64,000 nt of DNA, taken from Nakamurella leprariae. Its GTDB lineage: Bacteria > Actinomycetota > Actinomycetes > Mycobacteriales > Nakamurellaceae. Where the stretch lies: NCBI RefSeq assembly GCF_016918035.1, contig NZ_JAERWK010000003.1:186001-250000 (forward strand), given 5' to 3'. The notes under the pieces were generated by a model that searched no databases, had not been told where the DNA came from, and saw nothing but the letters and a program-made list of their open reading frames with translations. A program made the position numbers and the translations under genes. Positions 1 through 64,000 of this stretch are shown here, piece after piece; the stretch's first letter is position 1; each line of letters starts with the position of its first letter.

Positions 1-19
1 CGGGCGCAGAATGAGCCCG

Positions 20-37
20 GTGATACCGCGGTGATAC
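20..37 (+). other. Paired GATACC repeat, candidate integrase arm site (left end)
   Basis: The sequence reads GTGATACCGCGGTGATAC, two copies of GTGATAC 11 bp apart, one helical turn. Related pairs occur at 4193-4212 (opposite orientation) and 13003-13020. The position just outside the integrase operon suits an arm-type binding site in attL. That role is inference; no core duplication could be identified because the element may start left of the window. Confidence 0.4.
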
Positions 38-45
38 TCCGGTGG

Positions 46-282
46 TCACCGGACCGTGCGCAGGAACGCCACCAGGGCGTGGCCGAGCGCCAGAGCCTCC
101 GGCGATCGGTCGCCCTCCGCGATGCCCTTGAGGATGTCGTCCAGCTCGTTGCTGACGTCGAGCAGGTCGAACCGGTCGGCCAGCTCGCGGAGCCGCTGGG
201 GCTGCTCGGCAGCGTTGCGCACCAGCGCCGCTGCGTTCTCTTCCGGGTCGAACGGGACGGGTCGGAACTCGGTCAAGGTCAT
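46..282 (-). CDS. Hypothetical protein, 78 aa, coupled to integrase
   Basis: This is a small acidic, soluble protein with no recognised domain. It starts MTLTEFRPVPFDPEENAAAL and is rich in Glu, Leu and Ala, so it is probably helical. The ATG at 282-280 overlaps the TGA of the integrase gene (ATGA), which argues for translational coupling and fixes the start. A much longer reading frame exists upstream but lies antisense-like inside the integrase gene and has no coding character. It is the last gene of the leftward regulator-integrase-small-protein operon. A role in integration or excision control is only a guess from position. Confidence 0.6.
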   Translation of the reverse strand: MTLTEFRPVPFDPEENAAALVRNAAEQPQRLRELADRFDLLDVSNELDDILKGIAEGDRSPEALALGHALVAFLRTVR

Positions 283-1523
283 CCTCCGTGGATCAGTGCG
301 CCGAGGGCCGTCGCGGCCTCGCGCTGCATGGTGGGCAGGGCGTGCGAGTAGGTGTCGAGCGTGATGCTGATGGTCTGGTGGCCCAGTCGCTCTTGGACGA
401 TCTTCGGGTGGACGCCGGCCACCAGCTGGAGCGTGGCCGACGTGTGCCGCAGTGAGTGCAGGTGGATCACCGGCAGGGTGTGCACCTGGGTCGGAGCGAC
501 CGACTTGGCGGCCTCCGCAAGCTGCCACCGGATGCACCGAGCGACCGACTCCCGGAAGGACCGGGACACCGACTCCGGCAGCCGGTGCCGACCCTCCAGG
601 TCGCCGAACGCCAGCGCGTCCTGGGCGCCGAGCTGGAACGCCAGGCCGGCGCGCCGGGTGCGGTGCGATCGGAGCAGGGCGGCGGTTGCCGGGTCGATGT
701 CGACCACCCGGGCGCGGCCAGTCTTCGTCGGCCCCTCTACCTGCTGCTGAGGCTGGCCCTTCACCTTGATGGTGCCGACCGACCGGCGGACGCTGATCGC
801 CCCGGCATCCAGGTCGACGTCGCGCCAGCGCAACGCCAGCAGCTCCCCGCGGCGCATCCCGGTGGCCACCAGCACCAGCCACGCGGTCCGCTGCTCCGGG
901 TCTGCGTGCTGCTCTGCCCATCCGAGGAAGGTGCCCAGCTCGGCGGCCGACCAGGTCACCATCTCCGGTGGCCGGGCGTCCTTGGCGCTGGGCGGGTCGG
1001 CCACGTCGGCGGGGTTCACCGGGATGAGGCCCTGACGGACCGCGTCCTTCATCGCCTTATGCACGATCATCGCCACGTAGCGGACCGTCCGGGCCGACAG
1101 TCCCCCGGACCCGTCCGCGCGGCCGTCGGCCTCCAGCGACCGGTACAGCGCCGACAGCCGGGAGCCGGTGAGCGCGGCCAGCCGGACCGTGCCGATGCGC
1201 GGCTCCAGGTGCAGCCGGGCGTTCTTGCGATAGCTGGCCATCGTCGACGGCGCCAGCCGGAGACCGTCCAGCCACTCGGCCAGATACTGACCGACAGTGA
1301 TCTTTGACGGCTCCGAGTAGCCGCCTGGGGCTTCGCCCTTGGCCAGCAGGTCCCGGATGCCCGCTGCCGCCGCCTTTCGCGTCGTGAACCCGCGACGCAG
1401 CACAGGCTTCCGAGTGCCGTCGGCCATGGTGACGGTCACCTTGATCAGGTACCGGGTACCGGCCGCCGTGCGGTACTCCGAGATGGTGCCCTCACCGGCT
1501 TGTCGACGACGCGAGCCGGTCAC
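279..1523 (-). CDS. Tyrosine recombinase / phage integrase
   Basis: This 414-aa site-specific recombinase inserts and excises the element. The N-terminus carries an arm-binding-type segment and a SAM-like core-binding domain (roughly residues 75-170). The catalytic domain shows the Arg box TGMRRGELLAL, a Lys in GPTKTGRARVV, HSLRH (His and Arg near 356 and 359), GH near 382 and the nucleophile Tyr near 392 in LDTYSH. All key residues are present, so the enzyme looks intact. The start overlaps the stop of the upstream XRE gene (1520), and the stop overlaps the start of the 78-aa gene. Integrase, regulator and small protein form one leftward operon at the left edge of the element. Confidence 0.93.
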   Translation of the reverse strand: MTGSRRRQAGEGTISEYRTAAGTRYLIKVTVTMADGTRKPVLRRGFTTRKAAAAGIRDLLAKGEAPGGYSEPSKITVGQYLAEWLDGLRLAPSTMASYRKNARLHLEPRIGTVRLAALTGSRLSALYRSLEADGRADGSGGLSARTVRYVAMIVHKAMKDAVRQGLIPVNPADVADPPSAKDARPPEMVTWSAAELGTFLGWAEQHADPEQRTAWLVLVATGMRRGELLALRWRDVDLDAGAISVRRSVGTIKVKGQPQQQVEGPTKTGRARVVDIDPATAALLRSHRTRRAGLAFQLGAQDALAFGDLEGRHRLPESVSRSFRESVARCIRWQLAEAAKSVAPTQVHTLPVIHLHSLRHTSATLQLVAGVHPKIVQERLGHQTISITLDTYSHALPTMQREAATALGALIHGG

Positions 1524-2077
1524 GACGGCTCGCCGCCCTTCAGTGCTTCCAGACGATCGATCAGCCGTTGGACCGCAGGCTTCGGCGTCCCAGCCTGATC
1601 CGCCAACAAGCCAGCGAAGAACAGTTGCCCGACCATCCGTCGCAGCTCGACCAGGACGCTCTCAGGGTCGATGTCGTGGTCCCGGATGTGGTTGAACAGG
1701 TCCTCGGCCACCTCGACGCCTTTGACTCGCGCCTTCTCGGCCTCCTCGAGCGCGTCGTCCATGAGCGACCACGCCAAGGCCAGAAGCTGCACCAGGTCGC
1801 TCGCGCGGACCAGGTCCGGTTCCAGAGCCACCATCTGATTGAGATCGAAGTTGTCGAACACCTTCGAGAAGCCGACCAGCTCGTCGACGGTGATTCGTCG
1901 CGCCGGAGTGCCCTTCTCAATCTTGTAAAGCGCCGACGGGTGCATCGCGCACCCAACTCGGGCCATGTGATCGGCGAGGACTTCGTAGTTCCAGCCGCGC
2001 TTTTCGCGCTCCGTGGCGATCCGCGCGGCTAGGTTGCGCTCAGCCGAGATGCTCCGCGGCTTGTTCGGTCGTGGCAC
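1520..2077 (-). CDS. XRE-family helix-turn-helix regulator
   Basis: The predicted 185-aa protein begins at GTG 2077, preceded by AGGAGGGG seven bases upstream; an upstream ATG extension adds Arg/Gly-rich sequence without coding character and was rejected. The N-terminal third is a Cro/C1-type HTH: RNLAARIATEREKRGWNYEV, then LADHM, with a turn around MHPSALYKIEKG. The remainder is helical, with EEAEKARVKGVEVAEDLFNH. It is divergent from the excisionase-like gene at 2239, the usual arrangement for a lysogeny-type switch, and is coupled to the integrase by a 4-bp overlap. It probably represses the rightward genes and may co-regulate the integrase; this is inferred from context. Confidence 0.82.
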   Translation of the reverse strand: MPRPNKPRSISAERNLAARIATEREKRGWNYEVLADHMARVGCAMHPSALYKIEKGTPARRITVDELVGFSKVFDNFDLNQMVALEPDLVRASDLVQLLALAWSLMDDALEEAEKARVKGVEVAEDLFNHIRDHDIDPESVLVELRRMVGQLFFAGLLADQAGTPKPAVQRLIDRLEALKGGEPS

Positions 2078-2238
2078 CCGTCCACCCCTCCTAATCCACC
2101 CATTCCAGCGGCACCAGTTGCCCATCCGCTTCCTACAACGGTGGACAGTCTGCCCCGTTTTGGCTTGCTTCCGCAAGTGACCGTCCGCGACAATCTTCCT
2201 ACCTCGGTGACCACCACCGACCGGAATGGGAGGCCGAC

Positions 2239-2436
2239 GTGACCGTCGACTTGACTGACCGCCTCTGGATGAGCCCCGACGAACTTGCCCCACTGCTCAA
2301 CCTGACCGGCCGGGCCGTGCGCAACGCCTGCGCCTCCGGCGACATCCCCGCCGTCCGTATCGGCGCCCGGTGGCGGATCCCCGTCGCCAAGGTCCGCGAG
2401 CTGGCCGGCCTTCCCGCGACCAACTCGGCCGCCTGA
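2239..2436 (+). CDS. Excisionase-like MerR/HTH_17 DNA-binding protein
   Basis: This 65-aa protein has a winged-helix excisionase pattern: WMSPDELAPLLNLTGRAVRN, then a recognition stretch ending IPAVRIGARWRIPVAKVREL. This matches the helix-turn-helix (HTH_17) family that includes Xis-type directionality factors and small element regulators. Translation starts at GTG 2239, five bases after GGGAGG. It is the first gene of the rightward operon, divergent from the XRE repressor, and about 0.7 kb from the integrase gene. An Xis role fits the context but a transcriptional role is equally possible. Confidence 0.75.
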   Translation: MTVDLTDRLWMSPDELAPLLNLTGRAVRNACASGDIPAVRIGARWRIPVAKVRELAGLPATNSAA

Positions 2437-2454
2437 CCCGATAGGAGGGCCACC

Positions 2455-2820
2455 GTGCCCAAGCAGTTGCCCCAGGCGGGCGAGGTCCGTGGACAGCTGG
2501 AGGTCGACCTTTCCGACCTCAGCTGGCGGACACCGGACTGCCCCGGCGAGATCGCCCGCCGCTTCTCCCCTCTCGCCTTCGCCCCGGCCCGGGCCGACGT
2601 CAGCATCCGACTGCCACAGGCCGCGCGGCTGCCGGCCGGCGTCTTCCTGCAGGCGTTCGCCGACTTCGCTCAGCACCCGGACCGCCTGAGCTACAAGGTC
2701 ACCGGAACCGCGGATGCCCGCGCGGTCAAGGCCGCGTGCGATGAGCTGCGGGCCGCCGTCCGGATCTGGTCCATGCCGGCCTGCCTGGTCCCTGAGCTCG
2801 ACCCGGCGCTCACCGCGTGA
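2455..2820 (+). CDS. Hypothetical protein, 121 aa, upstream of RepA-like ATPase
   Basis: GTG start with AGGAGGG upstream. It is a soluble protein without recognised motifs. The N-terminal half is beta-like (VRGQLEVDLSDLSW, RADVSIRLPQAARL) and the C-terminal half helical (ADARAVKAACDELRAAVRIW). Its stop overlaps the GTG of the ATPase gene at 2817, so the two are translationally coupled. Proteins in this position of actinobacterial elements are usually uncharacterised; a replication-accessory role is a guess from the neighbour. Confidence 0.65.
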   Translation: MPKQLPQAGEVRGQLEVDLSDLSWRTPDCPGEIARRFSPLAFAPARADVSIRLPQAARLPAGVFLQAFADFAQHPDRLSYKVTGTADARAVKAACDELRAAVRIWSMPACLVPELDPALTA

Positions 2821-3845
2821 CCGCGGCTGTCGCAGCGGTTCCCACTCCCGCTGCCCGGCGACCGGACCCCTGGCGGGCCGGTGCTCACCCCGGCTCGATC
2901 ATCTTCTCCACACCCGAGCAACCACCGGCCATGTGGGGACACCGCGGCGAAGTGCTTTGGGCCGAGGGAGAGTCGCTGCTCCTGGTCGGCACCCCCGGCG
3001 TTGGCAAGACCACTCTCGCCGGCCAGCTGCTCCGCGGTCGACTCGGACTGTCCGACGACCTTCTCGGGTACCCGATCCGAGCCACCAGCAGCCGCGTGCT
3101 GTACCTCGCGATGGACCGACCCGGGCAGGTGGTGCGCTCGCTGCGCCGCCAGTTCCACCACACCGACGAGCGCGTCCTCGCCGACCGCCTTGTGATCTGG
3201 AAGGGCCCGCCGCCCGTCGACCTCGCCCAGGACGACGGTGCACTCCTGCGCTTGGCCGAGATCCACGGCGCTGACACCGTCGTCGTCGACTCCCTCAAGG
3301 ACGCTGCGGTCGGTCTGACCGAGGACATCGTCGGCGCCGCGTACAACCGCGCCCGACAGGTCGCCCTTGCCGCCGGAGTGCAGGTGCTCGAGCTGCACCA
3401 CACCACCAAGCGCGGACCGAACGGCGCCAAGCCCACCGCCCTGGCCGACGTCTACGGCTCGGCATGGATCACCGCCGGCGCCGGCTCGGTGCTGATGCTG
3501 ATCGGCGATGCCGGCGACCCCGTGGTGTCCATGCATCACCTCAAGCAGCCCGCCGAGGTCGTCGGCCCCCTGACCCTGCAGCACGACGCGGCCCACGGTT
3601 CCACCACCGTCGTCGGCGACACCGACCCGCGCACCCTGCTCCGGGCGTCCGGCGCCCGAGGAGTCACGGCCAAGACGCTCGCCGAGGCGCTGTTCGGCAC
3701 CCCCGACCGCAACGCCATCGAGAAGGCCCGCCGCAAGCTCGACGCCCTCGTCCGGGCCGGCGCCGCGGTCAAGGTGCCCGACCCGTCTCACACCTCCGGC
3801 GGCACTCCCGAGTCGGTCTACGTGATTCCGGACAAGGCCGCGTGA
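2817..3845 (+). CDS. RepA-like AAA ATPase (AAA_25) with C-terminal winged helix
   Basis: This 342-aa P-loop ATPase is of the RecA/RepA hexameric-helicase type found in plasmids and integrative elements. Walker A is GTPGVGKTT (about residue 58) and Walker B is TVVVDSLKD (about 155). ELHHTTKRG and GSAWITAGAGSVLML are typical of the AAA_25 group. The C-terminal 80 residues (RGVTAKTLAEALFG and onward) look like a winged-helix DNA-binding unit. GTG 2817 overlaps the previous stop, and its own stop overlaps the next GTG at 3842. It is followed directly by a dense CAGTCACG repeat array, consistent with an initiator or helicase acting at that site; the link is inference. Confidence 0.82.
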   Translation: MTAAVAAVPTPAARRPDPWRAGAHPGSIIFSTPEQPPAMWGHRGEVLWAEGESLLLVGTPGVGKTTLAGQLLRGRLGLSDDLLGYPIRATSSRVLYLAMDRPGQVVRSLRRQFHHTDERVLADRLVIWKGPPPVDLAQDDGALLRLAEIHGADTVVVDSLKDAAVGLTEDIVGAAYNRARQVALAAGVQVLELHHTTKRGPNGAKPTALADVYGSAWITAGAGSVLMLIGDAGDPVVSMHHLKQPAEVVGPLTLQHDAAHGSTTVVGDTDPRTLLRASGARGVTAKTLAEALFGTPDRNAIEKARRKLDALVRAGAAVKVPDPSHTSGGTPESVYVIPDKAA

Positions 3846-4324
3846 GCACCCGCCGAGCAGTCACGGAATCCAGTCACGCACCCCTGTCGGCCGTGACCGG
3901 TCACGACACTCACGGCGCAGTCACGGACGGCGCATTGCCGCAGGTCAGGCAGTTCACGCCTGCAGTCACGGCAGTCACGCGCGGAGCAGTCACGATCGCC
4001 ACCCCCTCTGAAAGAGGGGGGCGACGCGTGCTCGGGCATGAAGTGCTCAGTCCGGGGATGGTCCGGCTCCTCGGCTCCTGCACCTCCGGATGCCTGCACA
4101 GCCGACCTGACAGCCGGTGCTCATGCCGCTGCGGCGGCCCGGCTGTCCTTCCGCGCCATCTCCCGGAATCCGCAGGCGCGTCGGCGCTCGTTGGTATCAG
4201 CTCCGGTATCACGACGGCCGGTGAGCTGACCGATCCCGCCGCTGACGTGCAGCGATGCGCTGCTGAGGCGTGGGACCGATTGTCCTCCGCCACCGCTCGC
4301 GCCGGCTCGGTTGGCCAACCATGA
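3842..4324 (+). CDS. Hypothetical protein with Val-Thr-rich N-terminus, spanning repeat array
   Basis: A 160-aa reading frame joined at both ends by overlaps: its GTG overlaps the ATPase stop (GTGA) and its TGA overlaps the next ATG (ATGA at 4321). The first about 50 residues contain AVT/AVTAVT motifs that are simply the translation of the CAGTCACG array. The middle is Cys-rich (GSCTSGCLHS, RCSCRCGG) and the C-terminus is helical (VQRCAAEAWDRLSSATARAG). No family is recognised. It may be a true protein whose start region doubles as a cis-acting site, or merely an open frame; the double coupling favours translation. Confidence 0.45.
   Translation: MSTRRAVTESSHAPLSAVTGHDTHGAVTDGALPQVRQFTPAVTAVTRGAVTIATPSERGGRRVLGHEVLSPGMVRLLGSCTSGCLHSRPDSRCSCRCGGPAVLPRHLPESAGASALVGISSGITTAGELTDPAADVQRCAAEAWDRLSSATARAGSVGQP
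3858..3994 (+). repeat. CAGTCACG repeat array (iteron-like)
   Basis: Six exact CAGTCACG copies start at 3858, 3871, 3918, 3963, 3972 and 3987. A seventh GTCACG sits at 3900-3905 inside the palindrome GTGACCGGTCAC (3893-3904). Near-copies (ACTCACGG, GTTCACGC) lie between them. Just downstream is a GC hairpin with arms CCCCCTC (4002-4008) and GAGGGGG (4014-4020). The array sits immediately after the RepA-like ATPase gene. Clustered same-orientation short repeats beside an initiator-like gene resemble iterons; replication-origin function is inference. Confidence 0.55.
4193..4212 (-). other. Paired GATACC repeat, inverted relative to the end copies
   Basis: On the minus strand this reads GTGATACCGGAGCTGATACC, two TGATACC copies 12 bp apart. 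It matches the pairs at 20-37 and 13003-13020. It lies inside the 3842-4324 frame. It could be a binding site for the integrase, the excisionase-like protein or the XRE regulator; which one cannot be told from sequence. Confidence 0.35.
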
Positions 4325-4551
4325 CCCGCCACACCGGCGCGCTCCGCCGCCCACCACCCCGCCGCCTGCTGGTCGACGCACTGGCCAACCTCCGAGCGTT
4401 CGACACCCGGGACGCCGACGTCGTCGAGCGGGAGATCCGCCGACTCCGCCACGAGGTCGCCCGCTACCGCAAGGCGGCCCGGCACCTGGCCCAGGACCAG
4501 CACGCCGACGCCGTCCTTGCCCTGCTCCACCAACTCTCCAGGGAGACCTGA
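4321..4551 (+). CDS. Small coiled-coil-like protein, 76 aa
   Basis: The start ATG 4321 overlaps the preceding stop (ATGA). The protein is basic at the N-terminus (RRPPPRRLLVDALANLRAF) and then forms a long charged helix, VVEREIRRLRHEVARYRKAA. No domain family is recognised. Spacing to the next gene is 3 bp, so it belongs to the same rightward operon that leads into the terminase genes. A structural or DNA-binding accessory role is possible but unsupported. Confidence 0.6.
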   Translation: MTRHTGALRRPPPRRLLVDALANLRAFDTRDADVVEREIRRLRHEVARYRKAARHLAQDQHADAVLALLHQLSRET

Positions 4552-4554
4552 CCC

Positions 4555-4737
4555 ATGACCCTGACTCGCTGCCCCGTCTGCGTTCACAGCCAGCGCCCCG
4601 CCATCGACCAGGCCCTCACGGCCGGCGCACCCACCGAACGCCAGCTCGGCGACGCCTACGGCCTCAACTGGAACGCGCTCGTCCGCCACCGCAAGCAGCA
4701 GCACCACCGCCCCACCCCCATCCGGACGGAGGCCTGA
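4555..4737 (+). CDS. Small Zn-binding HTH-like protein, related to N-terminus of terminase small subunit
   Basis: This 60-aa protein starts MTLTRCPVCVHSQRPAIDQA. A CxxC pair is followed by a short helix-turn-helix, TERQLGDAYGLNWNALVRHR. The same pattern, CATCTHPDLVAIDQAL then LRQLGDQYGIDRASLARHR, opens the next gene, so the two are paralogous segments. It may be a stand-alone DNA-recognition module duplicated from the terminase small subunit. Three bases separate it from each neighbour. Confidence 0.65.
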   Translation: MTLTRCPVCVHSQRPAIDQALTAGAPTERQLGDAYGLNWNALVRHRKQQHHRPTPIRTEA

Positions 4738-4740
4738 CCC

Positions 4741-5274
4741 ATGGCCCCGCCCTGCGCAACCTGCACCCACCCCGACCTCGTGGCCATCGACCAAGCTCTC
4801 GCCGCCGGTCTCGCCTCCGGGCAGCCGTCCCTCCGCCAGCTCGGCGACCAGTACGGCATCGACCGGGCCAGCCTCGCCCGCCACCGCAAGGCCCACCTGT
4901 CCCCGGCGCTCAAGGCCCAGCTGACGAAACGGGAAACCGCCGGTGCCCGCAAGGTCATCGACGAGGTCCGCACCGTGCTGGCCAGCATCCGCGGAGTCCT
5001 GGACCGGGCCGAGACCGCCCAGGACGACCGCACGGTGCTGGGCGCCGCCAAGGAGATGCGGTCCACGCTGGAGCTGCTGGCCAAGATCACCGGTGAGCTG
5101 GACGAGCGGCCCACCGTCCAGGTGCTCAACGTCGCCACCAGCCCGGAGTTCCTGGCCGCGCAGTCCGCGATGATGGCCGCTCTCCGCCCCTATCCCGAAG
5201 CCGCTCAGGCCGTCGCTGCCGCCCTGGCCGGGGTGGGCCAGGGGCAGGGTCATCCGCCGGAACTGATCCCGTGA
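4741..5274 (+). CDS. Terminase small subunit-like protein
   Basis: This 177-aa protein has an N-terminal CATC zinc-type motif, an HTH (LRQLGDQYGIDRASLARHRK) and a long helical central region (RKVIDEVRTVLASIRGVLDR). The C-terminal tail is Ala/Gly-rich. DNA-binding HTH plus helical oligomerisation region, directly upstream of and overlapping the terminase ATPase gene (GTGA at 5271), is the standard layout for a TerS that recognises the packaging site. No database match could be run, so the name rests on architecture and context. Confidence 0.7.
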   Translation: MAPPCATCTHPDLVAIDQALAAGLASGQPSLRQLGDQYGIDRASLARHRKAHLSPALKAQLTKRETAGARKVIDEVRTVLASIRGVLDRAETAQDDRTVLGAAKEMRSTLELLAKITGELDERPTVQVLNVATSPEFLAAQSAMMAALRPYPEAAQAVAAALAGVGQGQGHPPELIP

Positions 5275-6050
5275 GCGCCGTGGCGGGCACGCTGGCCGCC
5301 GCGCTGGACCCGGTGCTGTTCGCGCGCGGTCTCGGCTTCGTAGCCGAGGAGTGGCAGGAGAACCTGCTCCGGACCCAGGCCGAGCAGGTGCTCGTCGTGG
5401 CCGCCCGGCAGGTGGGCAAGTCCAGCACGGTGGCGCTCAAGGCGCTGCACGTCGCCACCTACGAGCCGGGCTCGCTGTGCCTGATCTTCTCCCCGCGACA
5501 GCGACAGTCGGATGAGCTGCTCCGCAAGGTGCGGACCTACTACCGGGCGCTGACCGGCCACGCGGGTCGACCGGTCAGGAACGACGACGTCCCGGTCAAG
5601 AACAACGAGTCGGAGTTGGAGCTGACCAACGGCTCTCGCATCGTGTCGTTGCCTGGCTCGGAGTCCGGCGTCCGCAGCTTCTCGGCCGCCCGACTGCTCA
5701 TCCTGGACGAGGCGTCCCGAGCGTCCGACGACCTGCTGGCTGCGGTCGTGCCGATGGTGGCCACCGGCGGGCAGTTCATGATGATGAGCACTCCGTGGGG
5801 TCGCCGGGGCTTCTTCTACGAGCTGGCCGAGCTCGATCAGACGGACGCATGGGAGCGGCACCGAACCACCGTCTACGAGTCGGCGCGATGGCCAGAGGCC
5901 CGCCGGGCTCGAGTGCGGGCGTCCATCGGGTCGTTCGCCTGGTCATCGGACTACGAATGCGTCTTCGGCGACACCACCTCGCAGCTGTTCTCGACCGAGA
6001 TGGTTGACCGGGCTTTCACTTCCGACGTTCTGCCCCTGGAGATTCCATGA
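5271..6050 (+). CDS. Terminase large subunit, ATPase half
   Basis: This 259-aa protein contains the packaging-motor ATPase domain only. Walker A is the variant AARQVGKSS (about residue 44), Walker B is LLILDEASR (about 141), and MMMSTPWGRRG is the coupling-motif region typical of TerL. Normal TerL proteins continue into an RNase H-fold nuclease domain. Here the frame stops after FSTEMVDRAF and the nuclease is encoded by the next gene, whose ATG overlaps the stop. The split sits at the natural domain boundary, so two-chain function is plausible. Confidence 0.87.
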   Translation: MSAVAGTLAAALDPVLFARGLGFVAEEWQENLLRTQAEQVLVVAARQVGKSSTVALKALHVATYEPGSLCLIFSPRQRQSDELLRKVRTYYRALTGHAGRPVRNDDVPVKNNESELELTNGSRIVSLPGSESGVRSFSAARLLILDEASRASDDLLAAVVPMVATGGQFMMMSTPWGRRGFFYELAELDQTDAWERHRTTVYESARWPEARRARVRASIGSFAWSSDYECVFGDTTSQLFSTEMVDRAFTSDVLPLEIP

Positions 6051-6781
6051 TCGACCGCACTGTCCCCGGCGCCTTCACCGTCGGGCTGGACCTCGGCCAG
6101 GCCGCCGACTTCTCGGCGCTGTGCGTGATCGAGCACGTCGCCCAGCTGCCGCCCGGGATGACCAGTCACGCGCACCGGGTCCACCTGGTCAGCGCGCTGG
6201 CCGACGCAGTGCGGGTGTTCCAGGTCCGGTCGCTCAAGCGCTGGCCGCTCGGCACGCCGTACACCGTTGTGGCCAAGGATGTCTCGGCCGTGCTGGCTTC
6301 CCCCGCACTGCGGGGCCGCTCGTCGCTGCTGTACGACGCCACCGGCGTGGGCCGTGGCGTCGGCGACCTGCTGTACCAGGAGTACCGCGAGCACTCGCGG
6401 ATCTCGCTGTACCCGCCGACGCCGGTCACGATCACCCAGCAGTCCAAGGCGGACATGGTCTCGACCACGATGCTGGCCTTCGAGCAGGGCCGCCTGCAGA
6501 TCGCTGCCGGCCTGCCACTCGGCGACGCGCTGCGCTCGGAGCTGCTGCGGTTCCAGCAGAACATCCGACCGTCGGGCTCGACGAGCTACGACATCCCTCG
6601 CACCGAGGACGGTCACGGCGACCTGGCGTCCGCGCTCATGGTCGGCCTGTTCTGGAACGACTGGGTCCCGGGCCGCGACCTGATCCGCCTGGTGGACGGC
6701 CCGCCACTCCCCGTCGACGCGGCACCAGATGGCCGCGACCAACGTAACGACATGCGTTACAAATCAGCATCTTTCGAGTAG
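6047..6781 (+). CDS. Terminase large subunit, nuclease half
   Basis: This 244-aa RNase H-fold nuclease corresponds to the C-terminal half of TerL. The metal-binding acidic residues appear in TVGLDLGQAADFSAL, SLLYDATGVGRGVGD and EDGHGDLASALMVGLFW. Together with the ATPase half (ATGA overlap at 6047) it gives a complete terminase of about 500 residues in two chains. A consensus-like promoter lies in its last codons (6757-6784). No portal or capsid gene follows; the next gene is a tape-measure gene. Confidence 0.85.
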   Translation: MIDRTVPGAFTVGLDLGQAADFSALCVIEHVAQLPPGMTSHAHRVHLVSALADAVRVFQVRSLKRWPLGTPYTVVAKDVSAVLASPALRGRSSLLYDATGVGRGVGDLLYQEYREHSRISLYPPTPVTITQQSKADMVSTTMLAFEQGRLQIAAGLPLGDALRSELLRFQQNIRPSGSTSYDIPRTEDGHGDLASALMVGLFWNDWVPGRDLIRLVDGPPLPVDAAPDGRDQRNDMRYKSASFE

Positions 6782-6784
6782 AAT
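6757..6784 (+). promoter_or_regulatory. Sigma70-type promoter before the tape-measure gene
   Basis: TTACAA (6757-6762) and TAGAAT (6779-6784) are separated by 16 bp, in an AT-rich patch that stands out from the surrounding GC-rich DNA. The GTG of the tape-measure gene follows 38 bp later with GGAGGTGA as ribosome site. It would separate tail-gene expression from the packaging operon. Confidence 0.5.
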
Positions 6785-6821
6785 CCGGCGCATGTAGACG
6801 ACTCGGAAGTGGAGGTGAGCA

Positions 6822-9800
6822 GTGTCGGGAACTCTTGATGTCGGCACCCTGGTCGGGTACGTCGACTTCGACCTGTCCGGCATGGACAAGTCGTTCGACG
6901 AGGCCGAGGGCAAGATGTCCCGCTTCGAAGGCGGCATGAGCAAGTGGGCCACGGCGGCCGGCGCCGGCATCGGCCTGGCCCTCGGTGCCGCGGTGGCCTC
7001 GGCGATCAACACCGACGCCGCGAACCGCAAGCTCACCGCGCAGCTCGGCCTGACCAAGGACGAGGCGGCCAGGTTCGGCAAGCTCGGCGGCGAGCTGCTC
7101 GCGTCCGGGTACGGCTCCGGCCTGGAGGACGTCAACGAGGGCATCGCCGCCGTGGTCCGCAACATCGGCGGGATGCGCGACGCCAGCGAGGACGACCTGA
7201 AATCCATTACGGGTCAGGTGATCTCGCTCGCCACCACGATGGGTGAAGACCTCGGCGAGGTCGCCCGGACCGTCGGCGTGATGATGAAGACCGGGATGGC
7301 CAAGGACGCCCAGGAGGCGCTGGACCTGGTCACCGCCGGGCTCCAGTCCCCGGTGAATGCCGCCGGTGACCTGCTGGACACCTTCAACGAGTACTCGACG
7401 ATCTTCCGGACGCTCGGCCTGGAGGGTGAGGACGCGCTCGGTCTGCTGCAGCGGGGGCTCCAGGGTGGTGCCCGCGACGCCGACCAGGTGGCCGATGCGC
7501 TCAAGGAGATGCTGCTCGGCGTCCAGTCCGGTGACTCCCGGGACGCGATCTCCAAGCTGGGCCTGGACTTCGGTGCGCTGCAGCGGGCGATGGCGGCCGG
7601 CGGGGAGCAGGCCAAGACGGCCACGGGCCAGCTGCTCGACGCGTTCACCGCGCTGCCGCCGTCGGTGGAGAAGAACGGCATCGCGGTGCAGCTGTTCGGC
7701 TCCCTAGCCGAGGATGCCCAGGCGGCGCTTTCGTCGCTGGATCCCCGGTCGGCGGCGGCCGAGTTCGAGGCCGCGTTCGGTCCGATCAACGGCTCGGCCA
7801 AGGAGTTCGACGAGACCGTGTCCGGTGGGCTGCAGTCCAGCCTGGACACCCTGCTCGGCAAGGTGAAGTCCTTCGGCGCCGGGGTGGCCGAGGATCTGAC
7901 ACCTGCCTTGCAGGGCGGGATCTCGATCCTCGGTGGTCTGGTCGACGCGCTCGGCCCGGTGCTCGGCCTGCTCGGCGACATCCCGGATCGAGGTCCCCCT
8001 CGTGATCGGCGCGTTCCTCGGTCTCAAGGCCCTGTCCCCGGTCTTCTCCGGACTCAAGGACAACATCCGCGGGTTCCGCGACGAGATGCGCCTCCAGCAG
8101 GCGCTGGCCACGTCGTCCGGGCAGTCGCTCGGCACGATGGGCGCGGCGGCCGCAACCGCCTCGGCTCGGTGGGGTGGGCTGCTCAAGACCGTCGCCGGTG
8201 GCGCCGGCCTGGTCGGGGTCGGGCTGATCATCTCGGCGATCACCTCGGACGTGGCCAAGATGTCGGCCCGGATGGACGTCGCCCGGCAGTCGGCCGACCA
8301 GCTCACTACCTCCCTGGTGGACTCCGGCGGAGCGTGGACCAAGGCCGCGGAGGAGCAGCAGCAGGCCTCCGTCCGCAACTCCGAGGCGTTCAAGGCGCTG
8401 ATCGCGGCCGGCGCCGACTGGGGCCTCACCATGCGCGCCCTCACCGGTGACCTCGGAGCGTTCGAGGAACTGGCCCGCTCCGATGCCTGGTCGAGCCTGG
8501 GCGACTCACTCGACGGCACCGGGCTGATGCGGCAGGCCGCCGCGCTGGCCAACGTCCGCGGCGAGGCCGAGCGCGGCGCCGACGCGCAGCGGAAGTACAA
8601 CCAGGAGCAGGCCGTCGCGGCCACGAACGCCGATGCGGTCGCCGCCGCGAACGGCCGGGTCGCCACCACCCAGGACACCGCGAACGCTGAGCTGCTGGTC
8701 GCCAGCGGGCACGCCAAGGACGTGGCGGAGGGATACCGCCAGCTGGGCGTGATCGCCCCGCCGGCCCTGGAGGACACCGCCACCGCAGCCGAGGGTGTCA
8801 CCGAGTCGCTGAGCCCGATGCAGCAGGCCCTGGAGGACAGCAAGACCGCCGCCAGCGAGCTGGACACCGCCGCCCAGCTGCTCCAGCTGTCGCTGGCCAC
8901 CATGTCCGGCCGGAACGTGGATGCCGAGGTGGCGCAGCGCGCGGCTGCTGCCGCCATCCGGGATGCCGCCGCGGCGGCCCGGGACAAGGTCGACGCCGAC
9001 GCGGCCCAGCAGGCGGCCACGGAGGCGGTCAACCGGCTGACCGAGCAGGGCATCACCACCGGCGAGGAGTACACCGCGGCCAAGCGGGCCGAGACCGAGG
9101 CCATCGCCAAGGCCGCCGACGCCGGGGACCGGCAGGCCGACACGTTGAACAGCGTCACCGGCGCCGCCGCTCAGCAGGCCGCTGCTGCTGCTCGGGCGGC
9201 CGGCGCGAACGGTGACCTCAACGCCGCCGCGCAGGCCGGCGCCCAGCGCATGGCCGAACTCCGGTCGCAGTTCATCGAGGCCCAGGTCGCCAGCGGCATG
9301 GCACGCGACGCCGCCGTCGCCCTGGCCGACGAGTACGACCTGATCCCGGCCAACGTGGAGACCACGATCCGCGCCGAGGCCGACACGTACGTGGCCAAGC
9401 AGGAACTCGACGCCCTTGGCCAGCCCCGGACCGTCCGGTTCAACGCCGTGGTGACCGGAGCGGCCAGCGCGGCCGCCGCGGTCAACAACCTCGCTGCCAA
9501 CCTCGGCCCACCACGAGCCGGGGGCGGTGCCATCTACGGGCCTGGTCCCAGGGGCATCGACTCGGTGCTCACTCCGTCGGCGCCCGGTGAGCACATGCTC
9601 ACCGTCGGCAACGTCGACGCCTTCGGCGGCCAGGCCCAGGTCTACGCCTTCCGTGCCGCCCTGGACTCCGGCGGGCTGGCCGGCGCCGCCGCCTACCTCA
9701 ATCGGGTCGCCGGCTACGCCGTCGGCGACCGCACCGCCAGCAGTGCCCCGGCTGTCCTGATGCCGGCGGCCAGCAGCCCCCGCCACATGACCGTCACCGT

Positions 9801-9912
9801 GCGCTACGACAGCGCACCACTGGATCAGCGCATCACCCGGATCGCCAACATCGAGATCGACCGCGCGGCCGTCGACTTCTCCGAGGGCTGGGACGGACCG
9901 GGGATGTCGTGA
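6822..9912 (+). pseudogene. Phage tail tape-measure protein, frameshifted
   Basis: Two overlapping frames together encode one tape-measure protein of about 1,030 residues. The first part (GTG 6822, SD GGAGGTGA) starts GTLVGYVDFDLSGMDKSFDE and has a Gly/Ala-rich hydrophobic segment (AAGAGIGLALGAAVASAI), as in tape-measure minor tail proteins. It stays in register to LLGDIP near 7985, where the reading moves +1 into EVPLVIGAFLGLKAL and runs to 9912. Removing one G at 7985-7986 restores DIPIEVPLVIG. The C-terminal part is long, Ala-rich and helical, as expected for a tail-length ruler. A mutation or sequencing error is more likely than programmed frameshifting because no slippery heptamer is visible. 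Confidence 0.8.
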
Positions 9913-9947
9913 CCCACCAACCACCACCACCACCGAGGAGACCAACC

Positions 9948-10421
9948 GTGACCACCCTGACCGTCCTGCCCGAGGTCGACCCCCTGGTGCTGCCCATCCG
10001 GGGCGCCGACGGCGAGATCCGGGAGTACACCGTCCAGCCGGCGTCCGCCGAGCACCTGGACCTGATCGCCGCCCTCGGCGCCGTGCGCGCATCACAGATG
10101 TTCGGCACCAAGGTGGCCGACGAGCACTACGCGCTGCTCGAGCAACTGACCGGACGCGAGGAGGTGGCCCGCCAGGTCTGCCTCGGCACCGAGACCTACC
10201 TGCAGATGGTCGCCGACGGCATCTCGGCTCACGACCTGGCTCGCGCCCAGGCCACCGCCGTGCTGTGGCAGGCCAGCGGGTGCAACCACGAGGTCGCCCT
10301 GTCGGCCTGGACCTGGACGCCCACCCTCCGCATCCAGCCGGCCGAACCCGACCAGCCCACCGAAGCCACAGCGGAGGAGGTGCCCACCACCGATGCCGAG
10401 GTTCCCACCACTGACGCGTGA
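9948..10421 (+). CDS. Tail-assembly-chaperone-like protein (DUF7426-like)
   Basis: The predicted 157-aa protein starts at GTG 9948, with GAGGAG seven bases before; an in-frame GTG at 9909 overlaps the previous stop but adds only a Pro-rich leader. LVLPIRGADGEIREYTVQPA and LATRA-type helical sequence (DLARAQATAVLWQASG) recall the gp-type proteins next to tape-measure genes in actinophages. The tail is a low-complexity acidic stretch with duplicated VPTTDAE. Usually such chaperones precede the tape-measure gene; here it follows. The assignment is tentative. Confidence 0.5.
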   Translation: MTTLTVLPEVDPLVLPIRGADGEIREYTVQPASAEHLDLIAALGAVRASQMFGTKVADEHYALLEQLTGREEVARQVCLGTETYLQMVADGISAHDLARAQATAVLWQASGCNHEVALSAWTWTPTLRIQPAEPDQPTEATAEEVPTTDAEVPTTDA

Positions 10422-10749
10422 GACCACACCCGAGCTGTTCGATCAGCTCACCCTCCAGGTGCCCGACCGGACCGACCGGGCACGGGACTACCTCGTCGAG
10501 CTGACCGACACCGAGTCCTGGACCGTCGGGCTGCTGCTCTGCCAGGTCTTCGTGCCCGACGCGGTGCACCACAGCGTCAGCCTCGGAGCGCGGACGGTCG
10601 AGGCGACGCGCCGCGACGGGGTCTCGATCCCCACCGTCCTCGCCGCCGGCCGCGCCGCCTGGGCCTATCACCGTGAGCACCCGGCCCTCTACGGCTACGT
10701 CAAGACCATGGCGTCCATGGGCTTCCAACCACCCAGGAGCGATCAGTGA
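10393..10749 (+). CDS. Hypothetical phage-type protein, 118 aa
   Basis: It overlaps the preceding gene by 29 bp if ATG 10393 is used. The protein is mostly helical (TDRARDYLVELTDTESWTVG, TVLAAGRAAWAYHREHPALY) and soluble, with no recognised family. Pairs of short overlapping genes beside a tape-measure gene often encode tail-assembly factors made by overlap or frameshift, which fits here. Its stop overlaps the next GTG at 10746. Confidence 0.55.
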   Translation: MPRFPPLTRETTPELFDQLTLQVPDRTDRARDYLVELTDTESWTVGLLLCQVFVPDAVHHSVSLGARTVEATRRDGVSIPTVLAAGRAAWAYHREHPALYGYVKTMASMGFQPPRSDQ

Positions 10750-10907
10750 GCGACCAGCCCACCACCCCACCGTCCGACCAGCCGGCCGAGCGGAGCGTCG
10801 ACGAGATCCGGGCCGCCCAGCGCGCACGGCGAGCCGGCGCACCAGACCCGAACGACCCCATCGGCGCGGCGCGCATCGCCCGCCAGGAACGGAGGAACAA
10901 CAGATGA
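10746..10907 (+). CDS. Small charged protein, 53 aa
   Basis: Starts at GTG 10746, overlapping the previous stop, and ends overlapping the ATG at 10904. The sequence is Pro-rich at first (VSDQPTTPPSDQPAERS) and then strongly basic (IRAAQRARRAGAPDPNDPIG, ARIARQERRNNR). No family is recognised. GGAGG for the next gene lies within its last codons. The unbroken chain of 1-4 bp overlaps supports real translation. Confidence 0.5.
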   Translation: MSDQPTTPPSDQPAERSVDEIRAAQRARRAGAPDPNDPIGAARIARQERRNNR

Positions 10908-11524
10908 CCACAGCCACCGATCCCCGTGCAGCCCTGGAGGCACTGGAGGCCAAGGCCCGAGCGGGTGACCCGGTCGACGCCCAGGAGATGGCGCTGGCAC
11001 TCGCCGCCGTCGGGGCCGCCGACCGTGTCGCCGCCCTCGCCGAGCAGGGCGAGACCGAGCGCCAGCAGGAAGCGAACCGCCAGCAGGCCTTGCAGACGCT
11101 CGCGGATGCGCGGGCCGCCGCAACCGCCGAGCTGGCACCACTCAAGGCCGCCGTCCCCGAGCTGTTCGACGCCGCCCTCGATGCACTGGTGGCCCTCTTC
11201 GAGGGCGCCGAGGCTCACCGTCAGGCAGTCCAGCGTCAGGGCGTCGCGATGCGTCGGGCCGGGTGGACCGTCCGCACCTGGGCCCACATCGACGAAGAGC
11301 CCGCAGACCTGGACCCGGCGAACCACGTCGACTTCAGCCAGGGCAACGAAGTTCAGTCGGTCACGGTGGCCGGCGCTCACTACTCGGGCGTCGCCACCGG
11401 CAAGCAGTGGCTGGACACCGCGACCAAGCAGGCCGCCGAGCTGGCCACGATCGAGCCGTCCAAGCGCGCCGCCTGGATCACGGCGAGCTCTCCGGCTCGT
11501 CCCTGGTGGACCGGTGACCGGTGA
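10904..11524 (+). CDS. Hypothetical phage-type protein, 206 aa
   Basis: ATG 10904 has GGAGG eight bases upstream. The N-terminal half is a long Ala/Glu/Gln-rich helix (LEALEAKARAGDPVDAQEMA, ETERQQEANRQQALQTL), probably coiled-coil. The C-terminal half is more globular with Trp-rich segments (RAGWTVRTWAHIDEEP). This resembles minor structural or scaffolding proteins of phages, but no specific family is recognised. The stop overlaps the following GTG. Confidence 0.6.
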   Translation: MTTATDPRAALEALEAKARAGDPVDAQEMALALAAVGAADRVAALAEQGETERQQEANRQQALQTLADARAAATAELAPLKAAVPELFDAALDALVALFEGAEAHRQAVQRQGVAMRRAGWTVRTWAHIDEEPADLDPANHVDFSQGNEVQSVTVAGAHYSGVATGKQWLDTATKQAAELATIEPSKRAAWITASSPARPWWTGDR

Positions 11525-11823
11525 GCGCGTGGGTCGCGGCTGGTCGCCGCGCGCGAGCACGGACGCGCCCGCGCGGGTCCGCCGGCCCGTTGCAGTGGGC
11601 GACGGTCGAGGCCTGGTCCCCGCCCTCAGCCGGTGTGCCCGGACGGCTGCAGGTCCGCCTGTTCGCCAGCGACTCCCTCGCGGACTGCGACTGGTTCGCC
11701 ACGTTCGAGACGGAGGTGGCGAACCTCGGTCGTCCTGCGATGGGTGAGTGGGTCGCGGTGGCCTTCATGGAAGGTGCGCCCGTGGTGATGAACCTGGTCA
11801 CCAAGGGCTCCAAGAACGCCTGA
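11521..11823 (+). CDS. Hypothetical protein, 100 aa, last gene of rightward phage operon
   Basis: GTG 11521 overlaps the previous TGA. The first 25 residues are Arg-rich (GRRARARTRPRGSAG), then comes a compact alpha/beta domain (PGRLQVRLFASDSLADCDWF, EWVAVAFMEGAPVVMNLV). No domain family is recognised. It ends 8 bp from the stop of the convergent gene at 11832, closing the rightward structural-type operon. Confidence 0.55.
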   Translation: MSAWVAAGRRARARTRPRGSAGPLQWATVEAWSPPSAGVPGRLQVRLFASDSLADCDWFATFETEVANLGRPAMGEWVAVAFMEGAPVVMNLVTKGSKNA

Positions 11824-11831
11824 TCCGAGAA

Positions 11832-12191
11832 TCACCGACGCGCGATCAGGAGTTCCGCCTGCAGCTCCACCGGGCTCATCCGCTGCCCTCGCGTCGGATG
11901 GGCGTCGGGCGCCGGAGCAACCCCGGTGACATGGCCACCGCCGGGCAGCGCGTCCCAGCCGGCGTCAGGGCCGTGGTCGACGTAGTCCTGCACGAAGCGG
12001 TCGACGGCTTCCGGCAGGTGCCGGAGGTCACACTCGCGGCTGGCCTCGTTCAGGTAGACCACCACGGCCGGCTGGTCGGGGAACACCCCCACCGCTGCGC
12101 ACAGAGCCTGTCCGTTCTTCGTCGTCGGCCACTCGTCCGGCCACGACTGCACTGACCAGTTGGTGCGCCCCATCAGATCGTCAGATGTCAT
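11832..12191 (-). CDS. Hypothetical protein, 119 aa, phage-element accessory
   Basis: The frame starting at ATG 12191 gives a soluble protein: MTSDDLMGRTNWSVQSWPDE, then an alpha/beta region (AVVVYLNEASRECDLRHLPE) and a Gly/Pro-rich tail. No Shine-Dalgarno sequence is visible, so it may be leaderless or start at a later Met (MGRTNW). It is convergent with the phage operon and lies just downstream of a strong hairpin that separates it from the LuxR-type gene. Function unknown. Confidence 0.5.
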   Translation of the reverse strand: MTSDDLMGRTNWSVQSWPDEWPTTKNGQALCAAVGVFPDQPAVVVYLNEASRECDLRHLPEAVDRFVQDYVDHGPDAGWDALPGGGHVTGVAPAPDAHPTRGQRMSPVELQAELLIARR

Positions 12192-12209
12192 GGACGGAAC
12201 GTACGTGGA

Positions 12210-12254
12210 CAGTCGGCTCCCGCGCAGCACGGTGTGCCTTGCGGGAGCCGACTG
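12210..12254 (-). terminator. 14-bp perfect inverted repeat, terminator or leader hairpin
   Basis: CAGTCGGCTCCCGC (12210-12223) pairs perfectly with GCGGGAGCCGACTG (12241-12254) across a 17-nt loop. It lies 13 bp beyond the stop of the LuxR-type gene and 18 bp before the start of the 119-aa gene, both leftward. No T-tract follows, as is common in high-GC actinobacterial terminators. Confidence 0.6.
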
Positions 12255-12267
12255 CTCTCCGGGGGGC

Positions 12268-12555
12268 CTACCGCAGCACGCCCTTGCGGAACCCGATGGC
12301 CACCGCGTGTGCCCGGTCCGAGGCGCTGAGCTTGGCGTACAGCCGCCGCGTGTGCGTCTTGACGGTGTCCTCGGCCAGGAACAGGGCACGGCCGATCTCC
12401 CGGTTGCTGAGCCCGTCGGACATCAGCTGCAGCACCTCCCGCTCGCGCGGGGTCAGGCCCATCGTCACGGCGTGCGCGCCGGTCACCGCGGCCGGCCGCA
12501 GGGTCATCGCCCGCCGCCGCGTCGGGCACAGCACTCGACCGACCCGGGCGGTCAC
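12268..12555 (-). CDS. Stand-alone LuxR/GerE-type DNA-binding protein
   Basis: This 95-aa protein is little more than a GerE helix-turn-helix: LTPREREVLQLMSDGLSNRE, then IGRALFLAEDTVKTHTRRLY and AKLSASDRAHAVAIG. The usual receiver or ligand domain is absent. The GTG start overlaps the stop of the upstream gene (GTGA at 12552-12555), so both are co-translated. Single-domain LuxR proteins of this kind are common on actinobacterial mobile elements and probably regulate element genes, but the target is unknown. Confidence 0.85.
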   Translation of the reverse strand: MTARVGRVLCPTRRRAMTLRPAAVTGAHAVTMGLTPREREVLQLMSDGLSNREIGRALFLAEDTVKTHTRRLYAKLSASDRAHAVAIGFRKGVLR

Positions 12556-12914
12556 CGGGACACCTCGACGCCCTCAGTGGCGTCCTGGTCGAGCACGTCG
12601 GCCAGGTGCAGCAGGCTGGCCGCGACGGCCCGGGCCTCGCTGGCCTGCAGCTCGGCCACGAACCGGCCATCGACCTTCATCTCCAGCAGTGCATAGCTCT
12701 CCATGCCTTCGTACTGGAGCGCCTGCACCGACACCATCTCGTGGCTGTCGCTCGCAGTCAGGAGGCACAGAGTGCTGGAGCTGTGCTCGTGGGTGAGCAC
12801 GTCACCCACGACGTCGCGGGTGATCGTGTGGCTGGTGCACCACGGGACGCCCTGGGGGCAGGTGGGCAGCGCCGGGCGCTGAACGGGCAGGGCAGGGACG
12901 GTGCGTGCGAACAT
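12552..12914 (-). CDS. DUF6907-like small protein, coupled to LuxR solo
   Basis: This 120-aa protein has a Cys/Trp-containing N-terminal part (CPQGVPWCTSHTITRDVVGD). This resembles the CPxWC-H signature of DUF6907 proteins, which often sit beside regulators on actinobacterial elements. A compact alpha/beta region follows (GRFVAELQASEARAVAASLL). ATG 12914 is the start. It overlaps the LuxR gene by 4 bp. The biochemical role of this family is unknown; the name is from pattern memory. Confidence 0.6.
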   Translation of the reverse strand: MFARTVPALPVQRPALPTCPQGVPWCTSHTITRDVVGDVLTHEHSSSTLCLLTASDSHEMVSVQALQYEGMESYALLEMKVDGRFVAELQASEARAVAASLLHLADVLDQDATEGVEVSR

Positions 12915-13002
12915 GGGAGTGGGTCCTGTCTTTCAGCCATGGGAGTGGGGACCTGCTGGCCGGTCCGGGGGGCAACCCGGGCCGGCCTCCTTCGTTGGCC
13001 GC

Positions 13003-13020
13003 GATACCGCGCGTGATACC
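13003..13020 (+). other. Paired GATACC repeat, candidate integrase arm site (right end)
   Basis: GATACC occurs at 13003-13008 and again at 13015-13020, the same paired layout as at 20-37. It lies in the 278-bp gene-free interval 12915-13192, between the last phage-type gene and the first chromosomal-looking genes, as expected for an arm site of attR. The rest of that interval shows no gene, only a 12-bp direct repeat at 12912 and 12938. Confidence 0.4.
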
Positions 13021-13192
13021 GGCGCGGGCGACCACAATCGACCGGAAGCGACGTCGGGAGGCTGCGGCGGCCCCCGCTCACCGGCGCCGACGTGCAGTTT
13101 CGACCCGAATCGACGCGCATCGACCATGGCGGCCGATGCGTTCAAGTCCCCCCTCGGACACTGCGCTCCACGACTCGCGATCACCGCGGGAC

Positions 13193-13438
13193 TCAGTCCG
13201 CCGGCTCGTTGCCCGGATCGACGCCGCCGATCACCTGCACCCTGACGGTGGCGAGCGGGACCTCCAGATGCGCAGCGACGGCCTCGCGAGCCGCCCCCTC
13301 GATGTCCGCGGCCCGGGCCGTCAGGGTCACGACGTCGAGCGCGGGGATCGACACCACCCACCACCCACCCCTCCGGGTCACCGTGGCGGTGTGGGTGATG
13401 GTGCTGATCGGCAGGTCCTTCCGCGGCGGCGTCGACAC
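13193..13438 (-). CDS. HicB-like / DUF1902-type small protein
   Basis: About 81 residues if started at GTG 13438; the core runs THTATVTRRGGWWVVSIPAL, then DVVTLTARAADIEGAAREAV and HLEVPLATVRVQV. A beta-beta-beta-alpha order with WWVVSIPALD is typical of HicB antitoxin-fold proteins. No HicA-like partner is next to it, so it is an orphan. The start is unsure: an AAGGA motif lies just upstream of a non-ATG codon run closer to the core. It may belong to the element or to the chromosome. Confidence 0.5.
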   Translation of the reverse strand: MSTPPRKDLPISTITHTATVTRRGGWWVVSIPALDVVTLTARAADIEGAAREAVAAHLEVPLATVRVQVIGGVDPGNEPAD

Positions 13439-13535
13439 CTGGTCAGGCCATCCACGGACGCCCGGCGAGACCCCGACGCGCCCCCGACGCGCTCGGCTCG
13501 TAGGCTGTCGCCCTCTCGAACGAAGGAGTTCGTGC

Positions 13536-14792
13536 ATGACTCAGGTCGAAACGCGGCTGACGTCACCCGATCAGGTCGGGATGAGCGCCGACCGGCTCGA
13601 GCGGATCGCGCCCGCGCTGCAGAAGTACGTCGACGAACGCGGCTATCCGGGCTTCACCGCCCTCGTCGCCCGCCGCGGCCAGCTCGTCCACGCCACCCGG
13701 GTCGGCTACCAGGACCGGGAAGCCGGCGTCCCCGTCGCGGAGGACACCATCTACCGCTTCTACTCGATGACCAAGCCGATCATCTGCACCGCGCTGATGA
13801 CGCTCTTCGAGGAGGGCCGGTTCCAGCTCACCGACCCGGTCGCCAAGTGGATCCCGGCCTTCGCGGCCACGAAGATCGCCGGGCCGGGCGGCACGCTGGA
13901 GGAGCAGTCGCCGTTGCGCCCGATGCAGGTCCGGGACGTCATGAGCCACACCAGCGGCCTCACCTACGACTTCCTGGACGATTTCCCGGTCGCGGAGCAG
14001 TACCGCGCCAAGCAGCTCATGCACGACCCGACGCGCACCCTGGAGAAGCTCGTCGACGAGCTCGCGACCATCCCGCTGGCCTTCGCGCCCGGGACCAGGT
14101 GGGCCTACAGCCTCGGCACGGACGTCACGGCCCGCCTCGTCGAGGTGATCTCGGGCCAGTCGCTCGGCGACTTCCTGCAGGAGCGCCTCTTCGGACCGCT
14201 GGGCATGACGGACACCGCCTTCGGCGTCCCGGAATCCGAGCGTCACCGCATCTCGGCCATGTACGGGTTGCCGGACCTGTTCGCCGAGAACATGTCGTTC
14301 GGCACCCTGGCGGCCGCCTTCGCCGCCGGCGACATCGGCCGCCGCGACGTGGATCCCACGTACCCGAGCGACGCGGCGGACGTGTTCCAGCGCGGCGGCA
14401 TCGGCCTGTTCGGCACGGCGACGGACTATCTCCGCTTCGCGAACATGCTGCTCACCGGCACGGCGCCGGACGGCACGCGGATCATCGGCCGCAAGACCCT
14501 CGAACTGATGCACACCAACCACCTCGCGCCGGCGCTGCTGCCCTACGCCACGGGCGGCGCACCGACGCTGGGCTACGGGTTCGGGCTGGGTTCCCGCGTC
14601 GCGATGGACATCGGTCAGAGTGGGCAGGCCGGCTCCCCGGGCGAGTTCGGCTGGGCCGGGGCGGCCAAGACCTACTACTGGGTCGACCCGGTCGAGGAGG
14701 TCGTCGGCGTGCTGATGACGCAGTACATGATCGGCTTCGACCTGCCGGAGCAGGACTTCCGGGCGGTCGTGTACTCCTCGATCGAGGACTGA
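13536..14792 (+). CDS. Serine hydrolase, class C beta-lactamase family
   Basis: This 418-aa protein is from the beta-lactamase/penicillin-binding/esterase (EstB-like) superfamily. The nucleophile motif SxxK is FYSMTKPIICTALM, with the conserved HTSGLTYDF region and the Tyr box WAYSLGTDVTARL. No signal peptide is apparent, so it probably acts in the cytoplasm as an esterase or amidase rather than as an antibiotic-resistance enzyme. ATG 13536 follows AAGGAG by seven bases. It is a single-gene unit ended by a hairpin at 14801-14839. It is the first clearly chromosomal gene after the element. Confidence 0.85.
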   Translation: MTQVETRLTSPDQVGMSADRLERIAPALQKYVDERGYPGFTALVARRGQLVHATRVGYQDREAGVPVAEDTIYRFYSMTKPIICTALMTLFEEGRFQLTDPVAKWIPAFAATKIAGPGGTLEEQSPLRPMQVRDVMSHTSGLTYDFLDDFPVAEQYRAKQLMHDPTRTLEKLVDELATIPLAFAPGTRWAYSLGTDVTARLVEVISGQSLGDFLQERLFGPLGMTDTAFGVPESERHRISAMYGLPDLFAENMSFGTLAAAFAAGDIGRRDVDPTYPSDAADVFQRGGIGLFGTATDYLRFANMLLTGTAPDGTRIIGRKTLELMHTNHLAPALLPYATGGAPTLGYGFGLGSRVAMDIGQSGQAGSPGEFGWAGAAKTYYWVDPVEEVVGVLMTQYMIGFDLPEQDFRAVVYSSIED

Positions 14793-14800
14793 CCGCCGGT

Positions 14801-14839
14801 CCGCGGGCGGCGGCGGGTGCTCGACCGCGCCGCCCGCGG
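14801..14839. terminator. Bidirectional hairpin terminator
   Basis: CCGCGGGCGGCG (14801-14812) pairs perfectly with CGCCGCCCGCGG (14828-14839) across 15 nt. It sits between the convergent stops of the serine hydrolase (14792) and the ThDP enzyme (14845), so it can serve both. Confidence 0.65.
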
Positions 14840-14844
14840 GTCCC

Positions 14845-16632
14845 TCACCGCCCGGCACCCTCCTGCGCGGCGTAGGTCTCCAGCAGCTCCGCCGCATGCC
14901 GCCCGGCCGCGCCCTCCTGCTGCAGTCCGGTCCGCATCTGCTCCAGCTTCGCCGCCCCCGCCGGGAACGGGGGCAGCAGCGGCACGGCCGGGTCGGTGAG
15001 CACCTCCAGGACGACGGGCCGGTCCGCGGTGAGTGCCGCGTCCCAGGCGGCGCCGAGCCGCTCGGGATCGTCGACCCGGATCCCGCGCAGCCCCAGCAGG
15101 TCTGCGTACGCCGCGTACGGGAAGGCCGGCAGGTCCTGGCTGTCGGCGAACCGCGGGTCGCCCTCCATCTCCCGCTGCTCCCACGACACCTCGGCCAGGT
15201 CGCCGTTGTGCAGCACGCACACCACGAACCGAGGGTCCGACCAGCGCGGCCACATCCGCGCCACCGTCACCAGTTCCGCCAGCCCGGTCATCTGCATCGC
15301 GCCGTCCCCGGTCAGCGCGACCAGTGGCCGGTCCGGGCGGTGCAGCTTGGCCGCGATGCCGTACGGCACCGAACAGCCCATGCTGGCCAGCGTTCCGGAG
15401 AGGTGGGCCGGCACCCCGGCCGGCAGCTGCAACTGCCGGGCGTACCAGTAGACGCAACTGCCGACGTCGACCGCCACCTGCGCGTCGGCGGGCAGCCGGC
15501 GGTTCAGTTCCCACACCACCCGCTCCGGGTTCACGGGATCGGCGGGGGTCAGGGCGCGGATCTCGACGAGCGCATGCCAGTCGCGGACGTGCCGCTCCAC
15601 ATCGTCGCGCCAGCCCCGGTCGGTGCGTTCCCGCAACCGCGGCAGCAGGGCGGCCAGCGTCGCCGCGGCGTCCCCGACCAGACCCACTTCGATCGGGTAC
15701 CGGTTGCCGACGTTCCGACCGTCCAGGTCGATCTGCACGGCGCGGGCGGCACCGGGCGGCGGGTAGAACTCGGTCCACGGATCGTTCGATCCGACGATGA
15801 GCAGGGTGTCGCAGTGCCCCAGCAGGTGGGCGCTGGCCGTGGTGCCGAGATGACCCATGGTGCCGACCACGAACGGCAGCGACTCGTCCACGAACGGCTT
15901 GCCGAGCAGGCTGGTGGCGATGCCTGCCCCGAGCCGCTCGGCCACCGCGATCACCTCATCCCGGGCGTGCCGAGCACCCTGACCCACCAGCAGCGCCACC
16001 CGCTCCCCCGCGTCCAGCACGTCCGCCGCGGCCTGCAGGTCGGCGTCGAACGGGAGCACCTGCGACCGCCGCCACTCGGGGGCGGTGGTCACCACGCCGT
16101 GCTCCTGGGCCGGCTCCGGCGCCGGCTGCTGCTGCACGTCGTGCGGCACGATCACCACCGCCGGTGACCCAGTGGCCAGCGCGGCGCGGAAAGCCCGGTC
16201 CAGCACCATCGGCAGCTGCTCGGCCGTGCTGACCTGCTGGGCGAACTGCGCGGCGACGTCCTTGACCAGACCCAGCAGATCGATCTCCTGCATGTACGCC
16301 GAGCCCAGCACACTGGTGTTCTGCTGCCCGACGATCGCGACCACCGGCACGCCGTCGAGCTTGGCGTCGTAGAGCCCGTTCAGCAGGTGGACCGCGCCCG
16401 GTCCCTGGGTGGAGGTCACCACGCCGACCCGGCCGGTGTACTTGGCGTGCCCGACGGCCATGAACGCGGCGTTCTCCTCGTGGCGGGCCTGCACGAACTC
16501 GATCCGGTCGGCGGCCCGGCGCAGCGCCCCCATGAGTGCATTGACCCCGTCGCCGCTGTACCCGAAGACCCGGTCCACGCCCCAGCGTTCCAGCCGCTCG
16601 ACGATGAGGTCGGCGACGAGCGTGTCAGCCAT
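14845..16632 (-). CDS. ThDP-dependent enzyme, pyruvate oxidase type
   Basis: This 595-aa protein belongs to the acetolactate synthase/pyruvate oxidase family. The catalytic Glu lies in QARHEENAAFMAVGHAKYTG. The ThDP/Mg2+ motif is ALTGDGAMQMTGL and then VLHNGD. The central domain (VALLVGQGARHARDEVIAVA) is the FAD/ADP-binding-like fold. YSGDGVNALMGAL near the N-terminus is typical of the thiamine-pyrophosphate-requiring proteins near pyruvate:quinone oxidase PoxB. MADTLVADL was chosen as start (16632) since the homologous fold begins there; longer in-frame starts exist. Product (acetate, acetyl phosphate or acetolactate) cannot be decided from sequence. Confidence 0.85.
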   Translation of the reverse strand: MADTLVADLIVERLERWGVDRVFGYSGDGVNALMGALRRAADRIEFVQARHEENAAFMAVGHAKYTGRVGVVTSTQGPGAVHLLNGLYDAKLDGVPVVAIVGQQNTSVLGSAYMQEIDLLGLVKDVAAQFAQQVSTAEQLPMVLDRAFRAALATGSPAVVIVPHDVQQQPAPEPAQEHGVVTTAPEWRRSQVLPFDADLQAAADVLDAGERVALLVGQGARHARDEVIAVAERLGAGIATSLLGKPFVDESLPFVVGTMGHLGTTASAHLLGHCDTLLIVGSNDPWTEFYPPPGAARAVQIDLDGRNVGNRYPIEVGLVGDAAATLAALLPRLRERTDRGWRDDVERHVRDWHALVEIRALTPADPVNPERVVWELNRRLPADAQVAVDVGSCVYWYARQLQLPAGVPAHLSGTLASMGCSVPYGIAAKLHRPDRPLVALTGDGAMQMTGLAELVTVARMWPRWSDPRFVVCVLHNGDLAEVSWEQREMEGDPRFADSQDLPAFPYAAYADLLGLRGIRVDDPERLGAAWDAALTADRPVVLEVLTDPAVPLLPPFPAGAAKLEQMRTGLQQEGAAGRHAAELLETYAAQEGAGR

Positions 16633-16838
16633 GGCGGGGCTCCGTCCGTGCAGCGGGGTCATCGGTCCTGGACCCTGTTCCCCGTCACGAGCCTGCTTGC
16701 GCCTCGCGCACCGCGACCCAGCACGGACGCTCGCCACCTGGCTCGATGCAGCGATCACCCGCGGCCAGCTGGCGGGTGACTGCCGTCACCTCGCCCGGGA
16801 GACTCGCGTGATCACTGTCAACGGAGACAGGAGTCGCC

Positions 16839-18476
16839 ATGGCGAGCACTGCGAGTTCTGCGCAGCCGGTCGATCACGATGTCGTGGTCATCGGTGCCGG
16901 CTTCACCGGGATGTACGCGCTGCACACCCTGCGGGACCTGGACGTCGTCTGCTTCGAGGCGGGTGATGGCGTGGGCGGGACCTGGTACTGGAACCGCTAT
17001 CCCGGCGCCCGGGTCGACATCGAGAGCATGCAGTACTCCTACTCGTTCGACGACGACCTGCAGCAGGAGTGGCGCTGGCCCGAGTACTTCTCTCCACAGG
17101 CCGATCTCGAGGCCTACGCCAACCACGTGGCCGACCGGTTCGGGTTGCGGGAGCGGATCCGGTTCTCCACCCGGGTGGACGGTCTGCGGTTCGACGAGGC
17201 GACCGACCGTTGGCACGTCTCCGTCGCCGGCGGCGCCCCGGTCACCGCCCGCTCCGTGATCGCCGCGACCGGTGCGCTGAACGCCCGCAACGTCCCTGAC
17301 TTCCCCGGCTTCGAGCGGTACCAGGGCGAGTGGCACCACACGTCGGCGTGGCCGCGCGACGGCGTCGACTTCACCGGCAAGCGCGTCGGGGTCATCGGCA
17401 CCGGATCCACCGGCATCCAGTCGATCCCGGTCATCGCCGCGGCGGCCGACCATCTCACCGTGTTCCAGCGGACGCCGGCCTACACCCTGCCCGCGTTCAA
17501 CCGTCCGTTGGACGAGGCCCACGAGCAGGACTGGAAGACCAACTACCGGCAGCGGCGCGCCGAGATGCGCACCAACACGGCGGCGTCCTACCGGACGTCG
17601 GAGGTCAACCACGGCAGCGTGTTCGACCACACCCCCGAGCAGCAACGGGAGATCCTCGAACAGGCCTGGTCGATGCGCAACGGGCTGCTGTTCCTGACCA
17701 CCTTCACCGACACCATGACCTCACTCGAGGCCAACGAGGTGGTGGCGGAGTTCATCCGGCAGAAGATCCGCGAGACCGTGACCGACCCGGTGGTGGCCGA
17801 GCGACTGAGCCCCCGGACCTATCCCGTGGGATCGAAGCGGATCTGCATGGACACCGGCTACTACGAGACGTTCAACCGCCCGAACGTCGAACTGGTGGAC
17901 CTGCGCGAGACCCCGATCGTGGCGTTCACCGAGCACGGCATCCGCACCGCCGATCGCGACCACGACCTGGACGTGGTCGTGCTGGCCACCGGCTTCGACG
18001 GGGTGACCGGCTCGTTCCTACGGCTGGACGTGACCGGGGTGGACGGGATCACCCTGCGCGAGAAGTGGCAGCACCGCGCCACCAACTACCTGGGCCTGAT
18101 GGTGGCCGGGTTCCCCAACCTGTTCATGATCCACGGCCCCGGGAGTCCCGGCGTGCTGTCCCAGATGATCAGCAGCGGGGAATGGCAGGTCGAGTGGGTC
18201 ACCCGGCTGATCCGGGAGCTCCGGGAACGCGGGATCAGCCGCATCGACACCACACCCGAGGCCGAGCAGGGCTGGGGCGCCGAGATGGACGAGATGGCCG
18301 AGCACACGCTCTACCAGTACGCCGACTCCTGGTACGTCGGCGCGAACATCCCGGGCAAGCCCCGGCAGTTCATGATCTACATCGGCGGGTTCGACCGCTA
18401 CACCAGCCGATGCGAGCAGGTCGCGCAGGACGGGTACGAGGGATTCGTCCTCACGCCCGCCCGGGCTTCGGTGTGA
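16839..18476 (+). CDS. Flavin-containing (Baeyer-Villiger) monooxygenase
   Basis: This 545-aa class B flavoprotein monooxygenase inserts oxygen next to a ketone using NADPH and O2. The FAD Rossmann motif is VIGAGFTGMYALHTL, followed by GGTWYWNRYPGARVDIES. The fingerprint YQGEWHHTSAWP matches FxGxxxHxxxW with Tyr in place of Phe. The NADPH Rossmann motif is RVGVIGTGSTGIQ. ATG 16839 follows ACAGGAG. The gene is divergent from the ThDP enzyme, and its last 26 bp overlap the end of the convergent ATP-grasp gene. Substrate unknown; ketone or steroid catabolism is common for the family. Confidence 0.9.
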   Translation: MASTASSAQPVDHDVVVIGAGFTGMYALHTLRDLDVVCFEAGDGVGGTWYWNRYPGARVDIESMQYSYSFDDDLQQEWRWPEYFSPQADLEAYANHVADRFGLRERIRFSTRVDGLRFDEATDRWHVSVAGGAPVTARSVIAATGALNARNVPDFPGFERYQGEWHHTSAWPRDGVDFTGKRVGVIGTGSTGIQSIPVIAAAADHLTVFQRTPAYTLPAFNRPLDEAHEQDWKTNYRQRRAEMRTNTAASYRTSEVNHGSVFDHTPEQQREILEQAWSMRNGLLFLTTFTDTMTSLEANEVVAEFIRQKIRETVTDPVVAERLSPRTYPVGSKRICMDTGYYETFNRPNVELVDLRETPIVAFTEHGIRTADRDHDLDVVVLATGFDGVTGSFLRLDVTGVDGITLREKWQHRATNYLGLMVAGFPNLFMIHGPGSPGVLSQMISSGEWQVEWVTRLIRELRERGISRIDTTPEAEQGWGAEMDEMAEHTLYQYADSWYVGANIPGKPRQFMIYIGGFDRYTSRCEQVAQDGYEGFVLTPARASV

Positions 18477-19503
18477 CCGCGGCCAGCAGCTGACCCAGGT
18501 ACCGGGCGATGGCCCCTGGGCCGGAGGCCGGGGCCACCGCCTCGACCACCGGGTTGTAGTTGGTGTTCGTGTTGACGTCGTACACGACGACGCGGCCGTC
18601 GGCGGTCCGGATCAGTTCCACTCCGGCGATCTCGATGCCGGCGCCGGCCAGGAACCGGCGGATCGCCTCGACCGGCAAGCCGGTGACGTCCTCGCGCAGG
18701 CTGAACACCTGCTCCCCTGGCGCCGGCGCCCGCAGCGCCCCGGGCGGGGCGATCGGCGCGCCGTCCGGGCCGATCGCACACGCGTCGGCCGGGCACAGCT
18801 GGAAGCCGCCGATCACGGTGTCGGCGCGAATCGCGTAGACCAGCTCACCGGCGACGAACTCGAGCCGGGTGATGCTGCCGTCGGCCGACGGTACGTACTC
18901 CTGTAGCAGGGTCACGCCGTCCACCGGCTCCTCGAACGCCGCCGACGCCACGTGTACCTCCAGCTCGGCGACCGAGTCGAAACGCTGCACCCCGAGCCCC
19001 TTGCCGCCCTGGTTGTGCTTGATCAGGAACGGCTGGCCCGGTCGGGCGGCGGCGAACCGCCGGGCGGCCGGCACCAGGGCGTCAGTGCCGAAGACCGCGG
19101 TGGTGACGGGGGTGTCGATCCCGGCCGCGCGCAGCGCGGACAACTGCGCCACCTTGCTCACCTCGAACTCCAGCACGGCCCGGCCGTTCACCGTCCGCCG
19201 CCCGGCGGCCTCCAGCCAGGACAGCACCGACCGGGTCTGGTCCTTGGACCCCAGGTGACCGCGGGTGTGGCTGGACGCCGAGAACCGGGACCAGAAGACG
19301 CCGTCCGGCGGCGGCTCGGTCAGGTCGAGGCTGCCGCCCACCAGCAGCCACTCCACCACCGGCACGCCCTCGCGCGCGAACGCCGCGGCGAACGGACCGA
19401 ACCAGTCGGGGTTCTCGTGGATGGCGTAGACCGCGGGACGGTCCGCCCGGGGCAGCTCGCCGGCCGCCCGCTGCTCGATCCCGGTCCCGATCACGCTGCT
19501 CAT
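18451..19503 (-). CDS. ATP-grasp (RimK-like) ligase
   Basis: This 350-aa protein has an ATP-grasp fold. The phosphate/adenine-binding segment is FLIKHNQGGKGLGVQRFDS, the middle strand region is VTLLQEYVPSADGSITRLEF, and the metal ligands are in VVYDVNTNTNYN near the C-terminus. The N-terminal domain starts AVYAIHENPDWFGPF. ATP-grasp enzymes join a carboxylate to an amine or thiol through an acyl phosphate. Its ATG overlaps the stop of the M20 hydrolase gene (19500-19503), so it is translated after a peptidase-type enzyme in the same operon. The substrate is unknown; an amino-acid or small thiol conjugate is possible given the leader peptide upstream. Confidence 0.82.
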   Translation of the reverse strand: MSSVIGTGIEQRAAGELPRADRPAVYAIHENPDWFGPFAAAFAREGVPVVEWLLVGGSLDLTEPPPDGVFWSRFSASSHTRGHLGSKDQTRSVLSWLEAAGRRTVNGRAVLEFEVSKVAQLSALRAAGIDTPVTTAVFGTDALVPAARRFAAARPGQPFLIKHNQGGKGLGVQRFDSVAELEVHVASAAFEEPVDGVTLLQEYVPSADGSITRLEFVAGELVYAIRADTVIGGFQLCPADACAIGPDGAPIAPPGALRAPAPGEQVFSLREDVTGLPVEAIRRFLAGAGIEIAGVELIRTADGRVVVYDVNTNTNYNPVVEAVAPASGPGAIARYLGQLLAAVTPKPGRA

Positions 19504-20882
19504 CCGAAGTACCCCTCCACGTCGATCACTCCGCCGGCCTCGTCGAAGTCCCGTTGGACCGCCTCACGCAGCGCGGGGTCGCTCAGCCAGTCCAGCGCGG
19601 TCAGGGCCAGGCCCACCGCGGCGTCGCGGGCGGCGGCATCCCCCGCCGGTCCGCCCGCGAACCCGGTGAACTCCCGGGTGTGCAGGGCGACGTCGGGCGG
19701 GCCCACCGCGATCATCGGGTGGATGCCCGGGATGCGCTGGCTGATGTTCCCGAAATCGGTGGAGGCGGCCAGGATCTCGGGCACCACCCCGCCGGCCGTC
19801 GCGGTCCGGCCCCGGTCGGCCTGGTGCTGCGCCCAGCGGGCGGCCAGCGGGCCGTTGGTCCGGACCGGCAGGGTGAACGGCAACGGATCCCAGGACAGCT
19901 CGGCGCGGGTCCCGGTGGCCAGCGCCACCCCGCGGGCGAGATCGGCCAGCCGGTCGGACAGGTCGCGCAGCGTCTCGGGATCGGCCGAGCGGACGTAGTA
20001 CTCGACCGTGGCCCGCTCGGTGACCACGCTCGGCCGGGTCCCGCCGTCCACCACCACGCCGTGCACCCGGTCGCTGGGCGGCAGGTACTGCCGCAGCAGC
20101 CCCACCGCCTGGTAGTTCAGCACCACCGCGTCCAGCGCATTGCGACCCAGGAACGGGCTGGCCGAAGCGTGCGCGGCCACGCCGTGGTACGTCACCCGGA
20201 GCTGCCGGCGGCCCAGGAACGGCTGGTCGACCACGTCGTAGCCGAACGGGTGCACCATGATCGCGGCGTCCACGCCGGCGAAGAAGCCGGTGCGCGCCAG
20301 CACCTCCTTGCCGGAGTTGCCCTCCTCGGCCGGGGTGCCCAGCAGCAGCACCCGACCGGGGAACCGGGCACCACCCCGCACCGTCGCGACCAGGGCCAGG
20401 AACGCCCCCACCACGGACGCGGCGATGATGTTGTGCCCACAGGCGTGCCCCACCCCGGGCAGGGCGTCGTACTCGGCCAGCACGGCGATGGTCGGTCCCG
20501 CCGGCACGGCACGGTCCGGGTCCGACGCCCCGTCGTCGACTCCGTGCGCGGTCAGGCCGGCCCGGAAGGCGGTGGCCACGTCGGACCAGCCGACGGTCGG
20601 CCGGACACCGTGTCGCCCCAGCAGATCCGCGATCGCGGCCACCGAACCGTGCTCCTGCCAGGCCTCTTCGGGATGCGCGTGGATGCGCCGGCTGAGCGCC
20701 ACCACGTCGGCGTCGGCCGCGGCCGCGCCGTCCCGCACCAGCTGCGCGGCCGCGGCATCGGCACCGACGAACGGCGAGTGCAGCGGGGTGAACGCCGCCT
20801 GCTTGCGCTGGGTGCGGCGCTGCAGCGCTCGCGAGAAGGCCGGGTCGACCGGTCGGGGATGTTCGGCATCCGGCTGCGTCAT
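19500..20882 (-). CDS. M20-family amidohydrolase (AbgB-like)
   Basis: This 460-aa Zn-dependent amidohydrolase is of the aminoacylase/aminobenzoyl-glutamate hydrolase branch. VALSRRIHAHPEEAWQEHGS is the N-terminal signature. Metal-binding motifs include ALPGVGHACGHNIIAASVVG and LLGTPAEEGNSGKEV. The dimerisation domain holds YHGVAAHASASPFLGRNALD. ATG 20882 lies 10 bp after the DUF1684 gene. The family hydrolyses N-acyl amino acids or dipeptides. Coupling to an ATP-grasp ligase and DUF1684 behind a cysteine-type leader peptide suggests a role in processing an N-acylated or amide-linked sulfur compound; that is inference. Confidence 0.87.
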   Translation of the reverse strand: MTQPDAEHPRPVDPAFSRALQRRTQRKQAAFTPLHSPFVGADAAAAQLVRDGAAAADADVVALSRRIHAHPEEAWQEHGSVAAIADLLGRHGVRPTVGWSDVATAFRAGLTAHGVDDGASDPDRAVPAGPTIAVLAEYDALPGVGHACGHNIIAASVVGAFLALVATVRGGARFPGRVLLLGTPAEEGNSGKEVLARTGFFAGVDAAIMVHPFGYDVVDQPFLGRRQLRVTYHGVAAHASASPFLGRNALDAVVLNYQAVGLLRQYLPPSDRVHGVVVDGGTRPSVVTERATVEYYVRSADPETLRDLSDRLADLARGVALATGTRAELSWDPLPFTLPVRTNGPLAARWAQHQADRGRTATAGGVVPEILAASTDFGNISQRIPGIHPMIAVGPPDVALHTREFTGFAGGPAGDAAARDAAVGLALTALDWLSDPALREAVQRDFDEAGGVIDVEGYFG

Positions 20883-20892
20883 GCCGGTCCGT

Positions 20893-21735
20893 TCATCGAG
20901 CACCGCTGCGCTCGCGCGGCAGCTGCTCGCCGGCCTCGACCGCGATGGCCAGCCGGTTCTCGGTCGGCGGCAGCGGGCAGGTGGCCAGGTCGGTGTAGGC
21001 GCAGGGCAGGTTGGTCGCCCGGTTGAAGTCGAGCCGGACACTCCCGTCCGCGGCCGGCGGGTCCAGCGAGAGCACCCGGTTGGCGGCGTAGGTGGTGACG
21101 CCCGAAGTGGCGTCGGTGAACAGGATCATCAGCGAGCCCGGCCGGGAGCCGGGGAACGCGGTGAGCGCCAGCGGCTCGCCCTCGAACTCGAACTCGACCC
21201 GTCCCGGGGCGTCGTACACGTGCTCCAGGCCCTCCACCGCCGCGCCGACGGTGGTCGGCCGGGGTGCGTCGAACGGCACGTACCGGGCCGGCACCGCCCA
21301 GCGCGGATCCGGGGCGTAGGCCGGAGTGCCGGTGAAGGCCGTCCGCAGGGGGTGGTCGGGATGCCGCGGTCGCAGGATGTCGTGTCCACCGCGCTTGGCC
21401 ACCTCGAGCACGCTGTCCCGCCAGCCGGCCAGCACGCCGCCGCGCTCGACGATCACCCCGAACCGGTGCTCGCCGGTGACCCGGGCCCCGTCGACGGTGA
21501 TGGCCTCGCCCTCGTCCAGCACCACGACCGGGCCGTCCGGGCCGGTGGTCCAGGTCCCGGGCGCATCCGGGAACCGCTGCGGCTCGTCGGTCAGCCAGTG
21601 CAGGGAGGTGACGGCCAGGAACCCGTGCGGGTCGGCCAGCCGGGTCTCGTGGTCGCGGTGCCAGGCTCGCCACTCAGCAGCGAACGCTGATCGGTCGGCG
21701 CCGGGGTCGGTCGGGACGGTCGGTGTGCTGGTCAT
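20893..21735 (-). CDS. DUF1684 family protein
   Basis: This 280-aa protein matches the DUF1684 pattern: ADPHGFLAVTSLHWLTDEPQ near the N-terminus, a central beta-rich part, and the C-terminal signature NRATNLPCAYTDLATCPLPP followed by TENRLAIAVEAGE. The family has no assigned biochemical function. It is soluble, without a signal peptide. It is the first structural gene of a three-gene leftward operon (DUF1684, M20 hydrolase, ATP-grasp). A 31-codon leader peptide lies 95 bp upstream, so its expression is probably controlled by attenuation in response to sulfur or cysteine supply. Confidence 0.8.
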   Translation of the reverse strand: MTSTPTVPTDPGADRSAFAAEWRAWHRDHETRLADPHGFLAVTSLHWLTDEPQRFPDAPGTWTTGPDGPVVVLDEGEAITVDGARVTGEHRFGVIVERGGVLAGWRDSVLEVAKRGGHDILRPRHPDHPLRTAFTGTPAYAPDPRWAVPARYVPFDAPRPTTVGAAVEGLEHVYDAPGRVEFEFEGEPLALTAFPGSRPGSLMILFTDATSGVTTYAANRVLSLDPPAADGSVRLDFNRATNLPCAYTDLATCPLPPTENRLAIAVEAGEQLPRERSGAR

Positions 21736-21784
21736 GGACGCTCCAGAGCGGGATCGGGGACGGCGGATCGGCCGGCCGTGCGAG

Positions 21785-21816
21785 CGGTCGGGCGGTCGGG
21801 CGGTCGGGCGGTCGGG
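21785..21816. repeat. Four tandem CGGTCGGG units
   Basis: Four exact 8-bp copies of CGGTCGGG run without spacers. They lie between the leader-peptide stop and the DUF1684 start, within the predicted 5' untranslated RNA. They could contribute an attenuator structure or be a simple slippage repeat. Nothing else gene-like is seen between 21736 and 21830. Confidence 0.6.
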
Positions 21817-21830
21817 CGAGGTGGGATCGC

Positions 21831-21926
21831 TCAGCGACAGAGCGCGCTGCAGGTGAGCGCGAGATCGATGTGCCGGCGCGAGACGAGCACGGCCGCCTGA
21901 TCAGGGCAGGAACCCGGACGACCCAC
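21831..21926 (-). CDS. Putative cysteine/sulfur-responsive leader peptide, 31 aa
   Basis: A GTG at 21926 preceded by GGAGG (6-bp spacing) opens a 31-codon frame ending VSRRHIDLALTCSALCR. The motif VSRRHxDL...SAxCR is the hallmark of actinobacterial leader peptides found upstream of sulfur-assimilation and cysteine-related genes, where ribosome stalling at terminal Cys codons controls downstream expression. Here two Cys codons lie in the last nine codons (TGC, TGT). The stop is 95 bp before the DUF1684 start. The family resemblance is strong; the effector is inferred. Confidence 0.75.
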   Translation of the reverse strand: MGRPGSCPDQAAVLVSRRHIDLALTCSALCR

Positions 21927-22155
21927 GGTCGACCTCCGATGCACTCCGCCGGATCATCGGCGTCCACGGCTTGCGGAGAGGCTGCCTCCGCCGGGTCGTC
22001 ACCTGGAGCACCCCGCCCGCACCGGAGGGTTGCCGTCCAGCAAGCCAGGGCTTGACGCTGGATCTCGTGACCGGGGCCGACGATAGCAGCTGACGGGTGA
22101 CGCGGCCCGGGTGATCCACTGCAGCGTGACCCGCGACGACGCGACAGGAGCCACG

Positions 22156-22953
22156 ATGACCGACATCCCCGCCGCCTCCCAGTCCGCCCAACCCGGTCAC
22201 GGGGTGCCCGGTCGCGGGGTGTGCGTGGTGACCGGTGGCGGCCGGGGCATCGGCGCGGCCACCTGCCTGCGGCTGGCCCGGGACGGCTGGGACGTCGCCC
22301 TGTCCTGGGTCAGGAACCGGGACCGGGCCGAGCAGGTGGCCGCCGACTGCCGGGAGCTGGGTGCGCGCACCGCGGTCGTCGCCGCGGACGTCGCCGTCGA
22401 GGCCGACATCATCGCCCTGTTCGCGACGGCCGCCGAGCTCGGGCCGGTCACCGGACTCGTCAACAACGCCGGGATCCTCGGACGGCAGTCGCGGCTGGAG
22501 GACTTCGACGCCGACCGGATCGCCCGCACCCTGGCGGTCAACACGTTCGGCGCACTGCTGTGCGCCCGGCAGGCGGTCCGGGCCATGTCCACCCGGTCCG
22601 GTGGACCCGGCGGTGCCATCGTCACCGTGTCCTCCCGGGCGGCCGTGCTCGGCGCGCCCGGTGAGTACATCGACTACGCGGCGTCCAAGGCCGCGGTGGA
22701 CGCGATGACCGTCGGGCTGGCCAGGGAGGTGGCCGCCGACGGCATCCGGGTCAACGCGGTCCGGCCCGCCATCATCCGCACCGAGATCCACGCCCTCGGC
22801 GGCGAGCCCGGCCGGGCCGACCGGCTCGGCCCCGCGGTGCCGATGGGTCGGGCCGGGGAGCCCGAGGAGGTGGCGGCGGCCGTCGCCTGGCTGCTGTCGC
22901 CGGATGCCTCCTACGTCACCGGCACCTTCGTCGACGTGAGTGGCGGGCGGTGA
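22156..22953 (+). CDS. SDR-family NAD(P)-dependent oxidoreductase
   Basis: This 265-aa classical short-chain dehydrogenase has the cofactor motif VVTGGGRGIGAATCL, LVNNAGIL, the catalytic Ser in VTVSSRAAVLG, and YxxxK in YIDYAASKAAVDAMTVGLAR. The C-terminal pattern DASYVTGTFVDVSGG is typical. Charged residues after the first beta-alpha unit (SWVRNRDRAEQ) suggest NADP(H). ATG 22156 follows ACAGGAG; an upstream ATG is rejected. It lies divergent from the leader-peptide operon and before the LuxR-PBP regulator, so it may or may not belong to the catabolic locus. Substrate unknown. Confidence 0.87.
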   Translation: MTDIPAASQSAQPGHGVPGRGVCVVTGGGRGIGAATCLRLARDGWDVALSWVRNRDRAEQVAADCRELGARTAVVAADVAVEADIIALFATAAELGPVTGLVNNAGILGRQSRLEDFDADRIARTLAVNTFGALLCARQAVRAMSTRSGGPGGAIVTVSSRAAVLGAPGEYIDYAASKAAVDAMTVGLAREVAADGIRVNAVRPAIIRTEIHALGGEPGRADRLGPAVPMGRAGEPEEVAAAVAWLLSPDASYVTGTFVDVSGGR

Positions 22954-22994
22954 CCGGTGTGTCGTCGAAGGTCAGTGATGTGTCGGTCATCTCG

Positions 22995-23014
22995 GGTGTG
23001 CGGCACGGCACACC
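22995..23014 (+). terminator. Weak hairpin after SDR gene
   Basis: GGTGTGC (22995-23001) pairs with GCACACC (23008-23014) across a 6-nt loop, with outer CGGT/ACCG complementarity. It is 41 bp beyond the SDR stop. Modest stem length and no T-tract make it a tentative terminator. Confidence 0.35.
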
Positions 23015-23160
23015 GACCGGCGGGTCGGGAGGACCGGTGACCGTGGTACTCACAGGGGTTGACGTCAACATCGGCCGAACGCTGTCGGAACGGCGGCCGT
23101 CTCCGTAGACTCCCCCGCGATCTGCGCGCCCGCGCGCGCCGCCGTCCCGGGAGGAATCGC

Positions 23161-23205
23161 ATGTCCCACGCTGCGCACCGGTCGTCCCTCGCCGGCGCGC
23201 GATGA
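23161..23205 (+). CDS. Upstream ORF of 14 codons coupled to the regulator gene
   Basis: ATG 23161 has the strong Shine-Dalgarno sequence GGGAGGA about six bases upstream and encodes MSHAAHRSSLAGAR. Its TGA overlaps the ATG of the LuxR-PBP gene (ATGA at 23202-23205). The main gene has no good ribosome site of its own, so the short ORF may load ribosomes for it by re-initiation. It contains no stalling motif that I recognise. Confidence 0.45.
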   Translation: MSHAAHRSSLAGAR

Positions 23206-24998
23206 AGCACGACGACCACGACGACTTCGCCGTGCTGGTCGGTGCCCGCGGCAGCATCACATCGGTGGAGGCCGGACGCCCGGACGCCGTGCCGGACGGC
23301 GTGCTCGAGGCGGCCGGGCGGCTCGCCGCGACCGGGCACGGCGACACCCAGGCCCGGTTCGTCTGGGTCGGTGACGCGGCCTCGGAGCGGTACCTGGTCA
23401 CCGTCGACGTCCACGGCAGCGGTCCGCGTCGTACCGCGGACGTCTCCGGCCGCCAGGCCTTCCAGTTGCCGTTCGGCATCACCGTCCGCGAACTGGACGT
23501 GCTGTCGCTGGTCGCCATCGGCGCCACCAACACCGAGATCGCCGGGCGGCTGTTCCTGAGCACCCGCACGGTGACCACGCACGTCGACCGCATCATGCGC
23601 AAACTCGGTGTCTCCCACCGCACCTCAGCCGCGGTCATCGCCGCCGAGGAAGGGTTGATCCGGTTGCCGTTCCCCGGCGGGGAGGACGGCTTCGACGCGC
23701 TGCGCCTGGGCCGGCAGCTCAGCGGGCGCGACGCGGCGCCGGGCCCGGCCACCGAGGTGATCAGCTGGCCGCGGCTCACCCGGACGCCCCTGGTGGTCGG
23801 GGCGGCCCTGCCGCTGCGCGGGTGGGCCGCCGCGGACGGCATCGAGATGGCCCGGGCCACCCAGCTCGCGGTGGAGGAGATCAACGCCCGCGGCGGCATC
23901 GACGGCCGGTTGCTGTCCATGGAGATCATGGACGTCGACATCATGGACGTGGACAGCGTCCGGCGGACGTTCACCGAGCTCACCGAGCGGGACGTCGACG
24001 TGATCACGTCCGGCTACGTCCCGTACCAGGACGTCGCCCACGACATCGTGGCCGACAGCGGCATCCCGTACCTGCACGCCGCGACCATGGCCGCCATGGA
24101 GCGCCGGGTGCTGGACGACCCGGTCCGGCACGCCCGCATCTTCCAGGTCTGCCCCAGCGACCGGCACTACGCGCCCCGGTTCGTGGAGGAGATGACCGCG
24201 CTGCGGGACCGCGGTGAGTGGGTACCCAGCTCGGACCGGCTCGCCGTGGTGATGAGCCCGTGGGCCATGGACCTGCAGGCCAGCCCGACCGACCTGGGCG
24301 TGGCCGAGGCCGCCCGGCTGGCCGAGCGGCACGGCTGGGCGCTCGAACTGGTGCAGCCGATGGACCACAGCATCACCACCTGGGCCGGCGTCGCGGAGCG
24401 GATCGTGCACAGCGAGCCGGCCGCGGTGATGCTCGGGCACTACCTGGTGGACGGCACCGCGGCGTTCCTGGAGGCGTTCCACCGGGCGCCGTCGGACACG
24501 CTGGTCTACTCCATCTACGCGCCCAGCGTGCCGGCCTTCCGCGAGCAACTGGGCGCCCGGGCCGAAGGGCTGCTCTGGGCGACGGTGACCGGTACCTACT
24601 CCGATCCGCTGGCCCGGGCCTTCGTGGCCAAGTACACCTCGCGGTTCGGCGTGAAGCCCGGACGGTCGCACGCCGGGATCGCCTACGACCGGGTGCGGCT
24701 GGCCGCCAGTGCGTGGTCACAGGTGGCCAACCCGCGCGACCGGGGCGCGGTGGCGATCGAGCTGCGACACAGCGCGGTGCGCGGGGTCAACGGCGCGTAC
24801 TGGTTCGACAACGACTCACAGACGGCGCTGTCGTACACCAACCGGACCATGGATCCATCGCTGGCCCAGGCGCACCTGGTGTTCCAGATCCAGGACGGCC
24901 GGCAGCGCATCCTGAGCCCGACGCCGTACGCGGACACCGTGTTCCGTCCGCAGCCGTGGCTGACCCGGACGGCCGGGACCCGGCTCGCGGCGTCCTGA
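23202..24998 (+). CDS. LuxR HTH regulator fused to a type I periplasmic-binding-protein domain
   Basis: This 598-aa protein carries a GerE HTH around residues 90-150 (TVRELDVLSLVAIGATNTEI, then AGRLFLSTRTVTTHVDRIMR) after a short N-terminal domain. From about residue 195 it continues as an amide/branched-chain amino-acid-type binding-protein fold: LPLRGWAAADGIEMARATQL, AVEEINARGGIDGRLLSMEI, DVITSGYVPYQDVA, SHAGIAYDRVRLAASAW. No signal peptide or membrane span is seen, so the binding domain works in the cytoplasm as a ligand sensor. It stands just upstream of and in the same direction as the catabolic operon, which it presumably controls. Confidence 0.87.
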   Translation: MKHDDHDDFAVLVGARGSITSVEAGRPDAVPDGVLEAAGRLAATGHGDTQARFVWVGDAASERYLVTVDVHGSGPRRTADVSGRQAFQLPFGITVRELDVLSLVAIGATNTEIAGRLFLSTRTVTTHVDRIMRKLGVSHRTSAAVIAAEEGLIRLPFPGGEDGFDALRLGRQLSGRDAAPGPATEVISWPRLTRTPLVVGAALPLRGWAAADGIEMARATQLAVEEINARGGIDGRLLSMEIMDVDIMDVDSVRRTFTELTERDVDVITSGYVPYQDVAHDIVADSGIPYLHAATMAAMERRVLDDPVRHARIFQVCPSDRHYAPRFVEEMTALRDRGEWVPSSDRLAVVMSPWAMDLQASPTDLGVAEAARLAERHGWALELVQPMDHSITTWAGVAERIVHSEPAAVMLGHYLVDGTAAFLEAFHRAPSDTLVYSIYAPSVPAFREQLGARAEGLLWATVTGTYSDPLARAFVAKYTSRFGVKPGRSHAGIAYDRVRLAASAWSQVANPRDRGAVAIELRHSAVRGVNGAYWFDNDSQTALSYTNRTMDPSLAQAHLVFQIQDGRQRILSPTPYADTVFRPQPWLTRTAGTRLAAS

Positions 24999-25016
24999 CC
25001 GGCGCTCTCCCAGGCG

Positions 25017-25033
25017 TTACACGGCATACGTAA
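25017..25033. promoter_or_regulatory. Possible operator (TTAC-N9-GTAA dyad)
   Basis: TTAC (25017-25020) and GTAA (25030-25033) form an inverted repeat with a 9-bp spacer, in an AT-richer patch 90 bp before the first SDR of the catabolic operon. A TAACCT -10-like hexamer follows at 25066. Short dyads of this size suit LuxR-type dimers; binding by the neighbouring regulator is a guess. Confidence 0.3.
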
Positions 25034-25124
25034 TCTCGACGATCCCCGCGACCCTGCGCCGTTCCTAACCTGCTCCCACACCAGCCGGGACCACCCCGGC
25101 TGCGGGACCAGGAAGGGAGGCCCG

Positions 25125-25844
25125 ATGCCACGCCTGCAGGGCAAGACCGCCATCGTCACCGGGGCCGCCCGCGGCATCGGCCGCGGCATCGCGGAGCTCA
25201 TGGCCACCGAGGGCGCCACCGTCATCGGCGCCGATGTCCTGCCGTTCGAGGGCGACTCCGCGCTGGCGGCGTCGGTGCACCTGGACGTCACCGACGAGCC
25301 CGGCTGGACCGCACTGGTCGAGCAGGTCGTCGCCGACCACGGCGCGGTCGACATCCTGGTCAACAACGCGGGTGTCGCGGACTACGACGTCGTGCACGAG
25401 ACCAGCCTGCAGGCCTGGGAACGGGTCATCGACATCGACCAGACCGGCGTCTTCCTGGGCATGAAGGCGGTCATCCCGTCGATGCAGCGCACCGGCGGCG
25501 GCTCCATCGTGAACATCTCGTCGATCGTGGGTGCCGTGGCGGTCCCGGGCATCACCGCCTACCACGCCGCCAAGGGCGCCGTCCGCACGCTGACCAAGAA
25601 CGCCGCGGTCACGTACGCCACCGACGGCATCCGGGCCAACGCGATCCTGCCCGGCTGGATCCGCACGCCGATGACCGTGGACCAGACCGACGAGGTGAAC
25701 GCCCGGTACATCGACAACACGCCGATCCCCCGGGCCGGGAATCCGGACGACGTCGCCTGGGCAGCGGTCTATCTCGCCTCGGACGAAGCGTCGTTCGTGA
25801 CGGGCGTGGACCTGCCGGTCGACGGGGGGTACCTGGCCCGATGA
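25125..25844 (+). CDS. SDR-family oxidoreductase, first gene of catabolic operon
   Basis: This 239-aa short-chain dehydrogenase contains [33 protein letters not shown], catalytic Ser in [14 protein letters not shown], and YxxxK in [20 protein letters not shown]. Asp follows the beta-2 strand ([11 protein letters not shown]), which favours NAD(H). ATG 25125 has AAGGGAGG upstream. It overlaps the next SDR by 4 bp and shares clear similarity with it ([33 protein letters not shown]), so the two arose by tandem duplication. The pair may act as a two-subunit or sequential alcohol/ketone dehydrogenase on the imported compound. Confidence 0.9.
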
Positions 25845-26578
25845 ACGGGATCCGCAGCACGCAGCGGTTGCAGGGCAAGGTCGCCGTCGTCACCGGTGCG
25901 GCCATGGGGATCGGGCACGCCGTGGTCCGGGCGTTCGCCGACGAGGGTGCCTGGGTGATCGCCGCCGACGTCGCCCCGTTCGGTCGACCCTATCCCCTGG
26001 TCGAGCAGCGCCGGCTGGACGTCGGCGACGAGCACGCCTGGGCCGAGCTGGCCGACCACCTCGCGGCCCGCTACGGCCGGGTCGACGTGCTGGCCAACGT
26101 GGCCGGGGTCATCGGCTACGACGCCATCGCCGACCTGGACCTGGCCGAGTGGCAGCGCATCATCCGGGTCGACCAGACCGGTGTCTTCCTCGGGATGCGG
26201 GCGATGCTGCCCGCGATGCTGGCAGCCGGGTCCGGGTCGATCATCAACTTCTCGTCCGACTGGGGCGTCGTCGGCGGCGTCGGCGTCACCGCCTACAACG
26301 CGGCCAAGGGCGCCGTCGGGTCGATGTCACGCAACGCGGCGGTGACGTACGCGGCCCAGGGCGTCCGGGTCAACGCGATGGTGCCCGGATGGATCAGCAC
26401 CCCGCTCACCGACCGGCAGCCCGCCGACGCCAATGCTCGGGTCATCGGCTCCACGCCGGTCGGCCACGGTGGCAGTCCGTCCGACATCGCGGCCGCATGC
26501 GTCTATCTCGCCTCGGACGAGTCCCGCTTCGTCACCGGCACCGACTTCGTCGTCGACGGCGGGTTCCTGGCCACCTGA
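25841..26578 (+). CDS. SDR-family oxidoreductase, tandem paralogue
   Basis: This 245-aa short-chain dehydrogenase is coupled to the upstream paralogue (ATGA at 25841). Motifs are [17 protein letters not shown], catalytic Ser in [14 protein letters not shown] and [17 protein letters not shown]. The usual NNAG structural motif reads NVAG, so the conserved Asn that helps the active-site proton relay is replaced by Val at the second position while the first Asn is kept. Asp after the second strand (IAADVAPFG) again suggests NAD(H). It is followed at 53 bp by the deacetylase gene. Confidence 0.89.
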
Positions 26579-26631
26579 CGGCCACCCACACCGACACCGC
26601 CTCGCACGACCGCATCCTGGAAGAGGACATC

Positions 26632-27474
26632 ATGACCCTGCAACTCCCCGACGGGAAGACGCTCGCCGTCAGCATCGGCGCCGACTTCGACGCGCACAGC
26701 GTGTGGATGGGCACCTTCGGGCTGTCCAGCCCCAGCTACCTGTCCCGCGGCGAGTTCGGCGCGGAGGTGGGCGTGCCCCGCCTGCTGGAGCTGTTCTCCC
26801 GCTACGACATCCGCACCACGTGGTGCACCCCCGCCCACACCATGATCACCTTCACCGACCGGTTCAACTCGATCCTCGAGGGTGGCCACGAGATCGCCGC
26901 GCACGGCTGCTGGCACGAGCCGGTGCCGAAGCTGGAGGGTGACGCGGAGCGGCGGCTCATGGAGAAGACGCTGGAGCTGCACCAGAAGTACGTCGGCAAG
27001 CGCCCGCGTGGCTACCGCTCCCCCGCCTGGGACTTCACCGAGGAGACCCTGGGCCTGCTCGAGGAGTTCGGGTTCGAGTGGGACTCCTCGCTGATGGGGC
27101 GCGATTTCGAGCCCTACCACCCGCGTCCGGTGAACGTCGGCTGGGAGGAGGGCAGCACCTTCGGGCCGGCCAGCCCGATCCTCGAGTTCCCCGTCTCCTG
27201 GTTCCTGGACGACTTCCCGGTCGCCGAGTACATCCCCGGTGTGAACCCGGGCCTGGGCTCCAGCGAAGTCATGTTCCAGCGGTTCAAGGACCACTTCGAC
27301 TACGCCTACCAGCACGTCCCGGGCGGCGTGCTGTCGATCACCGTGCACCCGCAGACCATCGGCCGGGCGCACCACATGCTCGGGTTCGAGCGGCTCATCG
27401 ACTACATGGCCGGCTTCCCCGGCACCTGGTTCGCACCGCTGTCGGACATCTACGACACCTGGGGCGAGGACTGA
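26632..27474 (+). CDS. Polysaccharide deacetylase-family (NodB fold) hydrolase
   Basis: This 280-aa carbohydrate-esterase-4-type protein resembles the cytoplasmic PuuE/allantoinase-like branch rather than secreted chitin deacetylases. The metal site is suggested by SIGADFDAHSVWMG (Asp pair), GHEIAAHGCWHE (His) and PRGYRSPAWDFTEE. LSITVHPQTIGRAHHMLG supplies the C-terminal His. There is no signal peptide. Such enzymes hydrolyse C-N amide or ureide bonds of small molecules. Its place between SDRs and an importer points to a cytoplasmic amidase step in the same catabolic pathway. Confidence 0.85.
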   Translation: MTLQLPDGKTLAVSIGADFDAHSVWMGTFGLSSPSYLSRGEFGAEVGVPRLLELFSRYDIRTTWCTPAHTMITFTDRFNSILEGGHEIAAHGCWHEPVPKLEGDAERRLMEKTLELHQKYVGKRPRGYRSPAWDFTEETLGLLEEFGFEWDSSLMGRDFEPYHPRPVNVGWEEGSTFGPASPILEFPVSWFLDDFPVAEYIPGVNPGLGSSEVMFQRFKDHFDYAYQHVPGGVLSITVHPQTIGRAHHMLGFERLIDYMAGFPGTWFAPLSDIYDTWGED

Positions 27475-27550
27475 GGTCCTCGTACCGGGCCCGACGCCCC
27501 ATCTCCGTCCTGCGACTCCCCCAGCGCATCTGCCCAGAGAGGCACTGCTC

Positions 27551-28621
27551 ATGAAGCGCACCGTCCGCACCACCGTCGCCGCCGTCGCCGCGGTCTCGGC
27601 CCTGACCCTCACCGCGTGCAGCACCGCCAGTTCCCAGCAACAGAGCTCGTCCTCGGCCGCGGCGTCCGGAGGCAGCAGCAGCGCCGCCGCGGCGGCGCAG
27701 CCGGAGCCCACCGTCGACGCGGTGAGCGACCTGAAGATCGCGTACTTCTCGGCCGGCAGCAGCAACCAGTACCTTCAGGCCGCGATCGACGAGGCCAAGA
27801 CCTTCGCCGGCGAGACCGGCGTGCAGCTGGACGTCTTCGACGGCCAGTTCGACGCCCAGGTCCAGTTCGACCAGATGCAGACCGCTCTGACCAGTGGCAA
27901 GTACAACACTTTCGTGGTCGAGCCGAACGACGGCAACCTGGTCTGCAACCTGCTGACCCGGGACGCGCCGGCCGCCGGGGTCATGGTCAGCGTGTTCAAC
28001 CTGCCCATCTGCGGCCGGGCCACCAACCTGGGCGAGGAGACCTGGCAGCCGGGCACCGTCACCTACGTGGGCGGCCAGACGCTGGACGTCTACCAGGCCT
28101 GGATGGACCAGATCATCGAGGCCTACCCGGACGGCGGCAAGGTCGCCCTGATCTCCGGTCCCGACCTGAACGCCAACTCCATCTGCTTCTTCGACGCCGC
28201 GAAGAAATTGGAGGACAACGGCTTCGAGATCGTCGCCCAGCAGACGACCGACTACACCACCCCACAGGCGTTCCAGGCCGCACAGACCATCGTGCAGGCC
28301 AACCCCGACCTGGACATCCTGATGTCCAACTTCTCGGGCATGACCCGCGGGGTGGTGCAGGCCACCGCCGGTACCGACATCGCCGTGCACGACTTCGGCG
28401 GCGACCAGTGGGCGCTGGACAACGTGCAGTCGGGTGCGCTGGCCGGCACGATCATCATGCTGCCGCGGCAGGAGACACGGGACGCGCTGCAGGCCGTCGT
28501 CGACCTGGTCGAGGGCGAGCAGCCGGAGCGCTTCGTGAACCTGGCCGAGTCCGACGTGCTGCCGAACGGTACCCCGTTCGTCACGCCGGAGAACGTCGGC
28601 GAGTACACCGCCGAGTACTGA
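27551..28621 (+). CDS. Sugar-type ABC transporter substrate-binding lipoprotein
   Basis: This 356-aa exported lipoprotein has a signal peptide ending in the lipobox LTAC (about residue 24), then a Ser/Gln/Ala-rich tether. The mature domain is of the RbsB/type I (Peripla_BP_4) family: KIAYFSAGSSNQYLQAAIDE, YNTFVVEPNDGNLVCNLL, GKVALISGPDLNANSICF and VHDFGGDQWALDNVQSG. It delivers substrate to the ATPase and permease encoded next. A 14-bp hairpin after the gene probably keeps its mRNA level above that of the transporter genes. The ligand need not be a sugar, given the linked enzymes. Confidence 0.9.
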   Translation: MKRTVRTTVAAVAAVSALTLTACSTASSQQQSSSSAAASGGSSSAAAAAQPEPTVDAVSDLKIAYFSAGSSNQYLQAAIDEAKTFAGETGVQLDVFDGQFDAQVQFDQMQTALTSGKYNTFVVEPNDGNLVCNLLTRDAPAAGVMVSVFNLPICGRATNLGEETWQPGTVTYVGGQTLDVYQAWMDQIIEAYPDGGKVALISGPDLNANSICFFDAAKKLEDNGFEIVAQQTTDYTTPQAFQAAQTIVQANPDLDILMSNFSGMTRGVVQATAGTDIAVHDFGGDQWALDNVQSGALAGTIIMLPRQETRDALQAVVDLVEGEQPERFVNLAESDVLPNGTPFVTPENVGEYTAEY

Positions 28622-28646
28622 TCCGCACCTCCTGATCCCCCATGAC

Positions 28647-28690
28647 CCCGGGCGGTCGGCCGAGCCACGACCGCTCGCCGACCGCCCGGG
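28647..28690 (+). terminator. Intra-operon hairpin between binding protein and ATPase genes
   Basis: CCCGGGCGGTCGGC (28647-28660) pairs perfectly with GCCGACCGCCCGGG (28677-28690), loop 16 nt. Position after a binding-protein gene is typical of stabilising or partially terminating structures that raise binding-protein yield. The ATPase GTG at 28718 with AGGAGGAG follows. Confidence 0.6.
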
Positions 28691-28717
28691 CCGTCCCCCC
28701 AGTCGTGAGGAGGAGCC

Positions 28718-30238
28718 GTGGCTCACCCCGCAGATCCGTCCGTCCCGCCTGCCATCCAGTGCGTGGGCGCGTCCAAGAAGTTCGCCGGCAAGTACGCCGT
28801 GCACGGCGCCGACCTGGTCGTCGAGCCCGGCACCATCCACGCACTGGTCGGTGAGAACGGTGCCGGCAAGTCGACGCTGCTCGGCATGATCAGCGGCCGG
28901 CTGGCCGCCGACGAGGGCGTCATCCGCGTGTTCGGCGACCAGTTGCACTCCTCGAGCCCACGCGACGCCCGCCGGCACGGGCTGGTCGTCGTGTACCAGG
29001 AGTTGACCATGGTGCCGGCCTTCACCGCGGCGCAGAACGTCTTCCTGGGTCAGCTCGACTCGCGCGGTGGGATGACCCTGGACCGGGCGATGCGGCAGCG
29101 CTACCTCGAGCTGTGCCGGCAGTTCGACGTCGCCATCGACCCCGACGTCCCGGCCCGCGACCTGTCGGTCTCGCAGCAGCAGATCGTCGAGATCATGCGC
29201 GGCGTCCAGGCCGACAGCCGGGTGCTGATGCTCGACGAGCCCAGTGCCGCGCTGGCCGAGCACGAGCGGGAGATCCTCTACCGCATCCTGGACCAGCTCA
29301 GGGCGGGTGGCACGACCATCGTCTTCGTCAGCCACAACCTGGACGAGGTGCTCCAGCTCTCGGACCACATCACCGTGATGCGGGACAGCCAGGTGGTGGT
29401 GTCCGCGCCGCGCAGCGAGTGGACCAAGCAGTCGATCGTGCAGCGCATGGTCGGCAAGGCGGTGGTCATCGAGAAGCGCACCGAGCGGCACCCGCTCGGC
29501 GAGGAGTCCATCGCGGTGCGCGACGTGACCTGGCCCGGCGTGCTCGACGGCATCTCGGTGACCGCCCGGGCCGGCGAGATCGTCGGCCTGTGGGGCCTGG
29601 TCGGTTCCGGCCGGACCAGCTTCTTCCGATCGCTGTGCGGGCTGGAGCACCGGTCCCGGGGCGAGCTGACCCTGGCCGGCCGACCGGTGCCGTGGCCCCG
29701 GTCGATGCGCACCGCGGTCTCCTCCGGGGTGGTCATGGTCCCGGAGAGCCGCCGGCACGCCCTGGTCATGGGCATGGACGCAGTGTCCAACTACTGGCTC
29801 GGCCGGCGCAGCCGCACCCGTGGCCTGCTCTCGTTCCGCAAGGAGCGGGGCGACGTCGTGCGCGACTCGGCGTTCTTCGGCTTCAACACCAAGCGGGTCA
29901 CCGAGGCCGTCCGCACCCTGTCCGGCGGCAATCAGCAGAAGGTGCTGCTGGCCAAGTGGGCCGGCTACCGCCCCAAGGTGTTCCTCATCGACGAGCCCAC
30001 CCGCGGCATCGATGTCGGTGCCAAGGCCGAGGTGCTGGCGTCACTGGTCAATCTGGCGCGTGAGGGCGCCACCATCATCGTGACCTCTTCCGAACTCGAG
30101 GAGGTCCTGGCCATCTGCGACCGGCTCCTCGTGTTCTCGCACGGCCGGGTCGTCCACGAGCTGGACACCCGGGACGGCGACGTGTCGGTCGAGGAGATCG
30201 TCAGGTTCGGGTTCGGAGAGAGTGAGGCAGCAGCATGA
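28718..30238 (+). CDS. Sugar-type ABC transporter ATPase, two NBDs (RbsA/MglA-like)
   Basis: This 506-aa protein carries tandem nucleotide-binding domains. NBD1 has VGENGAGKSTLLGMI, signature-region SVSQQQIVEIMR and Walker B VLMLDEPSAAL. NBD2 has a degenerate Walker A (GLVGSGRTSFFRSL), a good signature LSGGNQQKVLLAKW and Walker B FLIDEPTRGID. This asymmetry is the rule in the RbsA/MglA/XylG family. It powers import with the permease that follows (4-bp overlap at 30235). GTG 28718 is the start. Confidence 0.93.
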   Translation: MAHPADPSVPPAIQCVGASKKFAGKYAVHGADLVVEPGTIHALVGENGAGKSTLLGMISGRLAADEGVIRVFGDQLHSSSPRDARRHGLVVVYQELTMVPAFTAAQNVFLGQLDSRGGMTLDRAMRQRYLELCRQFDVAIDPDVPARDLSVSQQQIVEIMRGVQADSRVLMLDEPSAALAEHEREILYRILDQLRAGGTTIVFVSHNLDEVLQLSDHITVMRDSQVVVSAPRSEWTKQSIVQRMVGKAVVIEKRTERHPLGEESIAVRDVTWPGVLDGISVTARAGEIVGLWGLVGSGRTSFFRSLCGLEHRSRGELTLAGRPVPWPRSMRTAVSSGVVMVPESRRHALVMGMDAVSNYWLGRRSRTRGLLSFRKERGDVVRDSAFFGFNTKRVTEAVRTLSGGNQQKVLLAKWAGYRPKVFLIDEPTRGIDVGAKAEVLASLVNLAREGATIIVTSSELEEVLAICDRLLVFSHGRVVHELDTRDGDVSVEEIVRFGFGESEAAA

Positions 30239-31278
30239 GCACCACCCCGCAGGGCGGGACGGGCACCGTCCCGCAGACCCCCACGCCGTCGGGACCGGGG
30301 GCAACGCCGCGGATGTCGGACGGCGCCGCGACCCGGCCGGGCATCGGTCAGTACGCCACCCGGTACAGCATGGTCGGCGTCCTGGTCGTCCTCATCATCG
30401 TCGCGACGATCCTCTACCCGGGCTTCCTGAACCCGGCCAACATCGGCAACATCCTCACCCAGAACTCCGCGGTCGGGATCATCGCCATCGGGATGACCTT
30501 CGTGATCATCAGCGGTGGGTTCGACCTGTCCGTCGGCGCCACCTACGCCCTGGGCGCCGTGCTGTTCGCCGGTCTGACCATCCAGACCGGATCCATCGTG
30601 GTGGCCGGGATCGGTGCCATCGCGGCGGGTGTCGTCGTCGGCCTGATCAACGGCGTGATCGTCTCCCGGTTGAACGTGAATCCGTTCGTGGCCACCCTGG
30701 GCACCTCGTCGGTGGTCAGCGGTATCGCCTACATCTACTCGGACTCCTCGCCGTTCATCGTGAACGACGATCCGCAGTTCCAGGACCTGGCCCTCTCCAC
30801 CATCGCCGGGGTGCGGCTGCCCATCTGGATCCTGGTCATCGCCTTCATCGTCGCGGCGCTGCTGCTGGCCCGGACCACGTTCGGGCGCAACATCTACGCG
30901 GTCGGCGGCAACTACGAGGCGGCCTGGCTGTCCGGCCTGCGGGTGAAGGGCCTCAACGCGAGCGTCTACGTGCTCACCGGGGTGCTGGCCGCGCTGGCCG
31001 GGATGATGGACGCCTCCCGGCTCGGCGTCGGCCAGGCTGACGTGGGCGGGTCGATGGCCCTGGACGCGATCGCCATCGTGGTCGTCGGCGGCACCTCGCT
31101 GCTCGGCGGTGAGGGCGCGATCTGGCGGTCCGCGGTCGGCCTGCTCATCCTGGCCACGCTCACCAACGTGTTCTACAGCCTCAACGTCTCGCAACACTGG
31201 CAGTTGATCGCCAAGGGCTGCATCGTGGTGGCCGCGGTGGCGGTCGACGCGATCATCCGGCACCGCAAGCGCGGCTGA
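30235..31278 (+). CDS. Sugar-type ABC transporter permease (RbsC-like)
   Basis: This 347-aa polytopic membrane protein of the BPD_transp_2 family has about eight to ten hydrophobic segments, beginning near residue 45 (MVGVLVVLIIVATILYPGFL). Family motifs include IAIGMTFVIISGGFDLSVG and the cytoplasmic loop GRNIYAVGGNYEAAWLSG (ATPase contact). The first 40 residues are a Pro/Gly/Thr-rich cytosolic extension. Its ATG overlaps the ATPase stop. Only one permease gene is present, as expected for a homodimeric channel. Confidence 0.92.
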   Translation: MSTTPQGGTGTVPQTPTPSGPGATPRMSDGAATRPGIGQYATRYSMVGVLVVLIIVATILYPGFLNPANIGNILTQNSAVGIIAIGMTFVIISGGFDLSVGATYALGAVLFAGLTIQTGSIVVAGIGAIAAGVVVGLINGVIVSRLNVNPFVATLGTSSVVSGIAYIYSDSSPFIVNDDPQFQDLALSTIAGVRLPIWILVIAFIVAALLLARTTFGRNIYAVGGNYEAAWLSGLRVKGLNASVYVLTGVLAALAGMMDASRLGVGQADVGGSMALDAIAIVVVGGTSLLGGEGAIWRSAVGLLILATLTNVFYSLNVSQHWQLIAKGCIVVAAVAVDAIIRHRKRG

Positions 31279-31338
31279 CCCACACCGGCCGTCCAGCACC
31301 GGCAGTCCAGCACCGGCAGTCCAGGAAGGAGCGGCGCC

Positions 31339-33687
31339 GTGCCGCAGGAGTACGACCTCGAGTACCCGGTCGCCGGGCTCACCGCCGAGGTGGAGATCGT
31401 GGTGGACACCTGGGGTGTCCCGCACATCACCGCGGCCAGCCAGCAGGACGTCTACGTCGCGCAGGGGTTCAACGCGGCGCGGGACCGGCTCTTCCAGATC
31501 GACCTGTGGCGACGGCGCGGCAACGGCCTGCTCAGCGAGGTGTTCGGACCCGCCTTCGTCGAGCAGGACCGGGCCAGCCGGCTGCTGCGGTACCGCGGCG
31601 ACCTGCGTGCGGAGTGGCTGGCCTACGGCACCGCCACCCGCCGCATCGTCACCGCCTTCACCACCGGGGTGAACGCGTACGTGCGGTGGGTGCTGGACCA
31701 CCCGGAGGCGATGCCGCCGGAGTTCGGGGTCCACGGCCACCGGCCGGCGTTCTGGGCGCCAGAGGACGTCGTGCGGTTCCGCACCCACGGCCTGTTCTCC
31801 AACGCCGAGCACGAACTGGCCCGCGGCCTGGCCGTCCGGGACTTCGGCGAGGAGGTGGCCGAGGTCCGGCACGTGCGGGAACCGGCCGACCCGTTCGTGC
31901 TGCCGGACGCGCAGGCGCTCGTCGGACTCTCGGACGAGGTGCTCCGGGTGTACCGACTGGCCTTCTCCCCGGTCGACTTCACCGGCGCAGGCCCGCGGCC
32001 CGGTGAGCCGCAGCAGCAGCTCTCCGGCAGCAACAACTGGGTGATCGCCGGAGACCGGACCACCACCGGCCGACCGATCCTGGCCAACGACCCGCACCGA
32101 GCCGTCGGGTTGCCGTCGCTGCGGTACCTGGCCCACCTGCGGGCGCCGGGCCTGGATGTGATCGGCGCCGGTGAGCCCGGCCTGCCGGGCATCTCGATCG
32201 GTCACAACGAACGGGTCGCGTTCGGCCTGACCATCTGGTCGGCCGACCACGAGGACCTGGTCGTGCACGAGCTGGACCCGGCCGACCCGGGCCGCTACCG
32301 GTACCGGGGCGACTGGGTGTCCTTCGAACGCGAGACGGCCACCATCGACGTCGCCGGCGCGGACCCGACCGACGTCGAGCTCGAGTACTCCGTGCTCGGC
32401 CCGGTGTTGTTCCGGGACGCCGAGCGCGGCATCGCGGTGGCGTTGCGGGCGGTGTGGCTGCAGCCCGGCATGTCGCCGTACCTGGCCAGCCTCGAGTACC
32501 AGGATGCCGCCGACGCGGACGGTTTCGTCCAGGCGCTGAGCCGCTGGGGCGCGCCGGGGGTGAACCAGGTCTACGCCACGGTGGACGGGGACATCGGCTG
32601 GCAGGCCAGCGCCCTCATCCCCCGCCGGGTCGGCTACGACAGCAGCGTGCCGGTGCCGGGCGACGGGCGGTTCGACTGGGACGGGTTCGCCCAGCTCGAC
32701 GAGCTGCCCGGGGTGCGGAACCCGGCGTGCGGCTGGTTCGCCTCGGCCAACCAGATGAACCTGCCCGAGGATCGCGATCCGGGGCTCCCGGTCACCTACG
32801 ACTGGTACTCCTCCGCCCGGTACGAGCGGCTGGCCGCCTGGCTGGGCGCCGGCGACCCGATCAGCGTCCAGGACAGCCTCCGCATGCAGTGGGACTGCGT
32901 CAGCGTGCACGCGCTACGGATCATCGCGGCGCTGGCCGCCGTGCCGGCCGACGGTGTCCGGGACGCCGACGTGCTCGCCGCGCTGCGCGCCTGGGACGGT
33001 GTCGAGACGGTCGACTCGACCGAGGCGCTGGTCTTCGAGATCTGGCTGCGGCGGCACCTGCGCCCCGCGCTGGTGGCCCGGTTGCTGGACCGCGAGGGCG
33101 TGCCGACCGAGCTGCGCGAGCGGGCCACCGCGATGCTGCTGCGTGACGAGTCGATGGACTCGGACCTGCGCGGCGACCTGCGCATGCTGGCCTCGTTCGA
33201 CGCCGGGTCGGCCGCCGAGGTGACCGACCTGACCGCCATCGTCGACGGCTCACTGCGGTCCGCCCTGGGCGAGATCGAGCAGCGGCTCGGCACCGACCGC
33301 ACCGGCTGGCGCTGGGGCGCGCTGCACCACACCCGACTGGTGAACACCGCGCTGGCTGGCCGGGACGGCACGGACGGCGTCGACCCGGCCTGGGTGCAGG
33401 TCGGTCCCGCGCCCCGGGCGGGCAGCGGCGACACCGTCGGCATGACCGGCTACGGGCCGGACTTCCGGCAGACCATCGGCTCCACCTTCCGGATGGTGCT
33501 GGACGTGGGGAACTGGGACGCCAGCCGGGCGGTGAACGCCCCGGGACAGTCCGGCGACCCACGGTCGCCGCACTACACCGACCTGTTCGACACCTGGGCT
33601 GCGGGCGGTAGTTTCCCGCTGGTGTACAGCCAGGAGGCGGTGGCGGCCCACGCGGCCACCCGCATCCGGCTGGTCCCCCACGACTGA
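31339..33687 (+). CDS. Penicillin acylase-family Ntn hydrolase
   Basis: This 782-aa precursor of the penicillin amidase/AHL acylase family is normally self-cleaved into two chains. The N-terminal signature is DTWGVPHITAASQQDVYVAQ, then GFNAARDRLFQIDLWRRRG. The predicted nucleophile is Ser near residue 231 in QLSGSNNWVIAGDR, which would become the N-terminus of the beta chain. PILANDPHRAV and GHNERVAFGLTIWSADHEDL support the family. No export signal is seen, unlike classical penicillin acylase, so it is likely cytoplasmic. It hydrolyses an amide bond of an N-acylated amine; directly upstream of eutBC, an N-acyl amino alcohol is an attractive substrate. Confidence 0.9.
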   Translation: MPQEYDLEYPVAGLTAEVEIVVDTWGVPHITAASQQDVYVAQGFNAARDRLFQIDLWRRRGNGLLSEVFGPAFVEQDRASRLLRYRGDLRAEWLAYGTATRRIVTAFTTGVNAYVRWVLDHPEAMPPEFGVHGHRPAFWAPEDVVRFRTHGLFSNAEHELARGLAVRDFGEEVAEVRHVREPADPFVLPDAQALVGLSDEVLRVYRLAFSPVDFTGAGPRPGEPQQQLSGSNNWVIAGDRTTTGRPILANDPHRAVGLPSLRYLAHLRAPGLDVIGAGEPGLPGISIGHNERVAFGLTIWSADHEDLVVHELDPADPGRYRYRGDWVSFERETATIDVAGADPTDVELEYSVLGPVLFRDAERGIAVALRAVWLQPGMSPYLASLEYQDAADADGFVQALSRWGAPGVNQVYATVDGDIGWQASALIPRRVGYDSSVPVPGDGRFDWDGFAQLDELPGVRNPACGWFASANQMNLPEDRDPGLPVTYDWYSSARYERLAAWLGAGDPISVQDSLRMQWDCVSVHALRIIAALAAVPADGVRDADVLAALRAWDGVETVDSTEALVFEIWLRRHLRPALVARLLDREGVPTELRERATAMLLRDESMDSDLRGDLRMLASFDAGSAAEVTDLTAIVDGSLRSALGEIEQRLGTDRTGWRWGALHHTRLVNTALAGRDGTDGVDPAWVQVGPAPRAGSGDTVGMTGYGPDFRQTIGSTFRMVLDVGNWDASRAVNAPGQSGDPRSPHYTDLFDTWAAGGSFPLVYSQEAVAAHAATRIRLVPHD

Positions 33688-33713
33688 TCCGCACGAACAG
33701 GACGGGAGCAGGC

Positions 33714-35117
33714 GTGCGCTACTCGAGCATCATCCGGGGGCAGTCCCACGAGTTCGACGGGCTGGTGGAGTTGCTGGCCAAGGCGTCACCCCGCCGCTCG
33801 GGCGACGAACTGGCCGGGTGTGCGGCGGTGTCCGAGACCGAACGCACCGCGGCGCAGTGGGCGCTGGCCGACGTGCCGCTGGCCGACTTCCTCACCGAGG
33901 ACGTGGTGCCGTCCGACACCGACGAGGTGACCCGGCTGATCCTGGACGGTCATGACCGGGCCGCGTTCGCCCCGGTCTCCTCGCTCACCGTGGGCGGGTT
34001 CCGGGACTGGTTGCTGGCCACCGCCACTCGGCCGGATGCGGCCGGGACCCTCGCGGGGCTCGCGCCCGGGCTGACGCCGGAGATGGTGGCCGCGGTCAGC
34101 AAGCTGATGCGCAACCAGGACCTGATCGCCGTGTCCCGAGCGGTGCAGATGACCACCGCGTTCCGCACCACCATCGGCGGCGCCGGTCGGCTGGCCACCC
34201 GGCTGCAACCGAACCACGTCACCGACGACGCCACGGGGGTCGCCGCCGCCGTGCTGGACGGGCTGCTGCTCGGCTGCGGGGACGCGGTGATCGGCATCAA
34301 CCCGGCGTCGGACTCCCCCGCCACCACCCGGCGGCTGCTCGAGCTGCTCGACCAGGTCCGCACCCGGTACGACATCCCCTGCCAGACCTGCGTCCTCACC
34401 CACGTCACCACCACGCTGCAGCTGATCGAGCAGGGTGCCCCGGTGGACCTGGTGTTCCAGTCGATCGCCGGGACCCAGGCCGCGAACCGGAGTTTCGGCA
34501 TCGACCTGGCCCTCCTGGCCGAGGCGCACGATGCGGGCCGGTCGCTGGGCCGCGGCACCGTCGGACAGCACGTCATGTACTTCGAGACCGGGCAGGGCTC
34601 GGCCCTGTCGGCCGGCGCTCACCTGGGCGTGGGCGGCCGGCCGGTGGACCAGCAGACGCTGGAGACGCGGGCCTACGCAGTGGCCCGGGCCTTCGACCCG
34701 CTGCTGGTGAACACCGTGGTCGGGTTCATCGGCCCCGAGTACCTGGCCGACGCCAAGCAGATCACCCGGGCCGGGCTGGAGGACAACTGCTGCGGGAAGC
34801 TGCTCGGCCTGCCCATGGGCGTGGACGTCTGCTACACCAACCACGCGGACGCCGATGCCGACGACATGGACGACCTGGCCGTGCTGCTGGCGGTGGCCGG
34901 GACGGACTTCGTCATCACCGTGCCCGGCGGCGACGACGTGATGCTCGGGTACCAGAGCCTGTCGTTCCACGACGCGCTGTTCCTGCGGCGCTCGCTCGGC
35001 CTGCGCCCGGCGCCGGAGTTCGAGCGTTGGCTGCTGCGGATGGGTCTGCTGGCCGAGGACGGCTCGGTGCTGGAGATCGACCCGCGCCGCTCCGGTCTGT
35101 CGGAGCTGACCGCATGA
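33714..35117 (+). CDS. eutB: Ethanolamine ammonia-lyase large subunit
   Basis: EutB, 467 aa, is the TIM-barrel catalytic subunit that with EutC and adenosylcobalamin converts ethanolamine to acetaldehyde and ammonia. Conserved stretches include VSKLMRNQDLIAVSRAVQMT, RLQPNHVTDDATGVAAAVLD, GCGDAVIGINPASDS, and NHADADADDMDDLAVLLAVA. VPGGDDVMLGYQSLSFHDAL closes the domain. GTG 33714 lies 26 bp after the acylase gene, in the same operon, and the stop overlaps eutC. No EutA reactivase, no microcompartment shell and no acetaldehyde dehydrogenase gene is present in the window. Confidence 0.95.
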   Translation: MRYSSIIRGQSHEFDGLVELLAKASPRRSGDELAGCAAVSETERTAAQWALADVPLADFLTEDVVPSDTDEVTRLILDGHDRAAFAPVSSLTVGGFRDWLLATATRPDAAGTLAGLAPGLTPEMVAAVSKLMRNQDLIAVSRAVQMTTAFRTTIGGAGRLATRLQPNHVTDDATGVAAAVLDGLLLGCGDAVIGINPASDSPATTRRLLELLDQVRTRYDIPCQTCVLTHVTTTLQLIEQGAPVDLVFQSIAGTQAANRSFGIDLALLAEAHDAGRSLGRGTVGQHVMYFETGQGSALSAGAHLGVGGRPVDQQTLETRAYAVARAFDPLLVNTVVGFIGPEYLADAKQITRAGLEDNCCGKLLGLPMGVDVCYTNHADADADDMDDLAVLLAVAGTDFVITVPGGDDVMLGYQSLSFHDALFLRRSLGLRPAPEFERWLLRMGLLAEDGSVLEIDPRRSGLSELTA

Positions 35118-35926
35118 ACCCGGACCGGCCGGATGACGGAGCGCTGCCCGCGGTCTCCGACTTCTGGAGCGCGTTGAGCCGGACGACCCGCGCCCGCATC
35201 GGGCTGGGGCGTTCCGGGGACGCCTTGCCCACCCGCCGGGTGCTCGAGTTGCGCACCGACCACGCCGCTGCCCGGGACGCCGTGCACACGGTGCTGGACG
35301 TACCGCGGTTGCAGGCCGACCTGCAGACCGACAGCGGCGGCGGTGCCGCGCCGGTGGTGCACAGCGCGGCCGGATCGCGGGGCGAGTACCTGCGCCGGCC
35401 GGACCTGGGCCGGCGGCTGGCCCCGGACACCGTGTTGCCCCGGCAGGACGCCGATCTCGCGGTGGTGCTGGCCGACGGGTTGTCGCCCACCGCGCTGCAG
35501 CGGCACGGTGCCCCGCTGCTGGGGGCGCTGCGCCGCGCGGCGGCGGGCCGGCTGCGGCTGGCCACCCCGGTGATCGCCCTGCAGGCCCGGGTCGCGCTGG
35601 GTGATCGGGTGGCCGAGCTGCTGGGGACGCCGGCCGTGGTCGTGCTGATCGGCGAGCGGCCCGGCCTGACCACCAGCGACAGCCTCGGGGCCTACCTGAC
35701 CCACGCCCCGGGACTCGGGACCACCGACGCCGACCGCAACTGCGTGTCCAACATCCATCCGCCGGAGGGACTGGAGTACGCCGTGGCGGCGGAGACGGTG
35801 GTGCGGCTGGCGCTGTGCGCCCGGCAGCTGGGGCGGTCCGGCGTCGACCTCAAGGCCGACGTCGGGCTGGACGCGCTGCCGGGGAACGGGCCGAGCGTGC
35901 TGGATGCGCCGCTGGGGCGGGACTGA
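35114..35926 (+). CDS. eutC: Ethanolamine ammonia-lyase small subunit
   Basis: EutC, 270 aa, helps bind adenosylcobalamin in the lyase complex. Conserved segments are TRARIGLGRSGDALPTRRVL, SAAGSRGEYLRRPDLGRRLA, VVLADGLSPTALQRH, VVVLIGERPGLTTSDSLGAY and DRNCVSNIHPPEGLEYAVAA. ATG 35114 overlaps the eutB stop; a longer upstream frame is not needed. It is the last gene of the catabolic operon; the next gene is convergent. All features look intact. Confidence 0.95.
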   Translation: MNPDRPDDGALPAVSDFWSALSRTTRARIGLGRSGDALPTRRVLELRTDHAAARDAVHTVLDVPRLQADLQTDSGGGAAPVVHSAAGSRGEYLRRPDLGRRLAPDTVLPRQDADLAVVLADGLSPTALQRHGAPLLGALRRAAAGRLRLATPVIALQARVALGDRVAELLGTPAVVVLIGERPGLTTSDSLGAYLTHAPGLGTTDADRNCVSNIHPPEGLEYAVAAETVVRLALCARQLGRSGVDLKADVGLDALPGNGPSVLDAPLGRD

Positions 35927-35946
35927 CCCAGGCGCGGCCGCAGGAT

Positions 35947-36504
35947 TCAGGCCGTGCGGCGGACCGCCTGCGCCAGCGACCATGCCGCGGCGACCAACAG
36001 GGCCAACCCGGTGCCCGGGCCGATCACCGCGGTGGCCGCGACGTCCGTGGCCAGGCCGAGGACGAGGGCGATCAGGGCGACCGCGGTGATCGCGGCGCCG
36101 AGCACGGTGAGCATGAGCCCCGGCAGCACCCTGGCGAGCGGGAAGAAGTGCACGCCGACGACGGCGCAGATCCACACGGCGGCCCACTCCCCACCGACGG
36201 TCAGCCCCAGCATCACACCGATCACGATCAGCAGCGCGAACTCGATGGCCACCACCCGCAGGTAGCCGCGGCGGGTGACCGGCCGGGTCATGGTGCTGGC
36301 ACTGCCGCGCAGTCGCCGGCCGGCGAGGAGCCCGCCCACGCCGATCACCAGCCCGAGCAGCGCGCCCACCAGGGTCGCCGTGCCCAGCCATCGCGGTGGG
36401 TCGGGCGACCCCCAGCTGCACCACAGGACGGCGAAGAAGCCTTCGACCGCGGCGGCACTGGCGAGGGTGCGGCGGTCGGTCCGGACCGGGGACGACGATG
36501 TCAC
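35947..36504 (-). CDS. Multi-pass membrane protein, unknown function
   Basis: The predicted 185-aa protein from GTG 36504 has about six hydrophobic segments, for example LGTATLVGALLGLVIGVGGL and TVLGAAITAVALIALVLGLA. The N-terminus (VTSSSPVRTDRRTLASAAAV) is short and charged. No catalytic motif or named family is recognised. A longer in-frame upstream extension is Arg/Pro-rich and not coding-like. It is 43 bp downstream of the thioredoxin gene on the same strand and may be co-transcribed with it. Confidence 0.6.
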   Translation of the reverse strand: MTSSSPVRTDRRTLASAAAVEGFFAVLWCSWGSPDPPRWLGTATLVGALLGLVIGVGGLLAGRRLRGSASTMTRPVTRRGYLRVVAIEFALLIVIGVMLGLTVGGEWAAVWICAVVGVHFFPLARVLPGLMLTVLGAAITAVALIALVLGLATDVAATAVIGPGTGLALLVAAAWSLAQAVRRTA

Positions 36505-36547
36505 TCGCCCGACGGTAGCGAACGCGAGCCGGCCGGCCCGGTCAGGC

Positions 36548-36916
36548 TCAGGCCTGCGGGGTCGCCGCCTCGATCTTCGAACGGACCTCGTCCATGTCCA
36601 GGCCACGGACCGCGCCGATGACCTCCTCGAGCGCCGGGGCGGGCAGGGCACCGGGCTGGGAGAAGACCAGGATGCCGTCGCGGAAGGCCATCAGAGTCGG
36701 GATGGAGCGGATCTGCGCGGCCGCGGCCAGCGCCTGCTCGGCCTCCGTGTCGACCTTGCCGAAGGTGATGTCCTGGTGCGTCTCGGACGCCTTCTCGAAG
36801 GTCGGTGCGAACTGGCGGCACGGCCCGCACCACGACGCCCAGAAGTCGACCAGGACGATGCCGTCCTGGGTCACCGTCTGCTCGAAGTTGCCCGCGGTCA
36901 GGGTCTGCGTGCTCAT
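36548..36916 (-). CDS. trxA: Thioredoxin
   Basis: This 122-aa thioredoxin has the redox motif WCGPC in VLVDFWASWCGPCRQFAPTF, the cis-Pro loop in IRSIPTLMAFRDG and the expected beta-alpha pattern. ATG 36916 gives the normal start (MSTQTLTAGNFEQTV). The C-terminus is about 15 residues longer than a typical TrxA (GLDMDEVRSKIEAATPQA). It is a cytoplasmic disulfide reductase. It is divergent from the DUF2316 gene at 37154. Confidence 0.93.
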   Translation of the reverse strand: MSTQTLTAGNFEQTVTQDGIVLVDFWASWCGPCRQFAPTFEKASETHQDITFGKVDTEAEQALAAAAQIRSIPTLMAFRDGILVFSQPGALPAPALEEVIGAVRGLDMDEVRSKIEAATPQA

Positions 36917-37153
36917 GGATCGCTCCCGGATCAGGTGCTCGGCCGGACCGCACGGATGGTGGGCGTCCGGGGCCGGGTGCTGAGCCTGGGCTCGCAGACA
37001 CGCCGGCGCTGGCTGGTTCAGCCAATTCCGCGACCGGGATATTCCGGGGCGATACCGCCAGCCGACACCCGCACGTCGCACACTGGTGGGAGCCCCGGCC
37101 GGACGGTGGCACCACGGGGGTGCCGCGCCCGACCGGACGTCAGGGGGTCACGC

Positions 37154-37417
37154 GTGTCGCTCACCCGCTCGGAGAAGGCGCAGACCGCACGTGAGCTGTC
37201 GGCCAATCTGGACAAGTCCCGGCGCGGACTCCCGGAGGTCGCAGCCGCCCTCGGCTGGACCGAGGACCGCCTGCACCACACGGTCGAGATGGCCACCGGT
37301 GCCGACCCCGCAGACGTCTGGGAGCTGCGGGACTGGCTGGACCGGACCGTCCGCGACGGCGGCGGCAACCCGGTGCCGTACACCGTCCTCACCGAGTCGG
37401 CGCGGCCGGAAGGATGA
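37154..37417 (+). CDS. DUF2316 family protein
   Basis: This 87-aa protein from GTG 37154 has an HTH-like alpha pattern: SLTRSEKAQTARELSANLDK, then LPEVAAALGWTEDRLHHTVE and DPADVWELRDWLDRTVRDGG. This fits DUF2316, a small putative DNA-binding family common in Gram-positive bacteria. Its stop overlaps the start of the LigD-phosphoesterase-like gene (ATGA at 37414), which suggests that the two proteins are made together, an association I do not know from elsewhere. Confidence 0.75.
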   Translation: MSLTRSEKAQTARELSANLDKSRRGLPEVAAALGWTEDRLHHTVEMATGADPADVWELRDWLDRTVRDGGGNPVPYTVLTESARPEG

Positions 37418-37761
37418 GCGTGGCCGCGTTCGTCCTGCACGACCACCGCAAGCCCCGTCCGCACTTCGACCTGCGACTGGAGCAGGACGGGGTGCTGCGG
37501 TCCTGGGCCGTCCCCAAGGGACTCCCCGTCGACCCGGACGAGAATCGGCTCGCCATCTCGGTTCCCGATCACGACCTCGACCACCTGACGTACTCCGACG
37601 AGGACAAGTCGATCGCCGACATCGGCACCTGGACCGAGGAGGACCGCACCGAGCGGCGGTTCGTGTTCACCCTGCACGGCCGGACGGACGACCGGCGGTA
37701 CGCGATGATCCGCACGCCGCAGGGCTGGCTGCTGCACCTGATGAGCGATCAGGACGGCTGA
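37414..37761 (+). CDS. Stand-alone DNA ligase D 3'-phosphoesterase-domain protein
   Basis: This 115-aa protein corresponds to the PE module of bacterial LigD, which trims 3' ends during non-homologous end joining. It has HDHRKPRPHFDLRLEQDGVL, then RSWAVPKGLPVDPDENRLAI, covering the His/Asp/Arg active-site core, and the end FTLHGRTDDRRYAMIRTPQG. Polymerase and ligase domains are absent, so it acts alone or with separately encoded partners. It is translated with DUF2316. No Ku or ligase gene lies in the window. Confidence 0.87.
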   Translation: MSVAAFVLHDHRKPRPHFDLRLEQDGVLRSWAVPKGLPVDPDENRLAISVPDHDLDHLTYSDEDKSIADIGTWTEEDRTERRFVFTLHGRTDDRRYAMIRTPQGWLLHLMSDQDG

Positions 37762-37778
37762 GTCCGGCCGCTCCGCAC

Positions 37779-38699
37779 TCACGCCGTCCAACAGGACAAC
37801 CGCCGCTGGGTCTCGAACCGCCGCGGTCGGCCCGACAGCGGGTCGGTGAACTCGATGGATCGGGCGACCAGCTGCAACGGCGTGGAGTAGTCGTAGGGGT
37901 CGACCTCGACCAGCTCCGGGTAGAAGTGGTCGTTGCGGATGGGCACCCCCAGCGAGTTCATGTGCACCCGCAGCTGGTGGGTCTTGCCGGTGTGCGGGCG
38001 CAGCCGGTAGCGGCCGATCGCACCGGTCCCGTCGGTGTCGGGACGCACGTCGAGCAGGTCGATCCAGCTCTCCGCGTTCGGTTCGCCAGGGATCTCCCGC
38101 GCCGTCGGCGTGCCCCGCTCCTTGAGGATGCGGCTGCGCACGGTGAGCGGGAACTCCAGCCGCGGGTCCACCGCGGCGACGGCCTCGTACTCCTTGACCA
38201 CCTGCCGGTGCGCGAACAGCTGCTGGTAGGCGCCGCGGACCTCGGGACGCAGGGTGAACACCACGACCCCGGCGGTCACCCGGTCCAGCCGATGGGCCGG
38301 TGACAGCTCCGGGATGCCCAGGTCGCGTCGGAGGCGGACCAGGGCGGACTCCACGATGTAGAACCCGCGCGGCATGGTCGCCAGGAAGTGCGGCTTGTCG
38401 ATGACCAGCAGATCGTCGTCCCGGTGCAGGATCTCGATCTCGAACGGCACCCGGCGCTCCGGCGCCGGATCCCGGTAGAGGAACACGAACGCGTCCGGCT
38501 GGTACGGCGTGCTCGCGGTGATGACCGACCCGTCGACGTCGACGACCTCACCGAGTGCGATCTTCTCCGCAACCCGGACCCGGTCGTCGGCGAACCGTTC
38601 GAGCAGGTGTTCGGCCACGGTCGCCCACGGTCCGGTCACCGGCAGCCGGATCCGGCTCGGGTTGAGCCCGTCGCGGACCGGCAGGGGTGACTTGACCAC
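37779..38699 (-). CDS. RluA-family pseudouridine synthase
   Basis: This 306-aa protein has the RluA catalytic motif AHRLDRVTAGVVVFTLRPEV with the essential Asp, and PFEIEILHRDDDLLVIDKPH just upstream as in the family. HTGKTHQLRVHMNSLGVPI is the C-terminal signature. An N-terminal S4-like segment (VAEKIALGEVVDVDG) is present. GTG 38699 was chosen; upstream codons are Pro/Arg-rich non-coding. It modifies uridine in rRNA or tRNA. It is convergent with the LigD-PE gene. The IS481 element sits 79 bp upstream of the start and may have displaced its promoter. Confidence 0.88.
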   Translation of the reverse strand: MVKSPLPVRDGLNPSRIRLPVTGPWATVAEHLLERFADDRVRVAEKIALGEVVDVDGSVITASTPYQPDAFVFLYRDPAPERRVPFEIEILHRDDDLLVIDKPHFLATMPRGFYIVESALVRLRRDLGIPELSPAHRLDRVTAGVVVFTLRPEVRGAYQQLFAHRQVVKEYEAVAAVDPRLEFPLTVRSRILKERGTPTAREIPGEPNAESWIDLLDVRPDTDGTGAIGRYRLRPHTGKTHQLRVHMNSLGVPIRNDHFYPELVEVDPYDYSTPLQLVARSIEFTDPLSGRPRRFETQRRLSCWTA

Positions 38700-38773
38700 G
38701 GGTCGCGACGGTAGCCGGTCGGGCGTGGCGGCCCGGCCGCCGCGTCGATCGTTCCCTCGCTGCGGCGACTGCC

Positions 38774-39766
38774 CTAGTTGTACTGCTCGGACAGGTTGGT
38801 CAAGCGGGTGATCGGGGGCTGGTTGCCGATCGCGGTGTGGGGCCGGTGATGGTTGTACTCGTGCAGCCAGCCCGGGAGGGCGCGGCGGCGGGCTGACTCG
38901 CTGAGGTACATGCGGGCGAAGGCCCACCCGTCGGCCATGGTGCGGTGGAACCGTTCGATCTTGCCGTTGGTCTGCGGACGGTAGGGCCGGGTCCGTTTCG
39001 GGGTGATGCCCAGCTCCCGGCAGGCATCGCGCCAGGCGTGCGAGCGGTAGGCCGAGCCCTTGTCCGAGAGCACGCGGTGGACGGTGACACCGCGGGTCGC
39101 GAACCAGGCGACGGCGCGGCGCAGCACGCCGATCGCGGTGGCGGCGGTCTCGTCGTCGTGGATCTCGGCGTAGGCCACGCGGCTGTGGTCATCGAGCACG
39201 GTGTGCACGAACGCCGTCCCGATCTTGGGATGGTGGTGGGCGTTGCGCGGCTTGCCGGGGGTCGCGGCCCGGTTCTTGCGGCCCTGGGGGCGGCCGACGT
39301 AGCGCCAGCCGCCGCCGTCGGGGATGTTGCCGAGCTTCTTGACGTCCACGTGCAGCAACGCGCCGGGCCGGTCGTGCTCGTACCGGCGGATCGGTTCGCC
39401 GGTGACCCGGTCGATGTGGGAGAGCCGGTTCAGCCGGCACCGGACCAACACCGCGTGCACCGTCGAGGGCGCCAGGCCCAGGCGGTCGGCGATCTGCACC
39501 GGGCCCAGCCGCTTGCGCCACCGCAGATGCACGATCCTGCGCACGACCGGGCGTGGGGTCCGCCGCGGGCAGCGGTGCGGCCGGGAGCTGCGATCGTCCA
39601 TCGCGTCCGGGCCGCCCTGGCGGTAGCGGTCGGCCCACCGCTTGGCCGTGGGCCAGGAGACGTTGAACACCGCGGCCGCGTACCGGATGGTCCAGCCGTC
39701 CTCGACCACGGCGCGGGCCAGCTTGAGACGGTGGCGTGGCGTCAGAGCGGCATTAGCGTGGGACAC
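38774..39766 (-). CDS. IS481-family transposase
   Basis: This 330-aa transposase has N-terminal HTH sequence (HRLKLARAVVEDGWTIRYAA, then FNVSWPTAKRWADRYRQGG) and the rve integrase core: first Asp in LLHVDVKKLGNIP, second in VHTVLDDHSRVAYAEIHD and the Glu in QTNGKIERFHRTMADGW. GTG 39766 has GGAGG five bases upstream, inside a long hairpin. The frame reads out of the element: the last bases of the right-hand end as read (CAGTACA) run into the duplicated target, and the TAG stop codon is supplied by CCTAGT. It appears intact. Confidence 0.93.
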   Translation of the reverse strand: MSHANAALTPRHRLKLARAVVEDGWTIRYAAAVFNVSWPTAKRWADRYRQGGPDAMDDRSSRPHRCPRRTPRPVVRRIVHLRWRKRLGPVQIADRLGLAPSTVHAVLVRCRLNRLSHIDRVTGEPIRRYEHDRPGALLHVDVKKLGNIPDGGGWRYVGRPQGRKNRAATPGKPRNAHHHPKIGTAFVHTVLDDHSRVAYAEIHDDETAATAIGVLRRAVAWFATRGVTVHRVLSDKGSAYRSHAWRDACRELGITPKRTRPYRPQTNGKIERFHRTMADGWAFARMYLSESARRRALPGWLHEYNHHRPHTAIGNQPPITRLTNLSEQYN

Positions 39767-39891
39767 GAGGACCTCCGGGTGGTGTCAGTGGTCGCCTTCA
39801 GCAGCTCCACTCCACGCCCGGAGGTCCTCCCGAACAAGATCAATCAGATCGCGTCGTCACACGCGTTCAACCAACGTCCCCGAGCAGTACA
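38779..39891 (-). mobile_element. IS481-family insertion sequence, complete, 1113 bp
   Basis: The element is bounded by 22-bp terminal inverted repeats at 38779-38800 and 39870-39891 that match at 19 of 22 positions (outer part TGTACTGCTCGG). It is flanked by a perfect 6-bp target duplication CCTAGT (38773-38778 and 39892-39897). It encodes one intact DDE transposase. Clean ends and an exact duplication indicate a recent or at least undecayed insertion. It landed on the TAG stop codon of the gene now ending at 39893. Confidence 0.92.
39767..39829 (-). promoter_or_regulatory. Inverted repeat sequestering the transposase ribosome site
   Basis: GAGGACCTCCGGG (39767-39779) and CCCGGAGGTCCTC (39817-39829) are perfectly complementary over 13 bp with a 37-nt loop. 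On the minus strand the arm next to the gene contains the GGAGG of the GTG start at 39766. In a read-through transcript the hairpin would hide the ribosome site, while a transcript starting inside the loop would not form it. Confidence 0.55.
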
Positions 39892-39892
39892 C

Positions 39893-40288
39893 CTAGTGGT
39901 CCACGGACCGCAGGGCCGGCCGGTCCGGACCGTCGGCCTCGTCGTCCGGGTCGAGCAGCACCGCCCGACGGCGTCGCGGCGGCGGCGGTCCGCTCGGCTC
40001 CCGGTCCCCGGCGTCCGGCCCACGCTCGTGGCGGAACGTCACGGCGACCGTGTCGCCGCGGAACCGCCCGGCGCCTGCCTCGGGGTCCTGACCGGTGACC
40101 TGCCAGCGCGCCGACGACGTCAACTGCTCGATCGGCAGCTCCGGTGAGCTGATGGCCAGGGTGAATCCCCCGGAGTCCGCGATGCGCAGCACCGCCTGCG
40201 GGATCAACCCGATCAGGTCCGGCACGGTGATCCGGGGTGGCACGGCACCCGGTCTCGACGCGTTCCTGTGTGCTCGTCCGCTCGCCAC
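39893..40288 (-). CDS. PASTA-domain-like small protein
   Basis: This 131-aa protein from GTG 40288 has GGAGG eight bases upstream. A PASTA-like unit spans most of it: ITVPDLIGLIPQAVLRIADS, then WQVTGQDPEAGAGRFRGDTV. The C-terminal tail is Pro/Arg-rich and acidic (EPSGPPPPRRRRAVLLDPDD). PASTA repeats usually sit on membrane kinases or penicillin-binding proteins; this protein has neither membrane span nor signal peptide. The IS481 insertion coincides with its TAG stop, which the target duplication regenerates, so the protein is unaltered. Confidence 0.7.
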   Translation of the reverse strand: MASGRAHRNASRPGAVPPRITVPDLIGLIPQAVLRIADSGGFTLAISSPELPIEQLTSSARWQVTGQDPEAGAGRFRGDTVAVTFRHERGPDAGDREPSGPPPPRRRRAVLLDPDDEADGPDRPALRSVDH

Positions 40289-40398
40289 GGCAGCCACCTC
40301 CGCCCGTCCGGCCCGGCGACACCCTTCGTCGGGTCCGGGTCCGACGGTAGGGCGACGACCGGTCCGCGACCAGGCCGGTTCTCCAGGGGCAGAACGTC

Positions 40399-40770
40399 TC
40401 ACCAGCGGCGCAACTGGCCGGCCAGGTACTGCGCGGCCCGGCGCTGGCCGCCCCGCCGATCGACCGCCGCGGCCAGCCGGTGCACCGCAGCCGTCAACGC
40501 GGCGACGTCGGGCTGCCAGCCGCGGCGCAGGCACTCGTCCCGCCACGCCGCCGGGGCCTGGTGCCCGCGGTGAGCGTTGCACCGACGGCAGGCGGCGATC
40601 TCGTTCTCGGCCCAGGACGGGCCGCCCTTGACCCGGGGCACCAGATGGTCGGTGGTCGGCGGCACCAGCCGGGTGAAGGTGCGGCCGCACCACAGGCAGT
40701 GGTCGCCGTCACGCGCCACGGCCAGCGCCAGCCGACCGGCCCGATCCAGCTGCACCCCGGGTCCCCCCAT
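40399..40770 (-). CDS. HNH endonuclease domain protein
   Basis: This 123-aa protein has CLWCGRTFTRL and CRRCNAHRGHQAP as zinc-binding Cys pairs flanking the HNH core TTDHLVPRVKGGPSWAENE. ATG 40770 is the start. HNH proteins of this compact type are probable DNA nucleases, but chromosomal stand-alone copies are rarely characterised. It is divergent from the YceI gene and 110 bp upstream of the PASTA-type gene on the same strand. Confidence 0.85.
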   Translation of the reverse strand: MGGPGVQLDRAGRLALAVARDGDHCLWCGRTFTRLVPPTTDHLVPRVKGGPSWAENEIAACRRCNAHRGHQAPAAWRDECLRRGWQPDVAALTAAVHRLAAAVDRRGGQRRAAQYLAGQLRRW

Positions 40771-40871
40771 TCCTCGATGGTGCCGGTGCGCCGCCGGGAC
40801 GGGTATCAGGGGCACGGTGGCCCGCTCCGCTCCCCTGAGGTCCCGATCGCCCGCCCGCGAGGAGCGCGTCC

Positions 40872-41474
40872 ATGAGCCGTACCGCCGTCCCCACCCGGCC
40901 GACCGACACCCCGGCCGACAGCCTGGGCCCCACCCGGGCCGCTGCCACCCCCCGACCGGGTCGGTGGGTCATCGACCCGCACCGCTCGGACCTGCGGGTC
41001 GGGGTCAAGGTGGGTGGGCTGGTGCCCGTGCAGGGCCGCTTCGCCGAGCTGGCCGGCACCGTCGAACTCACCGCCGACCCCGAGCGGACGCAGATCAGCG
41101 CCCGGGTCGCCACCGCCTCGCTGACCAGCGGCAGCAGCCACTGGGACGCGGTGCTCACCCACGCCGGCCTGGTGGACGTCCGGACCAACCCGCAGATCGC
41201 CTTCACCTCGACCGCGCTGCGGGCCGGCTCGGCGACCGGATGGGCGGCGCGACGCTGGGAGCTGGACGGCACGCTGCTCACGGGGCGCGGCACGCTGGCC
41301 GTCCGGTTCGCGCTGTGCTGCACGGAGGCCAGCACCGAGCGCATCACCTTGCGGGCCACCGGGTCGGTCGGCTCCCGCGACGCCGTGCGGCTGCTGTCGC
41401 AACCTGGGTTCGAGAAGCTCATCGGCCGTTCGATGGCCGTCGATCTGGCGATCGAGGCCGCGCCGGCCGCGTGA
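40872..41474 (+). CDS. YceI-family lipid-binding-like protein
   Basis: This 200-aa protein matches the YceI lipocalin-like fold: RWVIDPHRSDLRVGVKVGGL, then VQGRFAELAGTVELTADPER, with AVLTHAGLVDVRTNPQIAF and the later strand GRGTLAVRF. The family binds polyisoprenoid or fatty acyl ligands. The N-terminal 30 residues are Thr/Pro/Ala-rich and not a signal peptide, so the protein is probably cytoplasmic. ATG 40872 is the start. No neighbouring pathway is evident. Confidence 0.85.
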   Translation: MSRTAVPTRPTDTPADSLGPTRAAATPRPGRWVIDPHRSDLRVGVKVGGLVPVQGRFAELAGTVELTADPERTQISARVATASLTSGSSHWDAVLTHAGLVDVRTNPQIAFTSTALRAGSATGWAARRWELDGTLLTGRGTLAVRFALCCTEASTERITLRATGSVGSRDAVRLLSQPGFEKLIGRSMAVDLAIEAAPAA

Positions 41475-41641
41475 CGAGCCACCCGATGGTGGGACTCAAG
41501 GACGTCGCCCCGCGTTCTCAGGAACTGCTCAGACGGCGCTCTGACGGCTCTCGTCATCCGCTCGGCGGATCGCCAGACACGGGGAGTCCCATGGAGGTCC
41601 TGCCGGTGCCAGCACCGGCGCGACCTGCGAAGGGAGTACCC

Positions 41642-41806
41642 GTGACGTCCCTGACCGCCATCCTCGCCGTGCTGCTGTTCCTGGGCGTGCTGTGCGCCGT
41701 GGCCGCCGTCCTCGGCCGACGCCCCACCCCCGACCGGCCCGTCACCGACCGCCCCGAGCCCCGAGCGCACCCTCGTCGAGCACTGACCCGCCGGATCCTT
41801 GGTTGA
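41642..41806 (+). CDS. Small single-span membrane protein, 54 aa
   Basis: GTG 41642 has AAGGGAG upstream. The peptide has one hydrophobic helix (LTAILAVLLFLGVLCAVAAV) followed by a Pro/Arg-rich cytosolic tail (RRPTPDRPVTDRPEPRAHPR). No family is recognised. A perfect 15-bp terminator hairpin begins 4 bp after the stop, which supports it as a real short transcription unit. Confidence 0.55.
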   Translation: MTSLTAILAVLLFLGVLCAVAAVLGRRPTPDRPVTDRPEPRAHPRRALTRRILG

Positions 41807-41809
41807 ATG

Positions 41810-41842
41810 CCGGGCGGGTCCCGGCCACCGGGACCCGCCCGG
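41810..41842 (+). terminator. 15-bp perfect hairpin terminator
   Basis: CCGGGCGGGTCCCGG (41810-41824) pairs with CCGGGACCCGCCCGG (41828-41842), loop of three bases. It closes the small membrane-protein gene and insulates the following SDR gene, which starts 35 bp downstream. Confidence 0.8.
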
Positions 41843-41876
41843 CCAGCCGGGAGCGCACTGGACGAACGGAGCATCG

Positions 41877-42635
41877 GTGGACGAGATCGGTACGACCCTG
41901 CAGGGCCGACACGCACTGGTCACCGGAGGCGCCAGCGGCATCGGCGCGGCTTGCGCCCGCCGCCTCGCCGCCCTGGGCGCCCGGGTCACCGTCGCCGACC
42001 TCGACGGTGACGCGGCCGTCGCGGTCGCCGAACCGATCGGCGGCACCGCCTGGGCGGTCGACCTCACCGACACGGCCGCGCTGGACGAGCTCACCCTGGA
42101 CGTCGACGTCCTGGTCAACAACGCCGGTTTCCAGAAGGTCGCGCCCATCGTCGAGTTCGACCCCGCCGTGTTCCGGCGCATCCAGACGCTGATGGTGGAG
42201 GCGCCCTTCCTGCTGGTCCGGGCCGCGCTGCCGCACATGATCGAACAGGGCTGGGGCCGGATCATCAACCTGTCCTCGGTGCACGGGCTCATCGCCTCGC
42301 CGAACAAGGTCGCCTACGTGGTGGCCAAGCATGCCCTCGAGGGACTCAACAAGGTGACCGCCCTGGAGGGCGGCGCGCACGGCGTCACCAGCAACTGCGT
42401 GAACCCCGGGTACGTCCGCACCCCGCTGGTCGAAGGGCAGATCGCCGACCAGGCCAAGGCGCACGGCATCGACGAGTCCCGGGTGGTGGCCGAGGTGCTG
42501 CTGGCCGAGTCGGCCATCAAACAGCTGGTCGAGCCCGATCAGGTCGCCTCGCTGGTCGGCTGGCTGGCCGGCCCGGACGCGGCCATGGTGAACGGCGCGT
42601 CCTACACGATGGACGGCGGGTGGCTGGCCCGGTGA
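41877..42635 (+). CDS. 3-hydroxybutyrate dehydrogenase-like SDR
   Basis: This 252-aa SDR starts at GTG 41877. Motifs are LVTGGASGIGAACARRLAAL, VLVNNAGFQKVAPI, catalytic Ser in INLSSVHGLIASPNKVAYVV and YVVAKHALEGLNKVTALEGG. The stretch SNCVNPGYVRTPLVEGQIAD is characteristic of D-3-hydroxybutyrate dehydrogenases, which oxidise 3-hydroxybutyrate to acetoacetate with NAD. It overlaps the alpha/beta hydrolase start by 4 bp, so the two probably work together, for example on hydroxyacyl esters or polyhydroxybutyrate oligomers. Confidence 0.85.
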   Translation: MDEIGTTLQGRHALVTGGASGIGAACARRLAALGARVTVADLDGDAAVAVAEPIGGTAWAVDLTDTAALDELTLDVDVLVNNAGFQKVAPIVEFDPAVFRRIQTLMVEAPFLLVRAALPHMIEQGWGRIINLSSVHGLIASPNKVAYVVAKHALEGLNKVTALEGGAHGVTSNCVNPGYVRTPLVEGQIADQAKAHGIDESRVVAEVLLAESAIKQLVEPDQVASLVGWLAGPDAAMVNGASYTMDGGWLAR

Positions 42636-43579
42636 CCCAGTACCGGACCTTCGCCGTCCCGGTCGCCGGGGGGATGCTGCACGGCGGGGTCTGGGAGCCG
42701 GACCGCCCTGACCTCACGGAGCCGGAGACCGGGCCGACGCCCACCGTGCTGGCTGTGCACGGCATCACCGCATCGCACCTGGCCTGGCAGTGGCTGGCCG
42801 ACGCCCTGCCCGGGATCCGGATCGTCGCGCCCGACCTGCGCGGTCGCGGCCGGTCCGGCGACCTGCCCGGGCCCACCGGGATGGCCCGGCACGCCGAGGA
42901 CCTGGCCGCCCTGATCGCCGCCGCCGGCGGTCCGTTCGGCGCCGCCCCCGGCCCGGTGCCGGTGGTCGGTCACTCGATGGGCGGCTTCGTCGCCACCGCG
43001 CTCACCGCCCACCGGCCCGACCTGGTCGCATCGCTGCTGCTGGTCGACGGGGGCCTGCCCTTCCCGCTGCCGCCGGAGACGACCGTGGCGCAGGCGATCG
43101 ACGCCACGCTCGGCCCGGCGGCCGAACGGCTGACCCGCACCTTCCCCAGTCGTGAGGCGTACCAGGCGTTCTGGCGGGACCACCCGGCGTTCGCCGGGCA
43201 CCGGGACGATCCCCGGCTGCTCGCCTTCTTCGACCACGACCTGGACGGCGTCGAACCCGACCTGCGGCCGTCCTGCCGGCCGGAGACGATGCTGCGCGAC
43301 GCCGCCGACCTGTACCGCAGTCCCGAGCAGACGGCGGTGCTCGACGCGGTGGTCCGGGCCGCCGTGCCGGTGCTGTTCCTGCGGGCGCCGCGGGACCTGC
43401 TGGACCGCGCCGGTGGGCTGTACCCGCCGGAGCTGGTGCCCGCCCTGGCCGAGGCGCTGCCCGGTCTGGACGTCCGGGAGGTCGACCACACCAACCACTA
43501 CACGGTGGTCATGACCGATGCCGGCGCCACCGCCGTCGCCGAGGCGCTGCGCGGGCAGATCGGCCTGCGCACCGGCTGA
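42632..43579 (+). CDS. Alpha/beta hydrolase
   Basis: This 315-aa protein from GTG 42632 overlaps the SDR stop. It has the oxyanion HG motif VLAVHGITASHLAWQWLADA, the nucleophile elbow GHSMGG, and a late catalytic His in EVDHTNHYTVVM. DLRGRGRSGDLPGP is typical of the epoxide-hydrolase/esterase-like branch. Cytoplasmic, no signal peptide. Its coupling to a hydroxybutyrate-dehydrogenase-like enzyme suggests an esterase feeding that step. Confidence 0.87.
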   Translation: MTQYRTFAVPVAGGMLHGGVWEPDRPDLTEPETGPTPTVLAVHGITASHLAWQWLADALPGIRIVAPDLRGRGRSGDLPGPTGMARHAEDLAALIAAAGGPFGAAPGPVPVVGHSMGGFVATALTAHRPDLVASLLLVDGGLPFPLPPETTVAQAIDATLGPAAERLTRTFPSREAYQAFWRDHPAFAGHRDDPRLLAFFDHDLDGVEPDLRPSCRPETMLRDAADLYRSPEQTAVLDAVVRAAVPVLFLRAPRDLLDRAGGLYPPELVPALAEALPGLDVREVDHTNHYTVVMTDAGATAVAEALRGQIGLRTG

Positions 43580-43588
43580 TCTGTGCGA

Positions 43589-43879
43589 TCAGGACGAGAG
43601 TCCGGCGCTGCCATCCGGTCTCGGCGCCGTCCAGCGTTCCACCAACCGCACCGCGTCGGCCAGCCCGACGCCGGTGCGCTCCCGCAGCACCTTGATCGCC
43701 TGCAGCTTCTGACCGGCCGCACCCAGCCGGCGGATCTCGGCGATCAGCTCGGGATCGATGCTGAGTTCGGTGGGATCGACGCCCGGTCGGGCCAGTGTCC
43801 GCACCGCGCGGCGGCCGACGAGCACCACCACCACGACGACGATGACGACCAGCAGCAGCGTCCACACCCACCAGCTCAT
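43589..43879 (-). CDS. Membrane-anchored protein with ribosomal L7/L12 C-terminal-like domain
   Basis: This 96-aa protein from ATG 43879 opens with a strong membrane span (WWVWTLLLVVIVVVVVVLVG). A helical domain follows, ELIAEIRRLGAAGQKLQAIK, then VLRERTGVGLADAVRLVERW. The second part resembles the bL12 C-terminal domain (AIKxVRExTGLGLxEAKxLVE). It faces the cytoplasm on the usual positive-inside reading. Function unknown. It is convergent with the hydrolase gene, with only 9 bp between stops. Confidence 0.75.
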   Translation of the reverse strand: MSWWVWTLLLVVIVVVVVVLVGRRAVRTLARPGVDPTELSIDPELIAEIRRLGAAGQKLQAIKVLRERTGVGLADAVRLVERWTAPRPDGSAGLSS

Positions 43880-44015
43880 GCACCGATCGTAGGCAGGACC
43901 ACGTCCAGTGCCCGGTTGCCGGGTGCGTCCCGCGGGAACCGCGCCTGCAGAGGGATGCAAGACTCCGCCCGCGCGCGCCGGGCGTCCGGGGACGTGCACC
44001 GGCGGATGGAAGGTG

Positions 44016-46205
44016 GTGACGGCCGACGTGGTCGACGCAGGACCTCAGCGACACCCGGACGGCCTCGATCCGGTGCTGCGCGAACTGGCCGACTCCTGCG
44101 GGGTCTCGGTCGAGTACCAGGACCAGCGCCAGCGGAGAGTGACGGTGCAGGCCGACACGGTCCGCACCGTGCTGGGCGTCCTGGGGGTCGACGCGTCCAC
44201 GCCCGAGCGGGCCGAGCAGGCCCTGGTCACCCGCACCGCCGCGCGGTGGGCGCGGATGCTGCCGCCGTGCCTGGTGTCCCGGCCCGGCCGGCCGGGCAGC
44301 GGCTGGGTGCACGCGGCGCCGGACGTCCCGGTCACCCTCTCGATCGAGCTCGAGCGCGGCGGTGTGATCACCGATCTCGCCGTCGCATCCGGGGAACCGG
44401 CGTCGTTCGACGGCCCCGACGGCGTGGTGCTGGAGCACACCGTGCCACTGCCGGCCGATCTGCCGCTCGGGTACCACCGGCTGATCGCCGAAGCGGGTGG
44501 ACGGCGCGGCGAGACGACGGTGATCGTCACGCCGGACTGGGTGGGAACGCCTGAGAGGACCGGGGCGCGGGCCTGGGGGCTGGCCACCCAGCTGTACAGC
44601 GTCCGGTCCCGGCAGAGCTGGGGCACCGGGGATCTGGTCGACCTAACGGACCTGGCCGCGTGGTCGGCCGCCGAGCACGGAGCCGACTGGGTCCTGGTGA
44701 ATCCGCTGCACGCGGCCCAGCCGGTGCCGCCCCTGACACCGTCCCCGTACCTGCCGACCAGCCGGCGGTTCGCCAGTCCCATCTATCTCCGGCCGGAGCG
44801 CCTCCCGGAGTTCGCCGGCCTGTCGGAGGCCGACCGGCAGCACGTCGCCGACCTGGCCGAGCAGGCCCGGGGCCGGGACGCCGGGGTACCCGACGGCGCG
44901 GATCGGCCGTCCCGGCGCATCGACCGCGACACCGCCTGGGCGGCCAAGCTGGCCGCCCTGGCCCTGGTGCACGCGGTGTCGCGCAGTCCCGGACGGGATC
45001 TCGCGTACCGCGCGTACCTGCGGCAGCAGGGCCGGGGGCTGCAGGACTTCGCCACCTGGTCGGCCATTGCCCAGCAGCACGGGCCCGACTGGCGGCAGTG
45101 GCCGGAACCGTTGCAGCGACCGGACTCCCCGGCCGTCGCCGCCTACGCCGACCAGCACGCAACCCTCGTCGATCTACACCGCTGGCTGCAGTGGCAGCTC
45201 GACGAACAGCTCGACGACACCCAGAGCGCCGCGCGGCGGGCCGGGATGAGTCTCGGCGTGCTGCACGACCTGGCCGTGGGCGTCGACCCGGGCGGAGCGG
45301 ACGCGTGGGCGTTGCAGGACGCCTTCGCCGGCGGGGTCACGGTCGGCGCTCCCCCGGACAGCTACAACCAGGCCGGGCAGGACTGGGGGCAGCCGCCGTG
45401 GCGGCCCGACGCCCTGGCCGAGCTGGCCTACGCACCGCTGCGCGACATGGTGGCCACCATGCTGCGGCACGCCGGCGGCCTGCGCGTCGACCACATCCTC
45501 GGGCTGTTCCGGTTGTGGTGGATCCCGGAGGGCCGTCCGCCCACCGAGGGCACCTACGTGCGCTACGACGCCGAGGCGATGCTCGGTGTGCTCGCGCTGG
45601 AGGCCTCCCGGGCCGGGGCGCTGGTGGTCGGCGAGGACCTCGGCACAGTGGAGCCGCGGGTGCAGCGGATGCTGGCCGAACTCGGGCTGCTGGGCACATC
45701 GATCCTGTTCTTCGAGCGCGACTACGCGGGGGACGGCGCACCGCTGCCCGCGGAGACCTGGCGGGAGTACTGCCTGGCCACGGTGACCACCCACGACCTG
45801 CCGCCCACGGCCGGCTACCTGGCCGGGGAGCACATCCGGTTGCGCGACGAACTGGGCCTGCTGACCCGGCCGGTCGAGGACGAACGCGCCGAGGGCGAGG
45901 CGGAGCGGGCGTCCTGGGTGGCGGTGCTGCGTGAGCGCGGGCTGTTGCCCGACGACCGGGAACCCGACTCCGAGGAGCTCGTCGTCGCGCTGCACCGCTT
46001 CCTGCTGGCCACGCCGTCCCGGCTGCTCGGGGTGGCGCTACCCGACCTGGTCGGCGATGTCCGCACGCAGAACCAGCCGGGCACCAGCGACGAGTACCCG
46101 AACTGGCGGGTGCCGCTCGCCGGCCCCGACGGCCGGCCGATCTGGTTGGAGGAGATCTTCACCGACCCGCGGGCGGCCCGGCTGGCCGGGCTCTTCGCCG
46201 GCTGA
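44016..46205 (+). CDS. malQ: 4-alpha-glucanotransferase (amylomaltase)
   Basis: This GH77 disproportionating enzyme, about 729 aa, transfers alpha-1,4-glucan segments in maltodextrin/glycogen metabolism. The catalytic barrel begins near ARAWGLATQLYSVRSRQSWG, includes DWVLVNPLHA and PSPYLPTSRRFASPIYLRPE, the nucleophile Asp in LRVDHILGLFRLWWIPEG, the acid Glu in VVGEDLGTVEPRV and TTHDLPPTAGY. The N-terminal 150 residues are the beta-sandwich extension common in actinobacterial MalQ. The start is unsure among GTG 44013, 44016 and 44028. A 17-bp terminator follows. Confidence 0.93.
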   Translation: MTADVVDAGPQRHPDGLDPVLRELADSCGVSVEYQDQRQRRVTVQADTVRTVLGVLGVDASTPERAEQALVTRTAARWARMLPPCLVSRPGRPGSGWVHAAPDVPVTLSIELERGGVITDLAVASGEPASFDGPDGVVLEHTVPLPADLPLGYHRLIAEAGGRRGETTVIVTPDWVGTPERTGARAWGLATQLYSVRSRQSWGTGDLVDLTDLAAWSAAEHGADWVLVNPLHAAQPVPPLTPSPYLPTSRRFASPIYLRPERLPEFAGLSEADRQHVADLAEQARGRDAGVPDGADRPSRRIDRDTAWAAKLAALALVHAVSRSPGRDLAYRAYLRQQGRGLQDFATWSAIAQQHGPDWRQWPEPLQRPDSPAVAAYADQHATLVDLHRWLQWQLDEQLDDTQSAARRAGMSLGVLHDLAVGVDPGGADAWALQDAFAGGVTVGAPPDSYNQAGQDWGQPPWRPDALAELAYAPLRDMVATMLRHAGGLRVDHILGLFRLWWIPEGRPPTEGTYVRYDAEAMLGVLALEASRAGALVVGEDLGTVEPRVQRMLAELGLLGTSILFFERDYAGDGAPLPAETWREYCLATVTTHDLPPTAGYLAGEHIRLRDELGLLTRPVEDERAEGEAERASWVAVLRERGLLPDDREPDSEELVVALHRFLLATPSRLLGVALPDLVGDVRTQNQPGTSDEYPNWRVPLAGPDGRPIWLEEIFTDPRAARLAGLFAG

Positions 46206-46231
46206 CTCGGGCTGAGCACTGGGCCGGGACG

Positions 46232-46268
46232 CCGCAACGGCGGGCACCGAGGGTGCCCGCCGTTGCGG
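46232..46268 (+). terminator. 17-bp perfect hairpin terminator after malQ
   Basis: CCGCAACGGCGGGCACC (46232-46248) pairs perfectly with GGTGCCCGCCGTTGCGG (46252-46268) over a 3-nt loop. It lies 27 bp past the malQ stop and before the convergent rpf gene, which ends at 46374, so it can act in both directions. Confidence 0.85.
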
Positions 46269-46373
46269 GGTGCACTGCTGCGCGACGTCGCAGGCGCCGC
46301 TGCCTCCGGTCCCCCGACCACGGATCAGCAGCGGGGCGCCTCGTCGCGGCCGGGCCTGGGCCCGGCGCCGGCG

Positions 46374-47755
<1,382 letters not shown>

Positions 47756-48298
47756 ATGAGTCAGACCACCCACTCGTTCGCCGCGACCACCGCCGACGGC
47801 CGACCGCAGCAACTCGCCGACTACGCCGGCCAGGTGCTGCTGATCGTCAACGTGGCCAGCAAGTGCGGCCTGACGCCGCAGTACCAGGGACTGGAGGCAC
47901 TGCACCGGGAGTTCGCCGACCAGGGCCTGCAGATCCTCGGGTTCCCGTGCAACCAGTTCGGCGGCCAGGAGCCCGGCACCGACGACGAGATCCAGGAGTT
48001 CTGCACCCGGACCTTCGACGTCACGTTCCCGATCTTCGCCAAGATCGACGTCAACGGCGCGGACGCCGACCCGCTGTACCAGTACCTCCGCTCGGAGGCT
48101 CCCGGCGACTTCGGCCCGGACGACCCGCTCTATCCGCACATCCAGAACACCCGGCCCGAGGCGATCGGCACCGACGAGATCAAGTGGAACTTCACCAAGT
48201 TCCTGATCGGGCGGGACGGTCGCGTCATCACCCGGTTCGAGCCGACGGTGACGCCCGAGGCGATCAAGGGCGCCGTGCAGGACGCGCTGGCCGGCTGA
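47756..48298 (+). CDS. Glutathione peroxidase-family thiol peroxidase
   Basis: This 180-aa peroxiredoxin-like GPx uses Cys instead of selenocysteine. The active-site segment is NVASKCGLTPQYQGLEALHR; GFPCNQFGGQEPG carries the conserved Gln and a second Cys, and WNFTKFLIGRDGRV the Trp. Bacterial Cys-GPx enzymes reduce peroxides with thioredoxin rather than glutathione, which actinobacteria generally lack. ATG 47756 is the start, with GAAGG upstream. A terminator hairpin lies 23 bp after the stop. Confidence 0.93.
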   Translation: MSQTTHSFAATTADGRPQQLADYAGQVLLIVNVASKCGLTPQYQGLEALHREFADQGLQILGFPCNQFGGQEPGTDDEIQEFCTRTFDVTFPIFAKIDVNGADADPLYQYLRSEAPGDFGPDDPLYPHIQNTRPEAIGTDEIKWNFTKFLIGRDGRVITRFEPTVTPEAIKGAVQDALAG

Positions 48299-48321
48299 AC
48301 CGGGCGACGTCAGCAGCGCGG

Positions 48322-48358
48322 ACGGCGGGTCGCACCGATCACCGGTGCGGCCCGCCGT
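48322..48358. terminator. Bidirectional hairpin between gpx and pgi
   Basis: ACGGCGGGTCGCACCG (48322-48337) pairs with CGGTGCGGCCCGCCGT (48343-48358), with one T-G wobble and a 5-nt loop. It sits between the two convergent stops at 48298 and 48382. Confidence 0.75.
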
Positions 48359-48381
48359 GCTGTGTCCGGGTGCGTCCCGGC

Positions 48382-50097
48382 TCAGGCCTGGGTGCGGCCG
48401 CGACCCTGCAGGTACCGCGACACCAGGGTGGCCGTGCTGCTGTCCTGGCCGCTGGTGCTCTCCTCGCCGGTGAGCATCGGCGCCAGCTGCTTGGCCATGG
48501 CCTTGCCCAGCTCGACGCCCCACTGGTCGAAGCTGTTGATGCCCCAGATGACGCCCTGCACGAAGGTGATGTGCTCGTAGAGCGCCACCAGCTGGCCGAG
48601 CACCGACGGGGTCAACCGTTGGGCCAGCATCGAGGTGGACGGCCGGTTCCCCGGCATCACCTTGTGCGGCACCACCGCCGCGGCCACGCCCTCGGCCGCG
48701 ATCTCGTCGGCCGTCTTGCCGAAGGCCAGCGCCGCGCTCTGCGCGAAGTAGTTCGACATGAACAGGTCGTGCACGTCGACCGGCGTGGTCGCACCGGGCG
48801 CATCGGCATCGGTCAGCTCGTGGTTGGGCTCGATGAACCCGATGAAGTCGGCCGGGATGATCCGGGTGCCCTGGTGGATCAGCTGGTAGAAGGCGTGCTG
48901 TCCGTTGGTGCCGGGCTCCCCCCAGAACACCTCACCGGTGGGCACCTGCACCGGTGAGCCGTCCAACCGCACCGACTTCCCGTTGCTCTCCATGGTCAGC
49001 TGCTGCAGGTAGGCCGGGAAGCGCAGCAGGTACTGCGAGTACGGCAGCACCGCATGGCTCTGCGCCCCGAAGAAGTCGACGTACCAGACGTTGAGCAGCC
49101 CGAGCAGCACCGGCGCGTTCCCGGCGAACGGCTCGGTGCGGAAGTGCTCGTCCATGGCGCGGAAGCCGGCCAGCATCTCGCCGTACTGGTCCGGTCCGAT
49201 GGCCAGCATCAGCGACAGGCCCACCGCGGAGTCGAACGAGTACCGCCCCCCGACCCAGTCCCAGAACCCGAACATGTTGTCGGTGTCGATGCCGAACTCG
49301 GACACCAGGTCGGCGTTGGTGGACACGGCCACGAAGTGCTTGGCCACCGCATCGGCGGCGGCCGGATCGTCGAGACCAGCACCGGTGCGCAGCCCTTCGG
49401 TCAGCCAGGTCCGGGCCAGGCGCGCATTGGTCAGCGTCTCCAGGGTGGAGAACGTCTTGGACGCAACGATGAAGAGCGTCGACGCGGGGTCGAGATCGCG
49501 CGTTTTCTCGAAGATGTCGGTCGGGTCGATGTTGGAGACGAAGCGGCACTCCAGCTCTCTCATGGCGTACTGCTTGAGGGCCTCGTGAGCCATGACCGGA
49601 CCGAGGTCCGAGCCACCGATGCCGATGTTGACGACAGCACGGATGCGCTTGCCGGTGGCACCGGTCCAGCGGCCGGTGCGGACCGCGTCGGCGAAGGCAC
49701 CCATGCGGTCGAGCACCTCGTGCACCTCGGCCACCACGTCCTGGCCGTCGACGGTCAACTCGGCGGTGCGCGGCAATCGCAGCGCGGTGTGCAGCACGGC
49801 CCGGTCCTCGGTGACGTTGATGTGCGCACCGGCGAACATGGCGTCGATCCGCTCCCGCAGGCCGGCCGCCTCGGCCAGGTCCAGCAGCAGCGACACGGTC
49901 TGCCGGGTGATGCGGTGCTTGGCGTAGTCGACGGTCAGGTCGGCCGCCTGGACGACCAGTTCGGATCCGCGGTCCGGGTCCTGGGCGAACAACTCACGCA
50001 GGTGCAGTCCCTCGACCTCGGCGAAGTGCTGCTGCAGCGCCGACCACTGCGGCGAACCGGCGGTGTCGAACACCGCCGGCACGGGACTGGGGTTCAC
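48382..50097 (-). CDS. pgi: Glucose-6-phosphate isomerase
   Basis: This 571-aa glycolytic/gluconeogenic enzyme interconverts glucose 6-phosphate and fructose 6-phosphate. Signatures are [57 protein letters not shown], and the C-terminal family pattern [17 protein letters not shown] 50097 with AGGAGG upstream is the start; the longer frame upstream is antisense-like. Length is close to the usual 550 residues. It is a single-gene unit, divergent from the enoyl-CoA hydratase gene. Confidence 0.95.
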
Positions 50098-50297
50098 GGC
50101 TGGCCTCCTGGCTGGCTCGGTGGGTCCGATCGGTCGGTCCGGTGCGACGGGAGTCGCACCGCGGACGCGCCGGTGCATCCTCCGACACGCTCGGTGACGC
50201 CCCAGTGTGGGCGCCCTCCCCGGCGCGGCGCACGCCGGGGCCGCTCCGGGCCGTCGCTCACCGAGCGCGCACCAGGCCCGCACTAGGCTGCTTCCCC

Positions 50298-51077
50298 GTG
50301 TCGGACGAGTTGCTGGTGACCCACACCGACGGGATCGTGCAGGTGGTCCTGAACCGGCCCCACCGGCACAACGCCCTCACCCACGCCATGGTCGCCGAGC
50401 TGCACGAGCTGATCACCGACCTCGCCGCGGACCGCACCGCCCGGGTGCTGGTGCTGCGCGGGGCCGGCGGTCGGGCGTTCGCGGCCGGCAACGACATCGC
50501 CGACTTCCTGGAGCACGAACCGGTCGCCCACCAGGACCGGACCGGCGCCCTGGTGCAGGCCCTGTTCGCGCTGCCCCAGGTGACGGTGGCCGCGGTGGAC
50601 GGGGTGTGCGCCGGGGGTGGCCTGGCCCTGGCCTCCCACTGCGACCTGCGACTGGCCACCCGCCGCTCGCGGTTCGGCTACCCGGTGGCCCGGACCCTGG
50701 GCAACGCGCTGCCCACCGCCCTGCTGGCCCGCTGCGCCGCCGTGTTCGGCGAGCCACTGACCCGGGAGATGCTGCTCACCGCCCGGCTGGTCCCGGCCGA
50801 CCGCGCGCACGGGGTCGGCGCGCTCACCGACCTGGTGGACGACGCGACGGCACTGGAGGAGGCCCTGGCCTCGCTGCTGGCCGACCTGGAGCCGCTGTCC
50901 GGCGCCACCATCCGGGCGACCAAGGCGCAACTGCTCACCCAGGCCCAGCGGCTGACCGCGCTCACCGTTGATGCCGAGCAGGACCACGAGCTGGTGCGCC
51001 AGGCCTACGCCGGGGCCGACTTCACCGAGGGCGTGCGCGCGTTCCTGGCCAAGGAACGCCCGGCCTTCGAGCGCTGA
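50298..51077 (+). CDS. Enoyl-CoA hydratase/isomerase family protein
   Basis: This 259-aa crotonase-fold enzyme has oxyanion-hole segments [14 protein letters not shown] and [20 protein letters not shown]. The typical second catalytic Glu position is not obvious, so it may be an isomerase, hydrolase or other crotonase rather than a true hydratase. GTG 50298 is the start, with TAGGCT as a -10-like hexamer about 13 bp upstream, which suggests a leaderless or short-leader transcript. It has no fatty-acid genes beside it. Confidence 0.88.
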
Positions 51078-51257
51078 ACCGACTGGACCCCAGCCGGGTG
51101 CGGCGCACACCCGGCCGATATCCTGGCCAGGCGCCGACGTCGTCCTGTCGGCCCCCGATCGCCGGCCGGTCCCGCCGTCCGGCCGCGGATGGGCACGGAG
51201 TTCGGCGCCCGAGGGTCGTCGATCCGGACCCGCCCGCCTCGTCCAGGGAGTTCGATC

Positions 51258-52256
51258 ATGCAGTCCGCCGTGAATCTCGATCCGGAGCGGAACCTGGCCC
51301 TGGACCTCGTCCGGGCGACCGAGGCCGCCGCCATCGCCGCCGTGCGGCACCTGGGCCGCGGGGACAAGAACCTGGTCGACGGCGCGGCGGTGGACGCGAT
51401 GCGCCCCATCCTGGGCGGCGTCTCCATGCGTGGCACCGTCGTCATCGGCGAGGGCGAGAAGGACGACGCCCCCATGCTCTTCAACGGCGAGCAGGTCGGC
51501 AACGGCACCGGCCCGGAGGTCGACATCGCGGTCGACCCGGTCGACGGCACCACGCTGACGGCCAAGGCGATGCCGAACGCGCTGGCCGTGGTCGCCCTGG
51601 CCGAGCGCGGCTCGATGCTGGACCCGGGCCCGGTCTTCTACATGGAGAAGCTGGCCGTCAGCGGTGATTTCGCCGACGCGGTCGACTTCGAGGCGCCGAT
51701 CGAGCGCAACCTCAAGTGGATCGCCAAGGCCAAGGGCGTGGCCGTCGAGGACCTCGCCGTGTGCATCCTGGACCGCCCGCGGCACGCCGACCTGGTCGAC
51801 CGGATCCGCAAGGCCGGCTCGCGCATCAAGTTCATCCTGGACGGCGACGTGGCCGGCGCCATCCTGGCCGCCGACCCGGACCACGACGTCGACCTGCTCG
51901 TCGGCGTCGGCGGCACGCCGGAGGGCGTCATCGCCGCCTGCGCGCTCAAGTGCATGGGCGGGGCCATCTTCGGCCGGCTCAAGCCCGACGACGACGACAT
52001 GCGCCAGCGCGCCGTCGACGCGGGCTACGACGTCGACAAAGTGCTCACCATCGACGATCTCGTCGCCGGCGACAACGTCTTCTTCGCCGCCACCGGCGTC
52101 ACCGACGGTGAGCTGCTCAAGGGCGTGCAGTACCGCAAGGGCGAGGTGTGGACGCAGTCGCTGTCCATGCGGTCCCGATCCCGGGCCCGCCGGCTGGTCG
52201 ACACCCGGCACAACCTCGAGCGGTCCAACCTGATCGTGCGGCCGTCCGGCAACTGA
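51258..52256 (+). CDS. glpX: Class II fructose-1,6-bisphosphatase
   Basis: GlpX, 332 aa, hydrolyses fructose 1,6-bisphosphate in gluconeogenesis, the usual enzyme in actinobacteria. Metal/substrate motifs are VVIGEGEKDDAPMLFNGEQV, EVDIAVDPVDGTTLTAKAMP and DLLVGVGGTPEGVIAACALK. ATG 51258 follows CAGGGAG and gives MQSAVNLDPERNLALDLVR; an upstream ATG adds a non-conserved extension. Together with pgi in this region it serves the hexose-phosphate branch. A 17-bp tandem repeat begins immediately after the stop. Confidence 0.95.
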   Translation: MQSAVNLDPERNLALDLVRATEAAAIAAVRHLGRGDKNLVDGAAVDAMRPILGGVSMRGTVVIGEGEKDDAPMLFNGEQVGNGTGPEVDIAVDPVDGTTLTAKAMPNALAVVALAERGSMLDPGPVFYMEKLAVSGDFADAVDFEAPIERNLKWIAKAKGVAVEDLAVCILDRPRHADLVDRIRKAGSRIKFILDGDVAGAILAADPDHDVDLLVGVGGTPEGVIAACALKCMGGAIFGRLKPDDDDMRQRAVDAGYDVDKVLTIDDLVAGDNVFFAATGVTDGELLKGVQYRKGEVWTQSLSMRSRSRARRLVDTRHNLERSNLIVRPSGN

Positions 52257-52257
52257 T

Positions 52258-52325
52258 CGTCCGGTGCACGGTGTCGTCCGGTGCACGGTGTCGTCCGGTA
52301 CGCGGTGTCGTCCGGTGCACGGTGG
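52258..52325 (+). repeat. Four tandem 17-bp repeats after glpX
   Basis: The unit CGTCCGGTGCACGGTGT occurs at 52258, 52275, 52292 (with two changes around ACGC) and 52309 (last base differs). Units are contiguous. Each contains the palindrome GTGCAC except the third. The array lies between glpX and the decayed glgC-like gene. It could be a protein-binding array or a slippage repeat. Confidence 0.8.
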
Positions 52326-52344
52326 GAGCGGGCAGGATGGACCG

Positions 52345-53351
52345 ATGCCCCCTCCCACCGTGTTGTGCATCGTCCTGGCCGGTGGATCCGGCGCCGGCTC
52401 GGCCCGCTGACCGACGGCCGGGCCAAGCCGTCCCTGCCGGTGGGCGGGCACCACCGGCTGATCGACATCGCCCTGTCCAACGCGGCCCACAGCGGGCTGT
52501 CGGACGTCTGGGTGCTGGTGTGCAGCGCCGACCACCTGGTGCTGATCGACCATCGGCCGGTCATCGCCGAACACCTGGACACCGGGGCCGATGCCACCGT
52601 GGTGACCACCGAGGTGACGACGGACGCCGACGCCGCGCGGGCCATGGTGGTGCAGGACACCGACGGGCGGGGCACCGCGGTGGACGACAAGCCGGAGCAC
52701 CCGGCCGGGCACGTCGTCGGCACCGAGATCTTCCTGTACCGGCCCGACCGGCTCGGCGCGGTCCTGCACGAGCTGGTCGGTCAGGACGAAGATCTCGGCG
52801 ACCACGGCGACCGGCTCATCCCGGCGCTGGTCGCCGACGCCTCCGTCCGCGCCGTCCGGCACGACGGTCACTGGCGGGATCTGGGCACGCCGGAGGCCTA
52901 TCTGGACGGTCAGCTGGCGCTGCTCGCCGATCCCCCGCCGCTGCGGCTGGACGACCCGCGGTGGCCGGTGCTCACCTCGATGCCGGTGCGCGCTCCGGCC
53001 CGGATCGAGCGCACCGCCGAGCTGGACAGGACCTGGGTGTCACCGGGCGCTGCGGTCGCCGGCACCGTGATCAACTCGATCGTCGGACCGGGCGCCCGGG
53101 TGGCGGCCGGGGCGGAGGTCCGGGACAGCGTGCTGATGGCCGACGCGGTCGTCGAGCCCGGGGCGCGGGTGGTGCGGTCGGTGCTGGCCGAGCAGGTGGT
53201 CGTCGGGCGGGATGCCCGGCTGGCGGGTACCACCGCGGATCCGGTCCTGGTCGGCACCGGCCACCGGGTGGACGCGCAGGCCCGGGTCGACGCCGGCGCC
53301 CAGCTGGATCCGGCCGAGCGGCCCCGGCGGCCGACCCGGGATCACGACTGA
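52345..53351 (+). pseudogene. GlgC-like nucleotidyltransferase, decayed
   Basis: The locus encodes a glucose-1-phosphate adenylyltransferase-type protein in two frames. ATG 52345 gives CIVLAGGSGAG, the start of the nucleotide-binding loop, then hits a stop. Shifting by one base near 52395 restores RLGPLTDGRAKPSLPVGGHH, then LIDIALSNAAHSGL, and the frame runs to 53351. About 70 residues usual after the latter motif are missing, where ADHLVLIDHRPVI (the GDH-type metal site) follows almost directly. The C-terminal left-handed beta-helix remains (VAGTVINSIVGPGARVAAGA). Repaired length is about 335 versus roughly 400 residues in GlgC, so activity is unlikely. Confidence 0.65.
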
Positions 53352-53357
53352 CCGGCG

Positions 53358-54038
53358 TCAGCCCTCCCGGTCGACGGTGGTCCCGGGGTCCGGGGGTGTG
53401 ACACCGCGCAGCCGGCCGACCAGCGCGCGGATCTCGTCCATGATCACGTCGGTGAGCTCCCGGGCCGCGGCGGTGTCCGTCCGCCCGGCCCACCGCGTCC
53501 GGTCGATGGGCGCCCCGACCACCAGCTTGACGGTGTGCCGGTGCCACAGGTGCCGGGCGCCGGGTCGGGCACCCCACTGCCCGACCGGGATCAACGGCGC
53601 AGCCGGGAACCGCAGCGCCAGCCGCGCGGCACCACTGCGGCCGGGGCCCGGCCACAGGTCCGGGTCGCGGGTGATCCGGCCCTCCGGGTACAGCACGACC
53701 AGGTGACCGCGACCCAGCTCGGCGGCCGCCGCCTCCACCGCCGCCGCCGCCGCGGCGCTCCCCCGCTGCACCGGGATCTGCCGGGCGATCCGCAGCAACC
53801 GACCCACCACGGGCCAGGCGAACGCCCGATCCATGATCAGGAAGTGCGGGAACCGGCGGTGGGTCACCACCATCCGCGCCACGGCCAGCGTCTCGGTGGT
53901 GGCCAGGTGGTTCACCACCAGCACGGCCGGGCCGCGGCGCGGGACGACCGGGCTGCGCGCGTACCGCAACCGGTGCACCACGGTGCCTGCCACCACCACG
54001 ACGGCGGCGCCGACGACGGTCCGGACCGGACGTTCCAC
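53358..54038 (-). CDS. 1-acyl-glycerol-3-phosphate acyltransferase-like (PlsC) protein
   Basis: This 226-aa membrane-associated acyltransferase has a start at GTG 54038 with GGGAGG seven bases upstream. An N-terminal hydrophobic helix (TVVGAAVVVVAGTVVHRL) precedes the acyl-transfer motif, which reads NHLATTETLAV rather than the canonical NHxxxxD. GRGHLVVLYPEGRITRDPDL is the PEG motif, and LIPVGQWGA the third block. The altered HX4D (His then Glu) means that activity or substrate may differ. It is convergent with the glgC-like pseudogene and divergent from purU. Confidence 0.82.
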   Translation of the reverse strand: MERPVRTVVGAAVVVVAGTVVHRLRYARSPVVPRRGPAVLVVNHLATTETLAVARMVVTHRRFPHFLIMDRAFAWPVVGRLLRIARQIPVQRGSAAAAAAVEAAAAELGRGHLVVLYPEGRITRDPDLWPGPGRSGAARLALRFPAAPLIPVGQWGARPGARHLWHRHTVKLVVGAPIDRTRWAGRTDTAAARELTDVIMDEIRALVGRLRGVTPPDPGTTVDREG

Positions 54039-54167
54039 TGACGTGCCTCCCAGCCGCTGCCTCACACCGGACCAGCGCGCCCGGCTGCGCCGACCGGGGG
54101 CGGACGGCGGGTAGCGTGGCCCGGTGATCGGGCTCGTCCGTTCCGTCCCCGGGCAGGCAGGACGATC

Positions 54168-55148
54168 ATGACAAGCCGCCCGTCCCGACCGCTGGAGCGC
54201 CCCGCGTTGAGCACGTCCCCCGCCGCCCGTCAACCCGGCTCCCCGACCCCGGCGGCCGGTCGGTTGCCGGGCCAGCAGCGTGACCTGGGTGCACCCGGCC
54301 ACTCCTTCGTGCTCACACTGTCCTGCGCCGACCGGCGCGGCATCGTCTGGTCAGTGTCCGGTTTGCTGGCCGAGGCGGGCTGCAGCATCGTGGATTCCCA
54401 GCAGTTCGGGGACGCCTCGACCGGGCAGTTCTTCATGCGGGTGCACGTCCGCCGGGAGATCGGCCCCATCCCCCTCGGTGAGTTGGAGGCCGTCGTCGAG
54501 CCGCTGGCCCGCGAGTTCGGGATGACCTGGCAACTGCACGACACGGCGGTGCCCGACCGGCTGGTGGTGATGGTGTCCCAGCAGGGCCACTGCCTCAACG
54601 ACCTGCTGTTCCGGGCCCGGTCCGGGACGCTGCCGGCCACCATCGCCGCGGTGGTGTCCAACCATCCCGACTTCCGCGACCTGGCCGAGTGGCACGGTGT
54701 GCCGTTCCACCACATCCCGGTCACCGCCGACACCAAGCCGCAGGCCGAGGACGCGCTGCGGGAGGTGCTCACCGAGTACCGCGCCGACACCATCGTGCTG
54801 GCCCGGTACATGCAGGTGCTCTCCGACCGGCTGTGCCGCGAGCACGAGGGCCGCATCATCAACATCCACCACAGCCTGCTGCCCAGCTTCAAGGGTGCCC
54901 GGCCCTACGCGCAGGCCTACGACCGTGGCGTCAAGGTCATCGGCGCGACGGCGCACTACGTGACGGCCGAGCTGGACGAGGGCCCGATCATCGAGCAGGA
55001 CTTCGTCCGGGTCGACCACTCCCACGACCCGGCTGACCTGGCCGCCCGCGGCCGCGACCTGGAGGCCCTCGCCCTGGCCCGCGCCGTCACCTGGCACAGC
55101 GAGCACCGGGTGCTGCGGTACGGGGTCAAGACGGTCGTGTTCACCTGA
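54168..55148 (+). CDS. purU: Formyltetrahydrofolate deformylase
   Basis: PurU, 326 aa, hydrolyses 10-formyl-tetrahydrofolate to formate and THF, balancing one-carbon pools. An N-terminal ACT domain (SFVLTLSCADRRGIVWSVSG) is followed by the formyltransferase-fold catalytic domain: RDLAEWHGVPFHHIPVTADT, INIHHSLLPSFKGARPYAQA with the catalytic His pair, and VTAELDEGPIIEQD with the Asp. The first 45 residues are a non-conserved Pro/Ser-rich extension, so a later start is possible. It is a single-gene unit. Confidence 0.94.
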   Translation: MTSRPSRPLERPALSTSPAARQPGSPTPAAGRLPGQQRDLGAPGHSFVLTLSCADRRGIVWSVSGLLAEAGCSIVDSQQFGDASTGQFFMRVHVRREIGPIPLGELEAVVEPLAREFGMTWQLHDTAVPDRLVVMVSQQGHCLNDLLFRARSGTLPATIAAVVSNHPDFRDLAEWHGVPFHHIPVTADTKPQAEDALREVLTEYRADTIVLARYMQVLSDRLCREHEGRIINIHHSLLPSFKGARPYAQAYDRGVKVIGATAHYVTAELDEGPIIEQDFVRVDHSHDPADLAARGRDLEALALARAVTWHSEHRVLRYGVKTVVFT

Positions 55149-55210
55149 ACGGAGTCCCCGGATGTCCGGCGAGCGCGCTCGTGCTCGACCTCTGGACGGG
55201 CGCCGAGCCC

Positions 55211-57958
55211 TCATCGGTCCAGCAGCTGCCGGCCGACCAGGTCGGCGAACAGGCCCGGCTCGGCGATCAGCTCGTCGTAGCTGCCCTGCTGCACCACCCG
55301 GCCCGCGTCCAGCACCACGATGCGGTCCGCGTGCCGGATGGTCGAGAGCCGGTGCGCCACCACGATCCTGGTCACCCGAAGCCGGTCGAGCGAGGCCGCC
55401 ACCTGAGCCTGGGACACGTTGTCCAGGGCGGAGGTGGCTTCGTCGAGCAGCAGGACGGCCGGCTCCGCGGCCAGCGCCCGGGCCAGCACGATCCGTTGCC
55501 GCTGCCCGCCGGAGAGCGTGCTGGCCCCCTCCACCACCACGGTCTGCAGTCCCATCGGCATGCGCCGGATGTCGTCGGCCACCGCGGCCGCCTCGGCCGC
55601 CCGCCAGACCTGCTGCTGGGTCATCGGGCGGGAGCCGCGGATGTTGTCGGCCAGGTTGCCCGGGAACAGCGGTGACGACTGCAGCACGGTGCCGATCCGG
55701 CGGCGCACCTCCCGCACGTCCAACCGGTCGAGGCTGACCCCGTCGTAGGCGACGACGCCCTGCTGTGGCCGCTCGAACCCCAGCAGCAGTCGCACCAGCG
55801 TCGACTTGCCCGACCCGGACGGCCCGACCACCGCGACGAACTCACCGGGACGAACGGTCAGCGAGACACCGCGCAGCACGTCGGGGCCGTCCGGCGTGTA
55901 CCGGAAGGTGACCGAGGACAGGTCGACCGCGCCCCGGAGCCGCAGCCCTGCCCCCGACGCGCCGCCCGCCCCCGGTCGTCCACCCGCCCGGTCGTGCACG
56001 CTCTCCGGGACCGCCTCCAGGATCGGCGTCAGCTGCCGCAGCTGCGGACCGACGCCGACCAGCTGGGCCGCCGTGGTGACCAGCGACGACGTCCCGCCCA
56101 GCACCTGGCCCAGGGCCGTGGTGAGCAGGACGTACTGTGCGGCGGTGCCGGGGCCGGTCCCGGACAGGGTGTCCCCACCGGCCAGCACCACACCGGCCGT
56201 GATGGCCAGCGTGCCCAGGGTCTGCCAGGCGGCCAACCCGGTGCTCAGCACCGACGACCAGGTCGCCGACCGGAACGAAGTGTCGGTCAACGGCGCGAAC
56301 CGGGCCGTGAGCTGCCGCATGGCCCGCTCCTCCGCCCCGAAGGCGCGGATCCGGGCGATGCCCTGCATCGTCTGCAGCGTCAGGTCGGCCAGCTGCTGCT
56401 GCTCGGTGACCTGCTGCTGCACCAGCGGCCGCCACCGGCGCACCACCCACCAGAACGCCGCGGCCTGCACCGCCACCACCAGCAGGGTGAGCAGGCCGGC
56501 CTGCCAGCTCTGCAGCAGGATGAGCACCAGGCTGACCAGCACGCTCACCCCGGCCACCGTGGCCGAGACCAGCGAGTCGGCCACCACCTGCCGGAGCGTG
56601 TCGACGACCGAGGCCCGCATGAGCAGCTCGCCGCTGCCGTGCCGGTTGAAGAACGCGGCGGGCAGGCGCAGCAGCCGGGCCCACACGGCGTCGCCGACCG
56701 CGGCGTCGAGCCGGGTGCGCACCCGGGCCGCGATCCGTCCCTGCAGCAGGGTCAGCACCGCGGTGGCCGCGATGACACCGGTCAGGGCCGCGACGAGAGC
56801 GGCCAGCCGGTCCGGCTGGTTGCCCGGCACGATCGAGCCGAAGATCGCCTCCCCGGCCAACGGCAGCAGCAGCGACGCCAGGCCCGCGACCAGGGCGATC
56901 AGCCCGAGCAGGCCCAGGTCCGGCCGGACCCCGCGGACCGCCAGCCGCCCCAGCGCGCGCCAGCCGGCGCGCTCCGGCAGTTCCGCGATCACGCCGACCG
57001 CGGTGGGCGCCAGCCCGGCCAGATCCTCGTGGGTGAGTCGCCGCTCGACCGCGGCGGTGGGATCGATCAACAGCGTGCCGCGCAGGCGCGGGACCAGCGC
57101 GACCGGGCGGCCGGCCAGCTCGGCCGCGACCGGACCGAGCAGGTTCCGCCGGCAATCCGGGCCGAGGTCGACCGTGCGCACCAGGTGACCGGCGGCCCGG
57201 GCCCGGGCAGTCAGGTCGGTGTGCGCCGGGACCGCGCCCGCCGTCGGCGGATCGGTCCCGACCGGAGCCGGGCCGACCGGCGCCGGGTCCAGCGCGGGCA
57301 CGGGTGCACCGATCCGGGCCAGCACGGCCCGCACCGGGTCCACGACCGCCGCGCCGGTCCGGGCACGCAACCGGGGCACCGCCGCGGCCAGTTCGTCGAT
57401 GGCCTCGGCGTCCACCACCGCGGTGCCCCCCGGGGGGAGCGCAGGGGGCCGGCGCCGCAGCTCGGCCCGCCCGGCCTGTCGCTCGACCACGGCCTCGATG
57501 AGTTCGTCGGTGTGCCGGCGGACCCGTTCGACGGACCCCGTCGTCCCGCCCGACGCCGCTGGCTCGGTCGGCTCGGTCGGGTCGGTCGGCTCGGTCGGGT
57601 CGATCACCAGGTCGGCCGCCTCGGCCAGGGCGGCGAACCAGCGCTCCAGGGCGGCCGCGGTGGCCGGATCCCCTGGGTCCGGGTCCGGCAACGGGGTCAG
57701 TCGCACAGTCCCGACCGGGTCCACGACCAGTGCCCGGCCGGTCGGCGGCACCAGCAGGTCCCCGGCGTCCAGCACGGCCACCGCGGGCCGGTCGGCCGGT
57801 CGGTCCAGCGCTGCTTCAGGCGGTGCGCCGACCGGGACCTCCGGAGGCGCCAACCGGACCAACGCCTGGCCGCCGGTGACCAGCAGCCACGCCGAGCCGG
57901 CGGCCACCGTCCTGGTGCCACGGCCTCCGGCGTGGCCGGCGGGCAACACGGCGGTCAC
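55211..57958 (-). CDS. NHLM bacteriocin system ABC transporter, ATP-binding protein
   Basis: This 915-aa protein from GTG 57958 overlaps the stop of the peptidase-ABC gene (GTGA). The N-terminal about 400 residues form a divergent, partly low-complexity region (PTEPTDPTEPTEP) of the kind found in NHLM ATP-binding proteins. A six-helix ABC exporter membrane domain follows (LLGLIALVAGLASLLLPLAG onward). The NBD has GPSGSGKSTLVRLLLG, LSGGQRQRIVLARALAAEP, VLLLDEATSALDNVS and VVAHRLSTIRHAD. It lacks a peptidase domain and probably pairs with the upstream C39-type protein to export a processed peptide. Confidence 0.88.
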   Translation of the reverse strand: MTAVLPAGHAGGRGTRTVAAGSAWLLVTGGQALVRLAPPEVPVGAPPEAALDRPADRPAVAVLDAGDLLVPPTGRALVVDPVGTVRLTPLPDPDPGDPATAAALERWFAALAEAADLVIDPTEPTDPTEPTEPAASGGTTGSVERVRRHTDELIEAVVERQAGRAELRRRPPALPPGGTAVVDAEAIDELAAAVPRLRARTGAAVVDPVRAVLARIGAPVPALDPAPVGPAPVGTDPPTAGAVPAHTDLTARARAAGHLVRTVDLGPDCRRNLLGPVAAELAGRPVALVPRLRGTLLIDPTAAVERRLTHEDLAGLAPTAVGVIAELPERAGWRALGRLAVRGVRPDLGLLGLIALVAGLASLLLPLAGEAIFGSIVPGNQPDRLAALVAALTGVIAATAVLTLLQGRIAARVRTRLDAAVGDAVWARLLRLPAAFFNRHGSGELLMRASVVDTLRQVVADSLVSATVAGVSVLVSLVLILLQSWQAGLLTLLVVAVQAAAFWWVVRRWRPLVQQQVTEQQQLADLTLQTMQGIARIRAFGAEERAMRQLTARFAPLTDTSFRSATWSSVLSTGLAAWQTLGTLAITAGVVLAGGDTLSGTGPGTAAQYVLLTTALGQVLGGTSSLVTTAAQLVGVGPQLRQLTPILEAVPESVHDRAGGRPGAGGASGAGLRLRGAVDLSSVTFRYTPDGPDVLRGVSLTVRPGEFVAVVGPSGSGKSTLVRLLLGFERPQQGVVAYDGVSLDRLDVREVRRRIGTVLQSSPLFPGNLADNIRGSRPMTQQQVWRAAEAAAVADDIRRMPMGLQTVVVEGASTLSGGQRQRIVLARALAAEPAVLLLDEATSALDNVSQAQVAASLDRLRVTRIVVAHRLSTIRHADRIVVLDAGRVVQQGSYDELIAEPGLFADLVGRQLLDR

Positions 57959-60228
57959 GAGCGCACCAGCCGGGCGTAGGCGCCGTCGAGCGCCAGCAGC
58001 TCGCCGTGGGCGCCGCGTTCCACCACGACACCCGCGTCCAGCACCACGATCTCGTCGGCGTCGCGCACCGTGCTGAGCCGGTGGGCCACGATCAGACAGG
58101 TGCAGTTGCGCCGGCGCAGGGCCAGGTCGATGCGCTGCTCGGTCACGGTGTCCAGCGCGCTGGTCGCCTCGTCGAGCACCATCACCGCCGGATCCCGGAC
58201 CAGCGCCCGGGCGATCTCCACCCGCTGCCGCTGACCGCCGGACAGCCCCAGACCGCTCGGGCCCAGCAGGCTGTCGTACCCACCGGGTCGGGCGGTGACG
58301 ACCTCGGTGAGACCGGCGTCGGCCACGGCCCGGACCACGGCCTCGTCCGGCACGGTCGGATCCCACAGCGTGATGTTGTCGCGGATGCTCGCCTCGAACA
58401 GGCACACGTCCTGGTCCACGAACCCGATGCCGTCGGTGAGCAGCCGACGGTCCCAGTCCGACCGCGGGCGGCCGTCCACCAGCACCCGACCCGCGGTCGG
58501 CTGCTGCAGTCCGGCGACCAGCCGGGCGACGGTGGACTTGCCGCTGCCGCTGGCCCCGACCACGGCGACCCGCGACCCCGGGGCCAGGTCGAGGTCCAGG
58601 TCCCGGATGAGCGGCGGTTCCAACGGGGCGTACCCGAAATCGACTTGCTGAAGCGTGATCCGGCCACGCACCGGCTCGACCCGGTCCGGCTCGGAACTGT
58701 TCCGCTCGCACCGGTCCCGGACGGTGGCCCCACCGGCGGAGCGGGCCAGCGACGCTGCGATCTCCGGGTCGACCGCGGCCCGGTCGACGTCCTGCAACCG
58801 CACCGCGGTGGCCGACAGCGCCTCCAGTTGACCACCGAGCGCGGCCAGCAGGCTGAGCGGGGCCAGCACACTGCCCATCAGCACCTGGACGGCCAGCAGC
58901 CCGCCCAGCGACAGGTCGGTCTGCATGACCAGTACCGCACCGACGGACAACAGGGCCAGCGTGCCGAGACTGGTGAGCGCGGTGGGGATGACGGTGAGCG
59001 GCAGCAGCGCGAGGTCCTGCCGCTGCCGGACGGCCAGCAGCCGGCTCCGGGCCGCGCTGATGGTCAGCACCGCCTGTTCCTCGCCACCCTGGGCCTTGAT
59101 CGACTCGATCAGGTTGAGCGATCCGGACTGCACCACCGCGGCGTCGATCTGGTCGCGCATCTGCCGGGTGCTCAGGTCCCGCTGCCGTCGCCCCGTCCAG
59201 CGCAGCAGCAGCAGCACGGCCGCGGCGGCCAGCAGCACGATGCCGCCCAGGACCGGGCTGATGACGACGATGACCACCAGGTAGACCACCGCCACGGTGG
59301 TGCTCAGCAGCGCCGAGACCAGGGGCCCCGACAGCAGTCCGGCCACCGCCGTGCCCAGGCCCGCACGGTAGGCGACGTCGCTGGCGGCGCGCTGCCCGAA
59401 GAACCGCATCGACAGCCTCAGGATGCGCTGGGTCTGGGCGGCGAAGATGCCGCTGGTCAGCGCGGTCCGGAGCCCGTTGATGACCCGTTGCTGCCACCAC
59501 GTCATGGTCAGCTGGACGACCGCCGCGGCGGCCATGCCCCCGAGGATGACCGGGAGGTAGCCGGTGCGCCCCCCGACCAGGAAGCCGTCGACGAAGGCCC
59601 GCGACAGGGCCGGCACCGCGAGTCCCGGCACCAGCAGGACCAGGCTGGCCAGCACCACGTGCAGCAGGGCCCACCGGAACGGCTGCAACCGACTCAGCAG
59701 GGCCCGGCGCAGCCCGGGACGTCGGCCGCCCGGCTCGAACTCCGGGCCCGGCGTGCACTCCAGGACGATGCCGGAGAACGACCGGTCGAACTCGGCGTCG
59801 TCGACCTCCCGCGGACCGGACGCCGGGTCGTTGAGGTACCAGGTGCCGCGCTTCCAGCCCTCGACGACCAGGAAGTGGTCCATCCGCCAGAACACGATGA
59901 ACGGCACCGTGGTGCGTCGCACCGTGCGCGGCGTGCGCCGGAACGCCTTGACCTGCAGCCCGTACGCCCGTCCGGCCCGCAGCACCGAGCGGGCGTTGCT
60001 GCCGTCGCGCGAGACGCCCACGGCGTCCCGCAGTTCCTCCAGGCCCACCCAGCGCCCGAAGTGGGCCAGCACGATGCCCAGGGCAGCGGCGCCGCACTCG
60101 ACGGCCTCCATCTGCAGCACGGTGGGACACCGGACGCGGATCCGCTCCGGCACCGCCGGCTCGGCCGGTGTCGACGCCGGTGCGTCGCCGACGGGCGTCC
60201 CGCGGGGCACGGTCGCGGCTCGCGTCAT
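57955..60228 (-). CDS. NHLM-type peptidase/ABC transporter (C39 family)
   Basis: This 757-aa exporter combines leader-peptide cleavage and transport. The C39 peptidase domain has its Cys in LQMEAVECGAAALGIVLAHF, His in FWRMDHFLVVEGWKRGTWY and Asp in LNDPASGP, so the triad is complete and double-glycine leaders should be cut. A six-helix membrane domain follows from about residue 180. The NBD shows VGASGSGKSTVARLVAGLQQ, LSGGQRQRVEIARALVRDPA, VMVLDEATSALDTVT and IVAHRLSTVRDAD. It stands 4 bp after the HlyD-like gene in the leftward operon. Confidence 0.92.
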   Translation of the reverse strand: MTRAATVPRGTPVGDAPASTPAEPAVPERIRVRCPTVLQMEAVECGAAALGIVLAHFGRWVGLEELRDAVGVSRDGSNARSVLRAGRAYGLQVKAFRRTPRTVRRTTVPFIVFWRMDHFLVVEGWKRGTWYLNDPASGPREVDDAEFDRSFSGIVLECTPGPEFEPGGRRPGLRRALLSRLQPFRWALLHVVLASLVLLVPGLAVPALSRAFVDGFLVGGRTGYLPVILGGMAAAAVVQLTMTWWQQRVINGLRTALTSGIFAAQTQRILRLSMRFFGQRAASDVAYRAGLGTAVAGLLSGPLVSALLSTTVAVVYLVVIVVISPVLGGIVLLAAAAVLLLLRWTGRRQRDLSTRQMRDQIDAAVVQSGSLNLIESIKAQGGEEQAVLTISAARSRLLAVRQRQDLALLPLTVIPTALTSLGTLALLSVGAVLVMQTDLSLGGLLAVQVLMGSVLAPLSLLAALGGQLEALSATAVRLQDVDRAAVDPEIAASLARSAGGATVRDRCERNSSEPDRVEPVRGRITLQQVDFGYAPLEPPLIRDLDLDLAPGSRVAVVGASGSGKSTVARLVAGLQQPTAGRVLVDGRPRSDWDRRLLTDGIGFVDQDVCLFEASIRDNITLWDPTVPDEAVVRAVADAGLTEVVTARPGGYDSLLGPSGLGLSGGQRQRVEIARALVRDPAVMVLDEATSALDTVTEQRIDLALRRRNCTCLIVAHRLSTVRDADEIVVLDAGVVVERGAHGELLALDGAYARLVRS

Positions 60229-60232
60229 CGCC

Positions 60233-61105
60233 TCAGCCGCCCAGCAGGTAGCTGAGCGGTTCGCGCGTGCCGAGTTCGATCGATCCGGTCAGCGAGGTCG
60301 TCGGCGCGACGGCGAACGGCGGCCCGTCGTCCGAGGTCCAGGCGTAGCCGGACGCTGTGTCGGCGCGGATCAGGTCCACCACCACCCGGACGGACCCGAC
60401 ACCGCCCAACGAGGCGGCCAGCTGGGTGTTGCCCCCGGCCAGCTGGACGAAGTCGGCCCGGTCGTACGGCAACGGGTCGACCGAGCGCACCGTGCCGCGC
60501 AGCTCCCCCCAGGCGCTGGCGGACACGGTCGACGGGGTGAGCCGCACCGGCATGCCAGGGAGCACCCTGGACCCGGCGGATGGATCGATGAACAGCAACG
60601 CCACCGACCGCTCGGCCGAGGACAGCAGCTGTCCGACGACGGCACCGGCGGTCAGCGGGGTGCCGACGGCGAGCGGGGTCCGGGCGACCAGGACGCCATC
60701 GACCTGGGCGGTGACGTCGCTGGTGCCCCCGTCGGGGGTCCGGACGGTCAGCAGCCGCTGACCGGCCTGCACGGTCACGCCGGGCATGGTCGGGTCGGCG
60801 TCGTCGATGGCGGGGACGTCGGCCACCACGCCGCCCGCGGCAGCGGTCACGGCGACCAGACCCTCCGGTGGGAGCAGGATCCCGGCCCCGGCGACCGTGA
60901 CGGGGGCCCGGCCGAACACTGCCCAGACCACCGCGGCCACCGCGACCAGACCGACCACGATCAGGGCGAGCCAGGACCGCGGCGGCGCCACGGTCAGACT
61001 GCTGTCCAGCCGTCGTTGCGCGTCCAGTTGCGCGACGGCCTCCGGCCGGAAGAGCCCGCCGGGGGCCGGACCGGTCGGTCCGGGCGACGTGGTGGGGGTC
61101 GACAT
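60233..61105 (-). CDS. HlyD-like NHLM secretion adaptor
   Basis: This 290-aa protein from ATG 61105 has one N-terminal membrane helix (LALIVVGLVAVAAVVWAVFG, about residue 45) and then biotinyl/lipoyl-like beta repeats (GGVVADVPAIDD, VTVQAGQRLLTVRTPDGG, VDGVLVARTPLAVGTPLTAG) as in HlyD-family periplasmic adaptors. In Gram-positives such proteins link the exporter to the cell exterior. It opens the leftward transporter operon, divergent from lanM across 116 bp, so both sides are probably regulated together. Confidence 0.85.
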   Translation of the reverse strand: MSTPTTSPGPTGPAPGGLFRPEAVAQLDAQRRLDSSLTVAPPRSWLALIVVGLVAVAAVVWAVFGRAPVTVAGAGILLPPEGLVAVTAAAGGVVADVPAIDDADPTMPGVTVQAGQRLLTVRTPDGGTSDVTAQVDGVLVARTPLAVGTPLTAGAVVGQLLSSAERSVALLFIDPSAGSRVLPGMPVRLTPSTVSASAWGELRGTVRSVDPLPYDRADFVQLAGGNTQLAASLGGVGSVRVVVDLIRADTASGYAWTSDDGPPFAVAPTTSLTGSIELGTREPLSYLLGG

Positions 61106-61221
61106 GGGTTCCTCTTCGGTGGCCGGGCACGGGGAGGTCGGAACGGCACACTCCCTCAGCGCGACGAGCGCGGCGGGAGGGCCTCGGCAAGATCGTGACA
61201 CAGCGTTTAGTCTTCGTCACG

Positions 61222-64000
61222 GTGAGTACGCAAGTGATCGTATCCGAGCCCTCCGGCGAGCGCGCTGATCCCGCCACCGCACCTCCGGCCGACCCGACGA
61301 TGCCGCCGTTCGCACCGGTCCTGGCCGCCCTGGTCGAGCCGACCGCGCGACGGCTGGCGCCGCGGTTGCACGACCTGGACCCGGCCGGGGCGGACGCCGC
61401 CGTCCGCGGGTGGGCCGATCTGCTGGCCGGCCGTGTCCACGACCTGCTCCAGGAGGTGCTGGCCGGTGAGTTCACCGCCTGGTGCGCCGTCCGGGGCCCG
61501 TTCGCCGGGACCGGCCCGGCCGCCGAGACCCGCCTGCTGGCGGGGTTCACCGCGCACGTGCTCACCGACGACCCGGCGTGGCTGACTCGCCGGTACCCCG
61601 AGGCGGCCCGACTGGTCGGCGTCCTGGCCGGGCACGCGGCGGCCGCGGCCGTCGAGCTGCACGAGCGCCTGGCTTCGGCGCGGCCGCAGCTGGCGGCCGG
61701 CTTCGGCATCGCCGCCGACGACCCCCTGGTGGACCTGCGGGCCGGCGCGGGCGACAGCCACCGCGGCGGCCGCACCGTGGTGCTGCTGACCTTCGGCTCG
61801 GGCCGCCGGGTGGTGGCCAAGCCCCGCTCCGTCCGGCCGGAACGAGTGCTCGAGGCGCTGCTGCACGCGGTCGCCCTGGCCGCCGGCGATCCGGGCTGGG
61901 ACCCGGTCGTCGCGCTGGACACCGGCAACCTCGCCGACGCCGGCTGGATGGAGTTCGTCGAGGCCCTGCCGGCGACCGCACCGGCCGACGTCGACCGCTT
62001 CTTCCGCCGCGCCGGCATGCTGCTGGCCACGGCGCACGCGATCGGGATGGACGACCTGCACTCCGAGAACGTGATCGCGCGGCGCGACCGGCCCGTGGTC
62101 ATCGACGCCGAGACCCTCCTGCCGGCGGTCTGTCTCGGCCGGCCCGGGGCCGGGCTCGATCCGGCGGCCGAGGCCTACCCGGCCACCGTGCTGGGCACCG
62201 GGCTGCTCCCCCGCTGGATCCCGGTGCACCGCCAACGGCTCGAGCGGTCCGGTCACGTCGTCCAGCTCGGCGGGCTAGGCCCGATCGACCTCGGGACCCA
62301 GCCCGGACTGGCCTGGACCGGCAGCGGCGCCACGCTGCGGCGGGAGGTGGTCGCCGTCCGACGAGCCCGGGGTGGCAACCTGCCGGTACTCGACGATCGG
62401 GTGCACACCGCCGACGAAGCCCGCGAGCAGGTCGAGGACGGATTCCGGGCGGCGGCGGCCGCCCTGCTGCGGCACCGGAACGCCTGGGAGTCCGCCGGTG
62501 GGGTGCTGGCGGAGCTGCGGGCCACCCGGGTGCGGGTGGTGCCCCGCAACACCGCCACCTACGCCGCGGCGCTCCGGCGGACCACCGGCCGCCGGTTCCT
62601 GCGCTCCGGCGCGGTCCGCACCGCCGGTCTGCAGGACCGTCTCGGCCTGGATGCGGCACCGGCGTCCGCAGCGCTGCGGACGGCCGAGCTGGACGCGCTG
62701 CAGCAGCTGGACGTTCCACTGTTCACGGCGGACCCCGAACGGACGGCGGTGGACACGGCGCACGGGACCGGGGCTGCGGACCCCGGCCACGAGCCCGCCG
62801 CGGTGCAGCTGACCGCAGCGCCCGCGGCCGTGTCCAGGAACCGGCTGGAGGACTGGGACGACCGACACCTGATCCGGCAGACCGAGCTGCTGCGCGCGAC
62901 CCTGACAGCCCCGTGGACCGGCGCCCTCCCGGTGGTCGCGGCGCGGCCCGGTCATCGCACGGCCGCGGAGATCGACGGTCGGGTCGCCGATCTCGCCGAC
63001 GTCATCGACGGCGCCGGCGTGACCGCGGCCGGCCGCACGGCGTGGCTGGCCGTGCGCCGGGACCCGCTGACCTCCACCACCGCGGCCGGTCCCGCCGGCT
63101 GCGGACTGCTCGACGGTGGCGCCGGGATCGCCCTGTTCCTGACCGAGGCCGGGCACGCACTGCGCACCGAACGATGGCACGACCGCCGCGACGGCGCGAT
63201 CACCGCCGTGCTCGACGGGACGCGGTTCCTGCTCGGTCCGTCCGCACCGGACACCGGGGCGCCGATCGACCTCGGCCTGGACGACGGCATCGGCGGCGTG
63301 GTGTGGACCCTGGCCCGCATCGCCCGACGCCTGGACACCGCCGACGGACACCGGCTCGTCGGAGCCGCCGCCGACCTGGCGGCCGCCGCGGTGGTCCGGA
63401 CCGACCTGAGCCGGGTCCGCGCCGACGCGGCCGGCGGCATCGCCGGCCTGATCACCGGCTTGACCGAGCTCGCCCGCACCACCGCCCTCGCCGTCGCCGC
63501 GGACGGGCCGACCCCCGCGACCGGCTCTGCCGCCGACTCCGGGATCGCCGCGCTGGTCGACACGCTGACCCGGGCGCTGCTGAGCCGCGGCGCCGACGGC
63601 GATGACCGCACGTCCCGGCCCGGGTCGCTCGTCGACGAGGCCGGCATCCTCCGGGCGCTCGCCGGAGCCGCGGAGGTCACACCCGGCCTGCGGGACGAGA
63701 TCACCGCTGTCGTGGCGGGTTCCGCGACACGGTGGGGATCGACACCCGCGCGGTCGGCCGGAGCAGTCCCGGACCTGGACACCGCCCGGGCGCTGGTCAC
63801 CGTCGGCCACGCGGCCCGGGCCCTGCACACCGCCCCACCCGGAGCTGTCGCGTCCGGGCAGCCGGCCGCCCCCGCCGAGCACGGCCTGCGGCGGGGTGTG
63901 GCCGGCTGGCTCGACCTGGCCCGCACCACGGCGACCCATCACCCGTCCGGAACCGGGAGCGGATCGGCCCCGGCACCGGTCCACGACCTGACCGCGATGC
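61222..64000 (+). CDS. lanM: Class II lanthipeptide synthetase LanM, partial
   Basis: The frame from GTG 61222 stays open to the window edge (926 codons seen). The N-terminal DUF4135 dehydratase domain includes GDSHRGGRTVVLLTFGSGRR, then VVAKPRSVRPE, and kinase-like IGMDDLHSENVIARRDRPVV, IDAETLL. From about residue 627 the cyclase (LanC-like) domain begins at CGLLDGGAGIALFLTEAGHA, with GIGGVVWTLARIARRL. The zinc ligands of the cyclase lie beyond the edge. LanM phosphorylates and eliminates Ser/Thr in the precursor and closes lanthionine rings. A -10-like TAGTCT lies 12 bp before the start. No precursor gene precedes it. Confidence 0.9.
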   Translation, partial: MSTQVIVSEPSGERADPATAPPADPTMPPFAPVLAALVEPTARRLAPRLHDLDPAGADAAVRGWADLLAGRVHDLLQEVLAGEFTAWCAVRGPFAGTGPAAETRLLAGFTAHVLTDDPAWLTRRYPEAARLVGVLAGHAAAAAVELHERLASARPQLAAGFGIAADDPLVDLRAGAGDSHRGGRTVVLLTFGSGRRVVAKPRSVRPERVLEALLHAVALAAGDPGWDPVVALDTGNLADAGWMEFVEALPATAPADVDRFFRRAGMLLATAHAIGMDDLHSENVIARRDRPVVIDAETLLPAVCLGRPGAGLDPAAEAYPATVLGTGLLPRWIPVHRQRLERSGHVVQLGGLGPIDLGTQPGLAWTGSGATLRREVVAVRRARGGNLPVLDDRVHTADEAREQVEDGFRAAAAALLRHRNAWESAGGVLAELRATRVRVVPRNTATYAAALRRTTGRRFLRSGAVRTAGLQDRLGLDAAPASAALRTAELDALQQLDVPLFTADPERTAVDTAHGTGAADPGHEPAAVQLTAAPAAVSRNRLEDWDDRHLIRQTELLRATLTAPWTGALPVVAARPGHRTAAEIDGRVADLADVIDGAGVTAAGRTAWLAVRRDPLTSTTAAGPAGCGLLDGGAGIALFLTEAGHALRTERWHDRRDGAITAVLDGTRFLLGPSAPDTGAPIDLGLDDGIGGVVWTLARIARRLDTADGHRLVGAAADLAAAAVVRTDLSRVRADAAGGIAGLITGLTELARTTALAVAADGPTPATGSAADSGIAALVDTLTRALLSRGADGDDRTSRPGSLVDEAGILRALAGAAEVTPGLRDEITAVVAGSATRWGSTPARSAGAVPDLDTARALVTVGHAARALHTAPPGAVASGQPAAPAEHGLRRGVAGWLDLARTTATHHPSGTGSGSAPAPVHDLTAM

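Follow-up and report, generated by a model that had tools for sequence, protein, structure and literature searches.

A candidate iteron origin beside a RepA/DnaB-type helicase with a C-terminal winged helix in an integrated phage-like element of Nakamurella leprariae

The locus and the element that carries it

Near the left end of the window (the whole 64-kb stretch of Nakamurella leprariae DNA that was analysed), a gene for a RecA-fold helicase is followed by a short stretch of densely repeated DNA, and both lie within an integrated element. The features discussed below are listed here with their coordinates, strand and basis; the motif at 3939–3948 and the degenerate unit at 3950–3958 had escaped an earlier, sequence-only reading of this DNA.

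279–1523, minus strand: tyrosine integrase of the element (Phage_integrase, 3.8e-17; phrog_1, 2e-68)
2817–3845, plus strand: RepA/DnaB-type (RecA-fold) helicase, the proposed origin-reading initiator (phrog_6012, AAA_25, Foldseek)
3612–3842, plus strand: C-terminal winged-helix domain of the helicase, residues 266–342 (AlphaFold model)
3708–3755, plus strand: predicted recognition helix, residues 298–313, RNAIEKARRKLDALVR (AlphaFold model; contains 301 and 302, the residues whose identity covaries with the unit)
3842–4324, plus strand: open reading frame over the array, probably incidental (no family; copies not all in one frame)
3858–3865, plus strand: unit 1, CAGTCACG (exact copy)
3871–3878, plus strand: unit 2, CAGTCACG (exact copy)
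3893–3904, no strand: palindrome GTGACCGGTCAC, two inverted half units (sequence)
3918–3925, plus strand: unit 3, CAGTCACG (exact copy)
3939–3948, plus strand: motif CGCAGGTCAG, including CAGGTCA at 3941–3947 (conserved in relatives)
3950–3958, plus strand: degenerate unit CAGTTCACG in the +9 slot (sequence and slot geometry of relatives)
3963–3970, plus strand: unit 4, CAGTCACG, +22 from the motif (exact copy, slot geometry)
3972–3979, plus strand: unit 5, CAGTCACG, +31 from the motif (exact copy, slot geometry)
3987–3994, plus strand: unit 6, CAGTCACG, +46 from the motif (exact copy, slot geometry)
4002–4020, no strand: terminal GC hairpin CCCCCTCTGAAAGAGGGGG (sequence, folding)
13140–13162, plus strand: right attachment core of 23 bp (exact match in the tRNA-Leu(gag) gene, 3' end region)

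The helicase has 342 residues and matches the phrog_6012 DNA helicase profile over residues 27–324 (1.8e-104) as well as AAA_25 (1.1e-16). This strong profile match, together with a RecA-fold core carrying Walker motifs, places it in phrog_6012 and among the RepA/DnaB-type helicases, and residues G61, K64, D158, H194 and H195 are invariant among 17 aligned members. The AlphaFold model of the full protein (pLDDT 92.3) returned DnaB as the top Foldseek match, followed by KaiC and T7 gp4. It ends in a winged helix (pLDDT 87.6 for residues 266–342 alone), which Foldseek matches weakly to MarR, Fur and ArsR proteins (best E 0.05, none reaching 0.001). Seven of ten scanned relatives, picked partly for their N-termini, carry N-terminal primase- or DnaB-type domains (Prim-Pol in one, DnaB-N in five, Toprim with a zinc ribbon in one), and these fusions fit a role as a replication protein. 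The window helicase has no N-terminal primase-type or DnaB-N domain, and it would depend on a primase from the host or from a helper.

The sequence-only reading had described an array directly after a P-loop ATPase with a winged-helix end, and this description stands: unit 1 begins 13 bases past the final base of the stop codon at 3845. The six exact copies of CAGTCACG, the palindrome and the GC hairpin that it reported within 163 bp (3858–4020) were all located. A seventh copy occurs in the 64-kb window only at 6163. Six copies in a comparable stretch are unmatched by any other 8-mer of the window, the runner-up having five. Among 5,000 dinucleotide shuffles of 3858–4020, the maximum was three copies of any 8-mer. 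Folding of the DNA at 3978–4042 gave z = -3.08, with equal stability in 1 of 200 shuffles. Next in density among the 8-mer clusters of the window are five copies of CGGTCGGG in about 100 bp at 21708–21816.

The extent of the element is given by a 23-bp identity between the 3' end region of a tRNA-Leu(gag) gene (7939–7961 of L292) and window positions 13140–13162. The tRNA copy lies about 40–60 bases to the left of the window, and the repeat pair thus sets the size of the element at about 13.2 kb. Besides the integrase and helicase, its genes include an HTH_17 protein, a protein weakly matching an HTH repressor, terminase pieces (with a terminase large subunit at 5271, 1.3 kb downstream of the array), a tape measure and a tail chaperone. 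The tape measure follows directly after the terminase, with no head genes between them. The earlier suggestion of a live, autonomously replicating element is not supported: the element is integrated at tRNA-Leu, no portal, capsid/head or primase gene was recognised among 20 scanned element ORFs, and the tape-measure reading frame is split (6822–8450 and 7933–9912), by either a frameshift or a sequencing error. The element may be decayed or a satellite. To its right, ARAGORN calls a tRNA-Ser at 15038–15128 on the minus strand, within a long ORF on the same strand (14845–16758); this call is probably false.

Repeat arrays at related helicase loci

Homologues of the helicase were collected from GTDB contigs (4 loci) and IMG/VR (77 loci with profile A1, then 12 and 3 further contigs). 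At E 0.001, homologues were present in 9 of 298 genomes of the order, 28 of 394 of the class and 8 of 396 of the phylum, all three counts taking in weak partial matches and the genome of the window itself. Phage records yielded 27 homologues, every one from a mycobacteriophage, and tblastn found no relative in 72,556 plasmid records. For the array survey, 95 scanned loci less 16 near-duplicates, plus the window, gave 80 loci; homologues with tblastn E >1e-15 and one locus that was too short (L126) were left out, and L001, L026 and L027 duplicate either the window or L009.

An array lies within 500 bp of the winged-helix end at 48 of the 80 loci (p<=0.005, 200 shuffles), and so the search for an array beside homologues of the ATPase, which the sequence-only reading had proposed, finds one in most of them. 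At least five copies of one 7-mer were counted at 39 of 80 loci; among control stretches the figure was 1 of 78 upstream and 6 of 77 downstream. CAGGTCA was present at 37 of 80 loci and in 3 of 78 and 7 of 77 of these controls. A degenerate array with the motif or a hairpin can be seen by eye in L016, L061, L071, L117 and L078. Eight loci without an adjacent array have one elsewhere, 0.6–4.7 kb off the gene (L060, L122, L091, L093, L115, L119, L010 and L073); six of the eight include the motif, and the array is inverted in L010 and L073. L077 shows a weak trace only, and L257, which has E302, has no array within 600 bp. In a search for the motif and spaced TCACG only, 13 viral stretches matched. 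Ten of these have the helicase. Two more, which were cut off, belong to contigs on which the helicase later turned up next to the array (L165, L203), and the last is an isolated chance occurrence. The search is only partly independent, as five of the contigs had been part of the set before. A strict array-first pattern matched none of 396 genomes, the window's own among them.

The architecture of the arrays was analysed in a set of 50 with p<=0.01. Unit copies are mostly in one orientation (329 forward, 33 inverted), and the commonest of 279 spacings are 12 (59), 9 (25), 11 (20), 10 (13) and 15 (12). The units themselves are diverse, with 30 distinct by eye in the 50 arrays (whose 39 top 7-mers include register shifts of one unit) and 41 in the full table of 65 loci; GGTGCACG and GGTGGACG are examples from other elements. 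Since 36 of 65 units end in TCACG, much of this variation is confined to three letters. CAGGTCA, frequently within AAAACCGCAGGTCAG or GTTTCCGCAGGTCAG, precedes the last group of units, which occupy slots at +9/10, +20–22, +30–32 and +46 from the motif (41 motifs at 32 loci, counting only motifs that have two or more unit copies within range). These positions hold irrespective of the unit sequence, and the window has its slots at +9 (degenerate), +22, +31 and +46. Many loci have units on both sides of the motif, and by eye a short A/T run (AAAACC/GTTTCC) stands before it; no obvious AT-rich melting region was seen by eye. Next to the last unit, 36 of 50 arrays have a stem of at least 6 bp, as do 38 of 289 control stretches not matched for GC, and the stems after the last unit are typically GC-rich with a small AT-rich loop. 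In 12 of the 36 stems an inverted unit copy, with one mismatch allowed, follows the hairpin loop (for example in L018, L109 and L124), which makes the last unit part of a longer palindrome.

A GC hairpin at the end of the array, and placement on the gene strand in most loci, are what a terminator, an antitermination site or a structured RNA element would show. No TTTT occurs within 12 nt past the stem in any of the 36 cases, however, and on this ground a classical terminator was rejected. Rfam returned just two matches, far below gathering scores, unit sequence varies between elements and some placements are inverted, all of which make an RNA element highly improbable.

The repeat is conserved as DNA; conservation at the protein level would have spoken against the earlier reading. 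Copies fall in more than one reading frame in 49 of 50 arrays and in all three frames in 33, and this, with the eight displaced arrays, identifies a DNA element rather than a protein repeat. The sequence-only reading had also taken the array as the Val-Thr-rich start of a coupled ORF. The frame exists (3842–4324) but is probably incidental, matching nothing in Pfam or PHROG at E 0.1 and holding only five of the six CAGTCACG copies in the same frame position. A repeat coding for a Val-Thr-rich peptide or linker could appeal to that shared frame, to the 132 of 279 spacings that are divisible by 3 and to the arrays placed inside the helicase ORF in L006, L009, L097, L107 and L120, although in most loci the array follows the gene. 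We attribute the excess of spacings divisible by 3 to slots of 9, 12 and 15. The mixed frames, and arrays that are displaced or inverted, reject a Val-Thr coding repeat, whose likelihood we put as negligible.

Position also bears on whether the array is an operator, through which the winged helix would regulate its own or downstream transcription while the origin lay elsewhere. The array does stand between the helicase and the downstream genes, and the fold resembles repressor winged helices in the weak Foldseek matches. Yet it mostly comes after the helicase gene, is well removed from it at the eight displaced loci and is inverted in two of these, and the layout of motif, slots and hairpin would in our judgement be unusual for an operator, which we hold to be distinctly unlikely.

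Within 5.5 kb, the only protein family found in more than 10 of the 80 loci is the helicase, ORFs antisense to it aside, in a count for which flanks were shorter in genome loci and families were not named. Among the neighbours, the largest family looks terminase-like by eye and is present at 10 of 80. The terminase large subunit encoded 1.3 kb downstream in the window might suggest a packaging site read by that enzyme, but with the terminase-like family so infrequent and the helicase constant, such a site is extremely improbable.

Covariation of the winged helix with the repeat unit

Every helicase column (317) was compared with every unit position across 49 loci with less than 80% identity. 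The comparison was limited to 8-letter units ending in ACG; the chief exceptions to the code are units outside this register (for example those of L012, L019, L109 and L118), which were omitted. Of the 317 columns, residue 301 came first against unit positions 2, 3 and 4, and residue 302 against position 5; both lie on the predicted recognition helix. A run with 40 loci was similar, but residue 298 led position 3. For position 1 the leader is A246, outside the recognition helix, and 301 comes fifth. Columns outside the winged helix also score, namely V105 for position 5, L143 for position 2 and L167 and P86 for position 4.

G at position 4 accompanies K301 in 6 of 6 loci and is found in 1 of 39 without K301. 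C at position 5 occurs with E302 in 40 of 45 loci, leaving five exceptions, and with K or R at 302 in 1 of 10 (L106, K302), where G5 is found in seven of the ten. Unit assignment was visual, with manual correction of position 5 in three cases; the Fisher p for residue 302 and position 5 is 0.0023 without and 2.8e-6 with these corrections. Sixteen loci came from later searches; 14 have E302, of which 13 have an array, and C5 is present in 13 of 13. Because nine of these arrays are of one unit type and seven had already been seen via the TCACG pattern (six were fresh), they amount to a weak test, and the later loci give no test of K301 or K302. On a tree of 65 tips, 20 of whose 62 forks are open, the unit changes at least 50 times. 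Independent supported pairs on this tree number six for residue 302, with 3.7 going the same way and 1.0 the opposite way (p 0.375, not significant and underpowered), and two for residue 301, about 2.0 going the same way.

These data also bear on whether some other protein, either a host factor or a divergent small protein of the element, binds the units and the helicase is loaded indirectly, as in RSF1010 and lambda. RSF1010 divides the work between a RepA-type helicase and a distinct iteron reader, RepC, with RepB' as primase, so that the origin is read by a protein other than the helicase, whereas the window helicase has a fused winged helix. A general Pfam/PHROG scan of 20 element ORFs gave no match to the RepC iteron binder or to the RepB' primase. 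There is no other widely shared protein at the loci, and the residues that covary most strongly belong to the predicted recognition helix of the helicase itself. We therefore regard a separate reader as unlikely.

A centromere-like partition site is another use to which such repeats are put, and passages of PMC7157519 describe parS loci of this kind, built on 8-bp repeats, in extrachromosomal mycobacterial prophages: those of RedRock have an 8-bp motif in eight direct copies. The window element, however, has an integrase and is sited at tRNA-Leu, and the covariation points to the helicase. No other family was found at more than 10 of the 80 loci, in a count without family names, so that a minority of loci may have ParB. 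No parA or parB was found among 20 scanned element ORFs. We consider a parS array very unlikely.

A candidate origin and its known counterparts

Taken together, the sequence comparisons make it highly probable that the 163-bp stretch is an iteron replication origin recognised by its own RecA-fold helicase. The earlier proposal of an iteron origin tied to a RepA-like helicase thus gains from co-occurrence, fixed geometry, unit diversity and recognition-helix covariation; the living autonomous element is the part that finds no support. In the mechanism that we propose, the CAGTCACG units would be the iterons of the origin of a 13.2-kb integrative phage-like element, and the neighbouring helicase would bind them through its C-terminal winged helix, with recognition-helix residues 301 and 302 helping to set unit positions 2–5. 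Origin recognition for DnaB-like replicative helicases is usually the task of a separate protein; a helicase that reads its own iterons would be initiator and replicative helicase in one. Helicases bound at the slots from the CAGGTCA motif to the hairpin would form a row, separate the strands of the short A/T run ahead of the motif and load themselves on the exposed strand, and a primase may land or prime at the motif and hairpin. We infer each of these steps, that is binding, melting, loading and priming.

With less assurance, we judge it rather probable, again from sequence, that this is a widespread class of origin in phages and prophages, mostly actinobacterial. In such a class, a helicase with a residue-to-base code in its winged helix (301 and 302 to positions 2–5) would read diversified iterons in a layout of CAGGTCA, slots and hairpin, and each type of element would have a private origin that avoids cross-replication. 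If so, one chain would combine the helicase with the origin reader and, among some relatives, with primase-type domains, and the letters of a compact origin would track the recognition helix of its reader. The class would predict origins in unannotated phages and could explain how related elements escape each other's replication, and its natural protein–site pairs could serve tests of winged-helix recognition and compatible actinobacterial vectors.

The principle of reading by a helicase is already known, given the precedent of SaPI Rep and SCCmec Cch2, whose C-terminal domains recognise repeats just 3' of their own genes according to passages of PMC7581432 and PMC6092414. SaPI and PICI origins as described there resemble the window in having short element-specific iterons directly 3' of the helicase gene, a trait from which the eight loci with an array elsewhere depart. 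The SaPI Reps are other helicases, the SaPIbov1 type resembling DUF927 Cch and the SaPI5 type Primase_Cterm/D5 (in the sections of PMC7581432 concerned), and the window helicase has no DUF927 or D5 match in Pfam or PHROG. E. coli PICI origins have two iteron sets flanking an AT-rich region (a passage of PMC6092414), an arrangement not evident by eye in the window, and the CAGGTCA motif and terminal hairpin set the window type apart from SaPI/PICI origins. SCCmec Cch2 is like the proposed reader in that its C-terminal domain binds direct repeats just downstream (PMC7581432), but it is a 3'-5' helicase of D5 type with three 5-nt iterons, AAGTG.

RSF1010 RepA, treated as the helicase of that plasmid in a passage of PMC8965321, is like the window protein a RecA-fold hexameric replicative helicase. 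The profile match to its structure (1g8y) covers 147 positions but is weak (E 0.006), ranking below generic P-loop matches such as LRRK2 (E 0.002), and by sequence RSF1010 RepA would be a distant relative at best. Among the matches listed in open-licence PMC literature, no account of the array or of an origin-reading RepA-type phage helicase was recognised, which does not imply absence from print. The helicase family, the layout of motif, slots and hairpin and the visible code are what we have not met for known systems in that literature.

The homologues in phage records are the 'DNA primase/helicase' proteins of Omega-group mycobacteriophages and Gaia (27 records), with 43–46% identity over 85–87% of the query. 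No array of the window type was found in 99.4 of the 108.3 kb of Mycobacterium phage Redno2 (L129) or in 50 of the 90.5 kb of Mycobacterium phage Gaia (L130). The aligned mycobacteriophage homologues have E at 305 and K or A at 302, and hence may use another site. At the right genome end of Gaia (49766–49902), a stretch without annotated genes or unit repeats holds four motifs of the CAGGTCAG type, one forward and three inverted. Redno2 has a single CGCAGGTCAG at 33859, between genes 155 and 156 and with no array around it, and one unrelated dense repeat, nine copies of ACGCCGC in gene 102.
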